Origin: Paralcaligenes sp. KSB-10
GTDB lineage: Bacteria; Pseudomonadota; Gammaproteobacteria; Burkholderiales; Burkholderiaceae_B
Length of the DNA: 64,000 bases
Assembly (NCBI RefSeq): GCF_021266465.1
Contig: NZ_CP089848.1
Span: forward strand, 4,092,001 to 4,156,000
Reading direction: 5' to 3'
Each line of letters starts with the position of its first letter. Position 1 is the first letter of the stretch. Under the pieces are notes generated by a model. That model had not been told where the DNA came from. It was given only the letters and a program-made list of their open reading frames with translations, and made no database searches. Positions 1 through 64,000 of the stretch are shown here, piece by piece. Made by a program: the position numbers and the translations under genes.

Positions 1-2
1 TC

Positions 3-83
3 TACGCTTGTTCGCCGCAGGCATCGGCCACTACCGGCGCCGCGCTGCGAGTCGATGGCGGCGTGGTCGACACTATTGCCTGA
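3..83 (+). CDS. C-terminal end of an SDR-family oxidoreductase (partial)
   Basis: The first 80 bases contain the last 26 codons of a gene that begins outside the window. They end in TTGAALRVDGGVVDTIA and a TGA stop. The pattern S-x-x-x-x-x-T-G-x-x-L-x-V-D-G-G is the usual end of classical short-chain dehydrogenases (NAD(P)-dependent Rossmann enzymes), where the VDGG strand closes the sheet. Substrate cannot be judged. The gene converges on the enolase-family gene downstream, with a 58-base gap between them. Confidence 0.7.
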   Translation, partial: YACSPQASATTGAALRVDGGVVDTIA

Positions 84-141
84 TGAGTGTGGCGTAAAGG
101 CCGCCCCTGCGTCTGCGCCCGTTGATTTCCAGGACAGTATC

Positions 142-1308
142 CTACGGCCGTATGCGAAAGCGTTCGATGCGTGTCAGGTCGATTTCGCCGCAGATGCCCG
201 GCGCCTCGGGCAGGCTCACCGCTCCGTCTTCAACCTTGAATTCCAGGCCCAGCTCTTCGCGGAAGGGGTTGGGTTTGGAGTCGATCTCCAGCAGCCCCGG
301 TGCGCCGACGGCGGACAGCACGTGCATTGAAGCCATCTGCCCTATGCCTCCGCCCAGCCAATGAGGGCAATATTTCCGGCCGGCTTCCACAGCCATTTTT
401 CCCACAGCGTAGCAGCCGCTTACGCCTCCCCATTTGCCGATGTCGGGCTGGAATACGTCCAGATAGCCGGCCTGCAGAGCCATATTGAAGTTCGCGCGGC
501 CGCGAAGATTCTCTCCGGCCGCCAGCGGTATTTTGGAGTGTTCCGCCAAGGCCTGCCATTCCCGGTTGGGACGGTCGCAAGCCAGAGGTTCTTCCAGCCA
601 TTCCAGATGATAAGGCGCCAGTTCGCGCACTCGTTTCATCGCTTCGTCCATAGTCCATGCCTGATTGGCATCGACCATCAGCCGTGCTTCGGGTGGGAGC
701 GATTCGCGCAGGGTCCGCAGATTCGCCAGGTCACTCTGTACATCGAAGCCGATCTTGAGCTTGAACGCCCGGTAGCTTTCTTCCCACTTCTGTAAAGCGA
801 CCTCGAGCAGGTCGGGCAGTTCGAGCCCGCTGGCATAAACCGGCACGGTGGGGGCGCCATTGAGAAGGCGCCATAGCGGCCGGCCTGCGCGTCGGGCTAC
901 GAGATCCCAGCAGGCGGTATCGACCGCGGCCACGATCTGGGCAAACGGCCCGCTTTCGCCGCATTGGAGCGCCAGCTTGTGTGTTTTGGCGTCGAGTGTT
1001 TCAAATACTTTGAACGGATGTGGAAAAGGCTGGTCGATCAGCAAGGGCTGCAAGACCGCTCCGATAAGGTTGGCGCGATGTTCCGCACCGTGAGGGGGGA
1101 AATTGCACCATACCTCGCCCCAGCCTTCCTGGCCGGAATGGTCTTCGACCCGGACGATGACTGTCTGCCGGTGCTGCTTTGTACCGAACGAAGAGCGTAT
1201 GGGGCGGTCCGTTGAACAGCGGTAGGCAAAGGCCTCGACCTTTGCGAGGACCAGATCCATCTCTATGCCAGCCAGGCTGGGCAGATCGGTGAATGGGTTT
1301 TCGTGCAT
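142..1308 (-). CDS. Enolase-superfamily sugar-acid dehydratase/racemase (mandelate racemase/muconate lactonizing group)
   Basis: This 388-residue protein has the full enolase-superfamily active site. The K-x-K pair is at K183/K185 (FKLKIG), the metal ligands are D213 (VDANQ), E239 (EEP) and E266 (AGEN), and the base is H316 (CPHW). These enzymes abstract a proton alpha to a carboxylate using Mg2+, usually to dehydrate or epimerise acid sugars. Length is typical. A second Met at residue 17 could be the true start. The gene lies 86 bases downstream of a GntR-type regulator on the same strand, so the two are probably co-transcribed and the regulator probably responds to the substrate. Family assignment is firm; substrate is unknown. 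Confidence 0.88.
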   Translation of the reverse strand: MHENPFTDLPSLAGIEMDLVLAKVEAFAYRCSTDRPIRSSFGTKQHRQTVIVRVEDHSGQEGWGEVWCNFPPHGAEHRANLIGAVLQPLLIDQPFPHPFKVFETLDAKTHKLALQCGESGPFAQIVAAVDTACWDLVARRAGRPLWRLLNGAPTVPVYASGLELPDLLEVALQKWEESYRAFKLKIGFDVQSDLANLRTLRESLPPEARLMVDANQAWTMDEAMKRVRELAPYHLEWLEEPLACDRPNREWQALAEHSKIPLAAGENLRGRANFNMALQAGYLDVFQPDIGKWGGVSGCYAVGKMAVEAGRKYCPHWLGGGIGQMASMHVLSAVGAPGLLEIDSKPNPFREELGLEFKVEDGAVSLPEAPGICGEIDLTRIERFRIRP

Positions 1309-1394
1309 GTCTGTCGGGGTTCTCTTTTGGGTGCGCGGGCTTCAGTTGGGCTTGATGTCCGCGTTGCGAATTACTTTGGAAAATCCGGCTGATT

Positions 1395-2159
1395 TCAGGA
1401 TGCGCACGGCAGCGCAGCGTTGTTGATGTCAAGGTCCATTTGCAGTCGTACAAAGCGCGAGGGATAGGCGATGTGGGCCAGGTGGATGATCCGGCCGTGG
1501 CGATCGAGCACGATACGCCGCACGCGTGCGATGGGGCTGCCCACGGGGATATCCAGATGCAGGGCCACGTGCATATCGGCCGAGGCGATGACCAGCGATT
1601 GGGACGCCGAGGCCAGGTCTTCGTTCATTCGCTCGACAAGCAAAGGCAATACCAATTGGTTTTCGAATTCATGCGGCGCCTGTTCGAACACGTCCATCGC
1701 AACGTAGATATCGATGAGGCAATACGGTACTTTTTCACGGGAATGCACCCGTCGTATGCGTTGGTAGGTGTCGGCCGCCAGCCCTTCGTCGGGCTCGACC
1801 AGGTCGATGCCGGCAACGGGCTCGGACTCGAGCAGTTTGCGAGCCAGGCCTTCGCTGGTGATCAGCAGGTCTTTCCAGCTTGTCGCCAGCCGGAACCAGC
1901 GCTCGTCACCCAGGTTTTTGGCCACGAACGTGCCGCGCCCGCGTCCGCGCGAAATCAAACCCTGGCCGGCCAGGTCGTCCAGCGCCTGGCGTATGGTAAT
2001 TCGCGCGACGCCGTATTCGCTGGCCAGATTGTCGATAGTGGGGATCTGTGCGCCCACGGACCATTCCTGATGCTCGATGCGTGTGCGCATCAAAGTTGCC
2101 ACCTGGTCGTACAAAGGCAGATGGGAGCGCTGGGCCAGGTCGGAAAGGCGAATAGTCAT
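1395..2159 (-). CDS. GntR-family transcriptional regulator, HutC/UTRA type
   Basis: The 254-residue protein has an N-terminal winged helix-turn-helix at about residues 15-85. It contains LASEYGVARITIRQALDDL followed by the wing GRGRGTFV, which is diagnostic of GntR proteins. The C-terminal half (about 95-245) matches the UTRA effector domain of the HutC subfamily, including the R-x-R-R core around RVRRIVLD. It precedes the enolase-family gene on the same strand and probably represses it until a sugar acid or related ligand binds. The ligand is unknown. Confidence 0.9.
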   Translation of the reverse strand: MTIRLSDLAQRSHLPLYDQVATLMRTRIEHQEWSVGAQIPTIDNLASEYGVARITIRQALDDLAGQGLISRGRGRGTFVAKNLGDERWFRLATSWKDLLITSEGLARKLLESEPVAGIDLVEPDEGLAADTYQRIRRVHSREKVPYCLIDIYVAMDVFEQAPHEFENQLVLPLLVERMNEDLASASQSLVIASADMHVALHLDIPVGSPIARVRRIVLDRHGRIIHLAHIAYPSRFVRLQMDLDINNAALPCAS

Positions 2160-2299
2160 AATGACCTAATAATAGGTTTTTAAGACTGAAAGAACAAGCA
2201 CGCGCCAATAGCGCCAGTTGGTTTGCGTGTGGAGAGGGACGTGGCGTGCAGGAGGCGATGGGCGGCGCTGGCGTTTCTTCCCTCGCCCCTGCTGTCGGG

Positions 2300-3100
2300 T
2301 CAGGCTGCGCGGTAGCGCGTGGCCGGCACTTGCCTGGACAGGTTGGGCATAAGCTTCTGGCGGGCTGTTTCGTATGCCTCCCAGTCGGCCAGGTCCGGCA
2401 GCGAAGGGATGGTGACCTGTTCGCCCTGGTCGAGGCCGGCCAGCGCCGCATCCACCATGTCTTCCGCCCGCATGACCATTTCGCTCGGCACGTGCTCGAT
2501 CGGCATGCCGGCAATTTCCCAGAAATCGGTGGCGGTTGCGCCGGGCGCGACCGCCTGGACGCGGATTTTCTTGTCTGCCAGTTCATGGTTCAGCGAACGG
2601 CTGAATGCCAGAACGAATGCCTTGGTGGCGCCGTAGACGCCGTTCAGGATTTCGGGCGCGATGCCGACGATCGAAGCGATATTGATGATCGAGCCGCCTT
2701 CGCGGGCGACGAATCCGGGAACCGCGGCGTAGGTCAGCCGCGTCAGCGCCGTCACGTTCAGATCGATCATGGCGGTCATTTTGTCGATATCGGAGGCAAG
2801 AAGCGGGGCTGTGGCCCCGAGGCCCGCGTTGTTGATCAGCAGGGTGATGCTGGAATCGGTCCGCAGTACGCTTTCGACGCGGGCCAGGTCGGACTTGTCG
2901 CCGAGGTCCGCGGCGATGACTTCGATCGTTTGTCCGGTTTCATCGGCAAGGCGCCGCGCCAGCTTGTCGAGGCGTTCGCGATTGCGTGCCACAAGAATGA
3001 GGTTGTAGCCGCGGCGCGCCAGCCGATCGGCGTAAATCGCACCGATGCCGGAAGATGCTCCTGTTATCAGGGCTGTGCCGCGTTGAGGGTGAGTGGCCAT
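2300..3100 (-). CDS. Short-chain dehydrogenase/reductase
   Basis: A 266-residue classical SDR. The N-terminal cofactor motif GASSGIGAIYA sits at about residues 14-24, NNAG at about 90, the catalytic Ser in INIASIVG, and Y-x-x-x-K as YGATK at about 155. An Arg/Asn-rich segment after beta-2 (VARNRERL) suggests NADP(H). It is transcribed away from the AraC-type regulator, with 143 bases between the starts, so the regulator may control it. The substrate is not deducible. A long antisense ORF covers the same DNA but has no recognisable protein features. Confidence 0.88.
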   Translation of the reverse strand: MATHPQRGTALITGASSGIGAIYADRLARRGYNLILVARNRERLDKLARRLADETGQTIEVIAADLGDKSDLARVESVLRTDSSITLLINNAGLGATAPLLASDIDKMTAMIDLNVTALTRLTYAAVPGFVAREGGSIINIASIVGIAPEILNGVYGATKAFVLAFSRSLNHELADKKIRVQAVAPGATATDFWEIAGMPIEHVPSEMVMRAEDMVDAALAGLDQGEQVTIPSLPDLADWEAYETARQKLMPNLSRQVPATRYRAA

Positions 3101-3181
3101 GTTTTTTCCTTTGCCGGGTTGAGTCGACGCCGGAAGCGGCGTCTCGGAATAGAAAGGATAAGTGCCGCGGTGATTGTCTCA

Positions 3182-3211
3182 AATGTCATATATACAACGT
3201 TTTAGGACATT
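3182..3211. promoter_or_regulatory. Candidate operator between the divergent SDR and GlxA-type regulator genes
   Basis: In the 143-base divergent intergenic region an inverted repeat AATGTC (3182-3187) and GACATT (3206-3211) is separated by 18 bases of AT-rich DNA. The start of the regulator lies 32 bases downstream. The arrangement suits a dimeric regulator acting on one or both genes. It was seen by eye only; the binding protein is inferred from proximity. Confidence 0.35.
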
Positions 3212-3243
3212 GCTATTATGAGGATATCGTCAGGAGCCATCTC

Positions 3244-4182
3244 ATGCAAAGCATAGGTTTTGTTGTTTTCCCGAATTTCCAGGTCATGGGTTTTGCCGCC
3301 ATCACCGTTTTCGAAGTCGCCAACTTTGTCGCCCAGGAGACCGTCTACAGCGTGAGTCTGCTGTCCGAGCAGGGCGGGCTGGTTCGCTCCTCGGCGGGTT
3401 TTTCCGTCGAAACCGAAGCCTTCGACGGAAAAGTCTTTGACACCGTCATCATCGGAGCCGGCGCACAGATCGAACCCTCGGCACCGGCATTGCTGGATTT
3501 CGTGCGCCGTTCCATGCAAACTTCCAGGCGCGTTGCGGCGCCCTGCACCGGGGCATTTGTCTTGGCCGAAGCCGGTGTCCTGAACGGCCGCCGGGCCACC
3601 ACGCACTGGTTTTTCGCGCGCCAGCTCCAGAAGCGTTTCCCCCGTCTGAAGGTGGAGGAGGATCGCATCTTCATCATCGACGGTCCTGTCTGGACATCGG
3701 CCGGCATGACTGCCGGCATCGACCTGGCCCTGGCCATGGTCGAGAAGGATCTCGGGCCGGAAGTCGCCCGTTCGGTGGCCCGCAAATTGGTTGTGTATCA
3801 TCGCCGCGCGGGCGGCCAGTCGCAGTTCTCGGCGCTGCTGGAACTGGAACCCAAATCGGACCGCATCCAGAAGGCGCTGGATTTCGCCAAACAGAATCTG
3901 CGAAGCACGCTATCGGTGGACGATCTGGCCGATGCCGCAAACCTGAGCCCGCGCCAGTTCAGCCGCGCCTTCCGGGCGGAAACGGGCCAGTCGCCCGCCA
4001 AGGCGGTCGAGAACCTGCGTGTGGAAACTGCGCGACTGCTGATGGAGCAGGGCCGTCTTTCGATGGACGTGATTGCCGATGAAACCGGCTTCGTCGATCG
4101 CGAGCGCATGCGCCGCGCCTTTTTGCGGGCCTTTGGCCAGCCGCCCCAGACGGTGCGCCGCAATGCCAGGATAGGGGCGTGA
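3244..4182 (+). CDS. GlxA/FtrA-type AraC-family regulator with DJ-1/PfpI-like sensor domain
   Basis: A 312-residue protein starting at MQSIGFVVFPNF. The N-terminal domain (about 1-190) is a class I glutamine-amidotransferase/DJ-1 fold with the nucleophile-elbow-like sequence APCTGAFVLAEAG. The C-terminal 100 residues form an AraC double helix-turn-helix (TLSVDDLADAANLSPRQFSRAFRAETG, then IADETGFVDRERMRRAF). Such proteins are transcription factors in which the DJ-1 domain senses a small molecule. The in-frame extension upstream to 3055 reads through the divergent promoter and was rejected. It is divergent from the SDR gene, which is its most likely target. Confidence 0.9.
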   Translation: MQSIGFVVFPNFQVMGFAAITVFEVANFVAQETVYSVSLLSEQGGLVRSSAGFSVETEAFDGKVFDTVIIGAGAQIEPSAPALLDFVRRSMQTSRRVAAPCTGAFVLAEAGVLNGRRATTHWFFARQLQKRFPRLKVEEDRIFIIDGPVWTSAGMTAGIDLALAMVEKDLGPEVARSVARKLVVYHRRAGGQSQFSALLELEPKSDRIQKALDFAKQNLRSTLSVDDLADAANLSPRQFSRAFRAETGQSPAKAVENLRVETARLLMEQGRLSMDVIADETGFVDRERMRRAFLRAFGQPPQTVRRNARIGA

Positions 4183-4230
4183 GTGGTCAAACACCGCCTA
4201 TGCGTTGACGCGCGGCTCCTCAGCCAGGAG

Positions 4231-4731
4231 TCAGGCCGCGGTTTGCGGGGCCTGATCGCTTTCCAGCGCCAGCAGCCGTTTTTTGGTCATGAGGCCGCCG
4301 GCAAACCCGGTCAGGTTGCCCGAGGCGCCGATAACCCGATGGCACGGCGCGATAATCGAAATCGGATTTCTGCCGTTGGCCGCGCCAACCGCCCGCACCG
4401 CGCTCGCGTGGCCGATCTGCGCCGCGATTTCGCTGTAGCTGCGCGTTTCTCCAAATGGAATAGTCAGCAGCGCCGCCCAGACTTTCTTTTGAAACTCGGT
4501 TCCGGCAAACTCCAGCTCAAGCTCGAAACGGTTTCGTTTCCCGGCGAAATACTCATTCAATTGCCGTTCGGTATCGAGCAGGACCGGATTATTCACCTCT
4601 TCGGTCATGGGGCCCAGCCGTACCCGGTTCGGCTTATCGTGCTCCCACAAAATGGCGCAGAGCTTTGCGTCATTGGCTACCAGCTTCAATTGCCCGACGG
4701 GCGAATCCATCGTTTTATATGCGTATGCCAT
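4231..4731 (-). CDS. ogt: Methylated-DNA--[protein]-cysteine S-methyltransferase
   Basis: The 166-residue product carries the suicide-enzyme signature PCHRVIG with the acceptor Cys, preceded by the helix-turn-helix region EIAAQIGHASAVRAVGAANGRNP. It transfers the methyl group of O6-methylguanine (or O4-methylthymine) to its own cysteine, directly repairing alkylated DNA. The start at 4731 (MAYAYKTMDS) is favoured over the longer ORF because AAGGAG lies 8 bases upstream on the minus strand. The length fits the stand-alone Ogt/MGMT type, without the Ada regulatory domain. It converges with the GlxA-type regulator. Confidence 0.93.
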   Translation of the reverse strand: MAYAYKTMDSPVGQLKLVANDAKLCAILWEHDKPNRVRLGPMTEEVNNPVLLDTERQLNEYFAGKRNRFELELEFAGTEFQKKVWAALLTIPFGETRSYSEIAAQIGHASAVRAVGAANGRNPISIIAPCHRVIGASGNLTGFAGGLMTKKRLLALESDQAPQTAA

Positions 4732-4864
4732 TTTCCGACTCCTTGCGGTTAAAGAATACATCGGTCAGGGGCAATTTAAATCTTCGATGGCTTCAAGACA
4801 CTCCGGCTCTTGCGTTTGAATTCCCGCTGCGCCCGGACTCCCCGGCCGCTTCATGGTTGGGGTT

Positions 4865-5839
4865 TCACGCCTTCATCAGCGGATGAAAGCACGCGGCATC
4901 GCGTCCGGGAGAAACCTCCTTCAGCACAGGCACCTGAGCACGGCAGTCGGCCTGGGCTGCCGCGCAGCGCGGGTGGTAGGTGCAGCCTGGGGGCAGGTTC
5001 GTGGGCGCGGGTATCTCGCCGGTGATCCTGCTCAGGGTAATGCGTGCGGCCGGGTCGGGTACGGGCGAGCAATCCCGCAGCACCCTGCTATACGGATGCA
5101 AAGGAGAGTCCAGAACCTGCGCCGTATTGCCCCGCTCGACGATGCGGCCAAGGTACATGACGCAGACCTCGTCGCAGAAATGCCTGACTACGCCCAGGTC
5201 GTGCGATACAAACACGAAAGACAGGCGTCGTTCCCGCTTAAGGCGCTCCAATAGTTGCAGTATCTGTGCCTGCACGGATACATCGAGAGCCGACACGGGC
5301 TCATCGGCCACAATCAGCTCCGGATCGAGCACCAGGGCTCGCGCTATACCGATACGCTGGCGTTGGCCGCCGGAGAATTCATGGGGGTAGCGATCCAGCG
5401 ACGTGTGCGGCAAGCCCACTTCATCCAGTGTCCGGCCGATGCGTGCGTCGATTTCACGTGAAGTCCCCAATTTGTGCACACGCAAGGGCTCCGAGAGCGT
5501 CTGGCGTACCGTAAGCCTGGGGTTCAAAGAGGCGAAAGGGTCCTGGAACACAATTTGAATGCGTTGGCGCAATGTGCGCATCTGCGCCGAATTGGCATTG
5601 CGCAGCTCGATGCCATCGAACAGGATGGAGCCTTCGTCGGGTTCGACCAGGCGCAGCAGTGTGCGTGCCACCGTGGATTTACCGCAGCCCGATTCTCCCA
5701 CCAGGCCCACGGATTGACCTCGCTCCACATCGAACGATACATGGTTGACGGCCCGGACTATCTGCTTCGGCCCGCCCAATGGGCCGCCGCCGCTTTCAAA
5801 GCGCTTGACCAGGTTCTTGACTTGCAAGAGGGCGCTCAT
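4865..5839 (-). CDS. Dipeptide/opine-type ABC transporter, second ATPase (DppF/OppF-like)
   Basis: A 324-residue ATPase with Walker A GESGCGKST, Q-loop, signature LSGGQRQRIGIARAL and Walker B LIVADEP. The C-terminal oligopeptide-transporter extension contains a cysteine cluster (PGCTYHPRCAAAQADCR) typical of DppF/OppF. The start at 5839 (MSALLQVKNLVKR) overlaps the stop of the upstream ATPase gene by ATGA, so the longer in-frame extension was rejected. It is the last gene of the minus-strand operon that starts at 12590. It energises import through the two permeases encoded upstream. Confidence 0.93.
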   Translation of the reverse strand: MSALLQVKNLVKRFESGGGPLGGPKQIVRAVNHVSFDVERGQSVGLVGESGCGKSTVARTLLRLVEPDEGSILFDGIELRNANSAQMRTLRQRIQIVFQDPFASLNPRLTVRQTLSEPLRVHKLGTSREIDARIGRTLDEVGLPHTSLDRYPHEFSGGQRQRIGIARALVLDPELIVADEPVSALDVSVQAQILQLLERLKRERRLSFVFVSHDLGVVRHFCDEVCVMYLGRIVERGNTAQVLDSPLHPYSRVLRDCSPVPDPAARITLSRITGEIPAPTNLPPGCTYHPRCAAAQADCRAQVPVLKEVSPGRDAACFHPLMKA

Positions 5840-6834
5840 GCCTGTTCTCCCGATTGGCGTGCACGCACAAAGCAGCGCACTTGGTGTCGTCCGTCTGCCA
5901 GCGTGGCCAGCGGTGGATGTTCCGCTTCGCAGATGCTTTCGCGCAGCGGGCAGCGCGCCGCAAAGGTACATCCTTCGGGCATGGCGCTGATCGCCGGCAC
6001 GCTGCCGGGTATGGGCTGCAAGGAGATCGAGTCGGTATCCACGCGCGGCATGGCATGCAGAAGCGCTTCGGTGTAGGGGTGGGTGGGGTGGGCGAACAGG
6101 GTGTCGGCATCGGCCAGTTCCACGATCTCTCCGCCGTACATGACGGCAACCCGGTCGGCGATTTGCGCCACGACCCCGAGGTTGTGTGTGATAAACACAA
6201 CCGACATGCCATATGCCTGCCTCAAATCGTCCAGCAAGGTCAGGATCTGCGCTTGTATGGTGACATCGAGCGCCGTGGTCGGTTCATCGGCCAGCAACAC
6301 TTTGGGGCGACAGGCAAGCGCCATTGCAATCATGACGCGTTGGCGCATGCCGCCCGAGAATTGGTGCGGATAATCTTTAAAGCGTTGGGCCGCCGCGGGA
6401 ATCTTCACTTCCTCCAGAACCTCCAGCGCAATCTTGCGGGCCTCTTTCCAGCCCAGTTTTCTATGCTGGCGCACGGCTTCGGCAATTTGATCGCCTATGG
6501 TCATGGTGGGGTTGAGCGAGGTCATGGGCTCTTGGAAGATCATGGCGATGTCGTTGCCGCGCACGGCTGCCATCCGGCTCTCGGAAAGCCCGGTCAAGTC
6601 TTTGCCTTCCAGCAATACCTGGCCGCCGCCATGCCGCGCTCCCGAGCTTGGCATCAGGCGCAGTATGGACAATGCCGTCACGCTCTTGCCGCTGCCCGAC
6701 TCACCCACGATGGCCAGGGTTTCGTTCTTGGCGACCGACAGCGACACGCCACGCACGGCGGCATGCCAGGTTCCGCCGATGCGGAACTCGGTGCGCAGGT
6801 CGCGTAGCTCCAGTGATGGGGTTTCTGTGGCCAT
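5836..6834 (-). CDS. Dipeptide/opine-type ABC transporter, first ATPase (DppD/OppD-like)
   Basis: A 332-residue ATPase starting at MATETPSLELRDL, with Walker A GESGSGKSV, the signature FSGGMRQRVMIAMAL, Walker B KVLLADEP and the C-terminal cysteine cluster EGCTFAARCPLRESIC. In the Dpp/Opp/Ni families DppD and DppF form an ATPase heterodimer, and the order permease-permease-ATPase-ATPase seen here is standard. The first codon lies 2 bases past the stop of the permease gene upstream; the longer extension to 7068 lies inside that permease gene and was rejected. Confidence 0.93.
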   Translation of the reverse strand: MATETPSLELRDLRTEFRIGGTWHAAVRGVSLSVAKNETLAIVGESGSGKSVTALSILRLMPSSGARHGGGQVLLEGKDLTGLSESRMAAVRGNDIAMIFQEPMTSLNPTMTIGDQIAEAVRQHRKLGWKEARKIALEVLEEVKIPAAAQRFKDYPHQFSGGMRQRVMIAMALACRPKVLLADEPTTALDVTIQAQILTLLDDLRQAYGMSVVFITHNLGVVAQIADRVAVMYGGEIVELADADTLFAHPTHPYTEALLHAMPRVDTDSISLQPIPGSVPAISAMPEGCTFAARCPLRESICEAEHPPLATLADGRHQVRCFVRARQSGEQA

Positions 6835-6836
6835 GT

Positions 6837-7712
6837 TTACTCCGAACGTAGCTTGGGGTCGATGGCGTCGCGCAAGGCATCGCCCAGAAGGTTCAAGGCC
6901 AGCACTGTCAGCAGGATCGCCAGGCTGGGGAATACAGTCAGCCACCATGCATCCAGGATGTGCTCGAAGCCTTCCCGTATCATGCTGCCCCAGGTCGCGG
7001 TTGGAGGTGGTACGCCCAAACCGATGAAGCTCAATGACGCTTCGGTACGTATTGCCGAGGCCATCCACAGCGAGCCCAGGACGATGACATCTGAAATCAT
7101 GTTGGGCACGATATGCACACCCATGAGGCGCAGCGGGCCGTAGCCCAGCGCACGCCCCGCTTCGATGAAGTCACGGTTCTTGAGTGCGATGGTTGGCGCG
7201 CGCGCCACTCGCACGAACGGCGCTATTTCGGTGATGGCAATCGCGATAATCAGGTTTTCCAGGCTTGCGCCGAGCATCGCCGCCACCATCAGGCCCAACA
7301 CCAGAGTGGGAAAGGACAGAAGCACGTCCACTAGGCCCATTACCAGGCGATCGAACAGGCCGCCCAGGTAGCCGGCCAGGACGCCCAGGCAGGAACCTAT
7401 GGTCATGGCGATGAGGATGGCAACAAAGCCCACCAGGAGTGAAACGCGCGAGCCATAGATCATGCGCGAGAGCACATCCCGACCATAGCTGTCGGTGCCG
7501 AGCCAGAACTCGGAAGAAGGGGGCTCCAGGCGGGAAACAATATGCTGTTTCAACGGGTCGTGCGGAGCAAGCCAAGGCGCGAAAATTGCCACCAGAACAA
7601 TGGCAAGCAGCAGGCCCAGCCCGATCCAGGATAGGCGGTTGCGGCGCAGTGCGGCCCAGAGGGCGTTGGAGCGCGGCGCGGCCGGCGCGGCGGCGGTAGC
7701 TATTGCAGTCAT
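6837..7712 (-). CDS. Dipeptide/opine-type ABC transporter, permease (DppC-like)
   Basis: A 291-residue inner-membrane permease. The N-terminus has the OppC_N segment (WAALRRNRLSWIGLGLLLAI) and the LAPHDP motif, then the GTDSYGRDVLSRMIYGSRVSL sequence characteristic of DppC. About six transmembrane segments follow, with the EAA loop EAGRALGYGPLRLMGVHIVPN that contacts the ATPases. The start at 7712 overlaps the end of the DppB-like gene by ATGA. It would form the translocation pore with the next protein. Confidence 0.92.
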   Translation of the reverse strand: MTAIATAAAPAAPRSNALWAALRRNRLSWIGLGLLLAIVLVAIFAPWLAPHDPLKQHIVSRLEPPSSEFWLGTDSYGRDVLSRMIYGSRVSLLVGFVAILIAMTIGSCLGVLAGYLGGLFDRLVMGLVDVLLSFPTLVLGLMVAAMLGASLENLIIAIAITEIAPFVRVARAPTIALKNRDFIEAGRALGYGPLRLMGVHIVPNMISDVIVLGSLWMASAIRTEASLSFIGLGVPPPTATWGSMIREGFEHILDAWWLTVFPSLAILLTVLALNLLGDALRDAIDPKLRSE

Positions 7713-8650
7713 TGATACTTTACCCTTGGGTCGACGAGCCCGTATATCAGGTCGGTCGCAAGATTGACGAAAATCACGCACGAGGCGAACACGATCATCA
7801 GGCCCTGCAGTAGGGTGTAGTCGCGTACGTTCAGAGCGCCCAGGATCAACTTGCCCAGGCCTGGGCGGTTGAACACGATCTCGGTCAGGACGGAATTGCC
7901 GATCAGTGTCCCGAAATACAGGCCAATCACGGTCACGATGGGAATCAGCGCATTGCGCAAGCCGTGGCGAACGATCAGGCGCAAAGGGCGTATTCCCTTG
8001 GCGCGCGCGGTGCGGATGTAATCCTCGCCCATCACGCCGAGCATGGACGAGCGCGTTACGCGCATGACGTAGGCCATCATGATCAAGCCCAGGTTGAACG
8101 CCGGCAAGGCGAGGTTGAGTAGCAGATCCTTCCAGCTGTTTGTCGTGACATGGCTGATGACCGGGAACCATTTGAGCTGAATGGCAAAGACCAGCAGCAT
8201 GAGGATGGCCGAGACAAAGGCCGGGAAGGAGAGTCCGGTCAATGACAACAGGCGGCCCAGGTAGTCGGGCCATGCGTTGCGCCGCAGTGCCGCCCACACG
8301 CCCAGCGGAAGGCCCAGGATCGTGCCTATCAGAATGGCCGAAGCCGTCAGTTGCAGTGTCCAGGGCAGCACCGCCGCCACTTCCTGCAGCACAGGCCTGC
8401 CCGTGGACATTGAAACCCCCAGGTTGCCGGACAGCACATTGCCCAGGAAATTCAAGTATTGCTCGTGCAGGGGCAGGTTCAGGCCCAATTGCAATCGCAG
8501 CGCCCGCAGCGCCTCGGCGCTTGCATGGTCGCCGAGCATGACCGCGGCGGGATCGCCCGGCACCAGCCGCACCAGAATGAACACGGCCGTCAACATGGCC
8601 AGCAAGGTCGGTATGGCTTGCAACAGCCGTTTGATGGTAAAGCGTATCAT
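7709..8650 (-). CDS. Dipeptide/opine-type ABC transporter, permease (DppB-like)
   Basis: A 313-residue permease beginning MIRFTIKRLLQAIPTLLAML, the usual DppB/NikB opening. The conserved LVPGDPAAVMLGD segment follows, then six predicted membrane helices and the EAA-like loop RTARAKGIRPLRLIVRHGLRNAL. It overlaps its neighbours on both sides by ATGA. The linked oxidoreductase genes suggest the imported substrate is an opine, imino acid or N-alkylated amino acid rather than an ordinary dipeptide; that is inference from context. Confidence 0.93.
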   Translation of the reverse strand: MIRFTIKRLLQAIPTLLAMLTAVFILVRLVPGDPAAVMLGDHASAEALRALRLQLGLNLPLHEQYLNFLGNVLSGNLGVSMSTGRPVLQEVAAVLPWTLQLTASAILIGTILGLPLGVWAALRRNAWPDYLGRLLSLTGLSFPAFVSAILMLLVFAIQLKWFPVISHVTTNSWKDLLLNLALPAFNLGLIMMAYVMRVTRSSMLGVMGEDYIRTARAKGIRPLRLIVRHGLRNALIPIVTVIGLYFGTLIGNSVLTEIVFNRPGLGKLILGALNVRDYTLLQGLMIVFASCVIFVNLATDLIYGLVDPRVKYQ

Positions 8651-9789
8651 CGGGTGTCTTCCTTTATTGGCGGCGTGCCCATCAGCCGCTGGGCGCCGAG
8701 CCCGGCTATGGCCCGGTCGGTTTTGCCGCGTACAATCAAGTCGGTCAGCACCGCACCGACGATAGGCACAAGCTGGAACCCATGGCCGGAGAAACCAAAA
8801 GCGTGAAACACGCCAGGAGCATTCGGCGAAGGGCCAACAATGGGCAGAAGATCTTCAGTTTTAGCTTCCAGGCCGGCCCACACACGTACGATACGGACAT
8901 TCCTCACACCAGGAAAGAGATCCGTGGCGGCTTGCGCACCCTTGGCCAGTACGCGCATGCGGGCCGTCGATGTTTCCTTGTCCAGGTCGGGGATGCCTTG
9001 CAGGCCTCCGCCTATCACCAGGGTCCCTTGATCGGCCTGCTTGAATGACAATGAGCGCCCAACGATGGCCACCACGGGCTTGATAAAAGGTTGCAGGCGT
9101 TCGCTCACCATCATCATCGATGATTTGGCCTGCAATGGAATATCATCCCCCACCATGGCGGCGATGCGGGCCGACCATGCCCCGGCGGCATTGACGATGA
9201 CAGGTACCGTCCAATTGCCTTTGTCCGTGATGAGCATCCAGTCGGCGCCGCGCCGCTCGATGGCATTGACGCCGCAATGCTCGTGCAGGGTGACGCCGGC
9301 GGCTTGCGCCGCCAGGCGGAAAGCCCGCAATGCGCGGTGCGGGTCCGCGGCGCCATCGCGGCGCGCAATCGATGCGCCGCGGCAGTGCGGACTGAGCGCC
9401 GGCAGCAGGCGATGCAGTTCATCCGGGCCAAGCAGTTCTTCATGCGTGTAGCCATCGCGCCGCAGGGCATCGACATGTGCCTGCAGCTGTGCCAGGGCGG
9501 CCTCGTCTTCGGCCACACAGACCTGCCCATTGGCATGAAAGCCACAGTCGTCGCCCACCAGTTCGTTCAGCCTGGGCCACATTTCCATCGCTTCCAGGGA
9601 CAGATCCAGTTCGCCGCGATCGCGGTTCAAGGTGCGTACGCCCGCCGCGGTGGCTCCCGATGCATGGCGCCCCGACCAGTGGCGCTCGAGAACGATCACG
9701 CGCTTGCCGGCCCGGCTCAGGTGCAGCGCCGAAGACAAACCATGCAGGCCGCCGCCGATGACGGCGACATCATAGATCGGGGCTGTCAT
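8647..9789 (-). CDS. FAD-dependent amino-acid oxidase/dehydrogenase, DadA/GlyOx-like
   Basis: A 380-residue flavoprotein starting MTAPIYDVAVIGGGLHGLSSALHLSRAGKRVIVLE. The N-terminus is the dinucleotide-binding GxGxxG fold, with the DAO continuation SGATAAGVRTLNRD. The C-terminus has the second FAD contact (GFSGHGFQLVPIVGAVLTDLI). DAO-family proteins oxidise the C-N bond of glycine, sarcosine, proline or D-amino acids. This is the second DAO-type protein of the operon, after the one ending at 11457, and may act on the product of the first enzyme. Starts and stops overlap neighbours by ATGA. Substrate unknown. Confidence 0.88.
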   Translation of the reverse strand: MTAPIYDVAVIGGGLHGLSSALHLSRAGKRVIVLERHWSGRHASGATAAGVRTLNRDRGELDLSLEAMEMWPRLNELVGDDCGFHANGQVCVAEDEAALAQLQAHVDALRRDGYTHEELLGPDELHRLLPALSPHCRGASIARRDGAADPHRALRAFRLAAQAAGVTLHEHCGVNAIERRGADWMLITDKGNWTVPVIVNAAGAWSARIAAMVGDDIPLQAKSSMMMVSERLQPFIKPVVAIVGRSLSFKQADQGTLVIGGGLQGIPDLDKETSTARMRVLAKGAQAATDLFPGVRNVRIVRVWAGLEAKTEDLLPIVGPSPNAPGVFHAFGFSGHGFQLVPIVGAVLTDLIVRGKTDRAIAGLGAQRLMGTPPIKEDTR

Positions 9790-11186
9790 TGCGAGCCTGC
9801 CTCGTCGGTCAGGGAGGCCAGCTCGCCCAGCGTCAGGGGCTTCAGCGGAGGACGGATGCGATAGAAGCCCACCTCTGGAACCGGGCGCTGCTGGGCTTCG
9901 GCCAGAATATTGGCAATGGTATAGCCGCATTGGCGTCCCTGGCAGGGGCCCATGCCGGCGCGGGTGAAGGATTTGATCTGGTTCGGTCCCGGCTGGCCCA
10001 GCTTCGCGGCGGCGCGTATATCCCCGGCCGTGAGCTCCTCGCACCGGCAGACTATGGTGTCGTCGGAAGGCGATGCCGTATTGGCGCGCGGTGGATACAT
10101 GGCATCGAGCATGGGCCGCACAGCCAGTTCGCGCAGCAGTTGTTTGCGTAGCGGCGCGGCGAGCGCATCGGCGTTTGCCGTGCTCAGTTTGCCCGCACGC
10201 GCTGCAATGGCAAGGCCCGCAAGCTGGCCGCGCAGGCCAGCCGCGCGCGCTCCGGCAATGCCGGCGCCATCGCCCGCTACGTAGATGCCCGGCTGGCTCG
10301 TTGCGCCCCAGGCGTCCACTTGCGGTGCAAAACAGCGTTGGCTGTCCATCCAGGCGTGTTGGCATTCAATGGCACTGCTCATATGTATGGAGGGCACCAC
10401 ACCTTCGTGGACCAGCAGCAGCTTGGCAGGTACGCGTCGTTCCGGGCCGTTGCCGGTGGAAAAGACAATCTCTGTCATACGGCCTTCGCCTTCGGCGCGG
10501 AATTGAGCTACGCCCGCATAGACAGGAACGCCCGCTTTCCGGATAGCCTGCAGCCAGCGGTAGCCTTTGCGCAGGTCGCGCCAGTTGCGCAGGGCGGACA
10601 GGAAATGCGGGATTCCTCGACGCCTGCTGTCCGCAGGTGACGTATCCAGCCAGCCGGCTACCCTGCCGCCCGCCTCGAGGAGTTGCTTGATATACAACAG
10701 CACCAGCGGGCCGCTGCCTGCAATCCATACCGGGTCCGCGGGAACCTGGTTCGATGTCTTGAGCAGGATTTGCGCGGCCCCGACGGTCATGACGCCAGGC
10801 AGGGTCCAGCCCGGGAAGGGGGCGGGCCGTTCCTGGGCGCCGGTAGCCAGCAGAATATTGTCCGCCTGCACCACGGTCGCTTTCTCGCCCTGAGTCATGT
10901 ACGCATGCCAGCCCTGTTCTATCTGCCATACCTGGGTCATGGGACGGTAGTCCGCGCCACAGTCACGGAAGCGGCGAGCCACCGCCGCGCCCGCGCGATA
11001 TTCTTCTCCGAGAATGGCGCCGGTAGCCTGGTCGGCAACGCGTTCCACGGCACGCCAAATCTGGCCGCCGGGGGCCGGCTGGTCGTCGGCCACCAGTACG
11101 CTCAGGCCATGGTCGCGGGCCTGGATCGCGGCTTGCATGCCGGCTGGGCCTGCGCCAACAATAAGCAAGTCGATCTTTTCGTTCAT
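9786..11186 (-). CDS. FAD/NAD(P)-binding oxidoreductase with BFD-like [2Fe-2S] domain (opine/hydroxyproline dehydrogenase alpha subunit)
   Basis: A 466-residue protein starting MNEKIDLLIVGAGPAGMQAAIQA. It has a GAGPAG FAD motif, a second nucleotide fold (WIAGSGPLVLLYIKQLLEAGG), and near the C-terminus a BFD-type cluster C-R-C-E-E...G-P-C-Q-G-R-Q-C-G with four cysteines. This arrangement is found in OoxA/NoxA opine oxidase subunits, HcnB, and the alpha subunit of heteromeric D-hydroxyproline and proline dehydrogenases. It would work in a complex with the 2Fe-2S protein and the DadA-like beta protein encoded just upstream. It overlaps both neighbours by ATGA. Confidence 0.9.
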   Translation of the reverse strand: MNEKIDLLIVGAGPAGMQAAIQARDHGLSVLVADDQPAPGGQIWRAVERVADQATGAILGEEYRAGAAVARRFRDCGADYRPMTQVWQIEQGWHAYMTQGEKATVVQADNILLATGAQERPAPFPGWTLPGVMTVGAAQILLKTSNQVPADPVWIAGSGPLVLLYIKQLLEAGGRVAGWLDTSPADSRRRGIPHFLSALRNWRDLRKGYRWLQAIRKAGVPVYAGVAQFRAEGEGRMTEIVFSTGNGPERRVPAKLLLVHEGVVPSIHMSSAIECQHAWMDSQRCFAPQVDAWGATSQPGIYVAGDGAGIAGARAAGLRGQLAGLAIAARAGKLSTANADALAAPLRKQLLRELAVRPMLDAMYPPRANTASPSDDTIVCRCEELTAGDIRAAAKLGQPGPNQIKSFTRAGMGPCQGRQCGYTIANILAEAQQRPVPEVGFYRIRPPLKPLTLGELASLTDEAGSQ

Positions 11187-11488
11187 GCGATGCTCCGTTT
11201 GCCATGTTGACGTTGAACCCGCATGCCCTCGCGCACGGGCAGCATGCAGGTTTGGGTTGACGCTACGCCGTCCACGATTGCCAGGCATTCGAAGCACACA
11301 CCCATCATGCAATAGGGTGCGCGAGGATTGCCCAGCACAGGCGTCGTACGGCTTACGGGTGAAGCCTGGCGCAGTATCACGGCCGCGACTGTTTCGCCGG
11401 GGCGTGCCTTGACGGCCAGGCCATCGATATAAAGGGTGAGCGCTTGCGCGCCGGAATCAGGCAGTTGTCGAAACATCGAATCGCTCAT
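11183..11488 (-). CDS. Small [2Fe-2S] ferredoxin-like subunit (HcnA/OoxX-like gamma subunit)
   Basis: A 101-residue protein of the Fer2_4 family. The cysteine pattern C-M-M-G-V-C-F-E-C...Q-T-C (within PYCMMGVCFECLAIVDG and STQTCMLPV) ligates a plant-type [2Fe-2S] cluster. Together with the alpha and beta flavoproteins it forms the usual three-part electron-transfer dehydrogenase. The start lies 32 bases inside the end of the beta-subunit gene and the stop overlaps the alpha-subunit start, so the three are translationally coupled. Confidence 0.9.
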   Translation of the reverse strand: MSDSMFRQLPDSGAQALTLYIDGLAVKARPGETVAAVILRQASPVSRTTPVLGNPRAPYCMMGVCFECLAIVDGVASTQTCMLPVREGMRVQRQHGKRSIA

Positions 11489-12590
11489 GGTGAAAGAAAT
11501 CCAGATTGGCGGTTAAGGTCGAATCGCGCAGGCAGTCCGAAAGAGGGCCCGCATGAAACGCGGCCAGGGTTACGCCGGAATGGCAAACCGCTATCCAGGC
11601 GCCGGGATGGGAAACAGAGCCGGCATAGACGGGGCAGCCGTCCGGCGTCAGGATGCGCAGGCAGGCCCAATGGCGCACCAGGCGCGCCTGCGTAAGGTCG
11701 GGTAGTATGCGCAGGGCGTTGTGGGCCAAACGTGTTGCGGCACTGGAGGTCGTATGCAAGTCGTAGCCGACATTTTCCTGGGTCACGCCTATCATGACCG
11801 TGCCTTCCGCTGTCTGCCGCAGGCCGCTGGCCGGCAAGGGAAGCAACGGACGCAAGCGCTCGGTGACCAGGAGCTGGCCACGCTGGGGGCGCAGAGGGAC
11901 ATCCAGGCCCACCATGCGGCCCAGGCTCGCGGAGCCCAGTCCCGCGGCAATGATTATTTGCGCGCCTTCATAACATTCACCTCCGGCCGCGACGGAGAAG
12001 CCGCCGCCCGTCAGCGCTGTGATACCCGTTGCAGGGCGGTTACCCAGGATTGTTGCGCCGCGCAGCATCAAGCCTTGATGAAGCGCGGCGAGAAGCTTTA
12101 GAGGGTTGACGTGGCCGTCGGCCTGCCCCAGGCTTGCGCCGCTTACATCGGGGCCCAGGCGCACACCGGGCAATATGGCCTGCAATTGATTCCGGTCCAG
12201 CATGCGGGTACAGGGTGGTTCGTCCGCGGCCTGCGCATGCCAGGTGTCCAACCTGGCCTGGCGTTCAGTCCAATCCTGTTCACCCAGGCAGAAGTGCAGG
12301 CCTCCCCGGCTTTCGTAATCCAGGGCCATGCCGGTTTCCTGTTCCAGGCTTTGGGCAAACCCGGGCCATAGCTGTGCCGAGCGGCGCGACAATTTCTGGT
12401 AGGCGGGGGCATTCTGGCCTTTGCCCTGTACCCAGATCAAGCCGAAATTGGCCTTGGCAGCCCGGTAGTCGGTATCGGCGCCGTCCAGAACCAGCACTTT
12501 GCGGCCGCGCCCGGCCAGGCCGTAGGCAATGGCCGCGCCCACCATGCCGGCGCCAATTACGATTACGTCATAAGATTCCAGTTTGGTCAT
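11457..12590 (-). CDS. FAD-dependent oxidoreductase, DadA-like (opine/hydroxyproline dehydrogenase beta subunit)
   Basis: A 377-residue DAO-family flavoprotein starting MTKLESYDVIVIGAGMVGAAIAYGLAGRGRKVLVLDG. The insert ANFGLIWVQGKG resembles the OoxB/NoxB/HcnC group. The C-terminus carries the final FAD contact in CHSGVTLAAFHAGPLSDCL. It is the first gene of the minus-strand operon and is separated from the divergent LysR-type gene by only 22 bases, so the promoters overlap. It is probably the catalytic subunit of a membrane-linked dehydrogenase that opens an opine, D-hydroxyproline or related secondary amine. Confidence 0.88.
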   Translation of the reverse strand: MTKLESYDVIVIGAGMVGAAIAYGLAGRGRKVLVLDGADTDYRAAKANFGLIWVQGKGQNAPAYQKLSRRSAQLWPGFAQSLEQETGMALDYESRGGLHFCLGEQDWTERQARLDTWHAQAADEPPCTRMLDRNQLQAILPGVRLGPDVSGASLGQADGHVNPLKLLAALHQGLMLRGATILGNRPATGITALTGGGFSVAAGGECYEGAQIIIAAGLGSASLGRMVGLDVPLRPQRGQLLVTERLRPLLPLPASGLRQTAEGTVMIGVTQENVGYDLHTTSSAATRLAHNALRILPDLTQARLVRHWACLRILTPDGCPVYAGSVSHPGAWIAVCHSGVTLAAFHAGPLSDCLRDSTLTANLDFFHHERFDVSTTA

Positions 12591-12612
12591 TCGCGTACTT
12601 TTGGATGGGTGT

Positions 12613-13530
12613 ATGAAAAAATCATTGAACCTGCGCCAGGTCGAGGCTTTCAAAGCCGTGATCGAATACGGTACGGTCAATCGCGCGGCGGAAGCCTTGT
12701 TCGTGTCTCAGCCCGCGGTCAGCAAGCTGCTGATGAAACTCGAAGAGGCCACCGGCCTGGCCCTGTTCGAGCGCGTCAAAGGCAAGCTGGCGCCTACGCC
12801 CCACGGCATGCGTTTGTATGAAGAAATCGACCGTATATTTGTCGGTCTGAATCAGATCGAAGTGGCGGTGGATTCCATTCGCCGCGATGAGCAGAGACAG
12901 CTGCGCATAGGCGTTATGCCTGCACTGTCTGGTTCGTTCGTGCGCCGTGTCACCATGGACTTTCTCAAGGTCAATCCCGGCGTCCATGTGTCCATACAGG
13001 CACGCAGTTCGCAGTTCCTGGCGGACTGGCTGGTAGCCAGACAGATTGACGTGGCTTTGGTCAGCAATGCTGTCGAGAACCCCTATATTGATCGGGAGCC
13101 CATGCTTTCTTCGCCTCTGTTCTGCGCGCTGCCCCCGAATCACGCCTTGACGCAGAAGCGGGTAATCCGCGCCAGCGACCTGGACAACGTTCCTTTCATC
13201 ACGTTTGAGTCTGGCAGCCTGACAGACAAACTGGTGAGGCAGATTTTCAGCGCCGAGGGGGCGCACCTGAATCTCGTGCTCAATGCCGTGACGGCGCCCA
13301 CGGTGTGCGAGTTTGTGGCGGCGGGCCTGGGTGCGTCGCTGGTCCATCCTTTGTTTGCGGAATGGGTAGGCAAACGCATTGTTCTGCGGCGTTTCGATCC
13401 GGAAATCGTGGCCACTTTTCAGTTGTGCCGCGGGCGAGGCACCCGCAATGCAAACCTGGTCGAGTCTTTCATGAACGTGGCCCGGAGCGTGGCACAACAG
13501 GTATCGGATGAGTCGTTCCATAATGTGTGA
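12613..13530 (+). CDS. LysR-family regulator (OccR/NocR-like)
   Basis: A 305-residue LysR protein. The N-terminal helix-turn-helix (NLRQVEAFKAVIEYGTVNRAAEALFVSQPAVSKLL) resembles those of the Agrobacterium opine regulators OccR and NocR. The substrate-binding domain spans about residues 95-295. The start MKKSLN at 12613 is chosen because the longer form would run into the divergent gene. Its position next to the opine-oxidase-like operon, facing the opposite way, is the classical LysR layout. It probably activates that operon when the imported compound is present. Confidence 0.9.
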   Translation: MKKSLNLRQVEAFKAVIEYGTVNRAAEALFVSQPAVSKLLMKLEEATGLALFERVKGKLAPTPHGMRLYEEIDRIFVGLNQIEVAVDSIRRDEQRQLRIGVMPALSGSFVRRVTMDFLKVNPGVHVSIQARSSQFLADWLVARQIDVALVSNAVENPYIDREPMLSSPLFCALPPNHALTQKRVIRASDLDNVPFITFESGSLTDKLVRQIFSAEGAHLNLVLNAVTAPTVCEFVAAGLGASLVHPLFAEWVGKRIVLRRFDPEIVATFQLCRGRGTRNANLVESFMNVARSVAQQVSDESFHNV

Positions 13531-13541
13531 TGGCTTTCCGC

Positions 13542-15110
13542 TTACTTGGACTCGAACGTGGTCTTTTCGGTGATGGGCGGCGCCAGATTCAGCGAACCCT
13601 TCAGGTCATAGCCGTAGTGCACTTTGGCGGAATGAAGCCACACCTGCTTCAGGCCAAACAGTGGAATGCCGCAGACATCGTCATGAATCTTGCGCTGGGC
13701 GTCCTTCCAAAGCGCAAGCTGCTTGGCCGGATCGGGTTCGATACGGGCGGCGCGTATGCTTGTATCGGCAACCGAACAGTGCGAGAAGTTCGACATGGCG
13801 GTGGGCGAACCTATTTCCGACGCGGAGTCGAAGAACTCGGACAAATAGGCGTCGGCGTTCGGGAATCGGGCCGCGCCATAGAAGACGATGGCGCTTTGGT
13901 CTTTGCGGCTGCGCGCTTGGTAGGTGGCGTGGTCCACCACTTCCATATTCAGCTTGATGCCCGCTTCAGCCAGTTGCGCCTGCACGATTTCCATGATGGG
14001 CTGCTGGGCTGAAATGTTCGAGACTATAGACTTGAGTTCGATGCCGTTGGGGTAACCCGCCTCGGCCAGCAACTTCTTGGCTTTGGCTACATCGTGCACA
14101 TAGGTACCCGCGCTGCAGTCATGACCCAGGTACCCTTCGGGCACCACGGAGCAGCCCTTGGTCGCAACATCCTTGCCCGCATACTTCACGATTTGGTCGA
14201 CATCGACGGCGGCTGCGATGGCCTGGCGCACCTTGAGATTATCCAGCGGCTTGAAGTGGCGGTTCAGGTGCAGAATGCGGAATTCGGCCGGTTCAAAAAT
14301 ATCAACATCATAGCCACGCTTGCGTGCGCGCTCTACCCACCGTTGTTCGCGCTTGCCCTGGATAATATCCACCTCGCCCGAGTCGAATGCCAGTTCGCGG
14401 GCGCTGTCCGAGGGAATCATGCGGTATAGGATGCCCGCAACCTTCGGCTTGCCCCGGTAGTACTTGTCGTTGGCAAGCAGCTTCACATACTGCTGGGTAA
14501 CATGCTCGCTGAAAGCAAAGGGGCCCGTGCCTATGGGCGAGGCACCGAACTTGGTGCCCAGCTTTTCGGCGGCCTTCTTGCTGACGATATTGCCGCCGTG
14601 GTAGTTCGATACGCGGCCCAGGAAGCGTGCGTCGGGGTACTTCAGGGTGATGCGCACCGTGTAGTCGTCCAGGGCTTCAACCCTGTCTACGCCGACGAAA
14701 GTCGATGCAAAGCTCGAACGCTTTGGGTCGGCGGCGCGCTCCAGGGAGTAAACCACGTCCGCGGCGGTCAGTTCGCCATAGCCGCCGTGGAACTGCACGC
14801 CCTTGCGTAAGTGAAAGGTCCAGACCTTGCTGTTGTCCGACACGTCCCAGCTTTCGGCCAGGTCCGGTTCGAGTTTGGTGGGATCGGCGCTGCCGGGCGG
14901 GAAGCGAACCAGCGCATTGAACATCTGGCTGACCACGCCCTTGTCATGGGTGGAGGTGGCGCGATGCGGGTCAAGCGTGGCGTTATCGGCCGCGCCGGAG
15001 CTGATGCGCAGCGTGGGGCGTTGAGTGTCCTGCGCGTGGGCCGGTGCCGGCGGCACGGTGCAGAGGCCAAGCGCGACCAGGGCCAGGGCGGGCAGTAGAT
15101 TCAGCTTCAT
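13542..15110 (-). CDS. ABC transporter substrate-binding protein, family 5 (DppA/OppA-like)
   Basis: A 522-residue periplasmic protein with a Sec signal peptide (MKLNLLPALALVALGLCTVPPA, cleavage near AHA-QD). It has the SBP_bac_5 fold: LDPHRATSTHDKGVVSQMFNALV near the N-terminus and the family signature KVWTFHLRKGVQFHGG...LTAADVVYSLERA. It is the likely capture protein for the DppBCDF-like transporter, although it sits beyond the convergent LysR gene and so has its own promoter. The family binds peptides, opines, nickel-metallophores and other solutes. Confidence 0.92.
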   Translation of the reverse strand: MKLNLLPALALVALGLCTVPPAPAHAQDTQRPTLRISSGAADNATLDPHRATSTHDKGVVSQMFNALVRFPPGSADPTKLEPDLAESWDVSDNSKVWTFHLRKGVQFHGGYGELTAADVVYSLERAADPKRSSFASTFVGVDRVEALDDYTVRITLKYPDARFLGRVSNYHGGNIVSKKAAEKLGTKFGASPIGTGPFAFSEHVTQQYVKLLANDKYYRGKPKVAGILYRMIPSDSARELAFDSGEVDIIQGKREQRWVERARKRGYDVDIFEPAEFRILHLNRHFKPLDNLKVRQAIAAAVDVDQIVKYAGKDVATKGCSVVPEGYLGHDCSAGTYVHDVAKAKKLLAEAGYPNGIELKSIVSNISAQQPIMEIVQAQLAEAGIKLNMEVVDHATYQARSRKDQSAIVFYGAARFPNADAYLSEFFDSASEIGSPTAMSNFSHCSVADTSIRAARIEPDPAKQLALWKDAQRKIHDDVCGIPLFGLKQVWLHSAKVHYGYDLKGSLNLAPPITEKTTFESK

Positions 15111-15346
15111 GATGTCTCCTCGATCCAGTTGGTTTAGTGCTGTAGTGGCACATGCTAGATTCGGGGAGAATATGAGTCAAAGTCCTTTATTTACATACCG
15201 TATTCAAAAAGGTTATAGAGTAGGTGGATTGAGGACTTTGTGGCAGGAGGCGATGAAAAATTTAAGGGTTTTTACTTAGGGGGACGATTGCTGGGAATTT
15301 AGGGTTAATCCTAGTTTGGAAAGCTGGATTCGCCTGTATTCACGCT

Positions 15347-16198
15347 TCAGTCAACCCCCGCTACCTGATTGCCATAAACGATTTCCGATACGCCACTCGC
15401 AATAGGCATCAAGGCATTTGCCAACGATGGCAAGACCGCCGTGGCGTACTGATGGCGGAACATGGTTGCACTGCACACATATTCCACGATTCGATCCGCA
15501 TTGGACGAAACAGGAACGGCCAATGCTGTTACCGACCTGTTCATATACCCCTCGTCCAGCCCCCAGCCTACGCGCTTTGCTTTCCTGGCTTGTGCCATGA
15601 ACTGGGCGAATGTCAGTGATCGATCCCATCGCAATTCATTGAAGATGGCTTCGCGCGTGGCGTCTTCCAGGCCGCTCTGCAGAGCCAGCACGCGTCCCAT
15701 TCCTCCCATCAGTATGGGTAAACGCTGGCCTATGGGCATTTGAACATTCACGGCTGTGTGGCAGCTGGCAACGGCAACCAATTCCATGCGCGTCAAGGAT
15801 TGCCGCTGCCAGATCGTCGCGGTGACTTTCCAGCGATCGGCGTACCCCTGCAAACGCGGCATAACTTCGCGCAGATCGACCGTTCGCGAGGCTGTCCGGT
15901 GCGCCAGGTTCACAAAACTGCTGCCCAGAACATAACGCTTTCCCGGGCCGATAAGATCGGCGCCCGCTATCCATCCCACCGCAAGCAGGGTTTGAACCAG
16001 ATTGAAGCAGGTGCTGGGGTTGAGGCCAAGTTCGCGCGCGGCGTCCGCGGCACTCCAGGGCACGTGGCAGTTGGCCGCGTAGGTCATGAGCCGTGTGGCC
16101 TGAAAGGCCGCGCCCACCACCTTTCCAGCGGCAAGATCCAGGTCTTGCGGCGTGCGGGCCAGGGGGCCCGCTCCTTCGAATATCTCAGATTTAGTCAT
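15347..16198 (-). CDS. IclR-family transcriptional regulator
   Basis: A 283-residue protein with an N-terminal winged helix (residues about 28-85, WSAADAARELGLNPSTCFNLVQTLLAVGWI). An IclR-type GAF-like effector domain follows, including GRVLALQSG and the segment around GYMNRSVTALAVPV. It is divergent from the CaiB-led plus-strand operon and is the natural candidate for its control. The effector is unknown. Confidence 0.85.
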   Translation of the reverse strand: MTKSEIFEGAGPLARTPQDLDLAAGKVVGAAFQATRLMTYAANCHVPWSAADAARELGLNPSTCFNLVQTLLAVGWIAGADLIGPGKRYVLGSSFVNLAHRTASRTVDLREVMPRLQGYADRWKVTATIWQRQSLTRMELVAVASCHTAVNVQMPIGQRLPILMGGMGRVLALQSGLEDATREAIFNELRWDRSLTFAQFMAQARKAKRVGWGLDEGYMNRSVTALAVPVSSNADRIVEYVCSATMFRHQYATAVLPSLANALMPIASGVSEIVYGNQVAGVD

Positions 16199-16333
16199 AT
16201 TTATTTTCTATGGAGAATTTTATAATCTCATATAAGAATAACATTTGACAAGGGCCTCCGTTGGATTGAAACTTCCCTCATCAAAGAAGGCGCGGCGCGA
16301 TCGGGCCGACAAAGAATGCGTGGAGGCAAGACA
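16199..16333. promoter_or_regulatory. Divergent promoter region with candidate IclR operator
   Basis: This AT-rich 135-base gap separates the IclR gene from the CaiB-type gene. An imperfect palindrome with GAGA and TCTC ends lies at 16213-16229, close to the IclR start codon, as expected for autoregulation plus control of the divergent operon. GGAGG at 16322-16326 is the ribosome-binding site that fixes the CaiB start at 16334. The operator assignment is by eye. Confidence 0.35.
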
Positions 16334-17584
16334 ATGGGTAAGTTGGACGGTGTTCGCATTATTGACATGAGCAGGGTGCTGGCTGGCCCCCTGGCCGGTC
16401 AGATGCTCGCCGACCTGGGTGCCGAGGTGATCAAGATCGAGCAGCCAGGCACGGGCGATGAGGCCCGTCGCTATGGGCCGCCCTTTCTGGGGGAGGAAGA
16501 CGAAGGCGGAACAGCGTTTTTCCTGGCGGCGAATCGCAACAAACGCTCGGTGGCCGTGGATTTTTCCAAGCCTGAGGGTAGCCGTATCGTGCAGCAGTTG
16601 GTGGCCAAATCAGACGTCGTCATTGAAAACTTTCGTGTCGGCACGCTGGCGCGCCACGGCCTGGATTATGCAAGCCTGTCGGCGCAGAACCCTGGGCTTG
16701 TCTATTGCTCGTTGACCGGTTTCGGCCAGTCCGGCCCATACGCCAGGCGCCCCGGCTACGACGCGATCTTCCAGTCCATGGGGGGCTTGATGAGCAGCAT
16801 CGGCTACCCGGACGAGCATCCGGCGGGCGGGCCTCTGCGCACGGGCCTTTCCATTACCGATGTCATTACAAGCTTGTATGCCGATGTGGCGATTGTTGCG
16901 GCCTTGCACGCACGTGCGCATAACGGCGGCCAGGGCGATTACATCGATCTCGCGCTGCTGGATTCGACGGTGGCCACCATGTCGCATTACGCCATGCATT
17001 ATCTTATCTCCGGGCAGATGCTTCCCCGCCGAGGCAACTCGGGTAACGGCGGTGTGCCATCCCAGGTCTTCAAGTGCCGCGATGGCTCGATCATGCTCAC
17101 CGTGGGCAACGATGCGCAGTTCGTCCGATTTTGCCAGGCGCTGGGCTGCCCGGAATGGGCCAGCGACGATCGCTTCTCGGCCGGCGTCATGCGTATCCGA
17201 AACCGCGACACCCTGATTCCGATTCTGGAGGCGCATTTTGCCGAGCGCAACGCGGCGGAATGCCTGCAGGCACTGGTGGCGGCGGACATCCCGGCAGGTG
17301 CCATCAACAACATGGCACAGACCTTTGCCGACCCGCAAGTTGCTGCCCGAACATTGCGCGCGCCAGTGCGCGACGATGGCCGTGGCCCGCTCGATGTCAT
17401 TGCGAATCCGATCCGGTTTACGCACGACCCAATCGACACCTATATCAGGCCGCCCCTGCTGGGCGAACACACAGACGAAGTGCTGGGCGGACTGCTTTGT
17501 TATTCGGCGGAAGATCTCACCCGGCTGGCCGGCACGGGCGTCATAGGTCGCCGCCCATCGGCTACAGACGCATCAACACTTTAA
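16334..17584 (+). CDS. CaiB/BaiF (family III) CoA-transferase
   Basis: A 416-residue family III CoA-transferase. It begins MGKLDGVRIIDMSRVLAGPLAGQMLADLGAEVIKIE and has GFGQSGPYARRPGYDAIFQSMGGLM, the family hallmark around the catalytic aspartate region. These enzymes move CoA between carboxylic acids without an acyl-enzyme of the classical type. GGAGG 7 bases upstream supports the start at 16334. As first gene of the cluster it probably activates the imported acid as a CoA thioester for the acyl-CoA dehydrogenase encoded 20 bases downstream. Confidence 0.93.
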   Translation: MGKLDGVRIIDMSRVLAGPLAGQMLADLGAEVIKIEQPGTGDEARRYGPPFLGEEDEGGTAFFLAANRNKRSVAVDFSKPEGSRIVQQLVAKSDVVIENFRVGTLARHGLDYASLSAQNPGLVYCSLTGFGQSGPYARRPGYDAIFQSMGGLMSSIGYPDEHPAGGPLRTGLSITDVITSLYADVAIVAALHARAHNGGQGDYIDLALLDSTVATMSHYAMHYLISGQMLPRRGNSGNGGVPSQVFKCRDGSIMLTVGNDAQFVRFCQALGCPEWASDDRFSAGVMRIRNRDTLIPILEAHFAERNAAECLQALVAADIPAGAINNMAQTFADPQVAARTLRAPVRDDGRGPLDVIANPIRFTHDPIDTYIRPPLLGEHTDEVLGGLLCYSAEDLTRLAGTGVIGRRPSATDASTL

Positions 17585-17604
17585 TAGGTTAAAGAGGATA
17601 TCTA

Positions 17605-18768
17605 ATGACTATTCGCCTCACCGAGCAGCAACAGGCGCTTGTTGAACAGGTTAAACGCTTTGCCCAACGCGAAGTGCTTCCCTTGGAGCAAAGAGCAAGG
17701 AATGATCCCGACTACGGCTCCAGATTATTGGCGGCGCTGGGATCGGCCGGCATGCTCGGGCTCGATATTCCCGAGACCTATGGCGGCATAGGCCTGCCTC
17801 ACCTGGATGCGGCCATGTGCATAGAAGAAATGGCTCGCCATAGTCTGGATGCCGCCGGTTTTATGTCGGCGGCCAGCCTGGGCCAGGCCTATTACATCTA
17901 CGCGTTTGGCACGGAAGAGCATCGCAGGCGCTACTTGCCGGAAATCTGCGCCGGCAAGTACACGGTTGCCATCGGCATCACCGAGCCCGGCGCGGGCACT
18001 GCCTCGACAGCCTTGACGACGCGCGCGGCCATGGGTGAGCGCATTGTCATCAATGGGCGCAAGCACTACGTGTCCAATGTCCCCAATGCGGGACTCTTCA
18101 TTATTTATTGCCGTGTCAGCAACGCGCCTCGCGCGAAAGGCATAGGCGCCATACTTGTCGAACGCGGCACCCCGGGATTTTCCATTGACCGGCTCAGCGA
18201 GAATATGGCCGGAAGCTACCAGGCGGACCTGCTGTTCGAGGATTGCGAAGTACCGGCCGGCAATCTGCTCGTTGGTGAAGGCGGGTTTGCCGAACTGACC
18301 AATTGCTACAACCTGGAGCGCTGCGGCGGCACGGCGCTGGTTCTGGGAACGGCCATCGGTGCCTATGACATGGCCCTGGAACATGTGTCGCACCGCGAAC
18401 AATTCGGTAGAAGCCTTGTTTCCTTCCAGGCTGTGCAAATGCGGCTGGCAAACATGGCGATCCAGATCCAGGCCGCTCGGCTGATGCTGTATCACGCATT
18501 GGGTATAAGCGAGGGCTGGCCCGATGCGCAAGAGTCGTCGATGGTCAAGGTATTCGGCAATGAGACGGCCAAGAGCGTTTCGGACGAAGCCATCCAGTTA
18601 ATGGGCGGCGCGGGCTACCTCAAAGACCTTGGCGTCGAGCGCCGCTATCGATATGTACGCGGCTATTCGATTGCCGGCGGCCCGCTGGATATCCACCGAA
18701 CAATGATTGCAGGTTGGCTGGTGGGGCGCCGCTTCAGCCAATGGGCGGATGCAAGCACCCCGCTTTAG
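17605..18768 (+). CDS. Acyl-CoA dehydrogenase
   Basis: A 387-residue flavoenzyme with the usual three-domain order: N-terminal helices, the FAD signature ITEPGAGTAS near residue 125, and C-terminal helices with QLMGGAGYLKDLGVERRYR. The position that is Glu in medium/short-chain enzymes (YEG-T) reads AGGP here. A Glu is present instead at residue 238 (NLERCGG), where isovaleryl-CoA and long-chain dehydrogenases place their base. That suggests a branched or unusual acyl substrate. It is in an operon with the CaiB-type gene. Confidence 0.92.
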   Translation: MTIRLTEQQQALVEQVKRFAQREVLPLEQRARNDPDYGSRLLAALGSAGMLGLDIPETYGGIGLPHLDAAMCIEEMARHSLDAAGFMSAASLGQAYYIYAFGTEEHRRRYLPEICAGKYTVAIGITEPGAGTASTALTTRAAMGERIVINGRKHYVSNVPNAGLFIIYCRVSNAPRAKGIGAILVERGTPGFSIDRLSENMAGSYQADLLFEDCEVPAGNLLVGEGGFAELTNCYNLERCGGTALVLGTAIGAYDMALEHVSHREQFGRSLVSFQAVQMRLANMAIQIQAARLMLYHALGISEGWPDAQESSMVKVFGNETAKSVSDEAIQLMGGAGYLKDLGVERRYRYVRGYSIAGGPLDIHRTMIAGWLVGRRFSQWADASTPL

Positions 18769-18818
18769 CAGATTGACGGCGCGATTGAATTTACAAACAC
18801 AAAAGGAGACAAATCGTG

Positions 18819-19889
18819 ATGAATTTAAAATGGAATCCCGCAGCATGTGTGGCGCTGGCGGCAGCCTTGATTGCCGGCAGTGCGGTGGCCGCTCCAGAGC
18901 GGACTAAAGTCACCATCGCCATCGGCACCAGCGTCATAGACGCCTCGCAGGCGAACAATACCTCTGTTCCCATCTACACGGGCTGTTGGCAACGCGAAGG
19001 CCTGGATGTGACGATCCAGCCGACCAACTCGTCCTCAGCCATGCAAGCCGTGCTCTCGGGTCAGGCACAGTTCGTGAACATGGGGCCGGGCGCCGCAATC
19101 CTCGCTCGGGCCAAAGGCGCGCCCATCAAGGCGGTATACCTGAACATGCGCCGCAACTTCCAGTTTCCGGTTGTACTCGCGTCCAGCTCCATCAAATCCA
19201 TTCAAGACTTCAAGGGCAAGACGATAGGCGTGATTTCCTATGGTGCGCAGTTGGTGGAGATCATCAAGGGCATGCTTGCGGAGGCCGGCCTGGATCCCAA
19301 TAAAGATGTTACCTTTGTGGAAACCGGTGCAGGCGCGCAAGCCATAGCGGCGTTGACCAGCGGCAGGGTGGATGTATGGGGTACCTGGGATTCGCAGATT
19401 GCAACGGCGGAGAACATGGGCATCAAGCTGCGCCGCTTCACCACCCCGGAAGCCGAGAAACTGGTTTTTGGCGGTTCCTACTTTGTGCGAGACGACTACG
19501 TCAAAAGTCACCCGGAAGTCATTGAGAAAGTGCTGCGCTGCGTGGCAGAAGGCTCCGCACTGGTGCTGGCCAATCCCGAAGGCGCGGTCAAGGCGCACTG
19601 GAAGGTCTATCCCAGCAGCAAGCCGACGAATCTGAGCGATGCGGAGGCCATGAAGCAGGCACTCAATCTGATCAAGGTTCGCAGTGAATTCCTTCGGCTT
19701 GAGCCCGGCATGCGCTGGGGTGAATTTCCTCCCAAGGCGGCAAAGGTGATGGTGGATTTCATGCGTGCCAACAAGCGTCTGAAAGGTGAGCTGGACCCCG
19801 AAACGCTGTATACCAACCAGTTTGTTCCCGCCATCAACAAGTTTGATCCGCAGTCTATCCAGCAACAAGCGGCATCGCTGGGGAAGTGA
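18819..19889 (+). CDS. ABC transporter substrate-binding protein, NitT/TauT (SsuA/TauA) type
   Basis: A 356-residue periplasmic protein with a signal peptide (MNLKWNPAACVALAAALIAGSAVAA). It has the NMT1/SsuA-like fold: QPTNSSSAMQAVLSGQAQFVN, DFKGKTIGVISYG and SGRVDVWGTWD. A strong ribosome-binding site (AAAAGGAG at 18801-18808) favours ATG 18819 over the GTG one codon earlier. It matches the ATPase and permease encoded at 22595-24306. The TauT group carries taurine, alkylsulfonates, nitrate, thiamine precursors and some aromatic acids, so the solute is open. Confidence 0.92.
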   Translation: MNLKWNPAACVALAAALIAGSAVAAPERTKVTIAIGTSVIDASQANNTSVPIYTGCWQREGLDVTIQPTNSSSAMQAVLSGQAQFVNMGPGAAILARAKGAPIKAVYLNMRRNFQFPVVLASSSIKSIQDFKGKTIGVISYGAQLVEIIKGMLAEAGLDPNKDVTFVETGAGAQAIAALTSGRVDVWGTWDSQIATAENMGIKLRRFTTPEAEKLVFGGSYFVRDDYVKSHPEVIEKVLRCVAEGSALVLANPEGAVKAHWKVYPSSKPTNLSDAEAMKQALNLIKVRSEFLRLEPGMRWGEFPPKAAKVMVDFMRANKRLKGELDPETLYTNQFVPAINKFDPQSIQQQAASLGK

Positions 19890-19919
19890 TCCCGCGGTCT
19901 TCCGGAAGAGGTCCAGTCT

Positions 19920-20801
19920 ATGCACAATCGAACTGCAACGCCGACGCCCATGGCGCGCCTGAGGGCACTGCTGGAAAGCCGATCCGCTGTTCCGGCCCCT
20001 GGCTGTCATGACCCTTTGGGGGCGTTACTGATCGCGGAGGCGGGCTTCGAGGCTGTCTCGCTGTCGGGGTATTCCGTGGCCGCAAGCCACGGCAAGCCCG
20101 ATATCGGCTTGATCAGCGGAACTCAAATGGCTGCGCATGCCGGGGCTATCGCCGAAATAGTATCCCTGCCGGTGGTGGCGGATGCGGACACCGGGTACGG
20201 GGGCATCAGCAACATCGCCGAGACCGTAAAAGCCTATGAGCGCGCAGGAGTCGCTGCGCTGCATCTGGAAGACCAGCTCAACCCCAAGCGCTGCGGCGCG
20301 ATGGCGTCAAAGTCCCTGGTTTCGGACGAGGAAATGTCCCAGCGCCTGCGCGCCGCCATTGCCGCCCGCGGCGAAATGCTGATCATCGGACGAACCGATG
20401 CATTGACCATCGCCGGCTTGCCGGAGGCCATCCGGCGATGCAAAAGCATGGCGGATAGCGGCGTGGATGCGGTCATGGTGCCTTCGCTATCTTCTTTGGA
20501 GGACATCGAGCGCGTCGTTCAGGCATCCCCGGTACCCGTCCTGCATACGGTAGCGGAAACCGTGCGGCCGCTTTATACCCAGTCGCAACTTGAATCGACG
20601 GGGCTGGGCATGGTGTTGTACTCGATTTCGCTCATCCAGGCCATCGTTCACGTGCAACGCGCGATCCTGTCCGAGTTGAAGCAGCGCGGCAGTACGGCGT
20701 CATTTGTCGATGCCATGCTTCCCCTGTCCCAGCTCTCTGATTTTCTCGGCGCCAGGCGCTACGCTGAATTCGAATCGCAAGTGCTTGCGAAGGCGGGGTA
20801 A
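19920..20801 (+). CDS. Isocitrate lyase/PEP mutase superfamily lyase (methylisocitrate or 2,3-dimethylmalate lyase-like)
   Basis: A 293-residue TIM-barrel enzyme. It contains the Mg-binding DADTGYG (about residue 82), EDQ at about 118, and the active-site loop KRCGAMASK, with the Cys used as acid in true lyases. The family cleaves or forms C-C or C-P bonds next to a carboxylate: methylisocitrate gives succinate plus pyruvate, and 2,3-dimethylmalate gives propionate plus pyruvate. The two aconitase-family subunits directly downstream fit a hydratase feeding this lyase, as in the dimethylmaleate hydratase/dimethylmalate lyase pair of nicotinate fermenters. Exact substrate is inferred. Confidence 0.88.
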   Translation: MHNRTATPTPMARLRALLESRSAVPAPGCHDPLGALLIAEAGFEAVSLSGYSVAASHGKPDIGLISGTQMAAHAGAIAEIVSLPVVADADTGYGGISNIAETVKAYERAGVAALHLEDQLNPKRCGAMASKSLVSDEEMSQRLRAAIAARGEMLIIGRTDALTIAGLPEAIRRCKSMADSGVDAVMVPSLSSLEDIERVVQASPVPVLHTVAETVRPLYTQSQLESTGLGMVLYSISLIQAIVHVQRAILSELKQRGSTASFVDAMLPLSQLSDFLGARRYAEFESQVLAKAG

Positions 20802-20804
20802 ACC

Positions 20805-22067
20805 ATGGCAATGTCGCTGGCGCAAAAAATCCTTGCACGGGCAAGTGGAAAAGCCGTCGTGGAAGAGGGTGAAATTATCTGGGCCAAGCCAGACCTGGTC
20901 ACGGTTCCCGAAGTGTCATTTCCCGCCTATGTGAAGCGCTTGAGGGATATAGGCATAACAAAGTTTGCCTATCCCGAGCGCATCGTCGTGGCCATCGACC
21001 ATGAAGTGCCGGTGCACAGTCAGGCCGGCGCCGAGCGAAATCGCCTGACCCGGCAGTTGGCCGAGTCGTGCCGGGTGGGTCATTTTTTCGACGGAGAGGG
21101 CATCACGCATCCGCTCGTTGTCGAACGCGGCCTGGTGTCTCCCGGGATGTTCGTCGTCGGGGCGGACACGCATACTTCGGGCATCGGCGGAACCGGTGCG
21201 CTGGCCATACCCTTCGGCATGGAAGTGACCATGCCCATGGCCCGCGGCGACATCTGGATTCGCGTTCCGGGCACCGTGCGGGTACAGGTGAACGGAGTGC
21301 TTCCGGCCGGCGTCGGCGCGCGCGACATTGTATTGGCGGCGCTGAAACAGATCGATGAAGAGATGGCGAACTACAGGGTCATTGAATATGTGGGCGATAC
21401 GATTCCCACCCTGTCCATTCCCGAGCGCATGACGATCGCCGGCCTGAGTATCGATTGCGGCGCGGAAACGGGCATTGTGCCGGCCGACGCCGCCGCTGTG
21501 CGGGCCTTGCGCGCGTTGGGCGTGAGCGATGCGGCAATACTCGCGGGCGATAGCGCGGCGCCGGTGCACCACGAGATCTACATCGACGCCAACCGCCTGG
21601 CGCCGCAGGTAAGCATTCCGCCCTCGCCCACGCAGGTTCGCGATGTGACGGAGCTGGAAGCGGTGCGGATCGACCACGCCTATATAGGCAGCTGTGCTTC
21701 CGGCAGCCTGGTCGAGCTGCAGGAGGCCGCCCGATTGCTGGACGGGCGTCGCGTTCATCCCGAAGTCCAGCTCCTGATCATCCCCGCCACACGCAAGATA
21801 CATGAACAGGCCATGCAGGACGGCACTCTGAGTATCTTGATGCGCGCGGGCGCCCAGTTGGCGCCGTCCACCTGCGGGCCATGCTTTGGCGGGCTGGCAC
21901 AGCTGGGCGCGGGCGAAGTCCGCATCAGCACAAGCACGCGGAATGATCGCGGCCGAATGGGCAGCCCCGACGCAAACATCTATCTTGCAAGCGCCCTGAC
22001 CGTCGCGGCTTCGGCGCTTACCGGGCACATCACGGATGTGCGCACCTTCCTTTCTTCTCATGGATAG
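20805..22067 (+). CDS. Aconitase-family hydratase, large subunit (LeuC/DmdA-like)
   Basis: A 420-residue iron-sulfur hydro-lyase subunit. GADTHTSGIGGTGALAIPFG, the first cluster Cys in GSCASGSLVELQEAA, and the C-x-x-C pair in STCGPCFGG mark the [4Fe-4S] site, while STRNDRGRMGSPDANIYLASA is a family signature. It acts with the small subunit encoded 7 bases downstream to add or remove water across a branched dicarboxylate double bond. LeuC of leucine synthesis is the closest textbook relative. The catabolic context (lyase 3 bases upstream) argues for a dimethylmaleate- or alkylmaleate-type hydratase. Confidence 0.9.
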   Translation: MAMSLAQKILARASGKAVVEEGEIIWAKPDLVTVPEVSFPAYVKRLRDIGITKFAYPERIVVAIDHEVPVHSQAGAERNRLTRQLAESCRVGHFFDGEGITHPLVVERGLVSPGMFVVGADTHTSGIGGTGALAIPFGMEVTMPMARGDIWIRVPGTVRVQVNGVLPAGVGARDIVLAALKQIDEEMANYRVIEYVGDTIPTLSIPERMTIAGLSIDCGAETGIVPADAAAVRALRALGVSDAAILAGDSAAPVHHEIYIDANRLAPQVSIPPSPTQVRDVTELEAVRIDHAYIGSCASGSLVELQEAARLLDGRRVHPEVQLLIIPATRKIHEQAMQDGTLSILMRAGAQLAPSTCGPCFGGLAQLGAGEVRISTSTRNDRGRMGSPDANIYLASALTVAASALTGHITDVRTFLSSHG

Positions 22068-22074
22068 ACCGGGC

Positions 22075-22605
22075 ATGAATCTAGTTTACGAAGGACGATG
22101 CTGGAAACTGGACGCCGATGTTTCCAGCGACGAGCTGATCTCGGCGCGCCATGTGTTCGAGTACGACCCCCAGCAGCTGCGCAAACACCTGCTGGCGGAG
22201 CTGCGCCCCGCCTTTGCGCAGGAAGCCAAGGAGGGGGACCTCATCGTCGCCGGCAAGCGATTTGCGCATGGCAGCCAGCATACGCATCCCTTCCTGGCCA
22301 TGAAAGCAATGGGGCTGGGATTGGTGGCGCACAGGCTTTTGCGCCCACCTTTTCGCCTGGCCATTTACTGCGGGGTTCCGCTGCTGGAAATAGGCGATGA
22401 GGCTTTGACAATGTTCGACGATGGAGACCGGATGCGTGTCGATTTCGAGACCGGCCAAATCAGCAACCTGAGCCGCAACCGGCAGGTTGAGGTAGCGCCC
22501 CTCCCGGCCTTTTTGTTGCAGATCGTTCAAGCCGGCGGCGGCTTGGGCTATTTAAGCACGAGCCACACCCGCTCCGCCTCAATGGAAGCCTCGCATGATT
22601 CCTGA
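22075..22605 (+). CDS. Aconitase-family hydratase, small subunit (LeuD/DmdB-like)
   Basis: A 176-residue swivel domain protein starting MNLVYEGRCWKLDADVSSDELISARHV. The first lines match the LeuD opening (D-x-D-T/S-D). The loop that reads GCGSSREHAP in LeuD is divergent here (GKRFAHGSQHTHPFLAM). That divergence at the substrate-recognition loop supports a substrate other than isopropylmalate. Its end overlaps the next gene by 11 bases, consistent with one transcript. Confidence 0.85.
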   Translation: MNLVYEGRCWKLDADVSSDELISARHVFEYDPQQLRKHLLAELRPAFAQEAKEGDLIVAGKRFAHGSQHTHPFLAMKAMGLGLVAHRLLRPPFRLAIYCGVPLLEIGDEALTMFDDGDRMRVDFETGQISNLSRNRQVEVAPLPAFLLQIVQAGGGLGYLSTSHTRSASMEASHDS

Positions 22606-23425
22606 CATCAAAGATCGACACGCTGTCGCCTCCATGCCAAACCCGGCACAAGCCACGCCCCTGATTCAGATCGAAGGCCTGGAGAAATCCTATCGATCGC
22701 AGGACGGCGGCAGCATCCGGGCGCTGGGCCCCATAACGCTGGATATCCACGAAAAGGAATTCCTGACCATAGTCGGTCCGTCCGGATGCGGAAAGTCCAC
22801 CTTGCTCAGGCTTTTGGCCGGGCTCATAGAACGAAGCTCGGGCAGCATTCGGATACGTGGCCAGGCGATCTTCGGCCCGCAGCAGGACATCGGTGTGGTC
22901 TTTCAATCGCCCGTGCTCCTGCCCTGGAGAACCGCGGTCGAGAACGTAATGCTGCCGGCCGCGGTAAACAAGCAGGACCCCACCCGCAGCAAGGCTCGCG
23001 CCCTGGACCTTTTGTCCATGGTGGGTTTGGGCGATTTTCATGCCAAATACCCGAATGAGCTGTCGGGCGGCATGCAGCAGCGCGTCGCCATTGCCCGGGC
23101 GCTGATGCACGAGCCTTCCACGCTGCTGATGGACGAACCCTTCGGCGCGCTCGATGCGATGACCCGGGAAAACATGAACGTTGAAATTCGACGCTTATGG
23201 GCTGAAGCTGGGAAAACCGTGATTTTTGTGACCCATTCCATTCCAGAAGCGGTTTTCCTGGGAACCCGCGTCCTGGTGCTATCCAACCGGCCAGGGCAAA
23301 TCGCAGAGATTGTCGAGGTCGACCTCGACGATGACCGCACACTGGATATTGTCGCAAGCGATGTCTTCGGCACCTATACTCGCCGCATACGCCGTCACTT
23401 CAATTCACATGGAGCTATCGAATGA
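22595..23425 (+). CDS. ABC transporter ATPase, NitT/TauT (SsuB/TauB) type
   Basis: A 276-residue ATPase with Walker A GPSGCGKST, the Q-loop VFQSPVLLPWRTAVENV typical of SsuB/TauB, signature LSGGMQQRVAIARAL and Walker B TLLMDEPFGALD. The C-terminus has the TauB-like RPGQIAEIVEVDL. A start 13 codons later (22634) is equally possible. The next gene begins 4 bases before its stop. It powers the importer formed with the permease and the binding protein encoded at 18819. Confidence 0.92.
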   Translation: MIPDIKDRHAVASMPNPAQATPLIQIEGLEKSYRSQDGGSIRALGPITLDIHEKEFLTIVGPSGCGKSTLLRLLAGLIERSSGSIRIRGQAIFGPQQDIGVVFQSPVLLPWRTAVENVMLPAAVNKQDPTRSKARALDLLSMVGLGDFHAKYPNELSGGMQQRVAIARALMHEPSTLLMDEPFGALDAMTRENMNVEIRRLWAEAGKTVIFVTHSIPEAVFLGTRVLVLSNRPGQIAEIVEVDLDDDRTLDIVASDVFGTYTRRIRRHFNSHGAIE

Positions 23426-24306
23426 GCGGCGCCAGCGTACCCAAGCACACCCGTGTTCCGCAAGGAGAACCCGTGAACAAGCAAGCGCAACAAGCGGCAT
23501 TGGAGCCCTTGCCGTCCGACGACCCGCGTGGTCGTGGCAATTGGCTCGAATGGGTGTGCATACCGCTTTTATTTGTGGTGGTCGTCGGCGGCTGGGAGGC
23601 AACCGTAAGACTGCTCAAAATACCCATCTATGTCGTGCCGGCGCCATCGGCCATCTGGCAGTCATTGGTCAGGGGGATTTCGAGTGGACTCTTTATTTCC
23701 AATGGCCTGGTAACCCTGGGCGAGGCATTTCTGGGCTTTCTGGGTGCTTCCGTGCTGGCCATATTCCTGGGCAGTGTCATTGCGCAATCGCGATTCATGG
23801 AGCGGGTCATTTACCCGTATTTGATTGCGATTCAAACCACACCCAAAGTGGCTATCGCGCCCTTGTTCATTATCTGGTTCGGCTTTGGCATTTCATCCAA
23901 AGTGATTATTGCGGGAATCATCGCCTTCTTCCCTATTCTGGTGAACGTGATTGCCGGATTGCGTTCCACCGACCCGCAACGGATCGAACTGATGCGTTCG
24001 CTGCGGGCCTCTCGCTGGCAGATCTTCAAGATGGTGATGCTGCCCAGCGCCTTGCCCATGATCTTCGCCGGGCTTCAGGTCGCGGTGATCTTCAGCCTGC
24101 TTGGCGCGATTGTCGGTGAGTTCGTGGGGTCGCGGCAAGGGCTGGGGAACCTGATCATGCAGATGAATATCAACCTGGATACCGCGGGTGTTTTCGCTGT
24201 GCTGGTTTGCCTTTCCAGCATAGGGATCACACTGCACTTGATCATGCGCTGGCTGCAGCAAAAGCTGCTGTTCTGGGCCGATCAGAACAAGATTCCAGGC
24301 ACCTGA
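23422..24306 (+). CDS. ABC transporter permease, NitT/TauT (SsuC/TauC) type
   Basis: A 294-residue membrane protein with a long cytoplasmic N-terminus, then about six transmembrane helices starting at WLEWVCIPLLFVVVVGGWEA. The EAA loop is LRSTDPQRIELMRSLRASRWQIFKMVMLPSALP and the usual TauC sequence GLGNLIMQMN follows. An internal Met at residue 14-15 may be the real start. It overlaps the ATPase gene by ATGA. Confidence 0.92.
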   Translation: MSGASVPKHTRVPQGEPVNKQAQQAALEPLPSDDPRGRGNWLEWVCIPLLFVVVVGGWEATVRLLKIPIYVVPAPSAIWQSLVRGISSGLFISNGLVTLGEAFLGFLGASVLAIFLGSVIAQSRFMERVIYPYLIAIQTTPKVAIAPLFIIWFGFGISSKVIIAGIIAFFPILVNVIAGLRSTDPQRIELMRSLRASRWQIFKMVMLPSALPMIFAGLQVAVIFSLLGAIVGEFVGSRQGLGNLIMQMNINLDTAGVFAVLVCLSSIGITLHLIMRWLQQKLLFWADQNKIPGT

Positions 24307-24338
24307 ACAATCCGCGGATTTTATTAGGGAGGGAAAGT

Positions 24339-25199
24339 ATGAGCTTCAAAGTACGTAAACTGGGCTCCGCACTCGGAGCGGAAGTCATAGGGCTGGATCT
24401 TACGCAAACACTGGATGGCGACACCATCGCCGCGCTGCTTGCCGCCTGGTCCGAACACCTGATTCTATTGTTCCGGGACCAATCCTTGACGCCGACGCAG
24501 CAAATTGCGTTCAGCCGGTATTTCGGCGAACTGGACGACCATGCGGCCATCCCGAAATTTCGCCATGCCGAGCACCCGGAGATACTGATGGTCAACAACC
24601 GCGAAGCGGCGACCAACAAGCGGCTGTCCGTCGGGCGCCAATGGCATTCGGATCTTTCCACGACCCTGCGGCCAGCCAAAGGGTCGCTGCTGCACGCGAT
24701 CCAGTTGCCCATGGTCGGCGGGGACACCATGTTCTGCAATATGTACCGTGCCTGGGACGGGCTGTCGCCCTTGTTGCAGGAATGGCTGTCCGGCAGGGAC
24801 GCGATCCACGACATGACCATCGCCCGCGAGACGCAGCTACAGCGTACGCATGCAGAACTGGAAGAAATCCGTCTGCGGAATCCCCGTGTCTATCAGCCCA
24901 TCTGTCGAATTCATGAAGCTACAGGGAAAAAAGCGCTATACGTCAGCGAGATGACCACTTCCCAGATCGATGGCTTGACCAGGGAAGAGAGCCAACCTAT
25001 CCTGGAATACCTGTATCGGCAAAGCACCGTGCATGAAAACGTTTATCGCCACGTCTGGCGTAAAGGCGACTCCGTGTTATGGGACAACCGCTGTGTAATG
25101 CATATCGCGCTGGCCGACTACGACGATTCTGAAAGGCGCACCATGCATCGAACCACACTGAAGGGCAGTCCGTCTGGACGCCTGGTCCAAGCCGCTTGA
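24339..25199 (+). CDS. TauD/TfdA-family Fe(II)/2-oxoglutarate dioxygenase
   Basis: A 286-residue non-heme iron dioxygenase. Iron ligands are visible as H103-x-D105 (WHSD) and H255 (VMHIALAD). The 2-oxoglutarate-binding Arg is in the RRTMHRTT segment. GGGAGG upstream supports this start. Family members hydroxylate taurine, aryloxyacetates, alkylsulfates or other acids, often releasing sulfite, sulfate or a phenol. Linked to a TauT-type importer it probably performs an early oxidative step on the imported molecule. Confidence 0.92.
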   Translation: MSFKVRKLGSALGAEVIGLDLTQTLDGDTIAALLAAWSEHLILLFRDQSLTPTQQIAFSRYFGELDDHAAIPKFRHAEHPEILMVNNREAATNKRLSVGRQWHSDLSTTLRPAKGSLLHAIQLPMVGGDTMFCNMYRAWDGLSPLLQEWLSGRDAIHDMTIARETQLQRTHAELEEIRLRNPRVYQPICRIHEATGKKALYVSEMTTSQIDGLTREESQPILEYLYRQSTVHENVYRHVWRKGDSVLWDNRCVMHIALADYDDSERRTMHRTTLKGSPSGRLVQAA

Positions 25200-25245
25200 G
25201 CCCAATCGCCGACTTCAACCTTTTTTGGATAAGCTTCCGCCAGCC

Positions 25246-26166
25246 ATGAAAATTCGTGAAATTGCCTCGGGGCTGCACTTTCCAGAAGGCCCGATCGCCA
25301 TGGACGACGGATCCATTCTTTTGGTGGAAATTGCGGGCGGCACGCTTACCCGGGTGTCGGCAGATGGAAAGGTCCAGCGCCTTGTGGAATTGGGAGGAGG
25401 CCCTAATGGGGCCGCGCTCGCGCCCGACGGCAGCGTCATCATATGCAATAACGGCGGCATGCAATTTACAAGTTTGGACGACGGCACCTTGCGCCCCGGG
25501 CATGAACCGGCAGACTACTCGGGCGGCCGAATCGAGCGCGTCGATCTCGCCACCAAACGAGTGGAACGCCTGTTCGATGCGGTCGAGGGCGAAAGGCTTA
25601 AAGGGCCCAACGATATCGTCTTCGACAAGCATGGAGGATTTTATTTTACCGATCTGGGCAAGGCCAGGCCGCATAACCTGGATTGGGGCGGTGTCTTTTA
25701 CGCACCGGGAATCCGGGCCGAACCCAAGGCCGTCGCCTATCCCGTCATGACGGCCAATGGCGTGGCACTGTCTCCCGACGGGGCCACACTGTACTATGCG
25801 GAAACCGAAGGGGCGCGCCTGTGGGCATTCGACATAGAAAGCCCCGGATGCGTCAGGCGCGAGCCCTGGCCATCGATGCAAGGAGGCCGACTGGTGGCGG
25901 CAGCGCCTGGTGGCCAGTACCAGCGTTTCGATTCCATGGCGGTGGATGTGCTGGGCAATTTGTATATAGGAACCCTGCTGCACGGCGGCATCACCATCAT
26001 CTCCCCCGACGGGCTGATCTGCAAACACCTGCCTTTGCCAGACCGTTATCCAACCAATATGTGCTTCGGCGGACCCGATATGAGGACGCTGTACGTGACC
26101 TTGAGTGCCTCGGGGCGCCTGATTGCCATTGATGATTGGCCGGTGCCGGGGTTGAGGTTGAATTGA
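25246..26166 (+). CDS. SMP-30/gluconolactonase-family lactonase
   Basis: A 306-residue six-bladed beta-propeller protein of the SMP-30/Gluconolactonase/LRE-like family. LHFPEGPIA supplies the first metal-ligand Glu, KGPNDIVFDKHGGFYFTDLG holds the conserved Asn and Asp, and NGVALSPDGATLYYAET and FDSMAVDVLGNLYIG follow. It hydrolyses sugar or other lactones using a divalent metal. It ends the plus-strand cluster and may open a lactone formed during degradation. Confidence 0.9.
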   Translation: MKIREIASGLHFPEGPIAMDDGSILLVEIAGGTLTRVSADGKVQRLVELGGGPNGAALAPDGSVIICNNGGMQFTSLDDGTLRPGHEPADYSGGRIERVDLATKRVERLFDAVEGERLKGPNDIVFDKHGGFYFTDLGKARPHNLDWGGVFYAPGIRAEPKAVAYPVMTANGVALSPDGATLYYAETEGARLWAFDIESPGCVRREPWPSMQGGRLVAAAPGGQYQRFDSMAVDVLGNLYIGTLLHGGITIISPDGLICKHLPLPDRYPTNMCFGGPDMRTLYVTLSASGRLIAIDDWPVPGLRLN

Positions 26167-26261
26167 TGGGGTGGGGCTACCTCGTTGATTAACCAAGCGT
26201 GTATCGCCTTATCGAGGGCAGGCAATGCGCGCAGACCATCGTGGATGACTTCGCTTGACTT

Positions 26262-26292
26262 TATATCTTAAGATATATATCGTACGATATAT
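26262..26292. promoter_or_regulatory. Double palindromic operator upstream of the PadR/ferric-reductase operon
   Basis: Two perfect palindromes adjoin: TATATCTTAAGATATA (26262-26277) and ATATATCGTACGATATAT (26275-26292). Both share the frame ATATC-N4-GATAT and their centres are 14 bases apart. They lie 24-54 bases before the start codon, over the expected promoter. Such AT-rich dyads fit autoregulation by the PadR-family product, as known for E. coli YqjI/NfeR. This is the clearest operator in the window. Confidence 0.7.
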
Positions 26293-26315
26293 TATCTTAT
26301 GTAAGGACAGTCAAA

Positions 26316-27050
26316 ATGAGATACGAACATTCCCATTCCCGGCCGGATCGCGAGGGCGGCGGTGCCGGTTTTCTTTCCCTCGATCGCTTTTCGCTGCACG
26401 CGCTGTGGCATGCCATAGGCCGCGGCCATCATGGTCACCACGGTCCGCGCGGCGGTGGTCCGTTTGGCGGCGCCGACTTCGGTTTCGGTTCGGGCGACGG
26501 GCGCATGCCGCGCGGGCGCAAGTTCACTTCCGACGATCTGCAGTTGCTGCTGCTCGCCTTGCTGGCGGAAGAGCCGCGTCACGGCTACGAATTGATCAAG
26601 GCACTGGAAGTGCGTTCCAACGGCTTTTACACCCCTAGCGCCGGCATGGTGTATCCGGCGCTCACGCATATGGAAGAACTGGACTATGTGACCGTGGAGG
26701 CGCAGGGCAACCGCAAGCGCTATGCGCTGGCCGCGGTGGGCCAGGCGTATCTGGCGGCGAATCGCGAGCGGGTCGATTTGATGTTCGCGAAGCTGGGGCA
26801 CTTTGCGCGCAAGATGGATTCGGTGCGGCGTGCCTTTGCGGGCGACAGCGGTTCGGACGATGCGTCGGACAACCCTGGGGGATGGTTGCCGGCGTTCACA
26901 CAGGCACGGCGTGCGCTGAAGCATGCGCTGCTGCTGCGTGATAACGCCTCGGCGGAAGAGCAGCGGCGGCTTGCGGGCATTCTTGCCCGAGCCACGGCGG
27001 AGATAGAGTCGGTGGCCGCGCCTGCACGGGAGGGCAACCGCGATGAATGA
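26316..27050 (+). CDS. nfeR: PadR-family metal-responsive regulator (YqjI/NfeR-like)
   Basis: A 244-residue PadR protein. Residues about 85-160 form the winged helix (DLQLLLLALLAEEPRHGYELIKALE...YPALTHMEELDYV). The N-terminal 70 residues hold a His/Gly-rich stretch (HAIGRGHHGHHGPRGGG), the hallmark of E. coli YqjI (NfeR), a nickel-responsive repressor of a ferric reductase gene. The following gene is exactly such a reductase and overlaps by 8 bases, which strengthens the call. The C-terminus is longer than in minimal PadR proteins. Confidence 0.82.
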   Translation: MRYEHSHSRPDREGGGAGFLSLDRFSLHALWHAIGRGHHGHHGPRGGGPFGGADFGFGSGDGRMPRGRKFTSDDLQLLLLALLAEEPRHGYELIKALEVRSNGFYTPSAGMVYPALTHMEELDYVTVEAQGNRKRYALAAVGQAYLAANRERVDLMFAKLGHFARKMDSVRRAFAGDSGSDDASDNPGGWLPAFTQARRALKHALLLRDNASAEEQRRLAGILARATAEIESVAAPAREGNRDE

Positions 27051-27870
27051 CATGACTATACAGCAGCCGGATTTGAGCGTCGTGCGCGTGCGGCATGCGC
27101 TGAAGGCGCGCTTGCTGCGGGCGACGCGTGTGCAGTCTGTCACGCCGCATTTGCTGCGTGTTACCGTGGCGGGCGCGGATCTTGAGGGGTTCGAGTCGGC
27201 GTCGTTCGACGACCATGTGAAAGTGTTCTTTCCTGTGCCCGGGGAAGACAAACCGCTTATGCCGGTGTTTGGGCCGAATGGTCCGATTTTTTCCGCGCAG
27301 GAGCCCAGGCCGGTGTCACGCGATTTCACGCCGCGCCGCTACGACGCCGATGCGGGGGAGCTGGATATCGAGTTCGCGCTGCACGGCACGGGGCCTGCCA
27401 CACACTGGGCTGCACAAGCTCGGGTGGGGCAGTATCTGGGCATAGGCGGGCCACGTGGGTCGATGATTATTCCGACCAGTTTTGACTGGCATATGCTGAT
27501 TGGGGATGAAACGGCACTGCCCGCGATTGCGCGGCGTGTCGAGGAATTGCCGGCGGGGACGCGGGTTATTGCGCTGATGGAAGTTGGGCAGCCGGATGCT
27601 CGGATCCCATTCGACACAAAGGCGGATCTTAGTGCGGAGTGGCGCTTTCGCAGCGAAGCCGAGTTTCCCGGCGCTGGCTTGTTGGCAGCCCTGCGCGAGA
27701 TCGCCATGCCCGAGGGGGAAGGGTATGTGTGGGCGGCCGGAGAATCGAGCCTGATCCGCGCCGCGCGCCAGGTGCTGTGCGACGAACGCGGCATCGACAA
27801 GAAACGTATTCGCGCAGCCAGCTACTGGAAGCGAGGTGTTGACGCTGTGCATGAAACGATTGATGATTGA
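27043..27870 (+). CDS. nfeF: Siderophore-interacting FAD protein/ferric-siderophore reductase (YqjH/NfeF, ViuB family)
   Basis: A 275-residue protein of the SIP family. It has an N-terminal FAD-binding barrel with VTPHLLRVTVAG, then SRDFTPRRYDADAGELDIEFALHG (the R-x-Y-S/T/D FAD motif) and GPRGSMIIP. A C-terminal SIP domain carries IGDETALPAI and VWAAGESSLIRAAR. It reduces Fe(III) in imported siderophores in the cytoplasm using NAD(P)H. It is co-transcribed with the NfeR-like regulator, matching the E. coli yqjH-yqjI pair in function though not in orientation. Confidence 0.88.
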   Translation: MNDMTIQQPDLSVVRVRHALKARLLRATRVQSVTPHLLRVTVAGADLEGFESASFDDHVKVFFPVPGEDKPLMPVFGPNGPIFSAQEPRPVSRDFTPRRYDADAGELDIEFALHGTGPATHWAAQARVGQYLGIGGPRGSMIIPTSFDWHMLIGDETALPAIARRVEELPAGTRVIALMEVGQPDARIPFDTKADLSAEWRFRSEAEFPGAGLLAALREIAMPEGEGYVWAAGESSLIRAARQVLCDERGIDKKRIRAASYWKRGVDAVHETIDD

Positions 27871-28060
27871 AAAAGCCTTTGTCGGATATTGGCCTGCAAT
27901 GCAGGTTGCCAATAGCGATGCTCATCTGAAAAATCTGAGCTTTCTGATATTGAAAGGGGGCATTGAGCTTGCTCCGCATTATGACCTGCTGAGTGTGGCA
28001 TGTTATGAGTGATCTGGGGTTTGACCATCCGTGGCGGATGCGCCAAATATGTAGCAGTCG

Positions 28061-28792
28061 TCAAGAGTGTTCCATGTCCTGGCTCATCCAGCCATGCAGG
28101 CCGGTAACCCAGGTTTCTGCCGGAAGGCCTAGCGTCGCGTGTATTTCCACAGCGCGTGCATAGAGGTCGTCAAAATCTACGGAGGGTGGCTGCTTGAATG
28201 CGATCGCCACCATGTTGCCGTCGTGTACTTCAGGCAGCCACGCCACTGCCTCGAAGGACTTTTCCATCATCTGGATATGGTGCAGGTGATCCGGCCAGTC
28301 GCAGTACAAGTTCACAGTCATCATGCCCTTGGCGGTCAGGCAGTTGGCGCATGCCGCATAGAAGGCATCAGTGCTCAGTAGCGGGCCTTTCGCTTGCGCG
28401 TCGTACAAATCAACTTGCAGAATGTCGATTGAACGGCGACGGGAAAAGTCCGTCACATAATCCAAGGCATTCATGTTCAATACGCTTAGGCGCTCATTGT
28501 CGGGCGGCAGCGCGAAGTGGGTGCGGCAGATATCGACGACGTCGGGATCAAGCTCGACCGCGGTGACCGTGGCCGGCGCCAGGCGGTGGTAGCAGAATTT
28601 TGTTAGCGCCGCTGCGCCAAGGCCAAGCTGGACAATGCGCGCGACGTTGCCGCGAAACAGCAACCACATCATCATTTGCTGGACATATTCCAGTTCAATG
28701 TCGTCCGGGTGATCGATGCGCATGGCGCCTTGTACGGTGGGAGAGCCAAAATGCAGGGTGCGCACGCCATCGTTTTCCAGGATGTTCAGCAT
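28061..28792 (-). CDS. Spermidine-synthase-like methyltransferase-fold protein
   Basis: A 243-residue protein (start MLNILENDGVRTLHFG chosen; an upstream in-frame extension has no family match). It has the SpeE-like Rossmann core IVQLGLGAAALTKFCYHRLAPATVTAVELDPDVVDICRTHF, and DILQVDLYD where the catalytic Asp region lies in aminopropyltransferases. The N-terminal beta-hairpin domain of true SpeE is reduced. It may be a polyamine-type transferase or a related enzyme of unknown substrate. It is the last chromosomal gene before the island. Confidence 0.75.
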   Translation of the reverse strand: MLNILENDGVRTLHFGSPTVQGAMRIDHPDDIELEYVQQMMMWLLFRGNVARIVQLGLGAAALTKFCYHRLAPATVTAVELDPDVVDICRTHFALPPDNERLSVLNMNALDYVTDFSRRRSIDILQVDLYDAQAKGPLLSTDAFYAACANCLTAKGMMTVNLYCDWPDHLHHIQMMEKSFEAVAWLPEVHDGNMVAIAFKQPPSVDFDDLYARAVEIHATLGLPAETWVTGLHGWMSQDMEHS

Positions 28793-28938
28793 GGTCTTAT
28801 TGGTGGGAATGGGAGGATGGTATTGTCGCCAATTCCTGTGGTCGGCGTTGTGTTGCCGGGATGCGTTGTGGGGGTTGACGGCTTTGAGCTTACAAGAGGT
28901 CAACGGCCTTTGTGGTAGGAAACAGCGTTAAGTGTGTA

Positions 28939-28955
28939 TTGCGGCGGGGGATTTT
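28939..28955. other. attL core: 17-bp repeat of the tRNA-Leu gene
   Basis: TTGCGGCGGGGGATTTT is identical to 62643-62659 inside the tRNA-Leu gene (anticodon stem to variable arm), and 20 of 21 bases match if the next four are included. It lies about 33.7 kb from the tRNA, in direct orientation, with an integrase gene next to the other copy. The expected displaced tRNA 3' half is not visible to its left, so the left flank may have been altered. Confidence 0.65.
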
Positions 28956-29077
28956 TAGTTGGCGTGCGAAGGCGTTTTCGTAGGGAAGCGGGGTGAAAGT
29001 GAGCGTAGATTTATATAGTTAAAAATAATTATAAATCAGCAGGTTAGCGTAATTTCGTAAAAACCGAAAGAACTGAT

Positions 29078-29129
29078 GTGTGTACCTGTACTGTACCGAA
29101 ATAGGGTGCAGAGGTACAGTTCAGTACAG
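29078..29129. repeat. Left-end integrase arm-type repeats
   Basis: ACTGTACC occurs at 29090-29097 and inverted at 29113-29120, and a near copy GTGTACC is at 29080-29086. CTGTACCGAAA (29091-29101) is repeated exactly at 62506-62516 at the other island end. The 17-base unit at 29113-29129, read on the minus strand, nearly matches the right-end unit. Sites lie 135-165 bases inside the core repeat, a usual distance for arm-type sites of tyrosine integrases. Confidence 0.6.
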
Positions 29130-29288
29130 TCATCTCTGTGACGCGCTGTTGGTTAATGGGCGCCATCCAGGTTGTAGTGCTTGATGCGGCGTCGAACCTG
29201 ACGTTGGCCTTCTTTTCGAACTACTAAGAAATCCTTAGTAGTTGCGCGACAATCGCGGCGACCTTCAAGCGCTGATGGATGATACCTG

Positions 29289-30326
29289 TCAGTGCTTTTT
29301 ACTCTTGTGTTTAAGGTCTTGTTCCAGCTGTTCGATTTCCTTCAAATCCGTAGCATCCGCTGCCTTGGCTTCCGCAATACGCCGCTGCTGATCGAAGACC
29401 TCATAACGCTCACGAGCAATCTTTTCCATGTTCTCGCGGCTAGCTGAGCCGGCACCGTCAAGGACGGCCTGGTCGTTGAAAGCCAGCATCCTGTCGATGT
29501 TGTTACGCCAGAAGTCCAAGGTCAGTTCCTTCTGCTGCTTGATTCGCAACTCGGCTTGCTCAAGGAAGATCACCACCAACCTATTCAGTGTGTCTATCTC
29601 ATCAGCTGTCAGGTAGTTTTTGGCGACGATGACATCCTGTTTGCGCACCCGCGAGCCACTCCAGCTGGTCAATGCCATATTGGGCTGGCTGGGATCAGAG
29701 CGTTTCAGAATCAGCTCGGCGGCGGTGTGAGCAGTGGTAGCATAGAGCAGCTTGTTCTGTACCTCGGCAAAGAACAGCGCCGTTTCCCGCTCGCGAGCCC
29801 GGTAGTCAGAACTGAGCGAGAATAGATCACGAACCTTCTGGTAAAAGCGCTTCTCCGAGGCCCGTATGTCCCGGATCCGTTCTAGCAGTTCATCGAAGTA
29901 ATCCCAGCCGCCGGGGTTTTTCAGGCGCTCGTCATCCATCACGAAACCCTTGCGCAAAAACTCCTTGAGGTGGGTGCTGGCCCACTGGCGGAACTGCACG
30001 CCACGAGGCGAACGCACGCGGTAACCGAGAGCCAGGATCAGGTCGAGGTTGTAGTAAGTAATCTTCCGCTTGACCTGCCGGCCACCCTCAGACTGAACTG
30101 TCAAGGATTCCTTGACAGTTGCCTCAGGGGCTAACTCATTGTCCTCAAATATGTTTTTTGCATGCAGGGAGACATTCTGCTTGGTGGTCTGAAACAGTTC
30201 GGCGATTTCCAACTGACTCAACCAGATCGTCTCAGTCTCCACCCGAAGGTGAAGCCGGGTTTGGCCGTCTTCGCTGGTGTACAGAATCAATTCACTCATG
30301 CCCTGTTCCCTTTGGCTTTTTTTCAT
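29289..30326 (-). CDS. RhuM-family protein
   Basis: A 345-residue RhuM (virulence RhuM/KilA-N-associated) protein. It carries WLSQLEIAELFQTTKQNVSLHAKNIFEDNEL, KRKITYYNLDLILALGYRVRSPRGVQFRQWA and a C-terminal coiled coil rich in Glu/Lys. The family is widespread on islands beside restriction systems and Fic proteins, and its biochemical role is unsettled. The start overlaps the Fic stop codon by ATGA, indicating translational coupling; an internal Met at residue 10 is an alternative start. It may be the partner, target or regulator of the Fic protein. Confidence 0.88.
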   Translation of the reverse strand: MKKSQREQGMSELILYTSEDGQTRLHLRVETETIWLSQLEIAELFQTTKQNVSLHAKNIFEDNELAPEATVKESLTVQSEGGRQVKRKITYYNLDLILALGYRVRSPRGVQFRQWASTHLKEFLRKGFVMDDERLKNPGGWDYFDELLERIRDIRASEKRFYQKVRDLFSLSSDYRARERETALFFAEVQNKLLYATTAHTAAELILKRSDPSQPNMALTSWSGSRVRKQDVIVAKNYLTADEIDTLNRLVVIFLEQAELRIKQQKELTLDFWRNNIDRMLAFNDQAVLDGAGSASRENMEKIARERYEVFDQQRRIAEAKAADATDLKEIEQLEQDLKHKSKKH

Positions 30327-31450
30327 CGCTGAAAACCGTAATGACGTACTTCGTAGTTCGTGCTTCGCCCACCGGCGGCAGTTTTCTGAAGCACGTCGTA
30401 CTGCACTAACTCAGTAATGTCGCGAAGTGCTGTGTCTTGCGAACACTTGGCAATCGCAGCCCACTTGCTGGTTGTCAGCTTCCCTTCAAAGCCATCAAGT
30501 AGCCGATTCAGCACCTTAATTTGGCGCTCATTCATCGGAATAATCGCAGCCTGTTGCCAGAACTTCGCCTTGGCCAGCACTTGATCCAGGGTGCCATGTG
30601 CTTGTTCGACTGCTTTTAGCAAAGTTGTCAGGAACCATTCCAGCCAGCCAGTCACATCCATGTCGCCCTTTTGCGTGCGTTCAAGAATGTCGTAATAGGC
30701 TTTGCGTTCCCGCTGAATTTGCGCGGAGAGACTATAGAACCGCTGCGTACTTCCGTCAGCCCGTGCCAGGAGTAGGTCGCCTATGGCACGGGCAACCCGT
30801 CCATTGCCGTCATCTAATGGGTGTAGCGTGACGAACCATAAGTGTCCCAAGCCGGCACGCAGTAGGGTGGGTTCTTTGACGTTGGTGTTATTCAGCCAAG
30901 CCAGGAAGCGCTCCATCTCTGCAGACAGGTGTTTGGCCGGTGGCGCTTCAAAATGAACTTTCTCACGACCAATGGAGCCAGAAATTACTTGCATGGGACC
31001 GGTGGAGTCGTCGCGCCAAGTGCCGACGTGAATGTGGCTCATGCCTGAATAGCCGGTCGGAAACAATGCGGCGTGCCAGCCGAACAGGCGCTCAGCAGTT
31101 AGCGGGGTGGTCGCATGGCTGGTTGCGTCCAGTACCATATCTACTACGCCCTCGACGTGACGATCTACAGGGGCCAGAGCACCGATGTCTATGCCCAGGC
31201 GACGAGCGACCGAGGATCGAACAGAAGCTACATTCAGTGTTTCGCCTTCGATAGCGCTTGTTTGGACGACATCTTGGGTGAGTGCAGACAGGCTGGCTTC
31301 GGCACGCAAGGCCATGCCCACGTCTGCCAAGCGACCGAGTAGCAGTCCTTGGGCGCGGCTAACCGCCGCCAAGGGTTCAGCCAGGGCGGCAAGGTCGTAC
31401 TGCCAGTTTGGCCAATGCGGCGATTGCCAGATATATTCACCGTAGTTCAT
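30323..31450 (-). CDS. Fic-domain protein (AMP-transferase family)
   Basis: A 375-residue Fic protein with the active-site loop HPLDDGNGRVAR (consensus HPFxxGNGR), an intact catalytic His, and a DUF4172-like N-terminus. A TSAIEG motif upstream of the Fic core matches the (S/T)xxxE(G/N) inhibitory helix, so this is a class II, self-inhibited Fic. A C-terminal winged helix (about 310-375) follows. Fic enzymes transfer AMP or other nucleotide parts to protein hydroxyls and serve as toxins or regulators. It is first in a two-gene operon with RhuM. Confidence 0.92.
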   Translation of the reverse strand: MNYGEYIWQSPHWPNWQYDLAALAEPLAAVSRAQGLLLGRLADVGMALRAEASLSALTQDVVQTSAIEGETLNVASVRSSVARRLGIDIGALAPVDRHVEGVVDMVLDATSHATTPLTAERLFGWHAALFPTGYSGMSHIHVGTWRDDSTGPMQVISGSIGREKVHFEAPPAKHLSAEMERFLAWLNNTNVKEPTLLRAGLGHLWFVTLHPLDDGNGRVARAIGDLLLARADGSTQRFYSLSAQIQRERKAYYDILERTQKGDMDVTGWLEWFLTTLLKAVEQAHGTLDQVLAKAKFWQQAAIIPMNERQIKVLNRLLDGFEGKLTTSKWAAIAKCSQDTALRDITELVQYDVLQKTAAGGRSTNYEVRHYGFQR

Positions 31451-31595
31451 GCGGTGATTATGGGGTGTTTTCGCCTGACTGTCAATTGCTGCGTGTCTCC
31501 TTCAATGCTAACGCCAGGGGATGCTATTCAGTGCAACTTGGATTCGGGCAAGTTACTATCCCTTCTATTAGGTTAAGCCAGAACAGGTTAAGCAA

Positions 31596-31916
31596 ATGGA
31601 CCAAGTCATGCAAAGGTTGCGCCAGTTTCGCGATGATCGCGACTGGAAGCAATTTCATAACCCTAAAGATTTGGCGATGGCCTTGAGCATTGAAGCCAGC
31701 GAGTTGTTAGAAGCTTTTCTATGGAAGGCACCGGAAGCAGCCGATACCGAAAAAGTAAAGGAAGAGCTGGCGGATGTGCTGGCCTATGCCCTGCTGCTAT
31801 CCGATGCTTACGGTTTTGATGTTCAAAAAATCGTCTTAGATAAAATTGAGCGCAACGAAGCAAAGTACCCTATAGATAAAGCCAAGGGTAGCGCCAAAAA
31901 ATATACTGAGCTATGA
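31596..31916 (+). CDS. MazG-like nucleotide pyrophosphohydrolase
   Basis: A 106-residue all-helical NTP pyrophosphatase with the paired metal motifs EASELLEAF and EELADVLAYALLLSD (E-x-x-E...E-x-x-D). It resembles the short MazG/RS21-C6 type, which hydrolyses (d)NTPs or modified nucleotides. The stop overlaps the start of the large fusion protein by ATGA, so the two are made together. In a defence setting it could deplete or sanitise nucleotides. Confidence 0.9.
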   Translation: MDQVMQRLRQFRDDRDWKQFHNPKDLAMALSIEASELLEAFLWKAPEAADTEKVKEELADVLAYALLLSDAYGFDVQKIVLDKIERNEAKYPIDKAKGSAKKYTEL

Positions 31917-34099
31917 GTCAGCAGCATCTTGTCGAAGTGAACCGATACGGTTTTTCGGTCGACACTTTGAACGGCATAAAGGCCAACGCCTACGCCACCA
32001 ATAATTGGCCTCTGGTGTATATACTCAGCGATGGCATCACGCACCGTGCCTACGTTGGCGAAACCACCGACACGCTCACTCGTTTAGGCACGCATCTAAA
32101 GCATGTAGACAAAAAATCGTTAACTACGGTGCACCTGATCAGCAGTGAGCGTTTCAACAAATCAGCGACGCTTGATATCGAGTCGGGGCTTATTAAATAT
32201 ATCGCGGCCGACGGTCGCTTCAAGCTACTGAACGGCAATCTGGGTCTGGTCGACCACAATTACTACCAGAAAGACGAGCTTTATTCGCCGATCTTTCGTG
32301 AAACCTGGAACAAATTGCGGGCACAAGGGGTTGCAGAACACTCGCTCGAAGCCATCGATAACTCTGATGTCTTTAAGTACTCGCCCTACAAATCTTTATC
32401 AGTCGATCAACGGCAAGGCTTAATAGAGATAATGCGTGCCCTGCTGAACCCTGGGTTGAAGAATCTGGTGGTGGAAGGTGGCGCGGGAACCGGAAAGTCA
32501 GTTCTTGCCATCTTTCTTTTCAAGCTTATCCATTCCGATAATACCGACCTGAGCTTGCGCGAATTTTCTGAAGAAGAAACTGAGCTGCGCGACCTGCTGA
32601 TGCGGCTTAAACAACGATACATAAAGCCGCGCATGGCGCTGGTCGTACCGATGGGTTCGTTCAGGAGCACTTTGAAAAAGGCGTTCAGGAATGTGGTTGG
32701 CTTGCATCCAGACATGGTCATCAGTCCTTCGGAGCTGGCAAAGCAGCGATACGATATTGTGCTTGTCGATGAGTCACACCGGTTGCGCAAGCGCGTTAAC
32801 TTGGGGGCATACTTTGGCGCCTTCGACAAAGCCTGCACGACACTTGGGCTGGATAAGCACACCTGCAGCGAGGTTGACTGGGTAAGTCAGCAGGCAGATA
32901 AGGCGGTTTTCTTCTATGACCCGAACCAATCAATTAAACCATCTGATGCCAATGCCAGCGATTTCCAGAAAATTAAATCGTCGCCCGAATCGAAGGTAAT
33001 GGCTCTGGTTTCCCAGTTTCGTGTTCAGGGAGGTCAGCACTATGTGGAGTTCATTGACGGTCTTCTGAATACACGCTTGGCAATAGACGAAGAATTCCGC
33101 TCAAAGAAATACGAGTTTTTGTTGTTCGACGACATGTCCGAACTGGTGAAGCAAATCGGACTGAGGAATAAACAATATGGTTTGGCGCGCTTGGTCGCAG
33201 GTTATGCGTGGAAATGGCGATCACAAGATGATCCGGATCAGCACGATATCGAAATTGACGGCGTCCAGCTCTACTGGAATCGCACCAATATCGACTGGAT
33301 CAATTCCGCAGGCGCTGAAAACGACGTTGGCTGTATTCATACTACCCAAGGCTATGACCTTAACTACACTGGCGTCATTTTTGGGAAAGAAATCCGCTAT
33401 GACAAAGAGAGCGGCCAGATTGTTATTTATAAGGACCATTATTTTGACCGCTATGGCAAACAAGCTATAAAAAACCCGGCTGAGCTGAAGCAATACATAC
33501 TGAATATTTACCGAACCATTATGTTGCGCGGCATAAAGGGTGCTTTTGTTTACGCTTGTGATGATGGTCTTCGTGATTATTTGAAGCAGCATATACCCGT
33601 GTACAAACCTGCCGTTGGCAAGTTGATCAAGCCAGTTGCAACGCTAGTACCCTACGTCAATGCCGTGCCTTTCTACGACTTGCAGGCTGCTGCCGGCGGT
33701 TTCAGCGAGTTTCAGCACGTCGAGCATAAAAATTGGGTTGCTGTGCCACAAGGTGTAGTGGCGGGTGAAAACCTATTTGCCTGCCAGGTTGTGGGCGAAT
33801 CAATGAATAAAATTATTCCTAATGGCTCAATCTGCCTTTTTCGTTTGAATCCAGGCGGGAGCCGAAACGGCAAAATCGTGCTGGTTGAGTGCGCCGACAC
33901 CCAAGATGGTGATGCAGGCTCTCGGTACACAGTCAAGGAATACGAAAGTATCAAGATTGATACTGAAGAGGGGTGGCATCACGAGCAAATTCGCTTGAAA
34001 CCACGGTCGACCGATCCAAACCTTGCTACGCTTGAGCTTAGCAACGACGACGAATATCGTTATCGTGTTGTTGGTGAATTCATATGCGTCATCAGTTAA
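31913..34099 (+). CDS. Fusion of GIY-YIG nuclease, DUF2075 (Schlafen-like) helicase and S24/LexA peptidase domains
   Basis: A 728-residue protein with three recognisable parts. Residues about 30-115 resemble a GIY-YIG nuclease (VYILSD...AYVGET, then R, H, a Glu in DIESGL, and Asn in LLNGN). Residues about 155-560 are a DUF2075/Schlafen-type P-loop ATPase (GGAGTGKS at 189-196, VDESHR at 285-290, a TTQGYDLNY motif late). Residues about 600-728 are an S24 self-cleaving peptidase domain with Ser630 (GESMNKIIPNG) and Lys675 (YTVKEYE). The LexA-like tail suggests auto-cleavage or a damage-linked switch. It is coupled to the MazG-like gene. A nucleic-acid-targeting defence role is inferred. Confidence 0.88.
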   Translation: MSQQHLVEVNRYGFSVDTLNGIKANAYATNNWPLVYILSDGITHRAYVGETTDTLTRLGTHLKHVDKKSLTTVHLISSERFNKSATLDIESGLIKYIAADGRFKLLNGNLGLVDHNYYQKDELYSPIFRETWNKLRAQGVAEHSLEAIDNSDVFKYSPYKSLSVDQRQGLIEIMRALLNPGLKNLVVEGGAGTGKSVLAIFLFKLIHSDNTDLSLREFSEEETELRDLLMRLKQRYIKPRMALVVPMGSFRSTLKKAFRNVVGLHPDMVISPSELAKQRYDIVLVDESHRLRKRVNLGAYFGAFDKACTTLGLDKHTCSEVDWVSQQADKAVFFYDPNQSIKPSDANASDFQKIKSSPESKVMALVSQFRVQGGQHYVEFIDGLLNTRLAIDEEFRSKKYEFLLFDDMSELVKQIGLRNKQYGLARLVAGYAWKWRSQDDPDQHDIEIDGVQLYWNRTNIDWINSAGAENDVGCIHTTQGYDLNYTGVIFGKEIRYDKESGQIVIYKDHYFDRYGKQAIKNPAELKQYILNIYRTIMLRGIKGAFVYACDDGLRDYLKQHIPVYKPAVGKLIKPVATLVPYVNAVPFYDLQAAAGGFSEFQHVEHKNWVAVPQGVVAGENLFACQVVGESMNKIIPNGSICLFRLNPGGSRNGKIVLVECADTQDGDAGSRYTVKEYESIKIDTEEGWHHEQIRLKPRSTDPNLATLELSNDDEYRYRVVGEFICVIS

Positions 34100-34109
34100 G
34101 TTGCGTTTT

Positions 34110-35070
34110 TTAACGGAATGGACATTCATGTCGGCTGCCCACTGCCGTTAGTAGACGGAGCCAGTCTGGATCCAAGCCAGCGACCAAAGCATCGGCTTGT
34201 ACAGAAAAATCTTTAGGTTGGCGTTTACGGAGGGCTTCGAGATTGGCGAGCTTCCAGCGCAAGGCGGGAGGGTCGGCAGCATGGGTGCATTGCAGTAAAG
34301 ACCAATCAGGTTCTGCACGCACCAGCCCGGCCAGGAACTGCTTGTGTTTGTCAGTCAATCGCTCGGGAAGGTCTTGCCGTAACCGGGCGCGTGCTTCAAG
34401 TAGCACCTCCAGCGAGCAGTCCACTTCGATCATACCTACAAAAGCACGTTCGTACTCTGCCGTAATATCTTTGTCGTTGCCAAACAGTGCCTCATGCGGT
34501 GGGCGATTGTGTCCAGCCAGGTAGATCACGAAGCATTCAGCCATGTCGTCGCTGAGGCCGCCCGACTCGTACAGTCGCCATATGTCGAACAAGTCGCGTG
34601 GATGTTGGCGATCCAAGGCGGCAACCAGTTTACCGGCGTACAGTTCATCACGAGCGAGGATAGGTGTCTCGAACTCGACACCGAACAGGTCGCAGGCTCT
34701 GGCGCTTAAGGGGCGATGTTCGACCGGCAGCACCGTGCCTCGGAAAACAATATTTACTTCGATTTTGACTTGGCTGGTGTCATTCTCGACGATCAACTTG
34801 GTGTCACTCAGATCCTTGCTGCGAATCAGGCGTGTCTGTACTCCAAGCGGTTCGACCCGTTGGGCGATAGCGGCCAGTTCATCGTTGATGGCTTTCAGCG
34901 CTTCATCGCGTTGTGTTTGCCAAGGCCGATTGAACCACGTCGATATCGACGGATAGACGGGGCATATCTTGTATGAAAAGATTGATCGCCGTGCCTTTCA
35001 TCGCGAAAATATCGTTGTCGAAAACGGCAGGTGTAACGGCCAGCAGCACGCGAACCGTATCAACGTAGGT
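34110..35070 (-). pseudogene. abiEii: AbiEii-type nucleotidyltransferase toxin, frameshifted
   Basis: Two frames together encode a type IV AbiEii toxin. The upstream frame carries the nucleotidyltransferase core (FAMKGTAINLFIQDMPRLSVDIDVV) and then stops soon after ALANTTR. The downstream frame resumes at QTQRDEALKAINDEL and continues through the body to a stop at 34110. A one-base change near 34900-34915 explains this. The first codon after the antitoxin stop is not a good start (ATA where ATG is expected). The toxin is therefore probably dead while the antitoxin is intact. Confidence 0.8.
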
Positions 35071-35071
35071 T

Positions 35072-35830
35072 TTATCCCTGTGGGTTCAGGCTTAATAATG
35101 TGCCGTCGGAGAGCTGGCTCATCCAACGCTTGTTGCTACCCGTGCGCAGGGGATAGCGAGCCAGGAGGTCATCAGAGTTCACCTCCTCGGTTTCCCGCGC
35201 CCAGGTGAGGAACAGGCGAACGGTTTTCACGCTGGTGCAGCAAGCTAGCAACTGGCCGAGCAGTTCCTTGCGTGGTGAACGCAGGCCGTCAAAAAGATTG
35301 CGTGCTTCTTCCAGGCTTTGCCTGGTACCGGCGTCGTACAGCATTTCCAGCACGGCGCGTTCCGCAACCGATATGCGCAGTCCATCGGGTTGGCCGGGCG
35401 GCGTGCCCAAGGTCTTGGCAGGCAGCGCGTTGTCGGACCAGTCGAAAAGGCTGGCGTAGACGTAGCGTGCCGGAAAGCGCGCGGTGAACCAGGCGGGCAG
35501 GGTGTGGCGGACGTCGCCCCACAGCATCAGCGTATCGCGGCTGCCCAGGTTATGCCTCACGCCATGCAAGGCCAGTGCGCTCTTGCCCCCGACATGCAGG
35601 CCAGGCACGTGTTGCTGGAGAAGCTGTAATGCGCCGTAGACGCTGAAGTGGTCATTGGGGAAAGCGTAGACGCCTTGAGCCAAGCGCACGAGCCATCCAT
35701 TGTTGGCATAGTCTGCGGCGAGCTTGGGCGACACCCCTAGCGCGGCCAGGGTGGTCAAGTCAAATGGCGCACCGCGTGGAAGGTCGGATTGCAGCCGTTT
35801 GATTAGATTATGTCGTGTATTTCTACCCAT
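35072..35830 (-). CDS. abiEi: AbiEi-type antitoxin/regulator
   Basis: A 252-residue AbiEi protein. The N-terminal winged helix (LTTLAALGVSPKLAADYANNGWLVRLAQGVYAFP) and the AbiEi core HVGGKSALALHGVRHNLG...LWGD...ISVAERAVLEMLYD are present. In type IV systems AbiEi represses its operon and neutralises the nucleotidyltransferase without direct contact. The start at 35830 (MGRNTRHN) is preferred to the one six codons earlier. Because the toxin gene behind it is frameshifted, it is an orphan antitoxin here. Confidence 0.88.
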   Translation of the reverse strand: MGRNTRHNLIKRLQSDLPRGAPFDLTTLAALGVSPKLAADYANNGWLVRLAQGVYAFPNDHFSVYGALQLLQQHVPGLHVGGKSALALHGVRHNLGSRDTLMLWGDVRHTLPAWFTARFPARYVYASLFDWSDNALPAKTLGTPPGQPDGLRISVAERAVLEMLYDAGTRQSLEEARNLFDGLRSPRKELLGQLLACCTSVKTVRLFLTWARETEEVNSDDLLARYPLRTGSNKRWMSQLSDGTLLSLNPQG

Positions 35831-36304
35831 GAGTGAAAAATAACACAAAATCTAATCATTTTGTTGGGTTTTCATAGGCAGGCTACGCGGCGGCAGTCGT
35901 ACGAGCAATTCACGTTGTTGACGTAGATGCCTCTAGTTATCCGGAATTTCCGGACAACTAAGTTTTGTTCCAGCCCATTGGTGCCAGAAAAGAGCGCATC
36001 GGAAAAACTTATACGCGGCGAGTGCGCCGCCTAAAACGCCGACTGTACCGCCAACCGTGTCCGCTGCCCTGGCTTTCGCGGCATAAACGGCGTCCTCCCC
36101 GCCAGGCGGGTCCCCTCCATATATTCCACGGTCCTGTTCATCAGCCCCGGCCAGCAGTTCAGCACGGCAAGGCGACGAACTCACGGCAACGGCGGCAACC
36201 CCGCAGGAACCGTATTGCTGCGAACGCCGAAAACCTACGATCAGGCTCGGAATCTTCGGCCCCGGTCAGCAGGAAAACCAACCGGTATTTGAAGGGATAG
36301 GACT
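35831..36304. other. 474-base stretch without a confident gene
   Basis: Between the antitoxin and RadC. An 83-codon minus-strand ORF (35933-36184) has a short Gly-rich hydrophobic segment (VGGTVGVLGGALAAYKFF) but no family match and no good ribosome-binding site. A longer plus-strand ORF over the same DNA is very Arg/Pro-rich and looks spurious. Promoters for the two flanking genes must lie here; none was identified clearly. Confidence 0.4.
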
Positions 36305-36838
36305 ATGGAACACGTTAACCACAATGCAGCTTTGGGCTATGACAACATGAACGCAGGGCAGACGCTTTATGTGCGCAGTCCGTCAGGCCGCTATCAGGCC
36401 GCGACCGATTCGCACGTATTGGCCGCCGCCAGGGTTGCGGCTGAAAGCTTGATTGGTGATCGGGCGGATATGGGAAACCCGAGTGCTGTAAAACATTATT
36501 TTCAGGCCAAACTGTCGGGCATGGGGCACGAGGTAGCCGCTGTGCTGTATTTGAACAGCCAGTTTAAGGTAATCCGGTACATGGAAATGAGCCATGGCAC
36601 GTTGACGCAGGCCAGCGTATACCCGCGCGAAATCGTTAAAACAGCGCTTCGCCTTGATGCTGCTGCAATCATCATGTCGCATAACCACCCCAGTGGCGTA
36701 CCCGAACCCAGCGAGGCTGATTTGGCTCTGACGCGCCACTTAAAGCATGCCTTGGCGCTGATTGATGTTCGTTTGCTGGATCACATCATCGTGACGGGCT
36801 CTGGAATAACTTCGTTGGCTGAGCGAGGTCAAGTGTAA
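36305..36838 (+). CDS. radC: RadC-family JAB/MPN-domain protein
   Basis: A 177-residue RadC (YeeS/YkfG-like) protein with the JAMM metal motif in MSHNHPSGVPEPSEADLALT and the upstream Glu region. The form is short, lacking the N-terminal helix-hairpin-helix of chromosomal RadC, as is usual for plasmid and island copies. Despite the name, a DNA-repair role is not established; the fold is that of a metalloprotease or nuclease. It is a common passenger of integrative elements and fits the island setting. Confidence 0.9.
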   Translation: MEHVNHNAALGYDNMNAGQTLYVRSPSGRYQAATDSHVLAAARVAAESLIGDRADMGNPSAVKHYFQAKLSGMGHEVAAVLYLNSQFKVIRYMEMSHGTLTQASVYPREIVKTALRLDAAAIIMSHNHPSGVPEPSEADLALTRHLKHALALIDVRLLDHIIVTGSGITSLAERGQV

Positions 36839-37108
36839 GGCTGGTACTGTGAGCAATGCGGCTATGCCGCCGTGCTACGCTTGTATGCAGTAAATCGTGC
36901 ACAGAGTTATTCAACCCTTATCGGATTTATCAGTTGGTGCCTTTGGCAAGGGCGTTGTGACAATCTGCATGGGCTGTGGTATCACTATCTTCTGCCGGGG
37001 TCACGGTGCGGCCAGTTTTACATCGAGTGCATTGACTGCTCGCTACGCGAGCTGCTGCTGATACAGCCCATGTGGCCGGTCATTTTTAGGCGTGCCGCAG
37101 ATGCATAG

Positions 37109-39193
37109 CTACTTTTGCAACAAGTCCTGCAGAAATTCTGACTCCGGTTTCATCGCGGACACATGCAGTTGATCACGCGCACGGGTGCATGCCACGTATA
37201 GTAACTGGCGCTCAGTGTTATAAATTTCAATCAATTCGGCTTCATCGGCGGCAGTGTCGATGCGCACTTGTGAAGGAATAATTTCATCATCGCAGGCCAT
37301 CACAGCAACCACACGGAATTCCATGCCCTTTGCCAGGTGCATGGTGGTAATGCTGACGAAACCCTCTTCCGTCGCCATGTCTTTGCCGAGCACGCGTCCC
37401 CGCAAGCCAGCAGCCTTTACTGCCGCCTGTGCGCGTGAGAGTTCGTTTTCAGATCGGACGAAGACGCCGATTTCCTGCGGCGATACGCCGCTGATGTTGC
37501 ATTGCTTCAACCACACGCCGACAGCTTGGATTTCCGCCTCGGCATCGGCGTAACTGCAGATGACCGGTTCCGGCCCATTGAACACTGAAACCGTGCCCTT
37601 GCGGCTTTCGGCATTTCCGTCCACATCGGATACTTCAGGGCCGAGCAGCTGATCGGCCTGCGAACGAATTTGGTGCGACGTGCGGTAATTGATCTTGAGC
37701 GTTCGTGAGCGACCACGCACATCCACGCCCAAGGATTTCCACGAGAATGGTGTCTGGAAGATGCGTTGGCCGAGATCACCGGCGAAGAACAGGGAATTAG
37801 CGCGGTTGCCGGCAATCGCAGCAAGAAAGCGCAATTGCTGCACTCCGATGTCCTGCGCTTCGTCCACCACGATGTAATCGAATACGGGGTGCGTGCGTTT
37901 GAGCATAGATTCTGCCAGCTTGGCGAACATTTCCGGCGCGGAGATCTTGCCAGCCAGCTTCAATTGCTCCTTTACGGTGGCGAACGCCTGCCAGTACAAG
38001 GCGCGCTGCGTTTCCGGCAGGCGCGTCTTGCGGCCCAGTCGTTTCGCGTCGCGATAGGCCTCCCAACTGTCAATTTGCCAAGCGTCCACCACATCATTCC
38101 ATTCAGATAGCAGGAACGCGCTATTCGCTTTCAGGCCATCCACCTGGGTGGCAGCGGCCTTCAACAGTGTAGAAATTTCATCGCGGCTGGTGAGTGCAGG
38201 CTTGCCGAACTCCGCAGAATACAGGCGAATGCTGATGGCATCCATCGCGACTACGTCGATACGTTCGCCGAGCTTTGGGGTGTTCCAGATTAGTCGGTAC
38301 AAATTACCCCGCAGTGCGTTGGCTAGCGTTTCTGAAAACGTGGAAAGCAGTACACGCGCGTCTTCGTCCTCGCGTGCTAAATGCACGGCTCGGTGCAAAG
38401 CCACTACTGTCTTGCCTGTACCTGCTGAGCCTGAGACGCGTGCCGCACCGTTGTAATGGCGTTCGACCAGTTGGCGCTGCGCGGGGTGGAGGAACACTGT
38501 CCACTTATCCCATGGGTATTCCAGGGCGCGAGCCAGCTCGTCCGTATCGGACATGATGCGGAAACGGCGTTGTGCATCCGGGTGCAGGAATGGATCATCA
38601 CCCTTACTTGCAATTTCGGGCAATGCGGGCGTCCCACCGGTTGCCAGTTCGAGCAAGGCTTCTGCAGCTTCGCCGGGCAGGTGGTCGGCCAATTCCAGCA
38701 GTGAATTTTCGTCGGCGACCTTTACATCAGCTAGCCATTCCTGTGGTACGCCATAGGCTAGCAGCTGCGTATCGCTATATGGCAGGAACAGTTTTGGCTC
38801 CTGCTGCTTGAACGGCCTGCTGTCATCGACGTACTTCGGAACAAGGATTTCCTCGACACGCTCACGTATTTCAACGAGTTGTGCCGCGCCGGTGGTCGGG
38901 TGCACCTCAAGCTTGCGACGCTCGGCCCATTGGTAGGCCTTGTCGTGGTGATTGACGTAGCACAACAGCAGGCTACCGGCGGCCTTGTGGACGATCAGGC
39001 GGATGTCACGATTGACCCGCACCGACCAGAAATTCGGGTCTTTGGCCTTATCGAGCTTGTGGAAGCTCATGCCCTTACCGGTAGGATCCATCTGCAGGTC
39101 AAAGGCAGTGGTCTTAGCCGCCTTCTGCTCATCGCCGGTCAGGCGCGCGAGGCTGGTGGTGAACGTGTCGGCGATACGGAATTCCATTCTCAT
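37109..39193 (-). CDS. RelE/ParE-like domain fused to a UvrD-type superfamily 1 helicase
   Basis: A 694-residue protein. Residues 1-95 read like a RelE/ParE-superfamily toxin fold (ADTFTTSLARLTGDEQ...FHKLDKAKDPNFWSVRVNRDIRLIVHK...YVNHHDKAYQWAERRKLE). From about 230 it is a UvrD/Rep helicase with GSAGTGKTVVALH (255-267), VVDEAQD (about 447), the motif-III-like GDLGQRIFQ, KINYRTSHQIR and the late motif VACTRAR. It is the last gene of the four-gene minus-strand operon and overlaps the preceding gene by ATGA. It may unwind or process DNA for the restriction system; the role of the toxin-like part is unknown. Confidence 0.88.
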   Translation of the reverse strand: MRMEFRIADTFTTSLARLTGDEQKAAKTTAFDLQMDPTGKGMSFHKLDKAKDPNFWSVRVNRDIRLIVHKAAGSLLLCYVNHHDKAYQWAERRKLEVHPTTGAAQLVEIRERVEEILVPKYVDDSRPFKQQEPKLFLPYSDTQLLAYGVPQEWLADVKVADENSLLELADHLPGEAAEALLELATGGTPALPEIASKGDDPFLHPDAQRRFRIMSDTDELARALEYPWDKWTVFLHPAQRQLVERHYNGAARVSGSAGTGKTVVALHRAVHLAREDEDARVLLSTFSETLANALRGNLYRLIWNTPKLGERIDVVAMDAISIRLYSAEFGKPALTSRDEISTLLKAAATQVDGLKANSAFLLSEWNDVVDAWQIDSWEAYRDAKRLGRKTRLPETQRALYWQAFATVKEQLKLAGKISAPEMFAKLAESMLKRTHPVFDYIVVDEAQDIGVQQLRFLAAIAGNRANSLFFAGDLGQRIFQTPFSWKSLGVDVRGRSRTLKINYRTSHQIRSQADQLLGPEVSDVDGNAESRKGTVSVFNGPEPVICSYADAEAEIQAVGVWLKQCNISGVSPQEIGVFVRSENELSRAQAAVKAAGLRGRVLGKDMATEEGFVSITTMHLAKGMEFRVVAVMACDDEIIPSQVRIDTAADEAELIEIYNTERQLLYVACTRARDQLHVSAMKPESEFLQDLLQK

Positions 39194-40179
39194 GCCTTCC
39201 TCTTCGGCCCATCGCCGATGGTGGCCGATATTCTTTGGGCAAGCTGGTTTTTCAATGCATCAATATTTTCCCACGCGATATGGTTGTATTGGCGCGTGTC
39301 GAAGTGAACATTCTTCAGCGCATCGGCGCGGCAAGTGAAAATCACTGGCATGTTGAGGCCATGTGCAAAACCCGCCTCGTAATACACCCCGCCGCGCGCA
39401 CCGCTATCTCCTTGCGTGAAATCTGCGACAACGAAACGCGACCTCTTTATCTCCGCGATGATTTCGTCGTCAATTTTGTTGTTGTGATCTTTCTGATCTA
39501 TCCGTATTGGCTCGTAGCCAGCATCTCGAATGGCCGGGGCAATGCCTTTTTCATACGCTTCGCTCATGGACTGGTCGAACCACATGGCAACGAATGCTTG
39601 ACTCGATGCTGTACCGCTGCCATCTAGGGCTGCCAGCCGGGCATACCCAGGCGGTCTAAGCATTAGTTCATGAGTGTCGCTAACCTCGTCAAGAGTTCTC
39701 GGTTTTTTGACGCGTTGCTCAATCCATTTTTCCGTATGTGCATATTCGGCGAGGGTAATCACCTCGGAAAGTTTGCGAGAGGATGTCCATGCCATCAGTG
39801 CATTGCCGTCATCCGGTTTGCTGGCTTTTTCTGGCGCACAAAACATTACGACAGTGCCCAGTAGCTCGCTCCTGCTTGCGAGATAGCGTAACAGGTCGTC
39901 TGCCCTCTCGTCGACGGCTGGGAAACTAAGGCCTTTCAAGTCCTCAAGAGTTTGGTTGGAAATCTCCGGGCGGATGACACCAAGCCGATGTTGCCTGATC
40001 AGCCAAGAGGTCAGAAGAACCTTCCCCTTATCGTCCAGATTGGCAAGCATGGCGTTCGCCGTGCCAGAGATGAAGAACTCTCCGCCAGCCCTCGGCGAAT
40101 CAACGGCGACGCCATCACGCCCGGCCACATCAATAGGTGTGGCCGGGGTTCCCCAGATCGGACAAGTTGTATTCGCCAT
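39190..40179 (-). CDS. Protein with C-terminal nucleoside-deoxyribosyltransferase/TIR-like domain
   Basis: A 329-residue protein starting MANTTCPIWGTPATP. It has a CPIWG-type N-terminal motif, an uncharacterised middle, and from about residue 194 a Rossmann-like NDT/TIR-like domain. That domain contains SQAFVAMWFDQSM, a basic-helix stretch, RFVVADFTQGDSGARGGVYYEAGFAHG with candidate catalytic Glu268, and a closing VIFTCR strand. NDT-fold and TIR proteins cleave N-glycosidic bonds (nucleotides or NAD+) and often act as abortive-infection effectors. Its start overlaps the methyltransferase stop by ATGA and its stop overlaps the helicase start. The longer ORF form to 40299 lies within the methyltransferase gene and was rejected. 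Confidence 0.82.
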   Translation of the reverse strand: MANTTCPIWGTPATPIDVAGRDGVAVDSPRAGGEFFISGTANAMLANLDDKGKVLLTSWLIRQHRLGVIRPEISNQTLEDLKGLSFPAVDERADDLLRYLASRSELLGTVVMFCAPEKASKPDDGNALMAWTSSRKLSEVITLAEYAHTEKWIEQRVKKPRTLDEVSDTHELMLRPPGYARLAALDGSGTASSQAFVAMWFDQSMSEAYEKGIAPAIRDAGYEPIRIDQKDHNNKIDDEIIAEIKRSRFVVADFTQGDSGARGGVYYEAGFAHGLNMPVIFTCRADALKNVHFDTRQYNHIAWENIDALKNQLAQRISATIGDGPKRKA

Positions 40180-43118
40180 CACTGCACCTTGAACACCTTC
40201 ATCACCTCGTCCCCAAGATGATTGATAACCTTGACCGCAAATCGTCCGGTGCTCGGTTTCGGGAACGGGCGCGAGGTATCGCTGTTGAGCGTCGCCCAAG
40301 CATCGGCGTCGATTTCAGACTTGAGGGTGGTCTTCAGAGCTTTGTATGGGTCATTCGCGCCGAGGAAGTACGCATGGCGTACGAAGAAGGACTCTTCGTT
40401 GTAATCGGTGTCCAGGAACCAACAGGCAATGCCTTCTGCGCCGTCGCTGCGGACTTCGCCAGTGCTGGGATGGAATACATCCACACCGTTGATGCGCACC
40501 ACCAGTTGTCCGTCTGCGGGCACCTCGATGATGTCGCGTTTGCCGTCGTATCGGCGGATGCTGCGGCCCTGGGTGTCCAGCACGTCCACATCCGGCTCGC
40601 CGAAGATCACGAACAGGTTGCCCTTGCCGGTGTTCTTCAGGTCTTCGGCCATGTGCAGGTCGGCGTTCATTCGCGCCTTAAGCACATTGATGCGGCCCAG
40701 CTTACTAAACTCGCTGGCGGGTGCGTCGTAGTTGAAGGCGCAAGCGATGAGTACATCGAAGTTGGCATCGCCCGCCTCGCGGGCAGCATCGACCAGGTCG
40801 GCGCGGGTAACAGTGCCGAATTCTGGGCCGATCATAATGCCGGTACGCTTCACCTGTCCGTTTTCCAGATAGCGGCCTTCGGCGCAGACTAGTTCGCCCG
40901 GCCACGGTTCTAATGAGATGAATTCGATCTTGTCGGACTTGTGCGCCTGCTGCACACCGGCGGTGCGCAGGTTGTCCAGGATTAGGCTGGCGAAGTCCTG
41001 GCCGTATTCGGCCTGCGTCTCGGCTACATGATCAATCAGGTTGTCTTCTTCGTCGACGCCCAGCACACGGTGCGGCGACAGCGATTCTACGGTAAAGGGG
41101 CCAGCCACGCGCACGCGCTTCTTGTCCTCATACGGTTTGTCGTAGAGGTATTCAAACCCGGCCTTGGCGGCGATGGAGGCATCGATTTCTTTCTGCCGGG
41201 CGATGCGTTGCTGCCACCAGTCAGTGTGCAATTTTTTGGCGGTCGTGCTCCACTTGGCATCAGCTTCACGGGGAATTTCCCATTCCTGCCAGTTTGTTTT
41301 TAGTGCCGTGTTGAGTTGTTCGCGAAGTGATTCGAGCTTGGACTGGAAGGTATCCCAGATGACGTCGACTTCGGTATTGTTGGCGATGGATTTGAGGGTG
41401 ACGTGCGGCACCCGCTCATAGACGAAGCCGTGGGTGATATTGCCGTAGGTGGGCCGGCTGACCGGCGCACTACGGGTGATTTCGGCTTCCTTCAACTGAC
41501 CTTCGAGGGAATCGGCGAGTAGGTAGAATGGGTAACGCGCACCCATGATGCGTGCACGGGCTAACGCCAGCGCCACGCGCGAGGTGTCGATGGTAATCCA
41601 GCGGCGCCCCAATTGCTCTGCGACGTAAGCGGCGGTACCGGAGCCGCAAGTGGGATCAAGGATTAAATCACCGGGGTCAGTAGCCATCAACAAGCATCTT
41701 TCGATAACCTTGGGAAGCGTCTGAACTACATACAGTTTTTGCAATGTTTGATTGTCGCCAGAACTAGCATCCGACCAAACATTAGCGTGCGGGAAGGCAC
41801 CGAAATCGTCTATTGCGCGCAAGTACGTGAGTGTCTTCCCGATACCTCTACCAAACAATCTTCCTGCATTAGAAAGACGGTTAAGTCCAACTAACGAAGT
41901 CTTCCAATGCTGGTTACTTCCACAGGGATATTCGACACCTTGAAAAGTGAATGGCTTAGAGCCATCTGGAGTGGAACCTTGTGATCTCAAGTTGTCGATA
42001 CGAAATACACGATATCCATCAGGAATGCTCTCTGCCCCTGACTTCTCGTCTTTCGTTAGATTCCTCAGCTCGCCCTCTGGAGTCATCAGCAATGTGTATT
42101 CGGCAGCGCCCTCGCCGCCAACATTTTTTACTCGATAAGGCTGTCTGTACTTCAATTTTTTTAGATCGCGTGCAAACCAAATCAAATAGTCAGTTACATT
42201 TGGAAGTGTTGTTGATGCGTGTCCGGTCGTCTTGGTGAATGTAATTAGAGATATGAAGTTTGCATCACCAAACACCTCGTCTAGAACTGCTCGCACGCGA
42301 TGAACATTCTCATCTCCAATCTGCACGAAAATAGAACCTGACTCGGTCAACAAATCCCGTGCGACCATCAGACGGTCGCGCAGATAGGTCAGATAGGTAT
42401 GGATGCCATCCCGCCAAGTATCCCGGAACGCCTTTACCTGCTCGGGCTCGCGCGTGATGTGTGCGGCGTTGCCGTCCTTCACATCGCGGCTGGTGGTTGA
42501 CCACTGGAAGTTACTGTTGAACTTGATGCCGTAAGGCGGATCGAAATAAATACACTGCACTTTGCCGCGCAGCCCCTCGCGCTCTGTCAGCGATGCCATC
42601 ACCTGCAGGCTGTCACCCAGGATCATGCGGTTCTGCCAGTGACCTTCGTGCTGATAAAACTCGGTGCGGTCCGTACCTTCGGGTAGGCCGTTGAAGTCAC
42701 CGAACAAATCCAGCGTCTGGGGCTGCGGCGCGACGGCTTCGCGCTGTTCTTCGGTTTGGCGGCGCAGTTCGTCGATCAGCACCTTGGGTTTTACCTTCTC
42801 CTGAATGTACAGCGGCGGCGCATTGACGACCAGATCAGACCAGTCTTGCTGATCCTTGCCACGCCAGATAAGTTGCGGGTCAAGGTCGCGGTTAAGGCGC
42901 TGCTGGAATTCCAGAGGCATCTTGCCCGTGTCGTGCAAGGCGCACAATTCGTCCAGCCATTGACGGTTGGCGCGCGGGTACGTCACCTGAACCGGTGCCT
43001 GCTCGTGGTGTTGCATCACCGACTGGTGCTCCACCGTCGGAATGTTCTTGCGCTTGGCTTCGGTGTGTGTGATTTGCTCGATACTCTTGCCGGGTGTTTG
43101 CGTTTTCTTGGTCGCCAT
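40179..43118 (-). CDS. Type III-like restriction system DNA methyltransferase (Mod)
   Basis: A 979-residue beta-class amino-methyltransferase. The catalytic DPPYGIKF lies at 193-200 and the SAM-binding motif LDPTCGSGTAAYVAEQLGRRW at about 486-506, in the order used by type III Mod subunits and N6-adenine or N4-cytosine enzymes. A linker of about 290 residues between them probably holds the target-recognition domain. At 979 residues it is clearly longer than typical Mod (about 600-650), with a long C-terminal part lacking a motif I recognise. It starts two bases after the Res gene ends, so the two are one operon. Confidence 0.9.
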   Translation of the reverse strand: MATKKTQTPGKSIEQITHTEAKRKNIPTVEHQSVMQHHEQAPVQVTYPRANRQWLDELCALHDTGKMPLEFQQRLNRDLDPQLIWRGKDQQDWSDLVVNAPPLYIQEKVKPKVLIDELRRQTEEQREAVAPQPQTLDLFGDFNGLPEGTDRTEFYQHEGHWQNRMILGDSLQVMASLTEREGLRGKVQCIYFDPPYGIKFNSNFQWSTTSRDVKDGNAAHITREPEQVKAFRDTWRDGIHTYLTYLRDRLMVARDLLTESGSIFVQIGDENVHRVRAVLDEVFGDANFISLITFTKTTGHASTTLPNVTDYLIWFARDLKKLKYRQPYRVKNVGGEGAAEYTLLMTPEGELRNLTKDEKSGAESIPDGYRVFRIDNLRSQGSTPDGSKPFTFQGVEYPCGSNQHWKTSLVGLNRLSNAGRLFGRGIGKTLTYLRAIDDFGAFPHANVWSDASSGDNQTLQKLYVVQTLPKVIERCLLMATDPGDLILDPTCGSGTAAYVAEQLGRRWITIDTSRVALALARARIMGARYPFYLLADSLEGQLKEAEITRSAPVSRPTYGNITHGFVYERVPHVTLKSIANNTEVDVIWDTFQSKLESLREQLNTALKTNWQEWEIPREADAKWSTTAKKLHTDWWQQRIARQKEIDASIAAKAGFEYLYDKPYEDKKRVRVAGPFTVESLSPHRVLGVDEEDNLIDHVAETQAEYGQDFASLILDNLRTAGVQQAHKSDKIEFISLEPWPGELVCAEGRYLENGQVKRTGIMIGPEFGTVTRADLVDAAREAGDANFDVLIACAFNYDAPASEFSKLGRINVLKARMNADLHMAEDLKNTGKGNLFVIFGEPDVDVLDTQGRSIRRYDGKRDIIEVPADGQLVVRINGVDVFHPSTGEVRSDGAEGIACWFLDTDYNEESFFVRHAYFLGANDPYKALKTTLKSEIDADAWATLNSDTSRPFPKPSTGRFAVKVINHLGDEVMKVFKVQ

Positions 43119-43119
43119 C

Positions 43120-46100
43120 TCAGTGTTCCTTGTTTCCCGGCGCAGCCGTTTCGATCAATTGGTTGAACTGTGCCTCTATTCTTTTGGCGAAGTCTTCTTG
43201 CATTTCGTATACATCACCGAACTCGGCGAAGGCCCAGCGTCCGTGCGTGCCGAGGTGGTTTACGCCCGGAATCCAGTAGGTATCCATGGTGGACTTCTTT
43301 TCCTTAGCGTCCTCGCGCCGGTAGCCTTTGATCTCGACGATCAGGTTCAGCGGGTCTTCCTTTCCGCAACCGTTGTCCACTTGCACGATAAAGTCCGGGA
43401 TGTAGACGCGGTTAGCCGAGCCGGACCGATAAGGAACTTCCAGGCCGAGGTTGTGGTTCTTGGTGTAGGTCAGTACTTTTGGGTGCGATTCGGCAACGCG
43501 GCAGAATTCGCTCTCCCAGCCACTATCCAGAATAACCCAGTTGACCTGGTTCCTTGGTTGGTTATGCACTCCGATGGTTTCCCAGCGGTCGCTGCTAGGG
43601 CGCGAGGTGTTGAAGCGCACATGCTCGGTGCTGCCGGTCGGGTTGAACGGGTCGAGGATGGCCTTGATTTTCCGACCTTTCTCTAACTCCTTCGCGGTAA
43701 TGCCCTTGGTGATGCGCTGGCAGGCCATGTCCGCCAGTTCGCAATACATCAGTTGTGCCGGGTAGGTTCCACCCTTGCATTCCAGGCACTCGTCTAGCCA
43801 CTGGCGCACGATGCGCTTGAGCTGGCCGAATAGAGCGATCGGTGCATCCTGGCCTTGATCACGCCAATGCTGAAACAGCAAATGCTTGGTTAGCTCCATC
43901 AGCAAGGTGGACTGGCGTACGTCTCCCAGATGCTTGATGTCCAGCTCCACTGCTTCGCCGATAATTCCAGCGTTGTGGGTCTTGGTCGCGCCGACCATAT
44001 CCGGCGTCAGGGTGAGGTGGTGGTCGGCGCTGAATTCGGCTTCGAGTTGCTCCTCCGGCAATTCGACGCGATAGCCCTGCACGCGCGGAAACTGGATTTC
44101 CAGATGATCGCGTTCTGGGCGCAGTGCCTTGACTGTGATGGTTTCGCGAGGTTTGGGCGGTGTGACAACAACCGGCTTGGCGGTGAAGTCGAAAGGAATG
44201 CCGAATATGTCGGCATACTCCACGTCGAATTGGCCTTGCTCGTTCAATTCATAGGACTGGCGCCGTAGGGCACGTCCAATGACCTGCTCGCACAACAACT
44301 GGGTGCCAAACGCTCGCACACCGAGAATGTGGGTAACGGTATTGGCATCCCATCCCTCTGTGAGCATGGACACCGATACGACGCAGCGAATTTGCTCTCC
44401 CAAACGACCTTGCTTGCCGACGGTATTCATTACCTCGCGCAGCAATTCACTATCACTTAGGTTTTCGGCTTGCCTCCGGTCTCCGGTGCGTTCGATGATC
44501 TCGCGTTTGAAGCGTTCGATCTCATCGGCGGCCATGGCTCGGAAGTTGTCATCCAGTGCTTCCCCTGATTCGAGCTGCTCGCTGTCTATCAGCAAGGTAT
44601 TGGGGCGCGCCAATGGCTCGCCATGTTCGTCAAAGTTGCGGAACAGTTCTAGTCTTCCTGGTACGCGTGCGATGGAACCATCTTCGTTTGTGCGTTCGAA
44701 ACCGGAGATGTAATCGAACACCAGTTTGGAAGTCGCGGTGTTGTTGCACACTACGATGAAGCACGGCGGCACGTTAATGCCAGCTTGCTCCCAGGCTTCG
44801 TAAGTTTTGCGGTAATGGCCGTACAGCGCTTCTAGCGCGGTCTGTAGCTCCACCGGGATCGCCAATGGATCGAGCGGAGCGTTCTTGCCGCGCCCCTTTT
44901 TCGGCATCTTTTTGCCGATGTGCTTCCAGAGTTCGCGGTATATAGGCATATCCGCGCCTGGGATGTTGTCAGCCACTGGCACGCGCGGCAATTTGACGAT
45001 GCCGCATTCGATGGCGTCCATCAGTGAAAAATCGCTCATAGTCCAGGGGAATAGAGTGCCTTCCACATAGCCAGAGCCAGCGAGGAAGAATGGCGTGGCC
45101 GAAAGATCAAACACCTGTTGCAGGCCCAGCTTCCGGTTCACAGCTTCTAAACCAGCAATCCACAACCGTGCAGCTTCATTGTTTTCCTCGGCCTCGGCTT
45201 TCTGATCTTTATCGAGATCTTTGTCGTCCTCGACAGCGTGCGGCTTTTCTCGATAGCAATGGTGTGCCTCGTCGTTGATTGCGAGGATGTTTTTCATCCC
45301 CATCAGTTCCGGCATTACCCGCTGGAGCATCTGGCCCTCAGTTTCCAGCGTATTCAGCTCGCTCCCTGTCCGGCCTTGCAACAAACGCCGGCCTCCCTTT
45401 GACAACTCCATGCACTCGCGAAGTTTGAAAGCGTGGTAGTTCGTGATGACAATCTTGGTTTTGTCCAGATCAGGTAGCATATCGCGCGGCACGATCTCGC
45501 GATTGCCGTAGTAGCTGTCCGCATCATTAGGCAGTAGCACACGCAGGCGATCCTTGATGGTGAGGCCAGGGGCGACCAGCAGAAAGCCACGGGTAAATTT
45601 CTTGCTCTGGGGGTGCCGCACAGCATTGACCGTTTGCCAAGCAATGAGCATGGCCATGACTGTGGTCTTACCTGCGCCAGTGGCCAACTTCAACGCTAGG
45701 CGCAGCAGGCCAGGATTGGCATCATCGCTGACCTTCTTCAAATGATCGAGAAAGCGTCCACCATTTTTTCCAAGCTGCGGGACGACTTCTGTCAACCAAA
45801 TAGCAGTTTCAGCCGCTTCGACTTGGCAGAAGAACGGGCGTACGCCCATGAACTTGTGATTGCGCCAGTGCTCCAGTAGACGGGCTGTCTCGGGCGTAAC
45901 GCGCCATTGTGACGGTGGCAATTGACGCCAAGCATCGACCTCGCGCCGCACAGCATTGATTAGTTCCGAATGTTGGTAACGCTGTTGGTCGTCAGCCAGG
46001 TTCTCGACTTCATCCAGCGCCAGAGTAGCCTGTTCGCTACGACCCCGACGGGGCTTCGGGATCGGGCTAATAAAGCTAGATGCGCGACGTGACTCGACGA

Positions 46101-46224
46101 TTTTCTGGGTGGGTTGTCCCTTGTCGTCGAGCTCCCAGTGCCGGAACGGGTAGTCATAAGGCGAGTTGAGGATAGGCTGCTTGAAAAATTGGTCACTCAC
46201 TTCCTTCGTCCCCTGATCCAACAT
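43120..46224 (-). CDS. Type III-like restriction endonuclease/helicase (Res)
   Basis: A 1034-residue superfamily 2 helicase-nuclease. Walker A LATGAGKTTVMAML is at 180-193, the DEAH box INDEAHHCY at about 313, and the later motifs are around SVSMLTEGWDANTV and EQVIGRALRR. The C-terminus carries a PD-(D/E)xK nuclease: PDFIVQVD at 943 and IVEIKGYRRE with E-x-K at about 962-964. It should form the Res2/Mod2-type complex with the following gene and cleave unmethylated DNA after ATP-driven movement. It is the first gene of the operon. It is larger than classical Res, as is its Mod partner. Confidence 0.92.
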   Translation of the reverse strand: MLDQGTKEVSDQFFKQPILNSPYDYPFRHWELDDKGQPTQKIVESRRASSFISPIPKPRRGRSEQATLALDEVENLADDQQRYQHSELINAVRREVDAWRQLPPSQWRVTPETARLLEHWRNHKFMGVRPFFCQVEAAETAIWLTEVVPQLGKNGGRFLDHLKKVSDDANPGLLRLALKLATGAGKTTVMAMLIAWQTVNAVRHPQSKKFTRGFLLVAPGLTIKDRLRVLLPNDADSYYGNREIVPRDMLPDLDKTKIVITNYHAFKLRECMELSKGGRRLLQGRTGSELNTLETEGQMLQRVMPELMGMKNILAINDEAHHCYREKPHAVEDDKDLDKDQKAEAEENNEAARLWIAGLEAVNRKLGLQQVFDLSATPFFLAGSGYVEGTLFPWTMSDFSLMDAIECGIVKLPRVPVADNIPGADMPIYRELWKHIGKKMPKKGRGKNAPLDPLAIPVELQTALEALYGHYRKTYEAWEQAGINVPPCFIVVCNNTATSKLVFDYISGFERTNEDGSIARVPGRLELFRNFDEHGEPLARPNTLLIDSEQLESGEALDDNFRAMAADEIERFKREIIERTGDRRQAENLSDSELLREVMNTVGKQGRLGEQIRCVVSVSMLTEGWDANTVTHILGVRAFGTQLLCEQVIGRALRRQSYELNEQGQFDVEYADIFGIPFDFTAKPVVVTPPKPRETITVKALRPERDHLEIQFPRVQGYRVELPEEQLEAEFSADHHLTLTPDMVGATKTHNAGIIGEAVELDIKHLGDVRQSTLLMELTKHLLFQHWRDQGQDAPIALFGQLKRIVRQWLDECLECKGGTYPAQLMYCELADMACQRITKGITAKELEKGRKIKAILDPFNPTGSTEHVRFNTSRPSSDRWETIGVHNQPRNQVNWVILDSGWESEFCRVAESHPKVLTYTKNHNLGLEVPYRSGSANRVYIPDFIVQVDNGCGKEDPLNLIVEIKGYRREDAKEKKSTMDTYWIPGVNHLGTHGRWAFAEFGDVYEMQEDFAKRIEAQFNQLIETAAPGNKEH

Positions 46225-47361
46225 GGTAGGCCTTCCCCCTCAAGGCCGAGCTCTCTGATAATAAGAGAAGGTCTGTTCAGCCATGGTCGGTACGGCGGTT
46301 TCCGGAAGGCTTTTTCGGACACCACCGTTATGGGGATTTTTGAGGCGGTTTTGGGTTGTCTAACCCAAAGCACAGTAGTTTTACGGTGGTATTGTACAGA
46401 AATGATACATATTGGCCGATGTTTGTTAGCCCCGTGATACTGACCTGCACCGCTTTTTCTGAAGCCCGGCCTTCTTGGCTCTGTCGTGTTTGGCCTGTGA
46501 ATTGCTCCTGTTGCTCTTTTGTTTGGCGCTCTGGCACCACCTGACCAGGGCCAGGATTACCTGTCAAGGTATGTTCCCAGGCCGGGCCTGGGAGCCTGTC
46601 CGATGACGATGCCAGCCCGGTTCCCGGCCTGGCTGGGACTTTTAAGGCCACAAATTCGCCTGCGCTCATTTGTGGCCTTAAAAGTCCCACACAAGACGCA
46701 CCCCTGGTGGGGTAGGAAAGGCGTTTGGTTTTCAAGGGATTGGGGGCAAACGGCGGTTAGCCGCGCTGTAGGACATAAAGAGCGAAAAAACAGTGTAAGA
46801 GATTGATTTATTGAATGGATGTCCGGCTACAGTTGTACTCTTGTTTCTGGTAGACGGCGTGGACACCTGCCGCTAGCAACGTACCGACTACACGCTGACT
46901 ACCTTCCATCTGCATTTTGATTGCATGACGACAGCATGAGTGCTGCGTGATGATTACCTGCGGGCGGCAAGGGCTTTACAGTGTTGTGGCATTAAGCGTG
47001 CTGGGAACTGTCAGAGGTACTGATTCATACTTGAGCAGACTGGTATTGCCAGATCTGAAGGGCAGAAAGCGACCCATTGCAGTCTTTCGCTATTCATTAT
47101 CTGGAGTCTGCTTTGCTGCAATAACGGTCCTTCAAGGGGACAGCATGGGTTGAGTACCAGGCGGCGTTGCCTCGAATTTTTGTTTAGAAGACATATTTTG
47201 TGGCATCTTGTATTATTTATGCGGGTATTGATCCATCTAATTGCAGATTTCGCTGTCCGTTCAAATGCGGTAGGGCGGATGTTCGGTAGCTATACATAAC
47301 AAGAGCATACCGATGCTTCACGATGTCTTCACCTTTTCTTGCATGACTCCATGGAGGCACC
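46225..47361. other. 1.1-kb non-coding stretch with strong inverted repeats
   Basis: No ORF here has family features. A 135-codon minus-strand ORF (46328-46735) runs straight through the inverted repeats and looks incidental, and a 68-codon plus ORF (46947-47153) has no match. The stretch contains the perfect palindromic unit CCCAGGCCGGGCCTGGG (46578-46594), several GC-rich repeats around 46600-46635 and the 22-bp inverted repeat described separately. It must contain the promoter of the restriction operon and possibly that of the gene at 47362. Confidence 0.5.
46634..46689. repeat. Perfect 22-bp inverted repeat with 12-base loop
   Basis: Arms 46634-46655 and 46668-46689 are exact reverse complements (first arm begins TGGGACTTTTAAGGCCACAA), separated by TCGCCTGCGCTC. 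The stem is too long and too perfect to be chance. It has no U-tract directly after either arm, so a simple terminator is doubtful. It may be a structured RNA, a recombination or transfer site, or a small mobile-element remnant. Confidence 0.8.
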
Positions 47362-47649
47362 ATGAATCTCAGATCAGACAAGTACAACCGGCAGATCAGG
47401 CTGCTGTGTCCAACTTGCGGCAATGACCAGTTCGCGCACGATGGGGAAGATGGCCAAACCAGCGAGCTGGTGACATGTGTGGGCTGTGGGCTCGAATTAT
47501 CGAAGGACGACCTGATTCGCGCCAACCGCGAAAACGTAGACGAACACGTCAAGGAAATTGGTCAGGAAGTTGTCAAGGATCTTCAGCGAGAATTGCATGA
47601 GTCGCTGAAAAGGGTTTTCCGAGGCAACAAGAACATCAAGGTACGGTAA
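47362..47649 (+). CDS. Small zinc-ribbon protein (ECs_2282-like)
   Basis: A 95-residue protein with two Cys pairs, CPTCG and CVGCG, 25 residues apart, forming a zinc ribbon. A charged helical C-terminus ends in KRVFRGNKNIKVR. Such proteins occur on islands, often next to a small membrane protein as here. No function is known to me. The stop codon and the start of the next gene share a base (TAATG), so the two are translated together. Confidence 0.75.
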   Translation: MNLRSDKYNRQIRLLCPTCGNDQFAHDGEDGQTSELVTCVGCGLELSKDDLIRANRENVDEHVKEIGQEVVKDLQRELHESLKRVFRGNKNIKVR

Positions 47650-48122
47650 TGCAAAGCCCCATTAGCGTTGGTGATGGCATCGCTTTAGCCGCTCTCTTTT
47701 TGTCGGGCTATGCGACGTGGAAAACGTTTAAGTTTAACGAACGGCAGAATGAACTTGTCGATAGCCAAGATCGCTTAAATAAGCTTCTTTTGGAGAAAGA
47801 AACAGGGGAAGCGCTTAACAGTAAGAAGGCCGATCTCGGTGCTACGTTCATTAAACTAGGCAGCAGCAAGTACAGACTTAAAGTTTGGAACAAAGGGAAG
47901 GCGTCTGCACGTAACGTCTCGCTTGAATTCCCGGAAGGGAACGAATGCCTCATACAGTCGGACATTGACTCGAAGTTCCCGCTGGAGCTCCTGGATACTC
48001 ATCAATCGGTTGAGTTGATCGCTGCGGTAGCAATTGGCACGAAAAGTAAGCATCCCATGCGACTTATTTGGAATGACGAGGCGGGGGAACGTAATGAAAA
48101 ACTTGTTTATCCCACCCTTTGA
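47649..48122 (+). CDS. Small membrane-anchored protein of unknown function
   Basis: A 157-residue protein with one N-terminal transmembrane segment (IALAALFLSGYATWKTFKF), a coiled-coil-like helix (NERQNELVDSQDRLNKLLLEKE), and a C-terminal beta-rich domain (YRLKVWNKGKASARNVSLEFPEG) resembling an extracytoplasmic or Ig-like fold seen in small membrane proteins. It is coupled to the zinc-ribbon gene. Its role is unknown; sensing or anchoring in a defence unit is possible. Confidence 0.7.
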   Translation: MQSPISVGDGIALAALFLSGYATWKTFKFNERQNELVDSQDRLNKLLLEKETGEALNSKKADLGATFIKLGSSKYRLKVWNKGKASARNVSLEFPEGNECLIQSDIDSKFPLELLDTHQSVELIAAVAIGTKSKHPMRLIWNDEAGERNEKLVYPTL

Positions 48123-48154
48123 GCGCCCGGATTTTCTCCGCTAGGCGGCCACGA

Positions 48155-49147
48155 ATGCTACAGTTTGTCGCGGACCAAGTCGATCAACTCGACCTCGCAC
48201 TCGATCAACTTGCCGTCCGCGACCGCAACTTCGATCGCTTTGCAATGATGCTCATTGACAACGTCGTTGAGTTGACTCTTCATGGGCATGCCCGCGAGAA
48301 GGCGAGTGAGAACGAGATGTGGAGGCACGAGCCCAGTCCGAAGAATGATCCGAAGGTCGTAGCAGCTGCGCTTGGCCAGAGCTTCGAGGCAAAGGTACGT
48401 CTGGCTCGATCCACGTCGATGATTCCCGCTGAGGTTGCCGAAAGCATTCAGTATCTTCACGCCTTCAGGAATACGGTCTATCACCAGGGACGCCGCCACG
48501 AGGGAATCCTGCATTCCCTCGCAATTTTTTACTTTCAGAACGCCTGCTCCGTCCTCGAGGGCTTCAAGCCAATGTGGTGGTCTACAGGCAGCCGAGATCA
48601 AATCTCTCATCGCGCTATCAAGTACCTTGGCTCACCGAAGCTGTTCGAGCACCGGGAAGTGATGGCAAGTGCCTGCACACGCCTACGGCAAGTTGGTAAC
48701 TCGTTGGGCCAGACATTGATCGCTGACCTTCAAGCCGACATGAACAACACCATCGAACGCGTAGACGAGATGATTGATTTTTTGACAACGGAAGCGCCGC
48801 AGACCACTTCCCGAAAGCAGGCGATCATTTCTGCCCAAGCGTGGCCGTTCGCCTTTTCGGACGAAGGGAAGCAATGGGCAAGGAACAACCACTGCCCAAC
48901 CGACACGGTCGGCGGATATGTCGACTGGCTCTCTGCCAACTACCCGTGGCCGGTTCGAGCTGATCCAATCAGCGGCTGGCAAAAGCGCCTTGTTTCACTG
49001 AAGGCGGAGAAGGATTTGAACGCTGCCTTGAAGAAGTACTGCGACTTCATGCGCCAGACCGAAGAATTCAGATCGAAAATTGACGAATCTGTCTCTCAAC
49101 TTGACACATATATTCAACAGCAGATCGACATCGCACGCGGAAAATGA
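48155..49147 (+). CDS. Hypothetical protein with HEPN-like RNxxxH motif
   Basis: A 330-residue largely helical protein. Residues 105-110 read RNTVYH, in YLHAFRNTVYHQGRRHEG, which fits the R-x4-6-H catalytic pattern of HEPN ribonucleases and sits in a helix-rich context. The start at 48155 (MLQFVADQ) is used; a TTG 12 codons earlier overlaps the previous gene. It follows the zinc-ribbon and membrane genes by 32 bases and may be their effector. I do not recognise a named family, so the HEPN call is motif-level only. Confidence 0.6.
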   Translation: MLQFVADQVDQLDLALDQLAVRDRNFDRFAMMLIDNVVELTLHGHAREKASENEMWRHEPSPKNDPKVVAAALGQSFEAKVRLARSTSMIPAEVAESIQYLHAFRNTVYHQGRRHEGILHSLAIFYFQNACSVLEGFKPMWWSTGSRDQISHRAIKYLGSPKLFEHREVMASACTRLRQVGNSLGQTLIADLQADMNNTIERVDEMIDFLTTEAPQTTSRKQAIISAQAWPFAFSDEGKQWARNNHCPTDTVGGYVDWLSANYPWPVRADPISGWQKRLVSLKAEKDLNAALKKYCDFMRQTEEFRSKIDESVSQLDTYIQQQIDIARGK

Positions 49148-49264
49148 CGCCTAATCCGTCCGTCGAGCGTCCGCTCCTGGCCGATTGTAGCCAAAGCCAG
49201 AGGGCAGAACTCGACCCATAGCGGAAACTCGTAACTCGGGAAAGCGGACGTTAAAAATGCGAAT

Positions 49265-49954
49265 TCAGCGGAGCGCCGCTCGCGGCGCGTCCGCTGGAAC
49301 GACTGGTTGGGCATGCTGGCTAAACTCCGGCGCAAACTGATGAATAGTAGCTAGGAGTTCGTGGGCAATTTGCCGCATGCATGCTAATTCAGGACGCCCT
49401 TCCAGCGCAGAATCTTCAGCGCCGGTGCTAAACACCCAGCCCAGAGAGTTCTCGCGAGAGATTGCCATATAGGCCTCCTCGAGTTCTGGGTCCACATGAG
49501 CACCCCCGTCTGTATCCGTGACGTTGAGTACCAACTCTCGTCGACAGAACGTTCGACCACGGTTGTCTTTCAGAACCGGATTGTTCCACCAGTCTACGAA
49601 CGGAATGGGCTGCATTGGAAATGGTGAGCCGCCAGCAGCGACAAGGGGGAGGTAACGGGCGCCAGTAGATCCTAGGTGCATTAGCACGAGGTTACACTCA
49701 GTCAAAAGATTTTTCGGATTCAGTGGAGGAGTCGAAGTGAGGTAACGCCCATTACGAAGGCCAAGCTGATCAAGAAGGGCTCGCGACTGGCCGTGGTGGT
49801 GAAGTAGTACGCGCAAGCTCAAGGAGATATGTTTCGCGACGGCCTCAAGTCCGCCATCGAACGCTTGACATGAGTGTCGTAAGAGCTGAAGCTGTTCGAC
49901 CAACTCTCGCTTCAGTTCGTCTTTTGGTCTTTGTACGCGCTTTGGTTTGGCCAT
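49265..49954 (-). CDS. Hypothetical protein
   Basis: A 229-residue product (start MAKPKRVQRPKDELKREL; a start six codons earlier is possible). It begins with a basic helical region, followed by a helical segment (LLRHSCQAFDGGLEAVAKHISLSLRVLLHH) and a mixed domain with PFVDWWNNPVLKDNRGRTFCRRELVLNVTDTDGG and a conserved-looking GGAHVDPELEEAY. Proteins of this look recur on islands without known function. It is convergent to the HEPN-like gene. Confidence 0.65.
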   Translation of the reverse strand: MAKPKRVQRPKDELKRELVEQLQLLRHSCQAFDGGLEAVAKHISLSLRVLLHHHGQSRALLDQLGLRNGRYLTSTPPLNPKNLLTECNLVLMHLGSTGARYLPLVAAGGSPFPMQPIPFVDWWNNPVLKDNRGRTFCRRELVLNVTDTDGGAHVDPELEEAYMAISRENSLGWVFSTGAEDSALEGRPELACMRQIAHELLATIHQFAPEFSQHAQPVVPADAPRAALR

Positions 49955-50221
49955 GGCTATCTTAATGCCCAACAGTTAGAAAATGAATCCGCCGAATCCA
50001 CATAACAATTGATGTTTAGGTGCCCATTATGCTCTGGATATAACAACTCCAGTAATGCGGACACCTGGAAGCTCCGTGGAAGTCCGCTATCAGGCCAAGT
50101 CACCAATAGCCGCTTCTGGCCAATATCTGCCGGGCATGACAATAAATTCACGTTGGCGCAGCTGCGGGTGCTTGTTTGATTAACCAGCCTGTATGTGGAA
50201 TAGAGAACAAGGTGCGGGTAG

Positions 50222-51949
50222 TTATCCTATCTCCAGCTCTGATTCCGCCCCTTGCGTCCCGACGTCGTAGCCATGCTGAACGTGGATTGGGTCTTGGGTC
50301 ACCACCGGCTGCAGGTCATGTGCCAGTCCCTTGTACGTCAGCTGATCCACCCGCTCGGGCAGCTTTTTTGCATCGTCTGTGAACACAACGACCTCGTGCC
50401 GTTCGCGCGAAATACTGACATAGTACGTGTCTTGTGCAGTCGTGCGGCTGAAGCTCTCGGCGTTGTAAAGCACTCGGTCGCAGGTCAGTCCTTGGGCGCT
50501 ATGCGCTGTGGTGGTGTAGGCATAGTCCATGTTTAGCGGTCGATCAGTGGTCAACTGCACGTGGCGACCATTGGTTTCGATGGTGACGCTGGTTGCATCA
50601 ATCGCCGCGATCTTCGCCAGTTGTCCGTTGACCAGATCATTATGGGCATCGTTGCGTGTGATGCGGACATGGTCACCTACAGACAGCTCTGCCCGGTTCA
50701 GGTGATAGACCGATAGTTTGCTCATGGTTTTCGGGATGATTTCTACGGATTGCGTGGGTGACGGGTCGGGCTGGATCGGTTCGACGGTGATGCGGTCATG
50801 GTGCGTGCTGCCGGTCACGCGGTACAGCTCGCCGCGTTTCAGGCCGCACTGGTAGTCCCGTTCGGGCACCACTATGTCGCCCACGGTGTAATACCGCGCT
50901 ACGCTGCGTTCTGCGCGAGTGGTGTCATGGCGAGCCAGTAGCTGGCATTGGTGTCCTTTATCTTTCAGGCCGAGCAGGGCATGGGTCCGTGCATTAATGG
51001 CTTCGCGTGAAGCGTTGGTGCCAGTCACTACGATAGTGCCCGATTGGTCTGCCGCTGGAAGTCGCGTATAGGCTTGAGCAATGGCCTCATATCGAGCGGA
51101 ACTGTCCCGGCTTTTGTGGCCATGCTCGTCGGCAGTGAACTGATCTGGGATGGTGAGCACCTGATCCAGGAGCGGCAGGGATCGGCTGGCTTGGCCTTCT
51201 GCGGCCAACTGCACAGCCTGGCGCAGCCGTTCAGAGCGTTGGCGCTGGATGTCTGCCATCAGTACAGTTTTCATGCCGTTTTCCTGCAGCATGGCAAACG
51301 CGCGGCCTGCCTCAATGGCCTTGGTCTGGGCGGTGTCGCCGAGCAAAACCACTTTTGCGCCTGTCGGCTGTATGAGGGCCAGCAGCTTGTCCATCTGCCG
51401 CACAGGCACGACTCCAGCCTCGTCGATTACTACGACGGTTTTCGGTCCCAGGGCGTCTATGAAGGGGCGTTTGTCGGAAGCTGCAAGCACTGATGCAATC
51501 GTGTTGGCCGGTATTCCATCTTTGCGCAGGTTGCGAACCATGCCGCCGTAAGGGGCCAGTGCCGTCATGGAGTGTCCCTGTTGGTGGAGGATGGTCTGGG
51601 TGTTTTGCAGAGCGAAGGATTTGCCGGTGCCAGCTAGACCCTGGATGCCGGCAATCTGATCGGTGCCGGTCGCGACCAGGATGACAGCCTCGCGCTGGCC
51701 AGGCGTCAGGCGTGTGTCCAAGCTGCTTTCGGTGCTGGTATTGGCAATCGTGGCCTGCCAGGCGCTGCGACCTGTTTGCTCGGCGGCCAGTATCCTGGAT
51801 TCGGCTTCAAAGGCTTTCTGAGTCGCGTAGCGTGGGCTTTCCATCAACAGGCGTCCTTCGGCAATGGCTTGGTCAACGAGGTGCCGAGCATTGTCCTGGG
51901 TCAGGCCGCGCAGGCGTATGACCTCTGTGGCCCAGCCTTCGCGCGTCAT
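50222..51949 (-). pseudogene. C-terminal helicase part of a MobF relaxase (TraI/TrwC-like), N-terminus lost
   Basis: 575 residues homologous to the helicase half of TraI/TrwC: AGIQGLAGTGKSFALQ (Walker A), VVVIDEAGVVPV (motif II), TTAHSAQGLTCDRVLY and YVSISRERHEVVVFTDD. The relaxase half with its three-His metal site and active Tyr is absent. The homologous frame continues about 17 codons beyond the first Met (SRSTQDRLALP) to a stop near 52003. So it is a truncated relic of a conjugative plasmid rather than a working relaxase-helicase. Confidence 0.88.
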
Positions 51950-52357
51950 GGGAAGGGCCAGCCTGTCCTGGGTGCTACGGGAGAGGGTAGTGGCGAGAGA
52001 TTAGCCAGCGAGCGCTTGGATGCGTCAGTGCTAGCGCTTGAGGGGAGGGATAGTGGATTTACACACGTTTATCCACAGGTTCTGTGGATAGCGGACGGCA
52101 GCTAACAACTCCTATACGCAGGTCGCGACTATGTGCAGGTGATTGGGCGCGGATGATGTCCGTCCATCGAGAGGTGGCGGCCCATAGCAGCCGTACTGAA
52201 TTCGCAACGCGCCAAATACGGGAAACCACGGCGGTTGCAGATATTGCGCCATCTGAAGCGCATAAAACTGCATCAAAAGACTCCTTTTTTGCCCCTGATT
52301 CATCGCTTCGAAGATTCGAGCAAAGCGTGGCGTATTTAACCTGAGTTCCGATTAAGC
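51950..52357. other. 408-base stretch without a gene; deletion junction with DnaA-box pair
   Basis: Only the first 50 bases can be read as TraI homology. The rest has no ORF with recognisable features. It separates the truncated relaxase from the retron and contains the inverted DnaA-box-like pair. Composition drops to AT-rich towards the retron. Confidence 0.5.
52069..52090. promoter_or_regulatory. Pair of inverted DnaA-box-like sequences
   Basis: TTATCCACA (52069-52077) is a perfect consensus DnaA box, and TGTGGATA (52083-52090) is its inverted partner 5 bases away. No iterons, AT-rich unwinding region or Rep gene are seen beside them, so an active origin is not supported. They could be a leftover of a plasmid origin or simply chance. 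Confidence 0.35.
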
Positions 52358-53275
52358 TTACAAGAGTGAGGCCAAGGTACTTGCGCCGAATGACGCCTTG
52401 AGACGCTCGATGTGTGTGGGTTCGACCGAATAAAGGAAGGCTAAATAGCCACGTAACGACTCTTGTTCACAAGCATCAAGATGGCCGTTTAGAAAGCGAT
52501 GAATGAGCACTCTCAGCTCCCTTTTTTGCAAACGACCAACCGAGATAGCCCCTTCATTCGTTATAGTCAGGCCCGTTATCCGCCGACCTCGTTTCTTTGA
52601 CGTTTCGACCGTTTTCCCATCATTGATTAATAGTCTTGGATGCTGCAAGTCTCGTAAAATTTGTCTAACAGTATTAAGACAGCCGCGCAGTATCTCGGGT
52701 GTGGATGTCGAGAAGGACAAGTCGTCTGCATAACGAGTATAAGCAATTTTATTTTCAATGCAGAAGGCGGAAATATCTTCGTCAAACTGGAAGAGCAAAA
52801 TGTTTGACAGCTGAGGCGAGCTTGGCGCACCAACTGCAAGTGTTAGCTTTCGTCTTTCGGCATCCCTCTTGAACAGTATCTGCGTCAAAACGTAGCGGTC
52901 ATCATCGGTAAATTCTTTCCTTTTCTCCAGGTAGGCGAGGAGGTCATCTGATGTGATCGATGGAAAGAAGTTTTGGAAATCGATTTTAAGAAGAAATCGA
53001 TTATTTAAATGGGGGCTGATATTTTGTGCTAGCCCAACGCCTGTTCGATATGCCGTCGCACTGGCGTGAATAGGAAAATTTGAAAGAACGTTCTTGGACA
53101 GCCAGCGTTGTAACGTTTTTATTTCAGGCGTTGGTTGAGCAATGTTTCGACGCCCAGTTTTATTTCGTTTTTCAATTGTATATTCTTTGTAACGCCGCGG
53201 AGCTGTTGCTATCAGCACATCCAGCTCCTGCGCTGTGAAAGGGAGGGCTTGGAGAAGGTCTACCTTAAGCGACAT
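52358..53275 (-). CDS. Retron reverse transcriptase (type II-A like)
   Basis: A 305-residue reverse transcriptase. Visible motifs: NISPH at 85-89 (retron N-A-x-x-H), KIDFQNFFPSI at 97-107, VGAPSSPQLSNIL at 148-160, YTRYADD with catalytic Asp184/185, and RRITGLTI at 231-238 (the retron V/I-T-G-L thumb motif). Layout and wording are close to the Ec86/Retron-Eco1 enzyme. It copies the msd part of its own ncRNA into multicopy branched DNA. Its start lies 11 bases inside the end of the effector gene, so the two form one operon downstream of the ncRNA. Base use is more AT-rich than the flanks, a sign of transfer. Confidence 0.93.
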   Translation of the reverse strand: MSLKVDLLQALPFTAQELDVLIATAPRRYKEYTIEKRNKTGRRNIAQPTPEIKTLQRWLSKNVLSNFPIHASATAYRTGVGLAQNISPHLNNRFLLKIDFQNFFPSITSDDLLAYLEKRKEFTDDDRYVLTQILFKRDAERRKLTLAVGAPSSPQLSNILLFQFDEDISAFCIENKIAYTRYADDLSFSTSTPEILRGCLNTVRQILRDLQHPRLLINDGKTVETSKKRGRRITGLTITNEGAISVGRLQKRELRVLIHRFLNGHLDACEQESLRGYLAFLYSVEPTHIERLKASFGASTLASLL

Positions 53276-54197
53276 TTTCTACCTCAGTATCAGGAGCCCT
53301 AAATCGTTCGTACGCTGCCTTCCTTCTGCGGTCAGCTACTGTTTGATCAAAGAGTTGGCTTTTAATCCGAGGCCGTTCTAGGCGTTTCTCAATTAGGCCA
53401 TATTCAACGTAATGTTCACCAGAGTGTAGAAAAGTATAGAAAGATTCATTGCCTGCCCGACGTAGCTTAAGGACTTCCAGCCTTTCGAGAACAAACATTA
53501 ATTGATGCAGCCTTTTAAGAGATAATGTTACGCCCAGCGCTTCCAAGAAGTTTGAAATATCGGTCAGACGAGCTACGTGAATCAATTCGACGAAATCTGC
53601 GATCGTTAGAAGTAAGTGGCGTGAATTCGTGAGATCCAACGCTTCGGTTTTCGGCTGTTTTGATAAACGGAGTTCAACTTCTTCAATAATTTGATGAACG
53701 TCTTCTTTGTTTAATTTTCCCGGCACCGAAAACGCAGCATTCTTGTGCCGAATCTCAAGATTAAGTACAAGGCCAAGGCGTATGAAAGAGTCTGTATCCC
53801 AGTGATCCTCATGAATCACAATAATTAACTTCTTCGCCGTACTTGGATCTTTAAGGAATGCGCCGAACTCACCAACTGCTCCAGCGCCTTCAAGAAATAT
53901 AATGATGACATCGACGAACGCGCATAAGTCTTCCTCGAATGACAATAGATCTTGGTAAACGTCGAAGTGGTTCCAGTCCTTGTAGGACTCAGGTGTAATA
54001 AGAATTGGACTGTATTGGGCGTGATTTACCATGACGTAGTTAATAAAGTCACCACGTTGCGAAATCGAGCCACCTTCCGGGCGTGACCCCATGTCACCCC
54101 CGAAAACTGTGATTCTATGCCACGGTCTAGAGACTCGACTTTTTGCGATATCAATAGACTGTGCAAATTTTTTTATAGTCTGTTGCACAAATACCAA
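53265..54197 (-). CDS. Retron effector: nucleoside-deoxyribosyltransferase-like N-glycosidase with DNA-binding C-terminus
   Basis: A protein of about 310 residues matching the partner of Retron-Eco1. It has RITVFGGDMG at 28-37 and VDVIIIFLEGAGAVGEFGAF at 95-114 with candidate catalytic Glu110. A helical/winged C-terminal part follows (ISNFLEALGVTLSLKRLHQLMFVLERLEVLKLRRAGNES). In type II-A retrons this protein is held inactive by msDNA-RT filaments and, when released, cleaves nucleotides to abort infection. The start is uncertain: TTG 54197 overlaps the ncRNA 3' arm and GTG 54188 is an alternative, with no ATG before the GGD motif. Confidence 0.88.
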   Translation of the reverse strand: MVFVQQTIKKFAQSIDIAKSRVSRPWHRITVFGGDMGSRPEGGSISQRGDFINYVMVNHAQYSPILITPESYKDWNHFDVYQDLLSFEEDLCAFVDVIIIFLEGAGAVGEFGAFLKDPSTAKKLIIVIHEDHWDTDSFIRLGLVLNLEIRHKNAAFSVPGKLNKEDVHQIIEEVELRLSKQPKTEALDLTNSRHLLLTIADFVELIHVARLTDISNFLEALGVTLSLKRLHQLMFVLERLEVLKLRRAGNESFYTFLHSGEHYVEYGLIEKRLERPRIKSQLFDQTVADRRRKAAYERFRAPDTEVENVA

Positions 54198-54380
54198 CTA
54201 CCTAAATATGGCGCGAAGATGGTCGCGTGGCCCGGCGGAGGAGCATTCATGCGGAGGAGCTGGGACGCGTGAGCGTCTTTGCGCCAAAAATGCTGCCAAT
54301 CCTTTTCAGTCTGGCGATACGCCCGACATTATCAGCTCACAGACAATTCAGTCAGCAGCCAACGAAACGCGTAATTGGTA
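54192..54380 (-). ncRNA. Retron msr-msd RNA
   Basis: Read on the minus strand, TACCAATTAC (a1, 54380-54371) and GTAGTTGGTA (a2, 54201-54192) pair over 10 bases with one G-U, enclosing 189 bases. Inside, a long msd stem pairs 54262-54285 with 54210-54233 (18 of 24 positions, regularly spaced mismatches), with a 28-base loop holding GCGGAGGAGC twice (54235-54244, 54251-54260). A smaller msr hairpin (GGCG-TAT-CGCC) lies 5' of it. The order ncRNA, effector, RT is that of Ec86. The exact branching G and ends were not determined. Confidence 0.8.
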
Positions 54381-54456
54381 CTAGATAGAATATCAAAATT
54401 CTATGTGGCTGCCTAGTACAATTTGTGACATTCAAGAAAAAGCATAGCCGGGCACC

Positions 54457-54749
54457 TCACCTGTTTGATGGTGCCGTAATGGATGCAGCAGCCTTAAACA
54501 CTTTCCCAAACTCCTGAAACGCCATTGCAGACACAGCAAACGTCCTGAACGGCAAGCTCACCCTCGCAATCGGGAAATCCCCCGCCAAGGCCACATACCC
54601 GCCCAGCGCGGGCAGAGACTGTACAGGCCAGCCATCATGGCGATGATCGCTACGCAGGCAAAGGCTCCGAGCAACAGTGTGGTGGGGATACCCATAAACG
54701 TGGCCTTTCGGCCTAGTCCTTTGAAGACTGGATAGGAGTTGGCAGCCAT
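54457..54749 (-). pseudogene. VirB3-like inner-membrane T4SS subunit, frameshifted remnant
   Basis: The first 63 codons give MAANSYPVFKGLGRKATFMGIPTTLLLG, a VirB3 opening (F-K-G-L-x-R-x-x-x-x-x-G-V/I-P) followed by one hydrophobic helix. The frame then breaks at about 54610 and a different frame continues to 54457 with a tail I cannot match to VirB3. No VirB4 or later T4SS genes follow, so the transfer operon was cut here. Confidence 0.65.
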
Positions 54750-54752
54750 CGC

Positions 54753-55073
54753 TTACTTCCAGAGCAGCATGACCAGCTCTGCTGCAGAGCCCGCTAACAG
54801 CACTCCAATGCCCCAACGGATGGCATCGTCTTTGCGCATGACCTCTGCGGAATACAGTACGAAAATAATGACGCCGATGATGATGGCGGCAATGGGCAGA
54901 ATCACGTCCAAATTGTCCTTGAGTGTCTGTAGTGTGGATTGCGCCCTGGATAAGCCGCCGATGGACTGAGCAAGTGCAGCCTGATGGATACCAATCAGCA
55001 GCCATGCCGTAGCTAATTTGTTTATCACACGCAGGAAAGGTGCTGCCATTCTGAAGTGCTGTAGTAGAGACAT
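54753..55073 (-). CDS. virB2: VirB2/TrbC-like pilin
   Basis: A 106-residue protein with a long signal peptide (cleavage near LAQ-S) and two hydrophobic helices (VILPIAAIIIGVIIFVLYSAEVM and WGIGVLLAGSAAELVMLLW) on either side of a short charged loop. This is the standard layout of the VirB2/TrbC pilus subunit. It lies directly before the VirB3 remnant. Without the other T4SS genes it should have no function. Confidence 0.85.
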   Translation of the reverse strand: MSLLQHFRMAAPFLRVINKLATAWLLIGIHQAALAQSIGGLSRAQSTLQTLKDNLDVILPIAAIIIGVIIFVLYSAEVMRKDDAIRWGIGVLLAGSAAELVMLLWK

Positions 55074-55158
55074 GAAAGGACTCCTGCCCCAGGACGCGGT
55101 GTGGCGTTGGGGTCTTAGGTGGTGGTAGGAAGATAGGGTGGGTTAGGCCATGCAGGCG

Positions 55159-55830
55159 TTAGGTGGTCTCGCCTTGCTCTGCCTCTGACTCTTCGTCTTG
55201 AGGCTGAGCGAAGCCGTCCATAGATGGATTAGTAATGAAACCGTCTGGCGTTCCTTGATGGTGTGCAGGGGGTTCAGGATCTGGACTCTGTGTTGACGGT
55301 GGCTTCCTTGGTGCGTCCTCACTTGCGGGATGGGACGCTGCCTCTTTCAGGGGTGCCAAGGCGGGTACTTTGATGTTGGCTTTGGCCAAGACCTTGCCTA
55401 CATACCCATTGGTGAAGCCGCGCGTGAAGTTGCCGGTGTTGTAGCAGGACAGTGCCGCACGCAAGGACTGTTGTGGGGCCTTGTGTCGAGACAATGATCT
55501 GGCATAGCACTCTGCAAGCACCGTCTGGGCAGCCTCAAGATTGCGGCAGGGATCAAAGACGGTTTTGGTGTCCAGATTTAGCCAGGCCCAGTTTCGTACG
55601 TTGATCTGCCCCAAACCGGCATCGAAGTCGATACCTTGATCAATGAGGCCTTGTGCTGCTTCGGTGGCTTCTGCCAACGTTCGAGGCTGTTGCCGCAGGT
55701 GCTTGCCCTTGCGGTTTACGCCGATGGCGTACTGACGGGCGCGAGACTCATGACTGATCAAAGCATGTAGCGTTATCGGGTGAATATTGGGTGCGCAGGC
55801 AAGGGCTAGGGCAGCAAGTTCTGCGATCAT
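55159..55830 (-). CDS. virB1: VirB1-like lytic transglycosylase
   Basis: A 223-residue protein with an SLT domain at about 15-150. The catalytic Glu is in LHALISHESRARQYAIGVN, GLGQINVRNWAWL follows, and ALSCYNTGNF supplies the conserved Tyr-Asn. The C-terminal 70 residues are Pro/Glu-rich. VirB1 proteins cut peptidoglycan locally for T4SS assembly. No clear signal peptide is seen, but the N-terminus is hydrophobic. Gene order KikA/TrbM-VirB1-VirB2-VirB3 matches IncN/IncW-type plasmids. Confidence 0.9.
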   Translation of the reverse strand: MIAELAALALACAPNIHPITLHALISHESRARQYAIGVNRKGKHLRQQPRTLAEATEAAQGLIDQGIDFDAGLGQINVRNWAWLNLDTKTVFDPCRNLEAAQTVLAECYARSLSRHKAPQQSLRAALSCYNTGNFTRGFTNGYVGKVLAKANIKVPALAPLKEAASHPASEDAPRKPPSTQSPDPEPPAHHQGTPDGFITNPSMDGFAQPQDEESEAEQGETT

Positions 55831-55843
55831 GGAGTAGCCCCTA

Positions 55844-56506
55844 TCAGTGATTGGCCTTACGTCTGGGATCCGTTAGAGAGAAATTCCAGCCGCTGGCCCA
55901 AATACCGCCATGATCGGCATCCCATTTGGCTTGTGCTGCGTCGTACTCCTGAGCTTCGACCCAGTGCCCGCCCATGCTTGGCCTACCCACGTAGCGCACA
56001 GACAGCTCATGAGTCCAGGCATGGTCGTTGTAAACGGCACAATAGGTGGGCAGTTGGTCGAGAGTGACGGTGGGAAGCGGATGCACTTCGTACACGGTCT
56101 GCCCGCTGTCGTCGCCGTACTCGTGCTTACGCCATTTGTAGGCCGTATCGGCATAGGTACGGTTCAAATATTCTGGGTCGCATTTCCCGGCCCCGCGTGA
56201 GATGGCGTCAATGCGTTCTGGCATGCCCTGATCGGTTGATGCTGGGCATTGAGATAGAAAGGAGCGTCTGGCGTCGACGGTTGCTGACCAGTCCAGGCCA
56301 TGTTTGCTGTACTTTTTGATGTCGAAGTAATGATCCAGCGATGGGCTGCATTCGTTAGGCCGCAAGCCGGAGGACAAGCACAGTGTTGCTTCGCAGGCCA
56401 GACGAGGGATGCCGGTGAGCAAGTCAGTTGCGACGGCATGGGTGGCAGGGGTCAGGACGCAGGCGAGCGCTAGCGTCCCAGCCCGCAGGTCGGGAAAGGA
56501 TTGCAT
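55844..56506 (-). CDS. TrbM/KikA-like conjugal transfer protein
   Basis: A 220-residue protein with an N-terminal signal sequence. The TrbM family core is DLLTGIPRLACEATLCLSSGLRPNECSPSLDHYFDIKK...RRSFLSQCP, with paired cysteines expected to form disulfides in the periplasm. TrbM of IncP and KikA of IncN plasmids belong here; their precise role in transfer is not well defined. It is part of the same relic operon as VirB1 and VirB2. Confidence 0.85.
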   Translation of the reverse strand: MQSFPDLRAGTLALACVLTPATHAVATDLLTGIPRLACEATLCLSSGLRPNECSPSLDHYFDIKKYSKHGLDWSATVDARRSFLSQCPASTDQGMPERIDAISRGAGKCDPEYLNRTYADTAYKWRKHEYGDDSGQTVYEVHPLPTVTLDQLPTYCAVYNDHAWTHELSVRYVGRPSMGGHWVEAQEYDAAQAKWDADHGGIWASGWNFSLTDPRRKANH

Positions 56507-56563
56507 GAAGGTGTCTCCGGGGAAGGGGTACAGCAGATGGCCAGGGAACAGGCCGGGGATGGG

Positions 56564-56857
56564 TTAGCGTTGGCGCTGCAGAGATTGTTGGGCGATGGCG
56601 ATCTGTTCAGGTTTGGCCATAGCTCGCACCAGATGAGCTGTTTCGATGGCGGCCTGGCGGGTATCGCGTAGCTGCCCCAAGTCGGCCACGATCTGGCGTA
56701 GCAGGGTTAGTTCTTCCTGCAGCGTGTCGTCGGCGGAAAGCCGACGTCTTATGTAGTTAGAAAGTGACAACCCGGATAGGACAGCTGCTTCGCCTAGACG
56801 CGCAGCATGAGACTGGGTCACCCGGATGCGGATGACCTCGGAGAGCGGTTCGTTCAT
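56564..56857 (-). CDS. Relaxosome/mobilisation accessory DNA-binding protein (MobC/ribbon-helix-helix type)
   Basis: A 97-residue protein with an N-terminal ribbon-helix-helix region (VIRIRVTQSHAARLGEAAVLSGLSLSNYIRRRLSAD), seen in MobC/NikA-like relaxosome proteins, and a helical tail. Such proteins bind near oriT to help the relaxase. IS66 has inserted 24 bases upstream of the start codon, which separates the gene from its original promoter and any oriT. Confidence 0.7.
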   Translation of the reverse strand: MNEPLSEVIRIRVTQSHAARLGEAAVLSGLSLSNYIRRRLSADDTLQEELTLLRQIVADLGQLRDTRQAAIETAHLVRAMAKPEQIAIAQQSLQRQR

Positions 56858-56908
56858 GGGGTACCTATAGGTGGGGTCGCGGTAAGCGTCCGGCTAAACC
56901 ATATTGAC

Positions 56909-56929
56909 ACGCCCGCGTAAAGCGGGCGT
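56909..56929 (-). terminator. Hairpin after tnpC
   Basis: ACGCCCGC and GCGGGCGT pair perfectly over 8 bases around a GTAAA loop, 6 bases beyond the tnpC stop codon and just inside the left terminal repeat. There is no long U-run, so it is a weak rho-independent terminator or an mRNA 3' end stabiliser. Confidence 0.5.
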
Positions 56930-56935
56930 TGTCGT

Positions 56936-58576
56936 TTAGTGTGCAGTCGTCGGTCGCCAGTTATGCGGCAGCAGCTCGTCGATGCGGCTCGCCGGCTGTG
57001 TGGGCAGGCGCGTGAGTACGTCCTTTAAGTAGGCGTACGGATCATGGCCATTGAGCTTGGCTGACTGAATCAAGGTCATGACGGCGGCGGCCCGTTTCCC
57101 CGCGCGCAAGGAACCGGCAAACAGCCAATTGTTGCGGCCAATGGCGATCGGCCGGATCTGATTCTCGATCCAGTTATTGTCGATCGGCAACTGCCCATCA
57201 TCCAGGTAACGCGTCAACGCCACCCAGCGTTTAAGGCTGTAGTCCAGAGCCTTGGCCGTGGCAGACCCGTCCGGCACGCGCTCTCGCTGGGCCAGCATCC
57301 AGGCCTGTAAGGCATCGGCCACAGGCTTGGCCTGCTCCTGCCGTCTTCGCCTTCGCTCTTCGGTAGTCAGGTCTTTCACCTGACGTTCGATTTCATAGAG
57401 CTGGCCCATGTAGTGCACGGCTTGCTGGGCAAGCTGACTCTTGGCCGCCACATGCAAGTCGAAGAACTTGCGCCTGGCGTGCGCCATGCAGCCTATTTCG
57501 GTAATGCCCTGGGTAAAGCACGCTTTGTAGCCGACGTAGTCATCGCACAGCAGACTGCCTTGCCAATCGCCCAGGAAGCTGCGGGCATGTTCGCCCGCCC
57601 GGCCTTCGGTAAAGTCGTAGACCACCGCACGCAGGTCTTCGAATGCACCCGGCGCATAGGCCCACAGGTAAGCCCGATGGGTTTTCTTCGTGCCAGGCTT
57701 GAGCATCTGCACGGGCGTTTCATCGGCATGCACGACGCGGTGTGTGAGGATCGCTTCGCGAAGCGCATCGGCCAAGGGCTGCAGCTGCACGCCACACACG
57801 CCCACCCATTCGGCCATGGTGGAGCGGGCGAGCTTCATGCCGGCTCGCTCGAAGATTTTTTCCTGACGGTACAGCGGCAGATGATCCGCGTACTTGGCCA
57901 CCAGTACTTGCGCCAGCAAGCCGGTAGAGGCCATGCCCTTGTCGATGACGTGGCTAGGCACCGGCGCCTGGGTCAGCGTCTCGCATTTCTTGCAGGCCCA
58001 TTTGCCACGGATATGGCGCTCCACCGTGAACAGGCCAGGGGTGTAGTCGAGCTTTTCGGATACGTCTTCGCCGATGCGCTGCAGCTGGCAACCACATTGG
58101 CAAGTTGTACTGTCAGGCTCGTGGCGATGCTCAACACGGGGCAGGTGCTCGGGCAGCGCGGCACGCTTGGGCTGCTGAACGGAGCGGGCGGCCGGTTGGC
58201 CGCGTAGCAGATCGAGTTCGGCTTCGATGGCCGCAATATCTGCGCCGACCGTGTCTTCCAACAAGCTGCCTTGCACGCCCGAGAGCTGCTCCCCCTTTTT
58301 GCCGAACTGGTAGCGGCGCAGATTGGCAATCTCGTGGGTCAGCTGCGCGATCTTGGCATCTTTGAAGCGGATGTCGTCGCGGTGGCCTGCGAGCATCTGT
58401 TCGCGGCGCATCAAGAGCTGGCGTGTTTGTTCCAATTCCTGTTCGTGGCGCAACAACTGCTCGGCCGTTTTAGCCAGCTTCTGCTCGTTCTCGCCCAGCT
58501 CGGCCATGAGGCCACGAACCTTCTCGCGCAAGGCGTGTGCATCAAGTTCGTCGAGGTTTTGGGCAGAAGCAATCAT
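56936..58576 (-). CDS. tnpC: IS66 transposase TnpC
   Basis: A 546-residue IS66 transposase starting MIASAQNLDEL (the longer ORF form runs into tnpB). It has an N-terminal leucine-zipper-like coiled coil (about 10-85), a zinc-finger region CQCGCQL...CKKCE, and a DDE catalytic region including RVVHADETPVQML, the YVGYKAC segment and NNWIENQIRP. The C-terminal IS66_C tail SAKLNGHDPYAYLKDVLTRLP is present. Length is normal. It cuts and joins the IS ends together with TnpA and TnpB. Confidence 0.95.
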   Translation of the reverse strand: MIASAQNLDELDAHALREKVRGLMAELGENEQKLAKTAEQLLRHEQELEQTRQLLMRREQMLAGHRDDIRFKDAKIAQLTHEIANLRRYQFGKKGEQLSGVQGSLLEDTVGADIAAIEAELDLLRGQPAARSVQQPKRAALPEHLPRVEHRHEPDSTTCQCGCQLQRIGEDVSEKLDYTPGLFTVERHIRGKWACKKCETLTQAPVPSHVIDKGMASTGLLAQVLVAKYADHLPLYRQEKIFERAGMKLARSTMAEWVGVCGVQLQPLADALREAILTHRVVHADETPVQMLKPGTKKTHRAYLWAYAPGAFEDLRAVVYDFTEGRAGEHARSFLGDWQGSLLCDDYVGYKACFTQGITEIGCMAHARRKFFDLHVAAKSQLAQQAVHYMGQLYEIERQVKDLTTEERRRRRQEQAKPVADALQAWMLAQRERVPDGSATAKALDYSLKRWVALTRYLDDGQLPIDNNWIENQIRPIAIGRNNWLFAGSLRAGKRAAAVMTLIQSAKLNGHDPYAYLKDVLTRLPTQPASRIDELLPHNWRPTTAH

Positions 58577-58634
58577 AGCCACCAGTGTGCCATGACCTGC
58601 TAGGGGTAAGCTATTGGCGGATGCCCCAATTGCA

Positions 58635-58967
58635 TTACAAGACGTCGATGACCCCGCCCGGACCGATGCGCTGCCATGGCAGGCCGATGACCAGCGCCTG
58701 CAGTTGTTCATCGGTCAGGGGTACGTCGGGCGAACCGAGTCGTGGCCAAGTAAAGCCTCCCTTATTAAGCCGCCGGGCCGCCAGCCATATACCGATGCCG
58801 TCATGCACTAGTACCTTTATGCGGTTGGCCCGACGGTTCGCAAAGAGGTAGGCATGGTGAGGATGGGCCGCACCGAAGACCTTGACCACCCGCGCCAAGG
58901 CCATCTCGGTGCCCGCGCGCATGTCCATCGGTTCAACCGCTAGCCATATTTGGTCGACGCGAATCAT
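58635..58967 (-). CDS. tnpB: IS66 accessory protein TnpB
   Basis: A 110-residue IS66 Orf2 protein with WLAVEPMDMRAGTEMALARVV, HHAYLFANRRANRIKVLVHDGIGIWLAARRLNKG, the family hallmark. The start at 58967 (MIRVDQIW) overlaps the tnpA stop by ATGA, giving translational coupling. It is required for IS66 transposition though its biochemical role is not clear. Confidence 0.95.
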   Translation of the reverse strand: MIRVDQIWLAVEPMDMRAGTEMALARVVKVFGAAHPHHAYLFANRRANRIKVLVHDGIGIWLAARRLNKGGFTWPRLGSPDVPLTDEQLQALVIGLPWQRIGPGGVIDVL

Positions 58968-59365
58968 CGCATCACAGCGCGCAGCCAAGTCGCACACTGT
59001 TCGGACTGAGCCATGGGCCAGCGTATCGTGGCCTTCAGGCCGTTGTGCTCGAACTCAATCGCGATGTCTTCGCGGACTACGGCCGTGATTTGTACCGCTT
59101 CAGATTGCGCACGTTGCAGCGGTATGAACTGCGCAGCCACATCACGCCGCACAGCGGGCATTGGCGCAGATTCAGGATCGCCGAAGCGCTCATGCTCCTG
59201 AATCCATTTGCGAAGCAAATTCGGATGCAGGTCGTGCGCCCGTGCTACAGCCGCTACGGAAACGCCACGCTGCTGACAACTGGCGACGACCTCAGTCTTG
59301 AACTCGATACTGAACTGACGCCGTTGGCGCCGACCTTCTTGTGCGGAAAGCTCGTAAGGATGCAT
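58964..59365 (-). CDS. tnpA: IS66 accessory protein TnpA
   Basis: A 133-residue protein with an N-terminal helix-turn-helix of the IS3/IS66 Orf1 type (RQFSIEFKTEVVASCQQRGVSVAAVARAHDLHPNLLRKWI) that probably binds the IS ends. It is the first gene of the IS and its start lies about 100 bases inside the right terminal repeat, leaving room for the promoter. Confidence 0.93.
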   Translation of the reverse strand: MHPYELSAQEGRRQRRQFSIEFKTEVVASCQQRGVSVAAVARAHDLHPNLLRKWIQEHERFGDPESAPMPAVRRDVAAQFIPLQRAQSEAVQITAVVREDIAIEFEHNGLKATIRWPMAQSEQCATWLRAVMR

Positions 59366-59615
59366 TACTCCACCTACTGGGATGAATTACTCCACCAAGA
59401 AACTAGTGGAGCCGCCATCCTCTACGATCTGCCGCTCGGCCTCAAGATGGTTTTACCGGACGCATACGGGTCGCGCGCTAGTCTGTCGGTAAAGCAATTG
59501 TTGTTGGAGATACGGCTTGACACATTCTGTTGGATTCATTAGCGTGGGGTGGCAATAGCCACTGTCGGCTAAAAGCGGCCCCCTAACCATCCGTTCTTTC
59601 GGAAAGAATTAAGAC

Positions 59616-61382
59616 ATGCGCTTCAGAAATTTATCCAAATGGAATGACTCTGCCCACACAGCGGGATTGCTTTTTTTTGCGCAGCTCTTAGAGGAATTGT
59701 TATTTGACTTTTCTCTGGATACTTATAAGGCCTCAGTGATGCAAACTGGCTCGTTATGCAGTGAAGCTATTAGAACTATAGATGACATCGAGGCGGGAAA
59801 TATTAAAGAGCCAAATATCTGGCACGTAACCTCAGAGTTGTGCGCAAGCTTTGAAAAAGACTCTGTCGCTCAAGCGTTAGTTCCGCTGCCTTCAGGTGCA
59901 TTTTTTGGAAAGCTAAAAAATACCAGAACTCCATTGAAAGAATTGAAAGACGTATTGAAGCTTCTTTTGGTTCAACTTAAGCCAACGTCTTACCGCGACA
60001 AAAACGAAGAGTTACTTGCAAATGAAATCTGCGGTAGACAAGCACACTCTGAGATTCGACGACTCGCGAGAAGTTACATTACCACGTTAGTCTCAACTGG
60101 TTATAGCCAGAAATATTTACATGAAACTTCTCTGGATTTTTTTTGGCGTGGCCCCGGCAATATCATTGACAATGCCGCGATCATGGAATTCTTTGCGCTA
60201 ATCCCTCGAGCGCATAGCTCATTTACGGCAATTTTCCATGTTGACAAACTCTTCGCTGGAGCAGCGACTGCGTTTGACTCGCTCGGTATGAAAATACATG
60301 AGACTTTGCCAGATAATTTTGAAACCTCAAAGTGGCCAGCGTTCACATCGCAGGCGCATGGACGAATCTATGCTGTTGTAGAAAAGATTTCCGCGCGTGA
60401 TGTCTATAGCGCACGGATGGAAGCCGAAAGTCGCTTGAAAATGGGATCCACTTTTCTTTCATTATTCCATCATAAAAAGGAAGCCTGCTGGTCACCCGAT
60501 AGCATTATCATAAATGAAGAGAACTCCCAACAAAGAAAAATCTCGCAGCCGATCAATTCGATGCATAAGTGTTTGGATATGCGTGAAGTTTTGGCTGCCA
60601 AACAGCTCCAACTCTTTATGCAAGATTTCTCGCTTGAAAGACAATCTTTCGCTAAATTTATCAGCAGTTCCCGACTACATTCGATGGCGCTCGCAAGTGA
60701 TACCGAAGAAAATCAGATTCTCAATCTTTGGGTCGCGCTGGAATCGCTGGTGCCCTCGGAGACCAAGAGCGCAGATACGTCCAATATCGAGCACATCACG
60801 AACTCAATAACGCCATTCTTAAATTTTGAATATATCGAGAGACTTCTAGATAATCTGGTAAGGGATTTGCTGCGTTGGAACCATCGCGCAACGAAGACTG
60901 CACTGCGCAATGTGCCGGGAAAGAAGTTCACGCATAAGCTCGCAAAATTACTTGCTTTACAACAATTTAGTGCTGAGCTCGCTCAGCTAGAAAATTCGTT
61001 TCGTGACTTCCATCTTCTGAGGGATAGGGTTGGGTATTTTAAGTCAACATTATCCAGTCCGGAGGCTGTGATTGATGCATTGAAAAATCACAAACAGCGA
61101 CTTGATTGGCAGATTCGTCGAATTTATAGAACTCGAAATGTAATCGTCCATACTGGGGTAACACCAGACTACACCAGAACACTAATTGAGCATACGCATG
61201 TTTATCTAGATAGCATCCTTGCAACCTTGATAAAACTGGCCTCTAAACCCCGAGTGATTAACTCGGTCGGGCAAGGATTCAAGTTTATCGAACTGAAGTA
61301 TGCAAGTTACTGTGCCCAACTATCGGACAAAAATCTTGAGTTTGATATTACAAATATTGAACGGTTGCTATTTGATCAGTGA
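59616..61382 (+). CDS. Large HEPN-domain protein (ApeA-like candidate defence protein)
   Basis: A 588-residue protein. The C-terminal third (about 365-560) is a HEPN-type helical domain: LNLWVALESLVP, later RRIYRTRNVIVHTG with the R507-N-x-x-x-H512 catalytic motif, and a final helix with THVYLDSILATL. The N-terminal 360 residues have no family I recognise. The layout (unknown N-terminus, Apea-like HEPN C-terminus, about 600 residues, single gene) resembles ApeA-type anti-phage proteins, which cleave RNA on infection. It is AT-rich compared with neighbours and lies between IS66 and the integrase, as cargo. Confidence 0.75.
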   Translation: MRFRNLSKWNDSAHTAGLLFFAQLLEELLFDFSLDTYKASVMQTGSLCSEAIRTIDDIEAGNIKEPNIWHVTSELCASFEKDSVAQALVPLPSGAFFGKLKNTRTPLKELKDVLKLLLVQLKPTSYRDKNEELLANEICGRQAHSEIRRLARSYITTLVSTGYSQKYLHETSLDFFWRGPGNIIDNAAIMEFFALIPRAHSSFTAIFHVDKLFAGAATAFDSLGMKIHETLPDNFETSKWPAFTSQAHGRIYAVVEKISARDVYSARMEAESRLKMGSTFLSLFHHKKEACWSPDSIIINEENSQQRKISQPINSMHKCLDMREVLAAKQLQLFMQDFSLERQSFAKFISSSRLHSMALASDTEENQILNLWVALESLVPSETKSADTSNIEHITNSITPFLNFEYIERLLDNLVRDLLRWNHRATKTALRNVPGKKFTHKLAKLLALQQFSAELAQLENSFRDFHLLRDRVGYFKSTLSSPEAVIDALKNHKQRLDWQIRRIYRTRNVIVHTGVTPDYTRTLIEHTHVYLDSILATLIKLASKPRVINSVGQGFKFIELKYASYCAQLSDKNLEFDITNIERLLFDQ

Positions 61383-61405
61383 CGTCTCGTGCAAACAAAC
61401 GGCGC

Positions 61406-62473
61406 TCAGCTTTCAAGCTTATCCAGCTTCCCCACCAAGTCCTCGGCCCTCAAGTGCGTATACCTTTTCAGCATCTGCATAGACTTATGCCCACTGATCG
61501 CAGCCACTTCCTGATCTGATAGCCCGGCCTCCACCAATCGGCTAACCGCTTCATGCCGTAGATCATGGAACCGAAAATCCACCAGGTCGGCAGCTTTTTT
61601 CGCATCATTCCATGCCTTGTCAAAAAGATAAGGCCTCCGCACCCCATCCCGGCCTGGCTCACCAAAGAACACCAGATCCGTCTCCGGTGGCCGCAACGGG
61701 TTATCCAGCGCATCTTGAAACGAACTGGTCGCGGCCCTGGTTAGCGGCACGGTACGGGGCGATGAGTTCTTGGTATGTTCCAGCCTGACGACTCTTTTTT
61801 GCATATCGACCTGGCCAACTCGCACTCCGGCAATCTCCGAAAGGCGCATTCCGGTTTCCAACGCGATCCGTACTATCCAGCTAAACATTGGATTGGAATA
61901 GGCATCCACTGCTGTCAGTAGCCGTTTATTCTCTGCCGGTGTCAGCCGTCGGTTACGCCCCGCACCAGGGGCGGGGCGGCGAATATTAGATACGGGGTTG
62001 AACGGCAGCCCAATGCCCCATTCCTTGATCGCAATGGTGAATAGGTGGCCAAGTAGGGCTAGTTCCAGGCGTACAGTGTTATTGCTACGCGGTACACGCT
62101 TGCCAGTCTCGTCTTCATCACCAGCCAGGCGGGCATCACGGTACTGGGCAACAATATCAGCGCTCAAGCCAGCCAGGGAATATTTACCCAAATGCTTGAT
62201 CAGCGCTAGGGCCTTTTTATGTTCGCCAATCTGGGTCGATGCGCGCTTAGTTGGGGTAACTTCTCGCAAATAACGCTTCAGCGCCGCCTCAAGAGTCATT
62301 CGTTCAGCCGGCGCACGATGTATGTACATGCCGCGTACCATTTCATCTTCAGTACGGCGCGCCCAGTCTTCGGCGTCTCTTTTAGTGCGGAAAGTTTTGG
62401 CGGTAGTAGGCCAGCCAGTTTTGCGGATTAATGCCTTCCAGGTACCGGAAGGAGTCTTGACGATAGTGGCCAT
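61406..62473 (-). CDS. int: Tyrosine-type site-specific integrase
   Basis: A 355-residue phage-type integrase. It has an N-terminal arm-binding domain (TWKALIRKTGWPTTAKTFRTKRDAEDWARRTEDEM), a core-binding SAM-like region at about 55-150, and a catalytic domain with R in ALETGMRLSEIAGV, HDLRHEAVSRL, GHKSMQ and the nucleophile Tyr in MLKRYTHL. All catalytic residues are present. It starts 136 bases from the 3' end of tRNA-Leu, with the arm-type repeats in between, so it is the integrase of this island. It converges with the HEPN gene. Confidence 0.95.
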   Translation of the reverse strand: MATIVKTPSGTWKALIRKTGWPTTAKTFRTKRDAEDWARRTEDEMVRGMYIHRAPAERMTLEAALKRYLREVTPTKRASTQIGEHKKALALIKHLGKYSLAGLSADIVAQYRDARLAGDEDETGKRVPRSNNTVRLELALLGHLFTIAIKEWGIGLPFNPVSNIRRPAPGAGRNRRLTPAENKRLLTAVDAYSNPMFSWIVRIALETGMRLSEIAGVRVGQVDMQKRVVRLEHTKNSSPRTVPLTRAATSSFQDALDNPLRPPETDLVFFGEPGRDGVRRPYLFDKAWNDAKKAADLVDFRFHDLRHEAVSRLVEAGLSDQEVAAISGHKSMQMLKRYTHLRAEDLVGKLDKLES

Positions 62474-62504
62474 ACAGGCTCCGAATGATGCTCAACGCTG
62501 CACC

Positions 62505-62523
62505 ACTGTACCGAAACTGTACC
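62505..62523. repeat. Right-end integrase arm-type repeats
   Basis: Two ACTGTACC units (62505-62512 and 62516-62523) lie between the integrase start and the tRNA. CTGTACCGAAA (62506-62516) is identical to the left-end copy at 29091-29101. The shared spacing to the core repeats at both ends supports binding by the N-terminal domain of the adjacent integrase. Confidence 0.6.
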
Positions 62524-62609
62524 TGACTCGCAATCTTGGAAAATCCCCCAGTCTTGGGGTAGAAGCTATAAATCGCGCTAGAGCCTTATAAACACTAGAG
62601 ATTTTAAGC

Positions 62610-62694
62610 TGGTGCCCGGGGCCGGAATCGAACCGGCACGCCTTGCGGCGGGGGATTTTGAGTCCCCTGCGTCTACCAATTTCACCACCCGGGC
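62610..62694 (-). tRNA. tRNA-Leu, anticodon CAA
   Basis: The minus strand reads GCCCGGGTGGTGAAATTGGT for the acceptor and D-arm start. The anticodon stem-loop is GGGGA-CTCAAAA-TCCCC, giving anticodon CAA (reads UUG). A long class II variable arm (CGCCGCAAGGCG) follows, then the T-arm GCCGGTTCGATTCCGGC, and the acceptor 3' strand CCCGGGCACCA with CCA encoded. All stems pair. Its anticodon 3' stem and variable arm carry the island attachment core. Confidence 0.97.
62643..62659. other. attR core inside tRNA-Leu
   Basis: The right copy of TTGCGGCGGGGGATTTT, identical to 28939-28955. It lies in the 3' side of the anticodon loop/stem and variable arm, a known crossover position for tRNA-Leu integrases. 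The tRNA remains complete, so the island side must supply the 3' half. Confidence 0.65.
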
Positions 62695-62789
62695 CAGGGA
62701 GCAGAACGCATGACTGATGCCATGCGTTTGATAGGAAAGGACGTGATTATAGCAGCTTTGCTGTTATTGGCAGCTCGCCGCCGCCCAGC

Positions 62790-63878
62790 CTATCGATAGT
62801 TCTGTGGCGCCAGCGCTATAGCCTGTTTCAGTGCTTCCAGCAGGCTGCGTTCGTCGGCTATGCCTTTGCCGGCGATGTCGAAGGCGGTGCCGTGGTCGAC
62901 CGATGTTCTGATGACGGGCAGGCCGATGGTAACGTTGACTCCTTCTTCCAGCCCCATGACTTTGACGGGGCCGTGGCCCTGGTCGTGGTACATGGCGACG
63001 ACTCCGTCAAAATCTCCGCGTGCCGCCCGAAAGAATAGGGTGTCCGCGGGTAGCGGGCCGGTGACGTCGATGCCGTCCTGGATGCATTTTTGAATGGCGG
63101 GAATGATTTTGCTTGCTTCTTCGCCTCTGCCGAAAAGCCCGTTTTCTCCTGCGTGGGGGTTGATGCCGCAAACACCGATGCGGGGTTTGGTTATGCCGGA
63201 TGCCTGAAGGGTGCTGTGTATGCGTGCGATGGTGCGGCCGACTAGCCCGGGTTCAATGCGTTCTATGGCGTCGAGCAGGCCGATATGCGTGGTGACATGA
63301 ATGACTTTGAGTTTGGCCGAGGAGAGCATCATTGAGACTTCCTTGGTTCCGGTCAGGTCGGCAAGCAGTTCTGTGTGGCCGGGGTAGCGGTGGCCTCCGG
63401 CATGCAGGGCTTCTTTGTTCAGTGGGGCGGTGCATATGGCGTCGACCTGGCGGGACATGCAAAGCTGTGCGGCGCGCTTGACGTACTGGTAGGCGGCGTC
63501 GCCGCAGATGGCCGAAAGTTGCCCGAAGGGTTGATCGGCGGGAATCAGCTCGAGGTCAATGCAATCGATGGTCCCAGATATGAACCGCGCCTGGGCGGGT
63601 TCGGAAACGCAATGAATGGACGGGTGTTTGCCTACGATTTCCGCTGCCTTGGCGAGTCTTTTGGCATCCCCGATGACGATGGGCCGGCATGCTTCATAGG
63701 TAGCGGGGTTTGATAGCGCGCGCACGATGATTTCGGGGCCGATCCCGGCTGCATCGCCCATGGTGATGGCGATGATGGGCCGCTTTTGCGCCTGTGCTGT
63801 TTCGTTGGTATGGGGTTCCATGTCCGCGTCCTTTTCAATGACTGTCGGTGCGGGAGCAATACTCGCTGGTTCGATCAT
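62790..63878 (-). CDS. pdxA2: PdxA-family dehydrogenase (probably PdxA2, 4-phospho-threonate/erythronate type)
   Basis: A 362-residue PdxA-family enzyme. ITMGDAAGIGPEIIVRAL, metal-binding His in CTAPLNKEALHAGGHRYPGHTELLA, HVTTHIGLLDAI, CGINPHAGE and MYHDQGHGPVK are all present. PdxA oxidises 4-phosphohydroxy-L-threonine in vitamin B6 synthesis, while PdxA2 acts on 4-phospho-D-threonate or erythronate in catabolism. The upstream gene, overlapping by ATGA, ends like a four-carbon acid-sugar kinase, so PdxA2 is favoured. An internal start near residue 20 (MEPHTNE) is possible because the first residues look non-conserved. Confidence 0.85.
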   Translation of the reverse strand: MIEPASIAPAPTVIEKDADMEPHTNETAQAQKRPIIAITMGDAAGIGPEIIVRALSNPATYEACRPIVIGDAKRLAKAAEIVGKHPSIHCVSEPAQARFISGTIDCIDLELIPADQPFGQLSAICGDAAYQYVKRAAQLCMSRQVDAICTAPLNKEALHAGGHRYPGHTELLADLTGTKEVSMMLSSAKLKVIHVTTHIGLLDAIERIEPGLVGRTIARIHSTLQASGITKPRIGVCGINPHAGENGLFGRGEEASKIIPAIQKCIQDGIDVTGPLPADTLFFRAARGDFDGVVAMYHDQGHGPVKVMGLEEGVNVTIGLPVIRTSVDHGTAFDIAGKGIADERSLLEALKQAIALAPQNYR

Positions 63879-64000
63879 GAGGGTTCCAAGTGTTGTCGCA
63901 GGCGCAGCAGGGTTTGTGCATCGCCGAAGGCGCCGGCTTTTATGAGAATGGGCAGTTGCGGCCAGTGTCTGGAATACACATGTGTCACGCCGGGCTCATG
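63875..64000 (-). CDS. Four-carbon acid-sugar kinase (DUF1537/OtnK-DtnK family), C-terminal end only
   Basis: The last 41 codons of a minus-strand gene entering from the right. They end ILIKAGAFGDAQTLLRLRQHL and a TGA that overlaps the PdxA start. The K-x-G-x-F-G-D segment is the closing strand and helix of DUF1537 kinases, which phosphorylate D-threonate, L-threonate or D-erythronate at C4. With PdxA2 it gives the first two steps of such a pathway. Only the tail is visible. Confidence 0.7.
   Translation of the reverse strand, partial: HEPGVTHVYSRHWPQLPILIKAGAFGDAQTLLRLRQHLEPS

Follow-up and report, generated by a model that had tools for sequence, protein, structure and literature searches.

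A MazG-like hydrolase gene coupled to a GIY-YIG/Schlafen-type helicase/S24 fusion: a conserved gene pair with a possible restriction-type role

The 64,000-nucleotide stretch of the Paralcaligenes sp. KSB-10 genome analyzed here (contig NZ_CP089848.1, positions 4,092,001 to 4,156,000; "the window") contains a short open reading frame (ORF) for a MazG-like protein, directly followed by a long ORF for a 728-residue protein (Table 1). The TGA stop codon of the former overlaps the ATG start codon of the latter as ATGA, and this -4 nt overlap is the usual form among relatives, found at 23 loci of the GIY-YIG-bearing class. Both ORFs lie where an original prediction, made from the DNA sequence alone, had placed them, and the triple fusion that it had described retains the catalytic residues of its GIY-YIG nuclease, Schlafen group 3 (SLFN-g3) helicase and S24 parts.

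Table 1. Features of the two-gene unit and of its flanks in the window
Feature	Coordinates	Strand	Basis or remark
MazG-like, DCTPP1/RS21-C6-type dNTP pyrophosphohydrolase (106 aa)	31596..31916	+	Pfam PF12643, E 5.5e-20
GIY-YIG/SLFN-g3 SF1 helicase/S24 fusion (728 aa)	31913..34099	+	ORF, Pfam, model folds
Stop/start overlap ATGA, 4 nt, translational coupling	31913..31916	+	Sequence
Predicted GIY-YIG nuclease domain, about residues 28-111; Y36, Y47, R57, E90, N107 catalytic	31994..32245	+	Motif, and PF01541 in homologs
Schlafen group 3 SF1 helicase, residues 184-550	32462..33562	+	PF09848, 200 bits
S24 (LexA-type) tail, residues about 585-728	33665..34096	+	PF00717, residue conservation, model fold
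Predicted scissile bond Ala594-Gly595 (LexA AG/UmuD CG type)	33692..33697	+	Alignment to LexA site
RhuM (PDC-S05)	29289-30326	-	Flanking defense-type gene
Fic (DUF4172)	30323-31450	-	Flanking defense-type gene
AbiEii/AbiEi, RelE-like/UvrD fusion, TIR-effector-like, type III R-M (mod, res)	34110..46224	-	Flanking; R-M assigned by eye from ORFs

The central part of the 728-residue protein matches PF09848 well above the Pfam cut-off (200 bits versus 24) and carries Walker A (GGAGTGKS, residues 189-196) and Walker B (DESH, residues 286-289) motifs. In an AlphaFold model of the protein (mean pLDDT 82), residues 161-566 superpose on UvrD (Z 20.7) and SLFN11 (Z 17) in a fold search; a sequence search with the whole protein against solved structures gave no useful match. 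PF01541 (GIY-YIG) matches residues 35-72 of the window protein below the cut-off (18 bits versus 22.6) and is matched by 23 of 24 homologs (best E 1.2e-9), and the motif residues Y36, Y47, G49, R57, E90 and N107 are invariant among 38 homologs. On motif and profile together, residues ~28-111 are assigned to a GIY-YIG domain. Pfam detected no PLD nuclease, SF2 motor or DUF3427 in the protein, and no modified-base-reading domain was recognized in it.

The C-terminal region matches Peptidase_S24 (PF00717) at residues 586-678 with an E value of 8.5e-8. In the model, residues 583-728 adopt the fold of the LexA cleavage domain and superpose on 1jhe with a Z of 15.2 and an rmsd of 2.3 across 120 residues, with 8gms (Z 15.1) and 8gmu (Z 14.8) as other matches; LexA and λ repressor as solved with RecA filaments are among the fold matches. 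The closest sequence match among the S24 domains of LexA, UmuD and λ CI is weak (best E 0.0018). The Ser630/Lys675 dyad had been numbered correctly in the original prediction and is present in 52/52 (Ser) and 51/52 (Lys) tailed homologs, a Lys675-to-Glu exchange being the lone exception. Residue 594 is Ala in 45 and Cys in six of these 52 proteins, so that 51 carry one or the other, and Gly595 is likewise kept in 51. These conserved catalytic and scissile residues rule out a degenerate fold. Judged by its residues, the tail is quite probably competent for self-cleavage, which would depend on RecA with roughly even probability; a LexA fold, as modeled here, does not by itself prove RecA-stimulated cleavage.

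We considered what such a cut might do, as the original prediction had left it open whether the tail releases or switches off the enzyme. The product of a cut at 594/595, residues 1-594, would still contain the whole nuclease and helicase, the latter extending to about residue 560. Naturally tailless homologs have this same form and keep all other catalytic residues, and release is therefore the likelier of the two outcomes; if the protein cleaves itself, activation has the better prospects by a modest measure. In the converse case, the tail could serve as a safety catch, with damage to host DNA by the nuclease giving rise to RecA filaments that trigger self-cleavage, break an S24 dimer and turn the enzyme off. 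S24 domains of the LexA type do dimerize, and the self-cleavage apparatus is complete, but the product should be a complete enzyme by comparison with the tailless homologs, and we regard the safety catch as quite unlikely.

The tail is an optional module that has been repeatedly gained and lost: the helicase tree calls for 14 or more changes in its presence, versus only one in the label of the N-terminal nuclease. A tail profile applied to about 450 genomes (threshold E<1e-9) found matches in 5/249 Pseudomonadota and 9/198 Bacteroidota genomes, and every match lay inside a long nuclease-helicase, either of the SLFN type or of a PLD-SF2-DUF3427 type.

Four genomes of the same family hold full-length copies of the fusion with 74-76% identity, each with MazG alongside, and the combination of fusion and MazG is therefore not a chance one. 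MazG adjoins all 31 loci that encode both GIY-YIG and S24 domains (window included), which come from Pseudomonadota, Bacteroidota and Firestonebacteria. The proposed two-gene unit is thus real and conserved, with the pairing of MazG and DUF2075-S24 recurring across phyla; the original prediction had staked itself on MazG linkage and the S24 dyad not being absent from most homologs, and it survived, as MazG is found at 31/31 loci and the dyad in all tails but one. By a scan of named genomes, the GIY/SLFN/S24 architecture occurs in Alcaligenaceae, Marinobacter, Alcanivoracaceae and Vreelandella, in Flavobacterium, Mucilaginibacter, Aquirufa, Robiginitalea, Marivirga and Chryseobacterium, and in a Firestonebacteria MAG. 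Copies from Bacteroidota share 46-56% identity with the betaproteobacterial window protein, which points to horizontal spread. Relatives are carried on plasmids, and a single-sequence scan of viral contigs returned one fragment only.

Among 398 Pseudomonadota genomes sampled broadly, each of the eight strong PF09848 matches belonging to the helicase clade of the window adjoins MazG (a truncated frame in one case, L112), and none of the other SLFN-g3 proteins examined in that sample has MazG beside it. MazG and helicase distances covary, with a Mantel r of 0.87 in the GIY class and 0.48 in a sister class, and 0/2000 shuffles reached values as high. Part of this covariation may stem from common species history; transfer across phyla argues for co-transfer of the two genes. 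In the sister class, GIY-YIG is replaced by an N-terminus with invariant residues D80, E98, K100 and Q101, by which we take the nuclease to be PD-(D/E)XK-like. S24-tailed members of this class have MazG at 19/29 loci, with several of the others cut by contig ends, and MazG is missing from many PD-(D/E)XK-class loci, for example in a Bacillaceae clade. The unit of GIY-YIG, S24 and MazG as originally described is therefore real but too narrowly drawn: the tail is optional, the nuclease replaceable, and the tail also occurs on SauUSI-like proteins with NUDIX partners (see below).

Three loci depart from the common layout. In Halomonas PA16-9 (L012:3149-5619), helicase and S24 tail lie in different frames, with MazG downstream; a separate S24 gene was rejected in favor of a likely frameshift, since the two frames overlap and the fusion is intact in the close relatives L061 and L101. 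At L073:4346-7209, the place of MazG is taken by a gene for a PARG-like macrodomain, recognized by eye, which shares a 4-nt overlap with the gene of a PD-(D/E)XK-SLFN helicase. On a Marivirga plasmid (L016:2626-6978), the sequence after MazG encodes a PD-(D/E)XK-SLFN helicase that is split over several frames.

The same S24 tail is found on SauUSI-like PLD-ResIII-DUF3427 proteins of about 1130-1160 residues, with scissile site and Ser-Lys dyad kept in 4/4 aligned. One tailed protein that we tested matched the PADLOC mREase_IV model with an E value of 1e-223, and its partner matched PDC-S07. A NUDIX hydrolase gene lies upstream, with overlapping ends, of 5/5 tailed SauUSI-like genes read, and upstream of six of seven genes for DUF3427 proteins in the Bacteroidota genomes searched; the NUDIX partner is nearest to 3gwy, a putative CTP pyrophosphohydrolase, and to MutT/NudG models. 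Going by these sequences, the pair of NUDIX and S24-tailed SauUSI-like protein is a second predicted self-cleaving restriction-type system in Bacteroidota. Tailed NUDIX-SauUSI loci in this phylum are L120:1557-5385, L122:2032-5887, L123, L124 and L125.

SauUSI-like genes also lie close to the MazG-SLFN type itself, within about 6 kb at 7/105 loci (L015, L072, L013, L080, L083, L088 and L093, the last lacking MazG), versus about 0.02 expected by a rough estimate that takes DUF3427 in about 5% of genomes, a 12-kb flank and 4 Mb, and ignores general clustering of defense genes. At these seven loci, the SauUSI-like genes are mostly co-directional and close. On a Lactiplantibacillus plasmid (L015:249-5644), NUDIX, SauUSI, MazG and GIY/SLFN genes form one co-directional row, and the Solobacterium locus (L072:2025-7401) has the same gene order with a helicase of the PD-(D/E)XK class.

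The surroundings of the unit, where the original prediction had suggested looking for defense genes, gave a divided picture, with a defense island in the window (Table 1) and housekeeping flanks in several genomes. RelE-like/UvrD and Fic genes are neighbors common to the window and to loci L002 and L003; flanks in other genomes hold AIPR, mad3, M78/DUF4411 and integrase genes as well as housekeeping ones such as glyQS, and a bulk neighborhood scan for defense enrichment had a mixed outcome. In the window, the UvrD-type helicase (37109-39193, minus strand) has a RelE/HigB-like N-terminus by a weak Pfam match (E 0.056), and a copy of it adjoins the MazG operon of L002. The product of the gene at 39190-40299 (minus strand) has a nucleoside 2-deoxyribosyltransferase-like C-terminus and matches a PADLOC TIR effector model (3.5e-10). 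In Marinobacter, the flanks of L025, L027 and L034 appear to include glyQ and glyS (glycyl-tRNA synthetase), three members each in the bulk scan, and the site beside glyQS is possibly a common insertion site. Genomic context thus supports a defense role without deciding the matter. Loci among housekeeping genes, together with the SF1/UvrD-like helicase fold, the LexA-like tail and a house-cleaning partner, would also suit a nuclease-helicase accessory to DNA repair or the SOS response, whose partner sanitizes the nucleotide pool and for which an anti-phage role is not primary. That reading is very unlikely in our view, because the patchy spread of the tail profile, the identity between copies from Bacteroidota and betaproteobacteria, plasmid carriage of relatives, nuclease-domain swapping and adjacency to type IV restriction genes are all typical of defense. 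Anti-phage action of the pair is, on these sequence patterns, highly probable.

As the original prediction had held, the unit cannot be assigned to a named type. PADLOC 2.0 lists no unit of MazG with a nuclease-helicase, and the window MazG has no match in it. A known defense system was rejected for the 728-residue protein, whose PADLOC matches are partial only: it matches Nhi (E 5.8e-11) and AbiO (E 2.5e-10), and a full-length Nhi match that includes the nuclease part is absent, the best stretch covering residues 277-415 (39.7 bits). Nhi and AbiO are likewise nuclease-helicases with a related SF1 helicase region, but only the helicase part matches, and they lack the GIY-YIG domain and the S24 tail. 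To our knowledge, no MazG partner is defined for either. Human SLFN11 and SLFN14 share the group 3 helicase fold (Z about 17), whereas the 728-residue protein lacks the Schlafen RNase core, its own nuclease being GIY-YIG and that of the sister class PD-(D/E)XK-like. The tail resembles the S24 domains of LexA, UmuD and λ CI in fold, Ser-Lys dyad and Ala(Cys)-Gly scissile site, but is attached to a nuclease-helicase rather than to an HTH repressor or polymerase accessory protein. We found no description of the pair in PADLOC 2023 or, among openly searchable papers, in those on DUF2075 with MazG, COG3410 and bacterial Schlafens; PMC12839542 cites a preprint from 2025 that deals with the part of bacterial Schlafens in defense against phages.

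The closest functional parallel may be the SauUSI type (mREase_IV), likewise a one-chain nuclease-helicase, in some cases with the same S24 tail, in most Bacteroidota copies with a dNTP pyrophosphohydrolase partner, and seven times adjoining MazG-SLFN-type loci. SauUSI-type enzymes have a PLD nuclease, an SF2 motor and a domain reading modified bases, whereas the 728-residue protein has GIY-YIG, an SF1 Schlafen motor and no recognized reader, so that the kinship would be one of working alike only.

The MazG partner had been predicted to be a pyrophosphohydrolase, and its fold family and metal ligands agree, but DCTPP1-like is a better description of it than E. coli-type MazG, which is absent among the solved relatives found. 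Its nearest solved chains are 4qgp (E 9e-19) and, as the nearest named protein, dCTP pyrophosphatase 1 (DCTPP1; E 1.3e-17). The metal ligands E33, E36, E57 and D60 and the pocket residues W17, W43 and Y64 are conserved among 81 partners. Taking the DCTPP1 pocket residues from PMC4491611 and mapping their numbers via our own alignment, we find equivalents of Trp47, Glu63, Glu66, Trp73, Glu95, Asp98 and Tyr102 conserved in the partners; His38 of the same list, which contacts cytosine (PMC4491611), is not conserved, being Leu8 in the window and L/I/V across partners. The two proteins thus share the all-alpha MazG fold family, the metal ligands, the Trp47/Trp73/Tyr102 equivalents and a similar C-terminus (YP....GSA.KYT.L), but the window protein has Leu for His38, is bacterial and is coupled to a nuclease-helicase. 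DCTPP1 hydrolyzes 5-methyl-dCTP, and dCTP as well (PMC4491611), and Orf135 (NudG) of E. coli and RS21-C6/DCTPP1 are sanitation enzymes with specific 5-methyl-dCTP hydrolysis (PMC10742078). By analogy, 5-modified dCTP is a substrate of the window MazG with a chance that we put at about one half.

SauUSI cleaves 5mC and 5hmC DNA (PMC7913695), and the S. aureus enzyme is a single polypeptide that is sufficient alone (PMC3874153), so that a hydrolase is not needed for cutting and a sanitation role for it is conjecture. Two unrelated folds related to 5-methyl-dCTP hydrolases stand beside two unrelated nuclease-helicases, which suggests that the role of the hydrolase is to prevent modified cytosine from entering host DNA. 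Alternatively, MazG might destroy dCTP, or all dNTPs, upon infection and starve the phage while the nuclease-helicase degrades DNA, in the manner of dCTP deaminase and dGTPase defenses. The activity of DCTPP1 on dCTP, the intact metal-binding residues of MazG, and its tight coupling and covariation with the helicase would fit such depletion; but house-cleaning enzymes of the MazG and NUDIX kinds are widespread, a host that steadily co-translated the two genes with no visible switch would itself be starved, and SauUSI functions without a hydrolase (PMC3874153). We therefore consider nucleotide depletion unlikely.

Returning to sanitation, we suggest, with some reservation, that the pair may form a compact restriction-type defense module of a MazG sanitizer and a nuclease-helicase held in check by its tail. 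The GIY-YIG/SLFN-g3 protein would be an ATP-driven nuclease-helicase attacking foreign DNA, whose likeliest target would be DNA with modified (5-substituted) cytosine, as for SauUSI-like type IV enzymes; that modified DNA is the target is, by this analogy, conceivable but somewhat short of an even chance. The co-translated DCTPP1-like MazG would hydrolyze 5-modified dCTP, such as might be salvaged when phage DNA is degraded, thereby keeping host DNA free of the modified base and the host from becoming a target. Where the protein has a tail, this LexA-type S24 domain would restrain the enzyme until RecA filaments, as the DNA-damage signal during infection, elicit self-cleavage at Ala594-Gly595, yielding a product (residues 1-594) equivalent to the catalytically complete tailless homologs. 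A broader picture, speculative and on balance rather doubtful, is that a mobile LexA-type tail has been joined to two unrelated classes of restriction nuclease-helicase (SLFN-SF1 and SauUSI-SF2), turning them into proenzymes that are set free upon the DNA-damage signal that infection gives; a dedicated dNTP sanitizer in either class (MazG or NUDIX) would shield host DNA from becoming a target.

If true, these proposals would place a restriction-type nuclease under LexA-like autoproteolysis, with a link at the protein level between SOS sensing and immunity. A nucleotide-pool enzyme would then be the self-protection arm of modification-dependent restriction, and MazG with DUF2075, a large family in bacteria and archaea, would have a candidate function.
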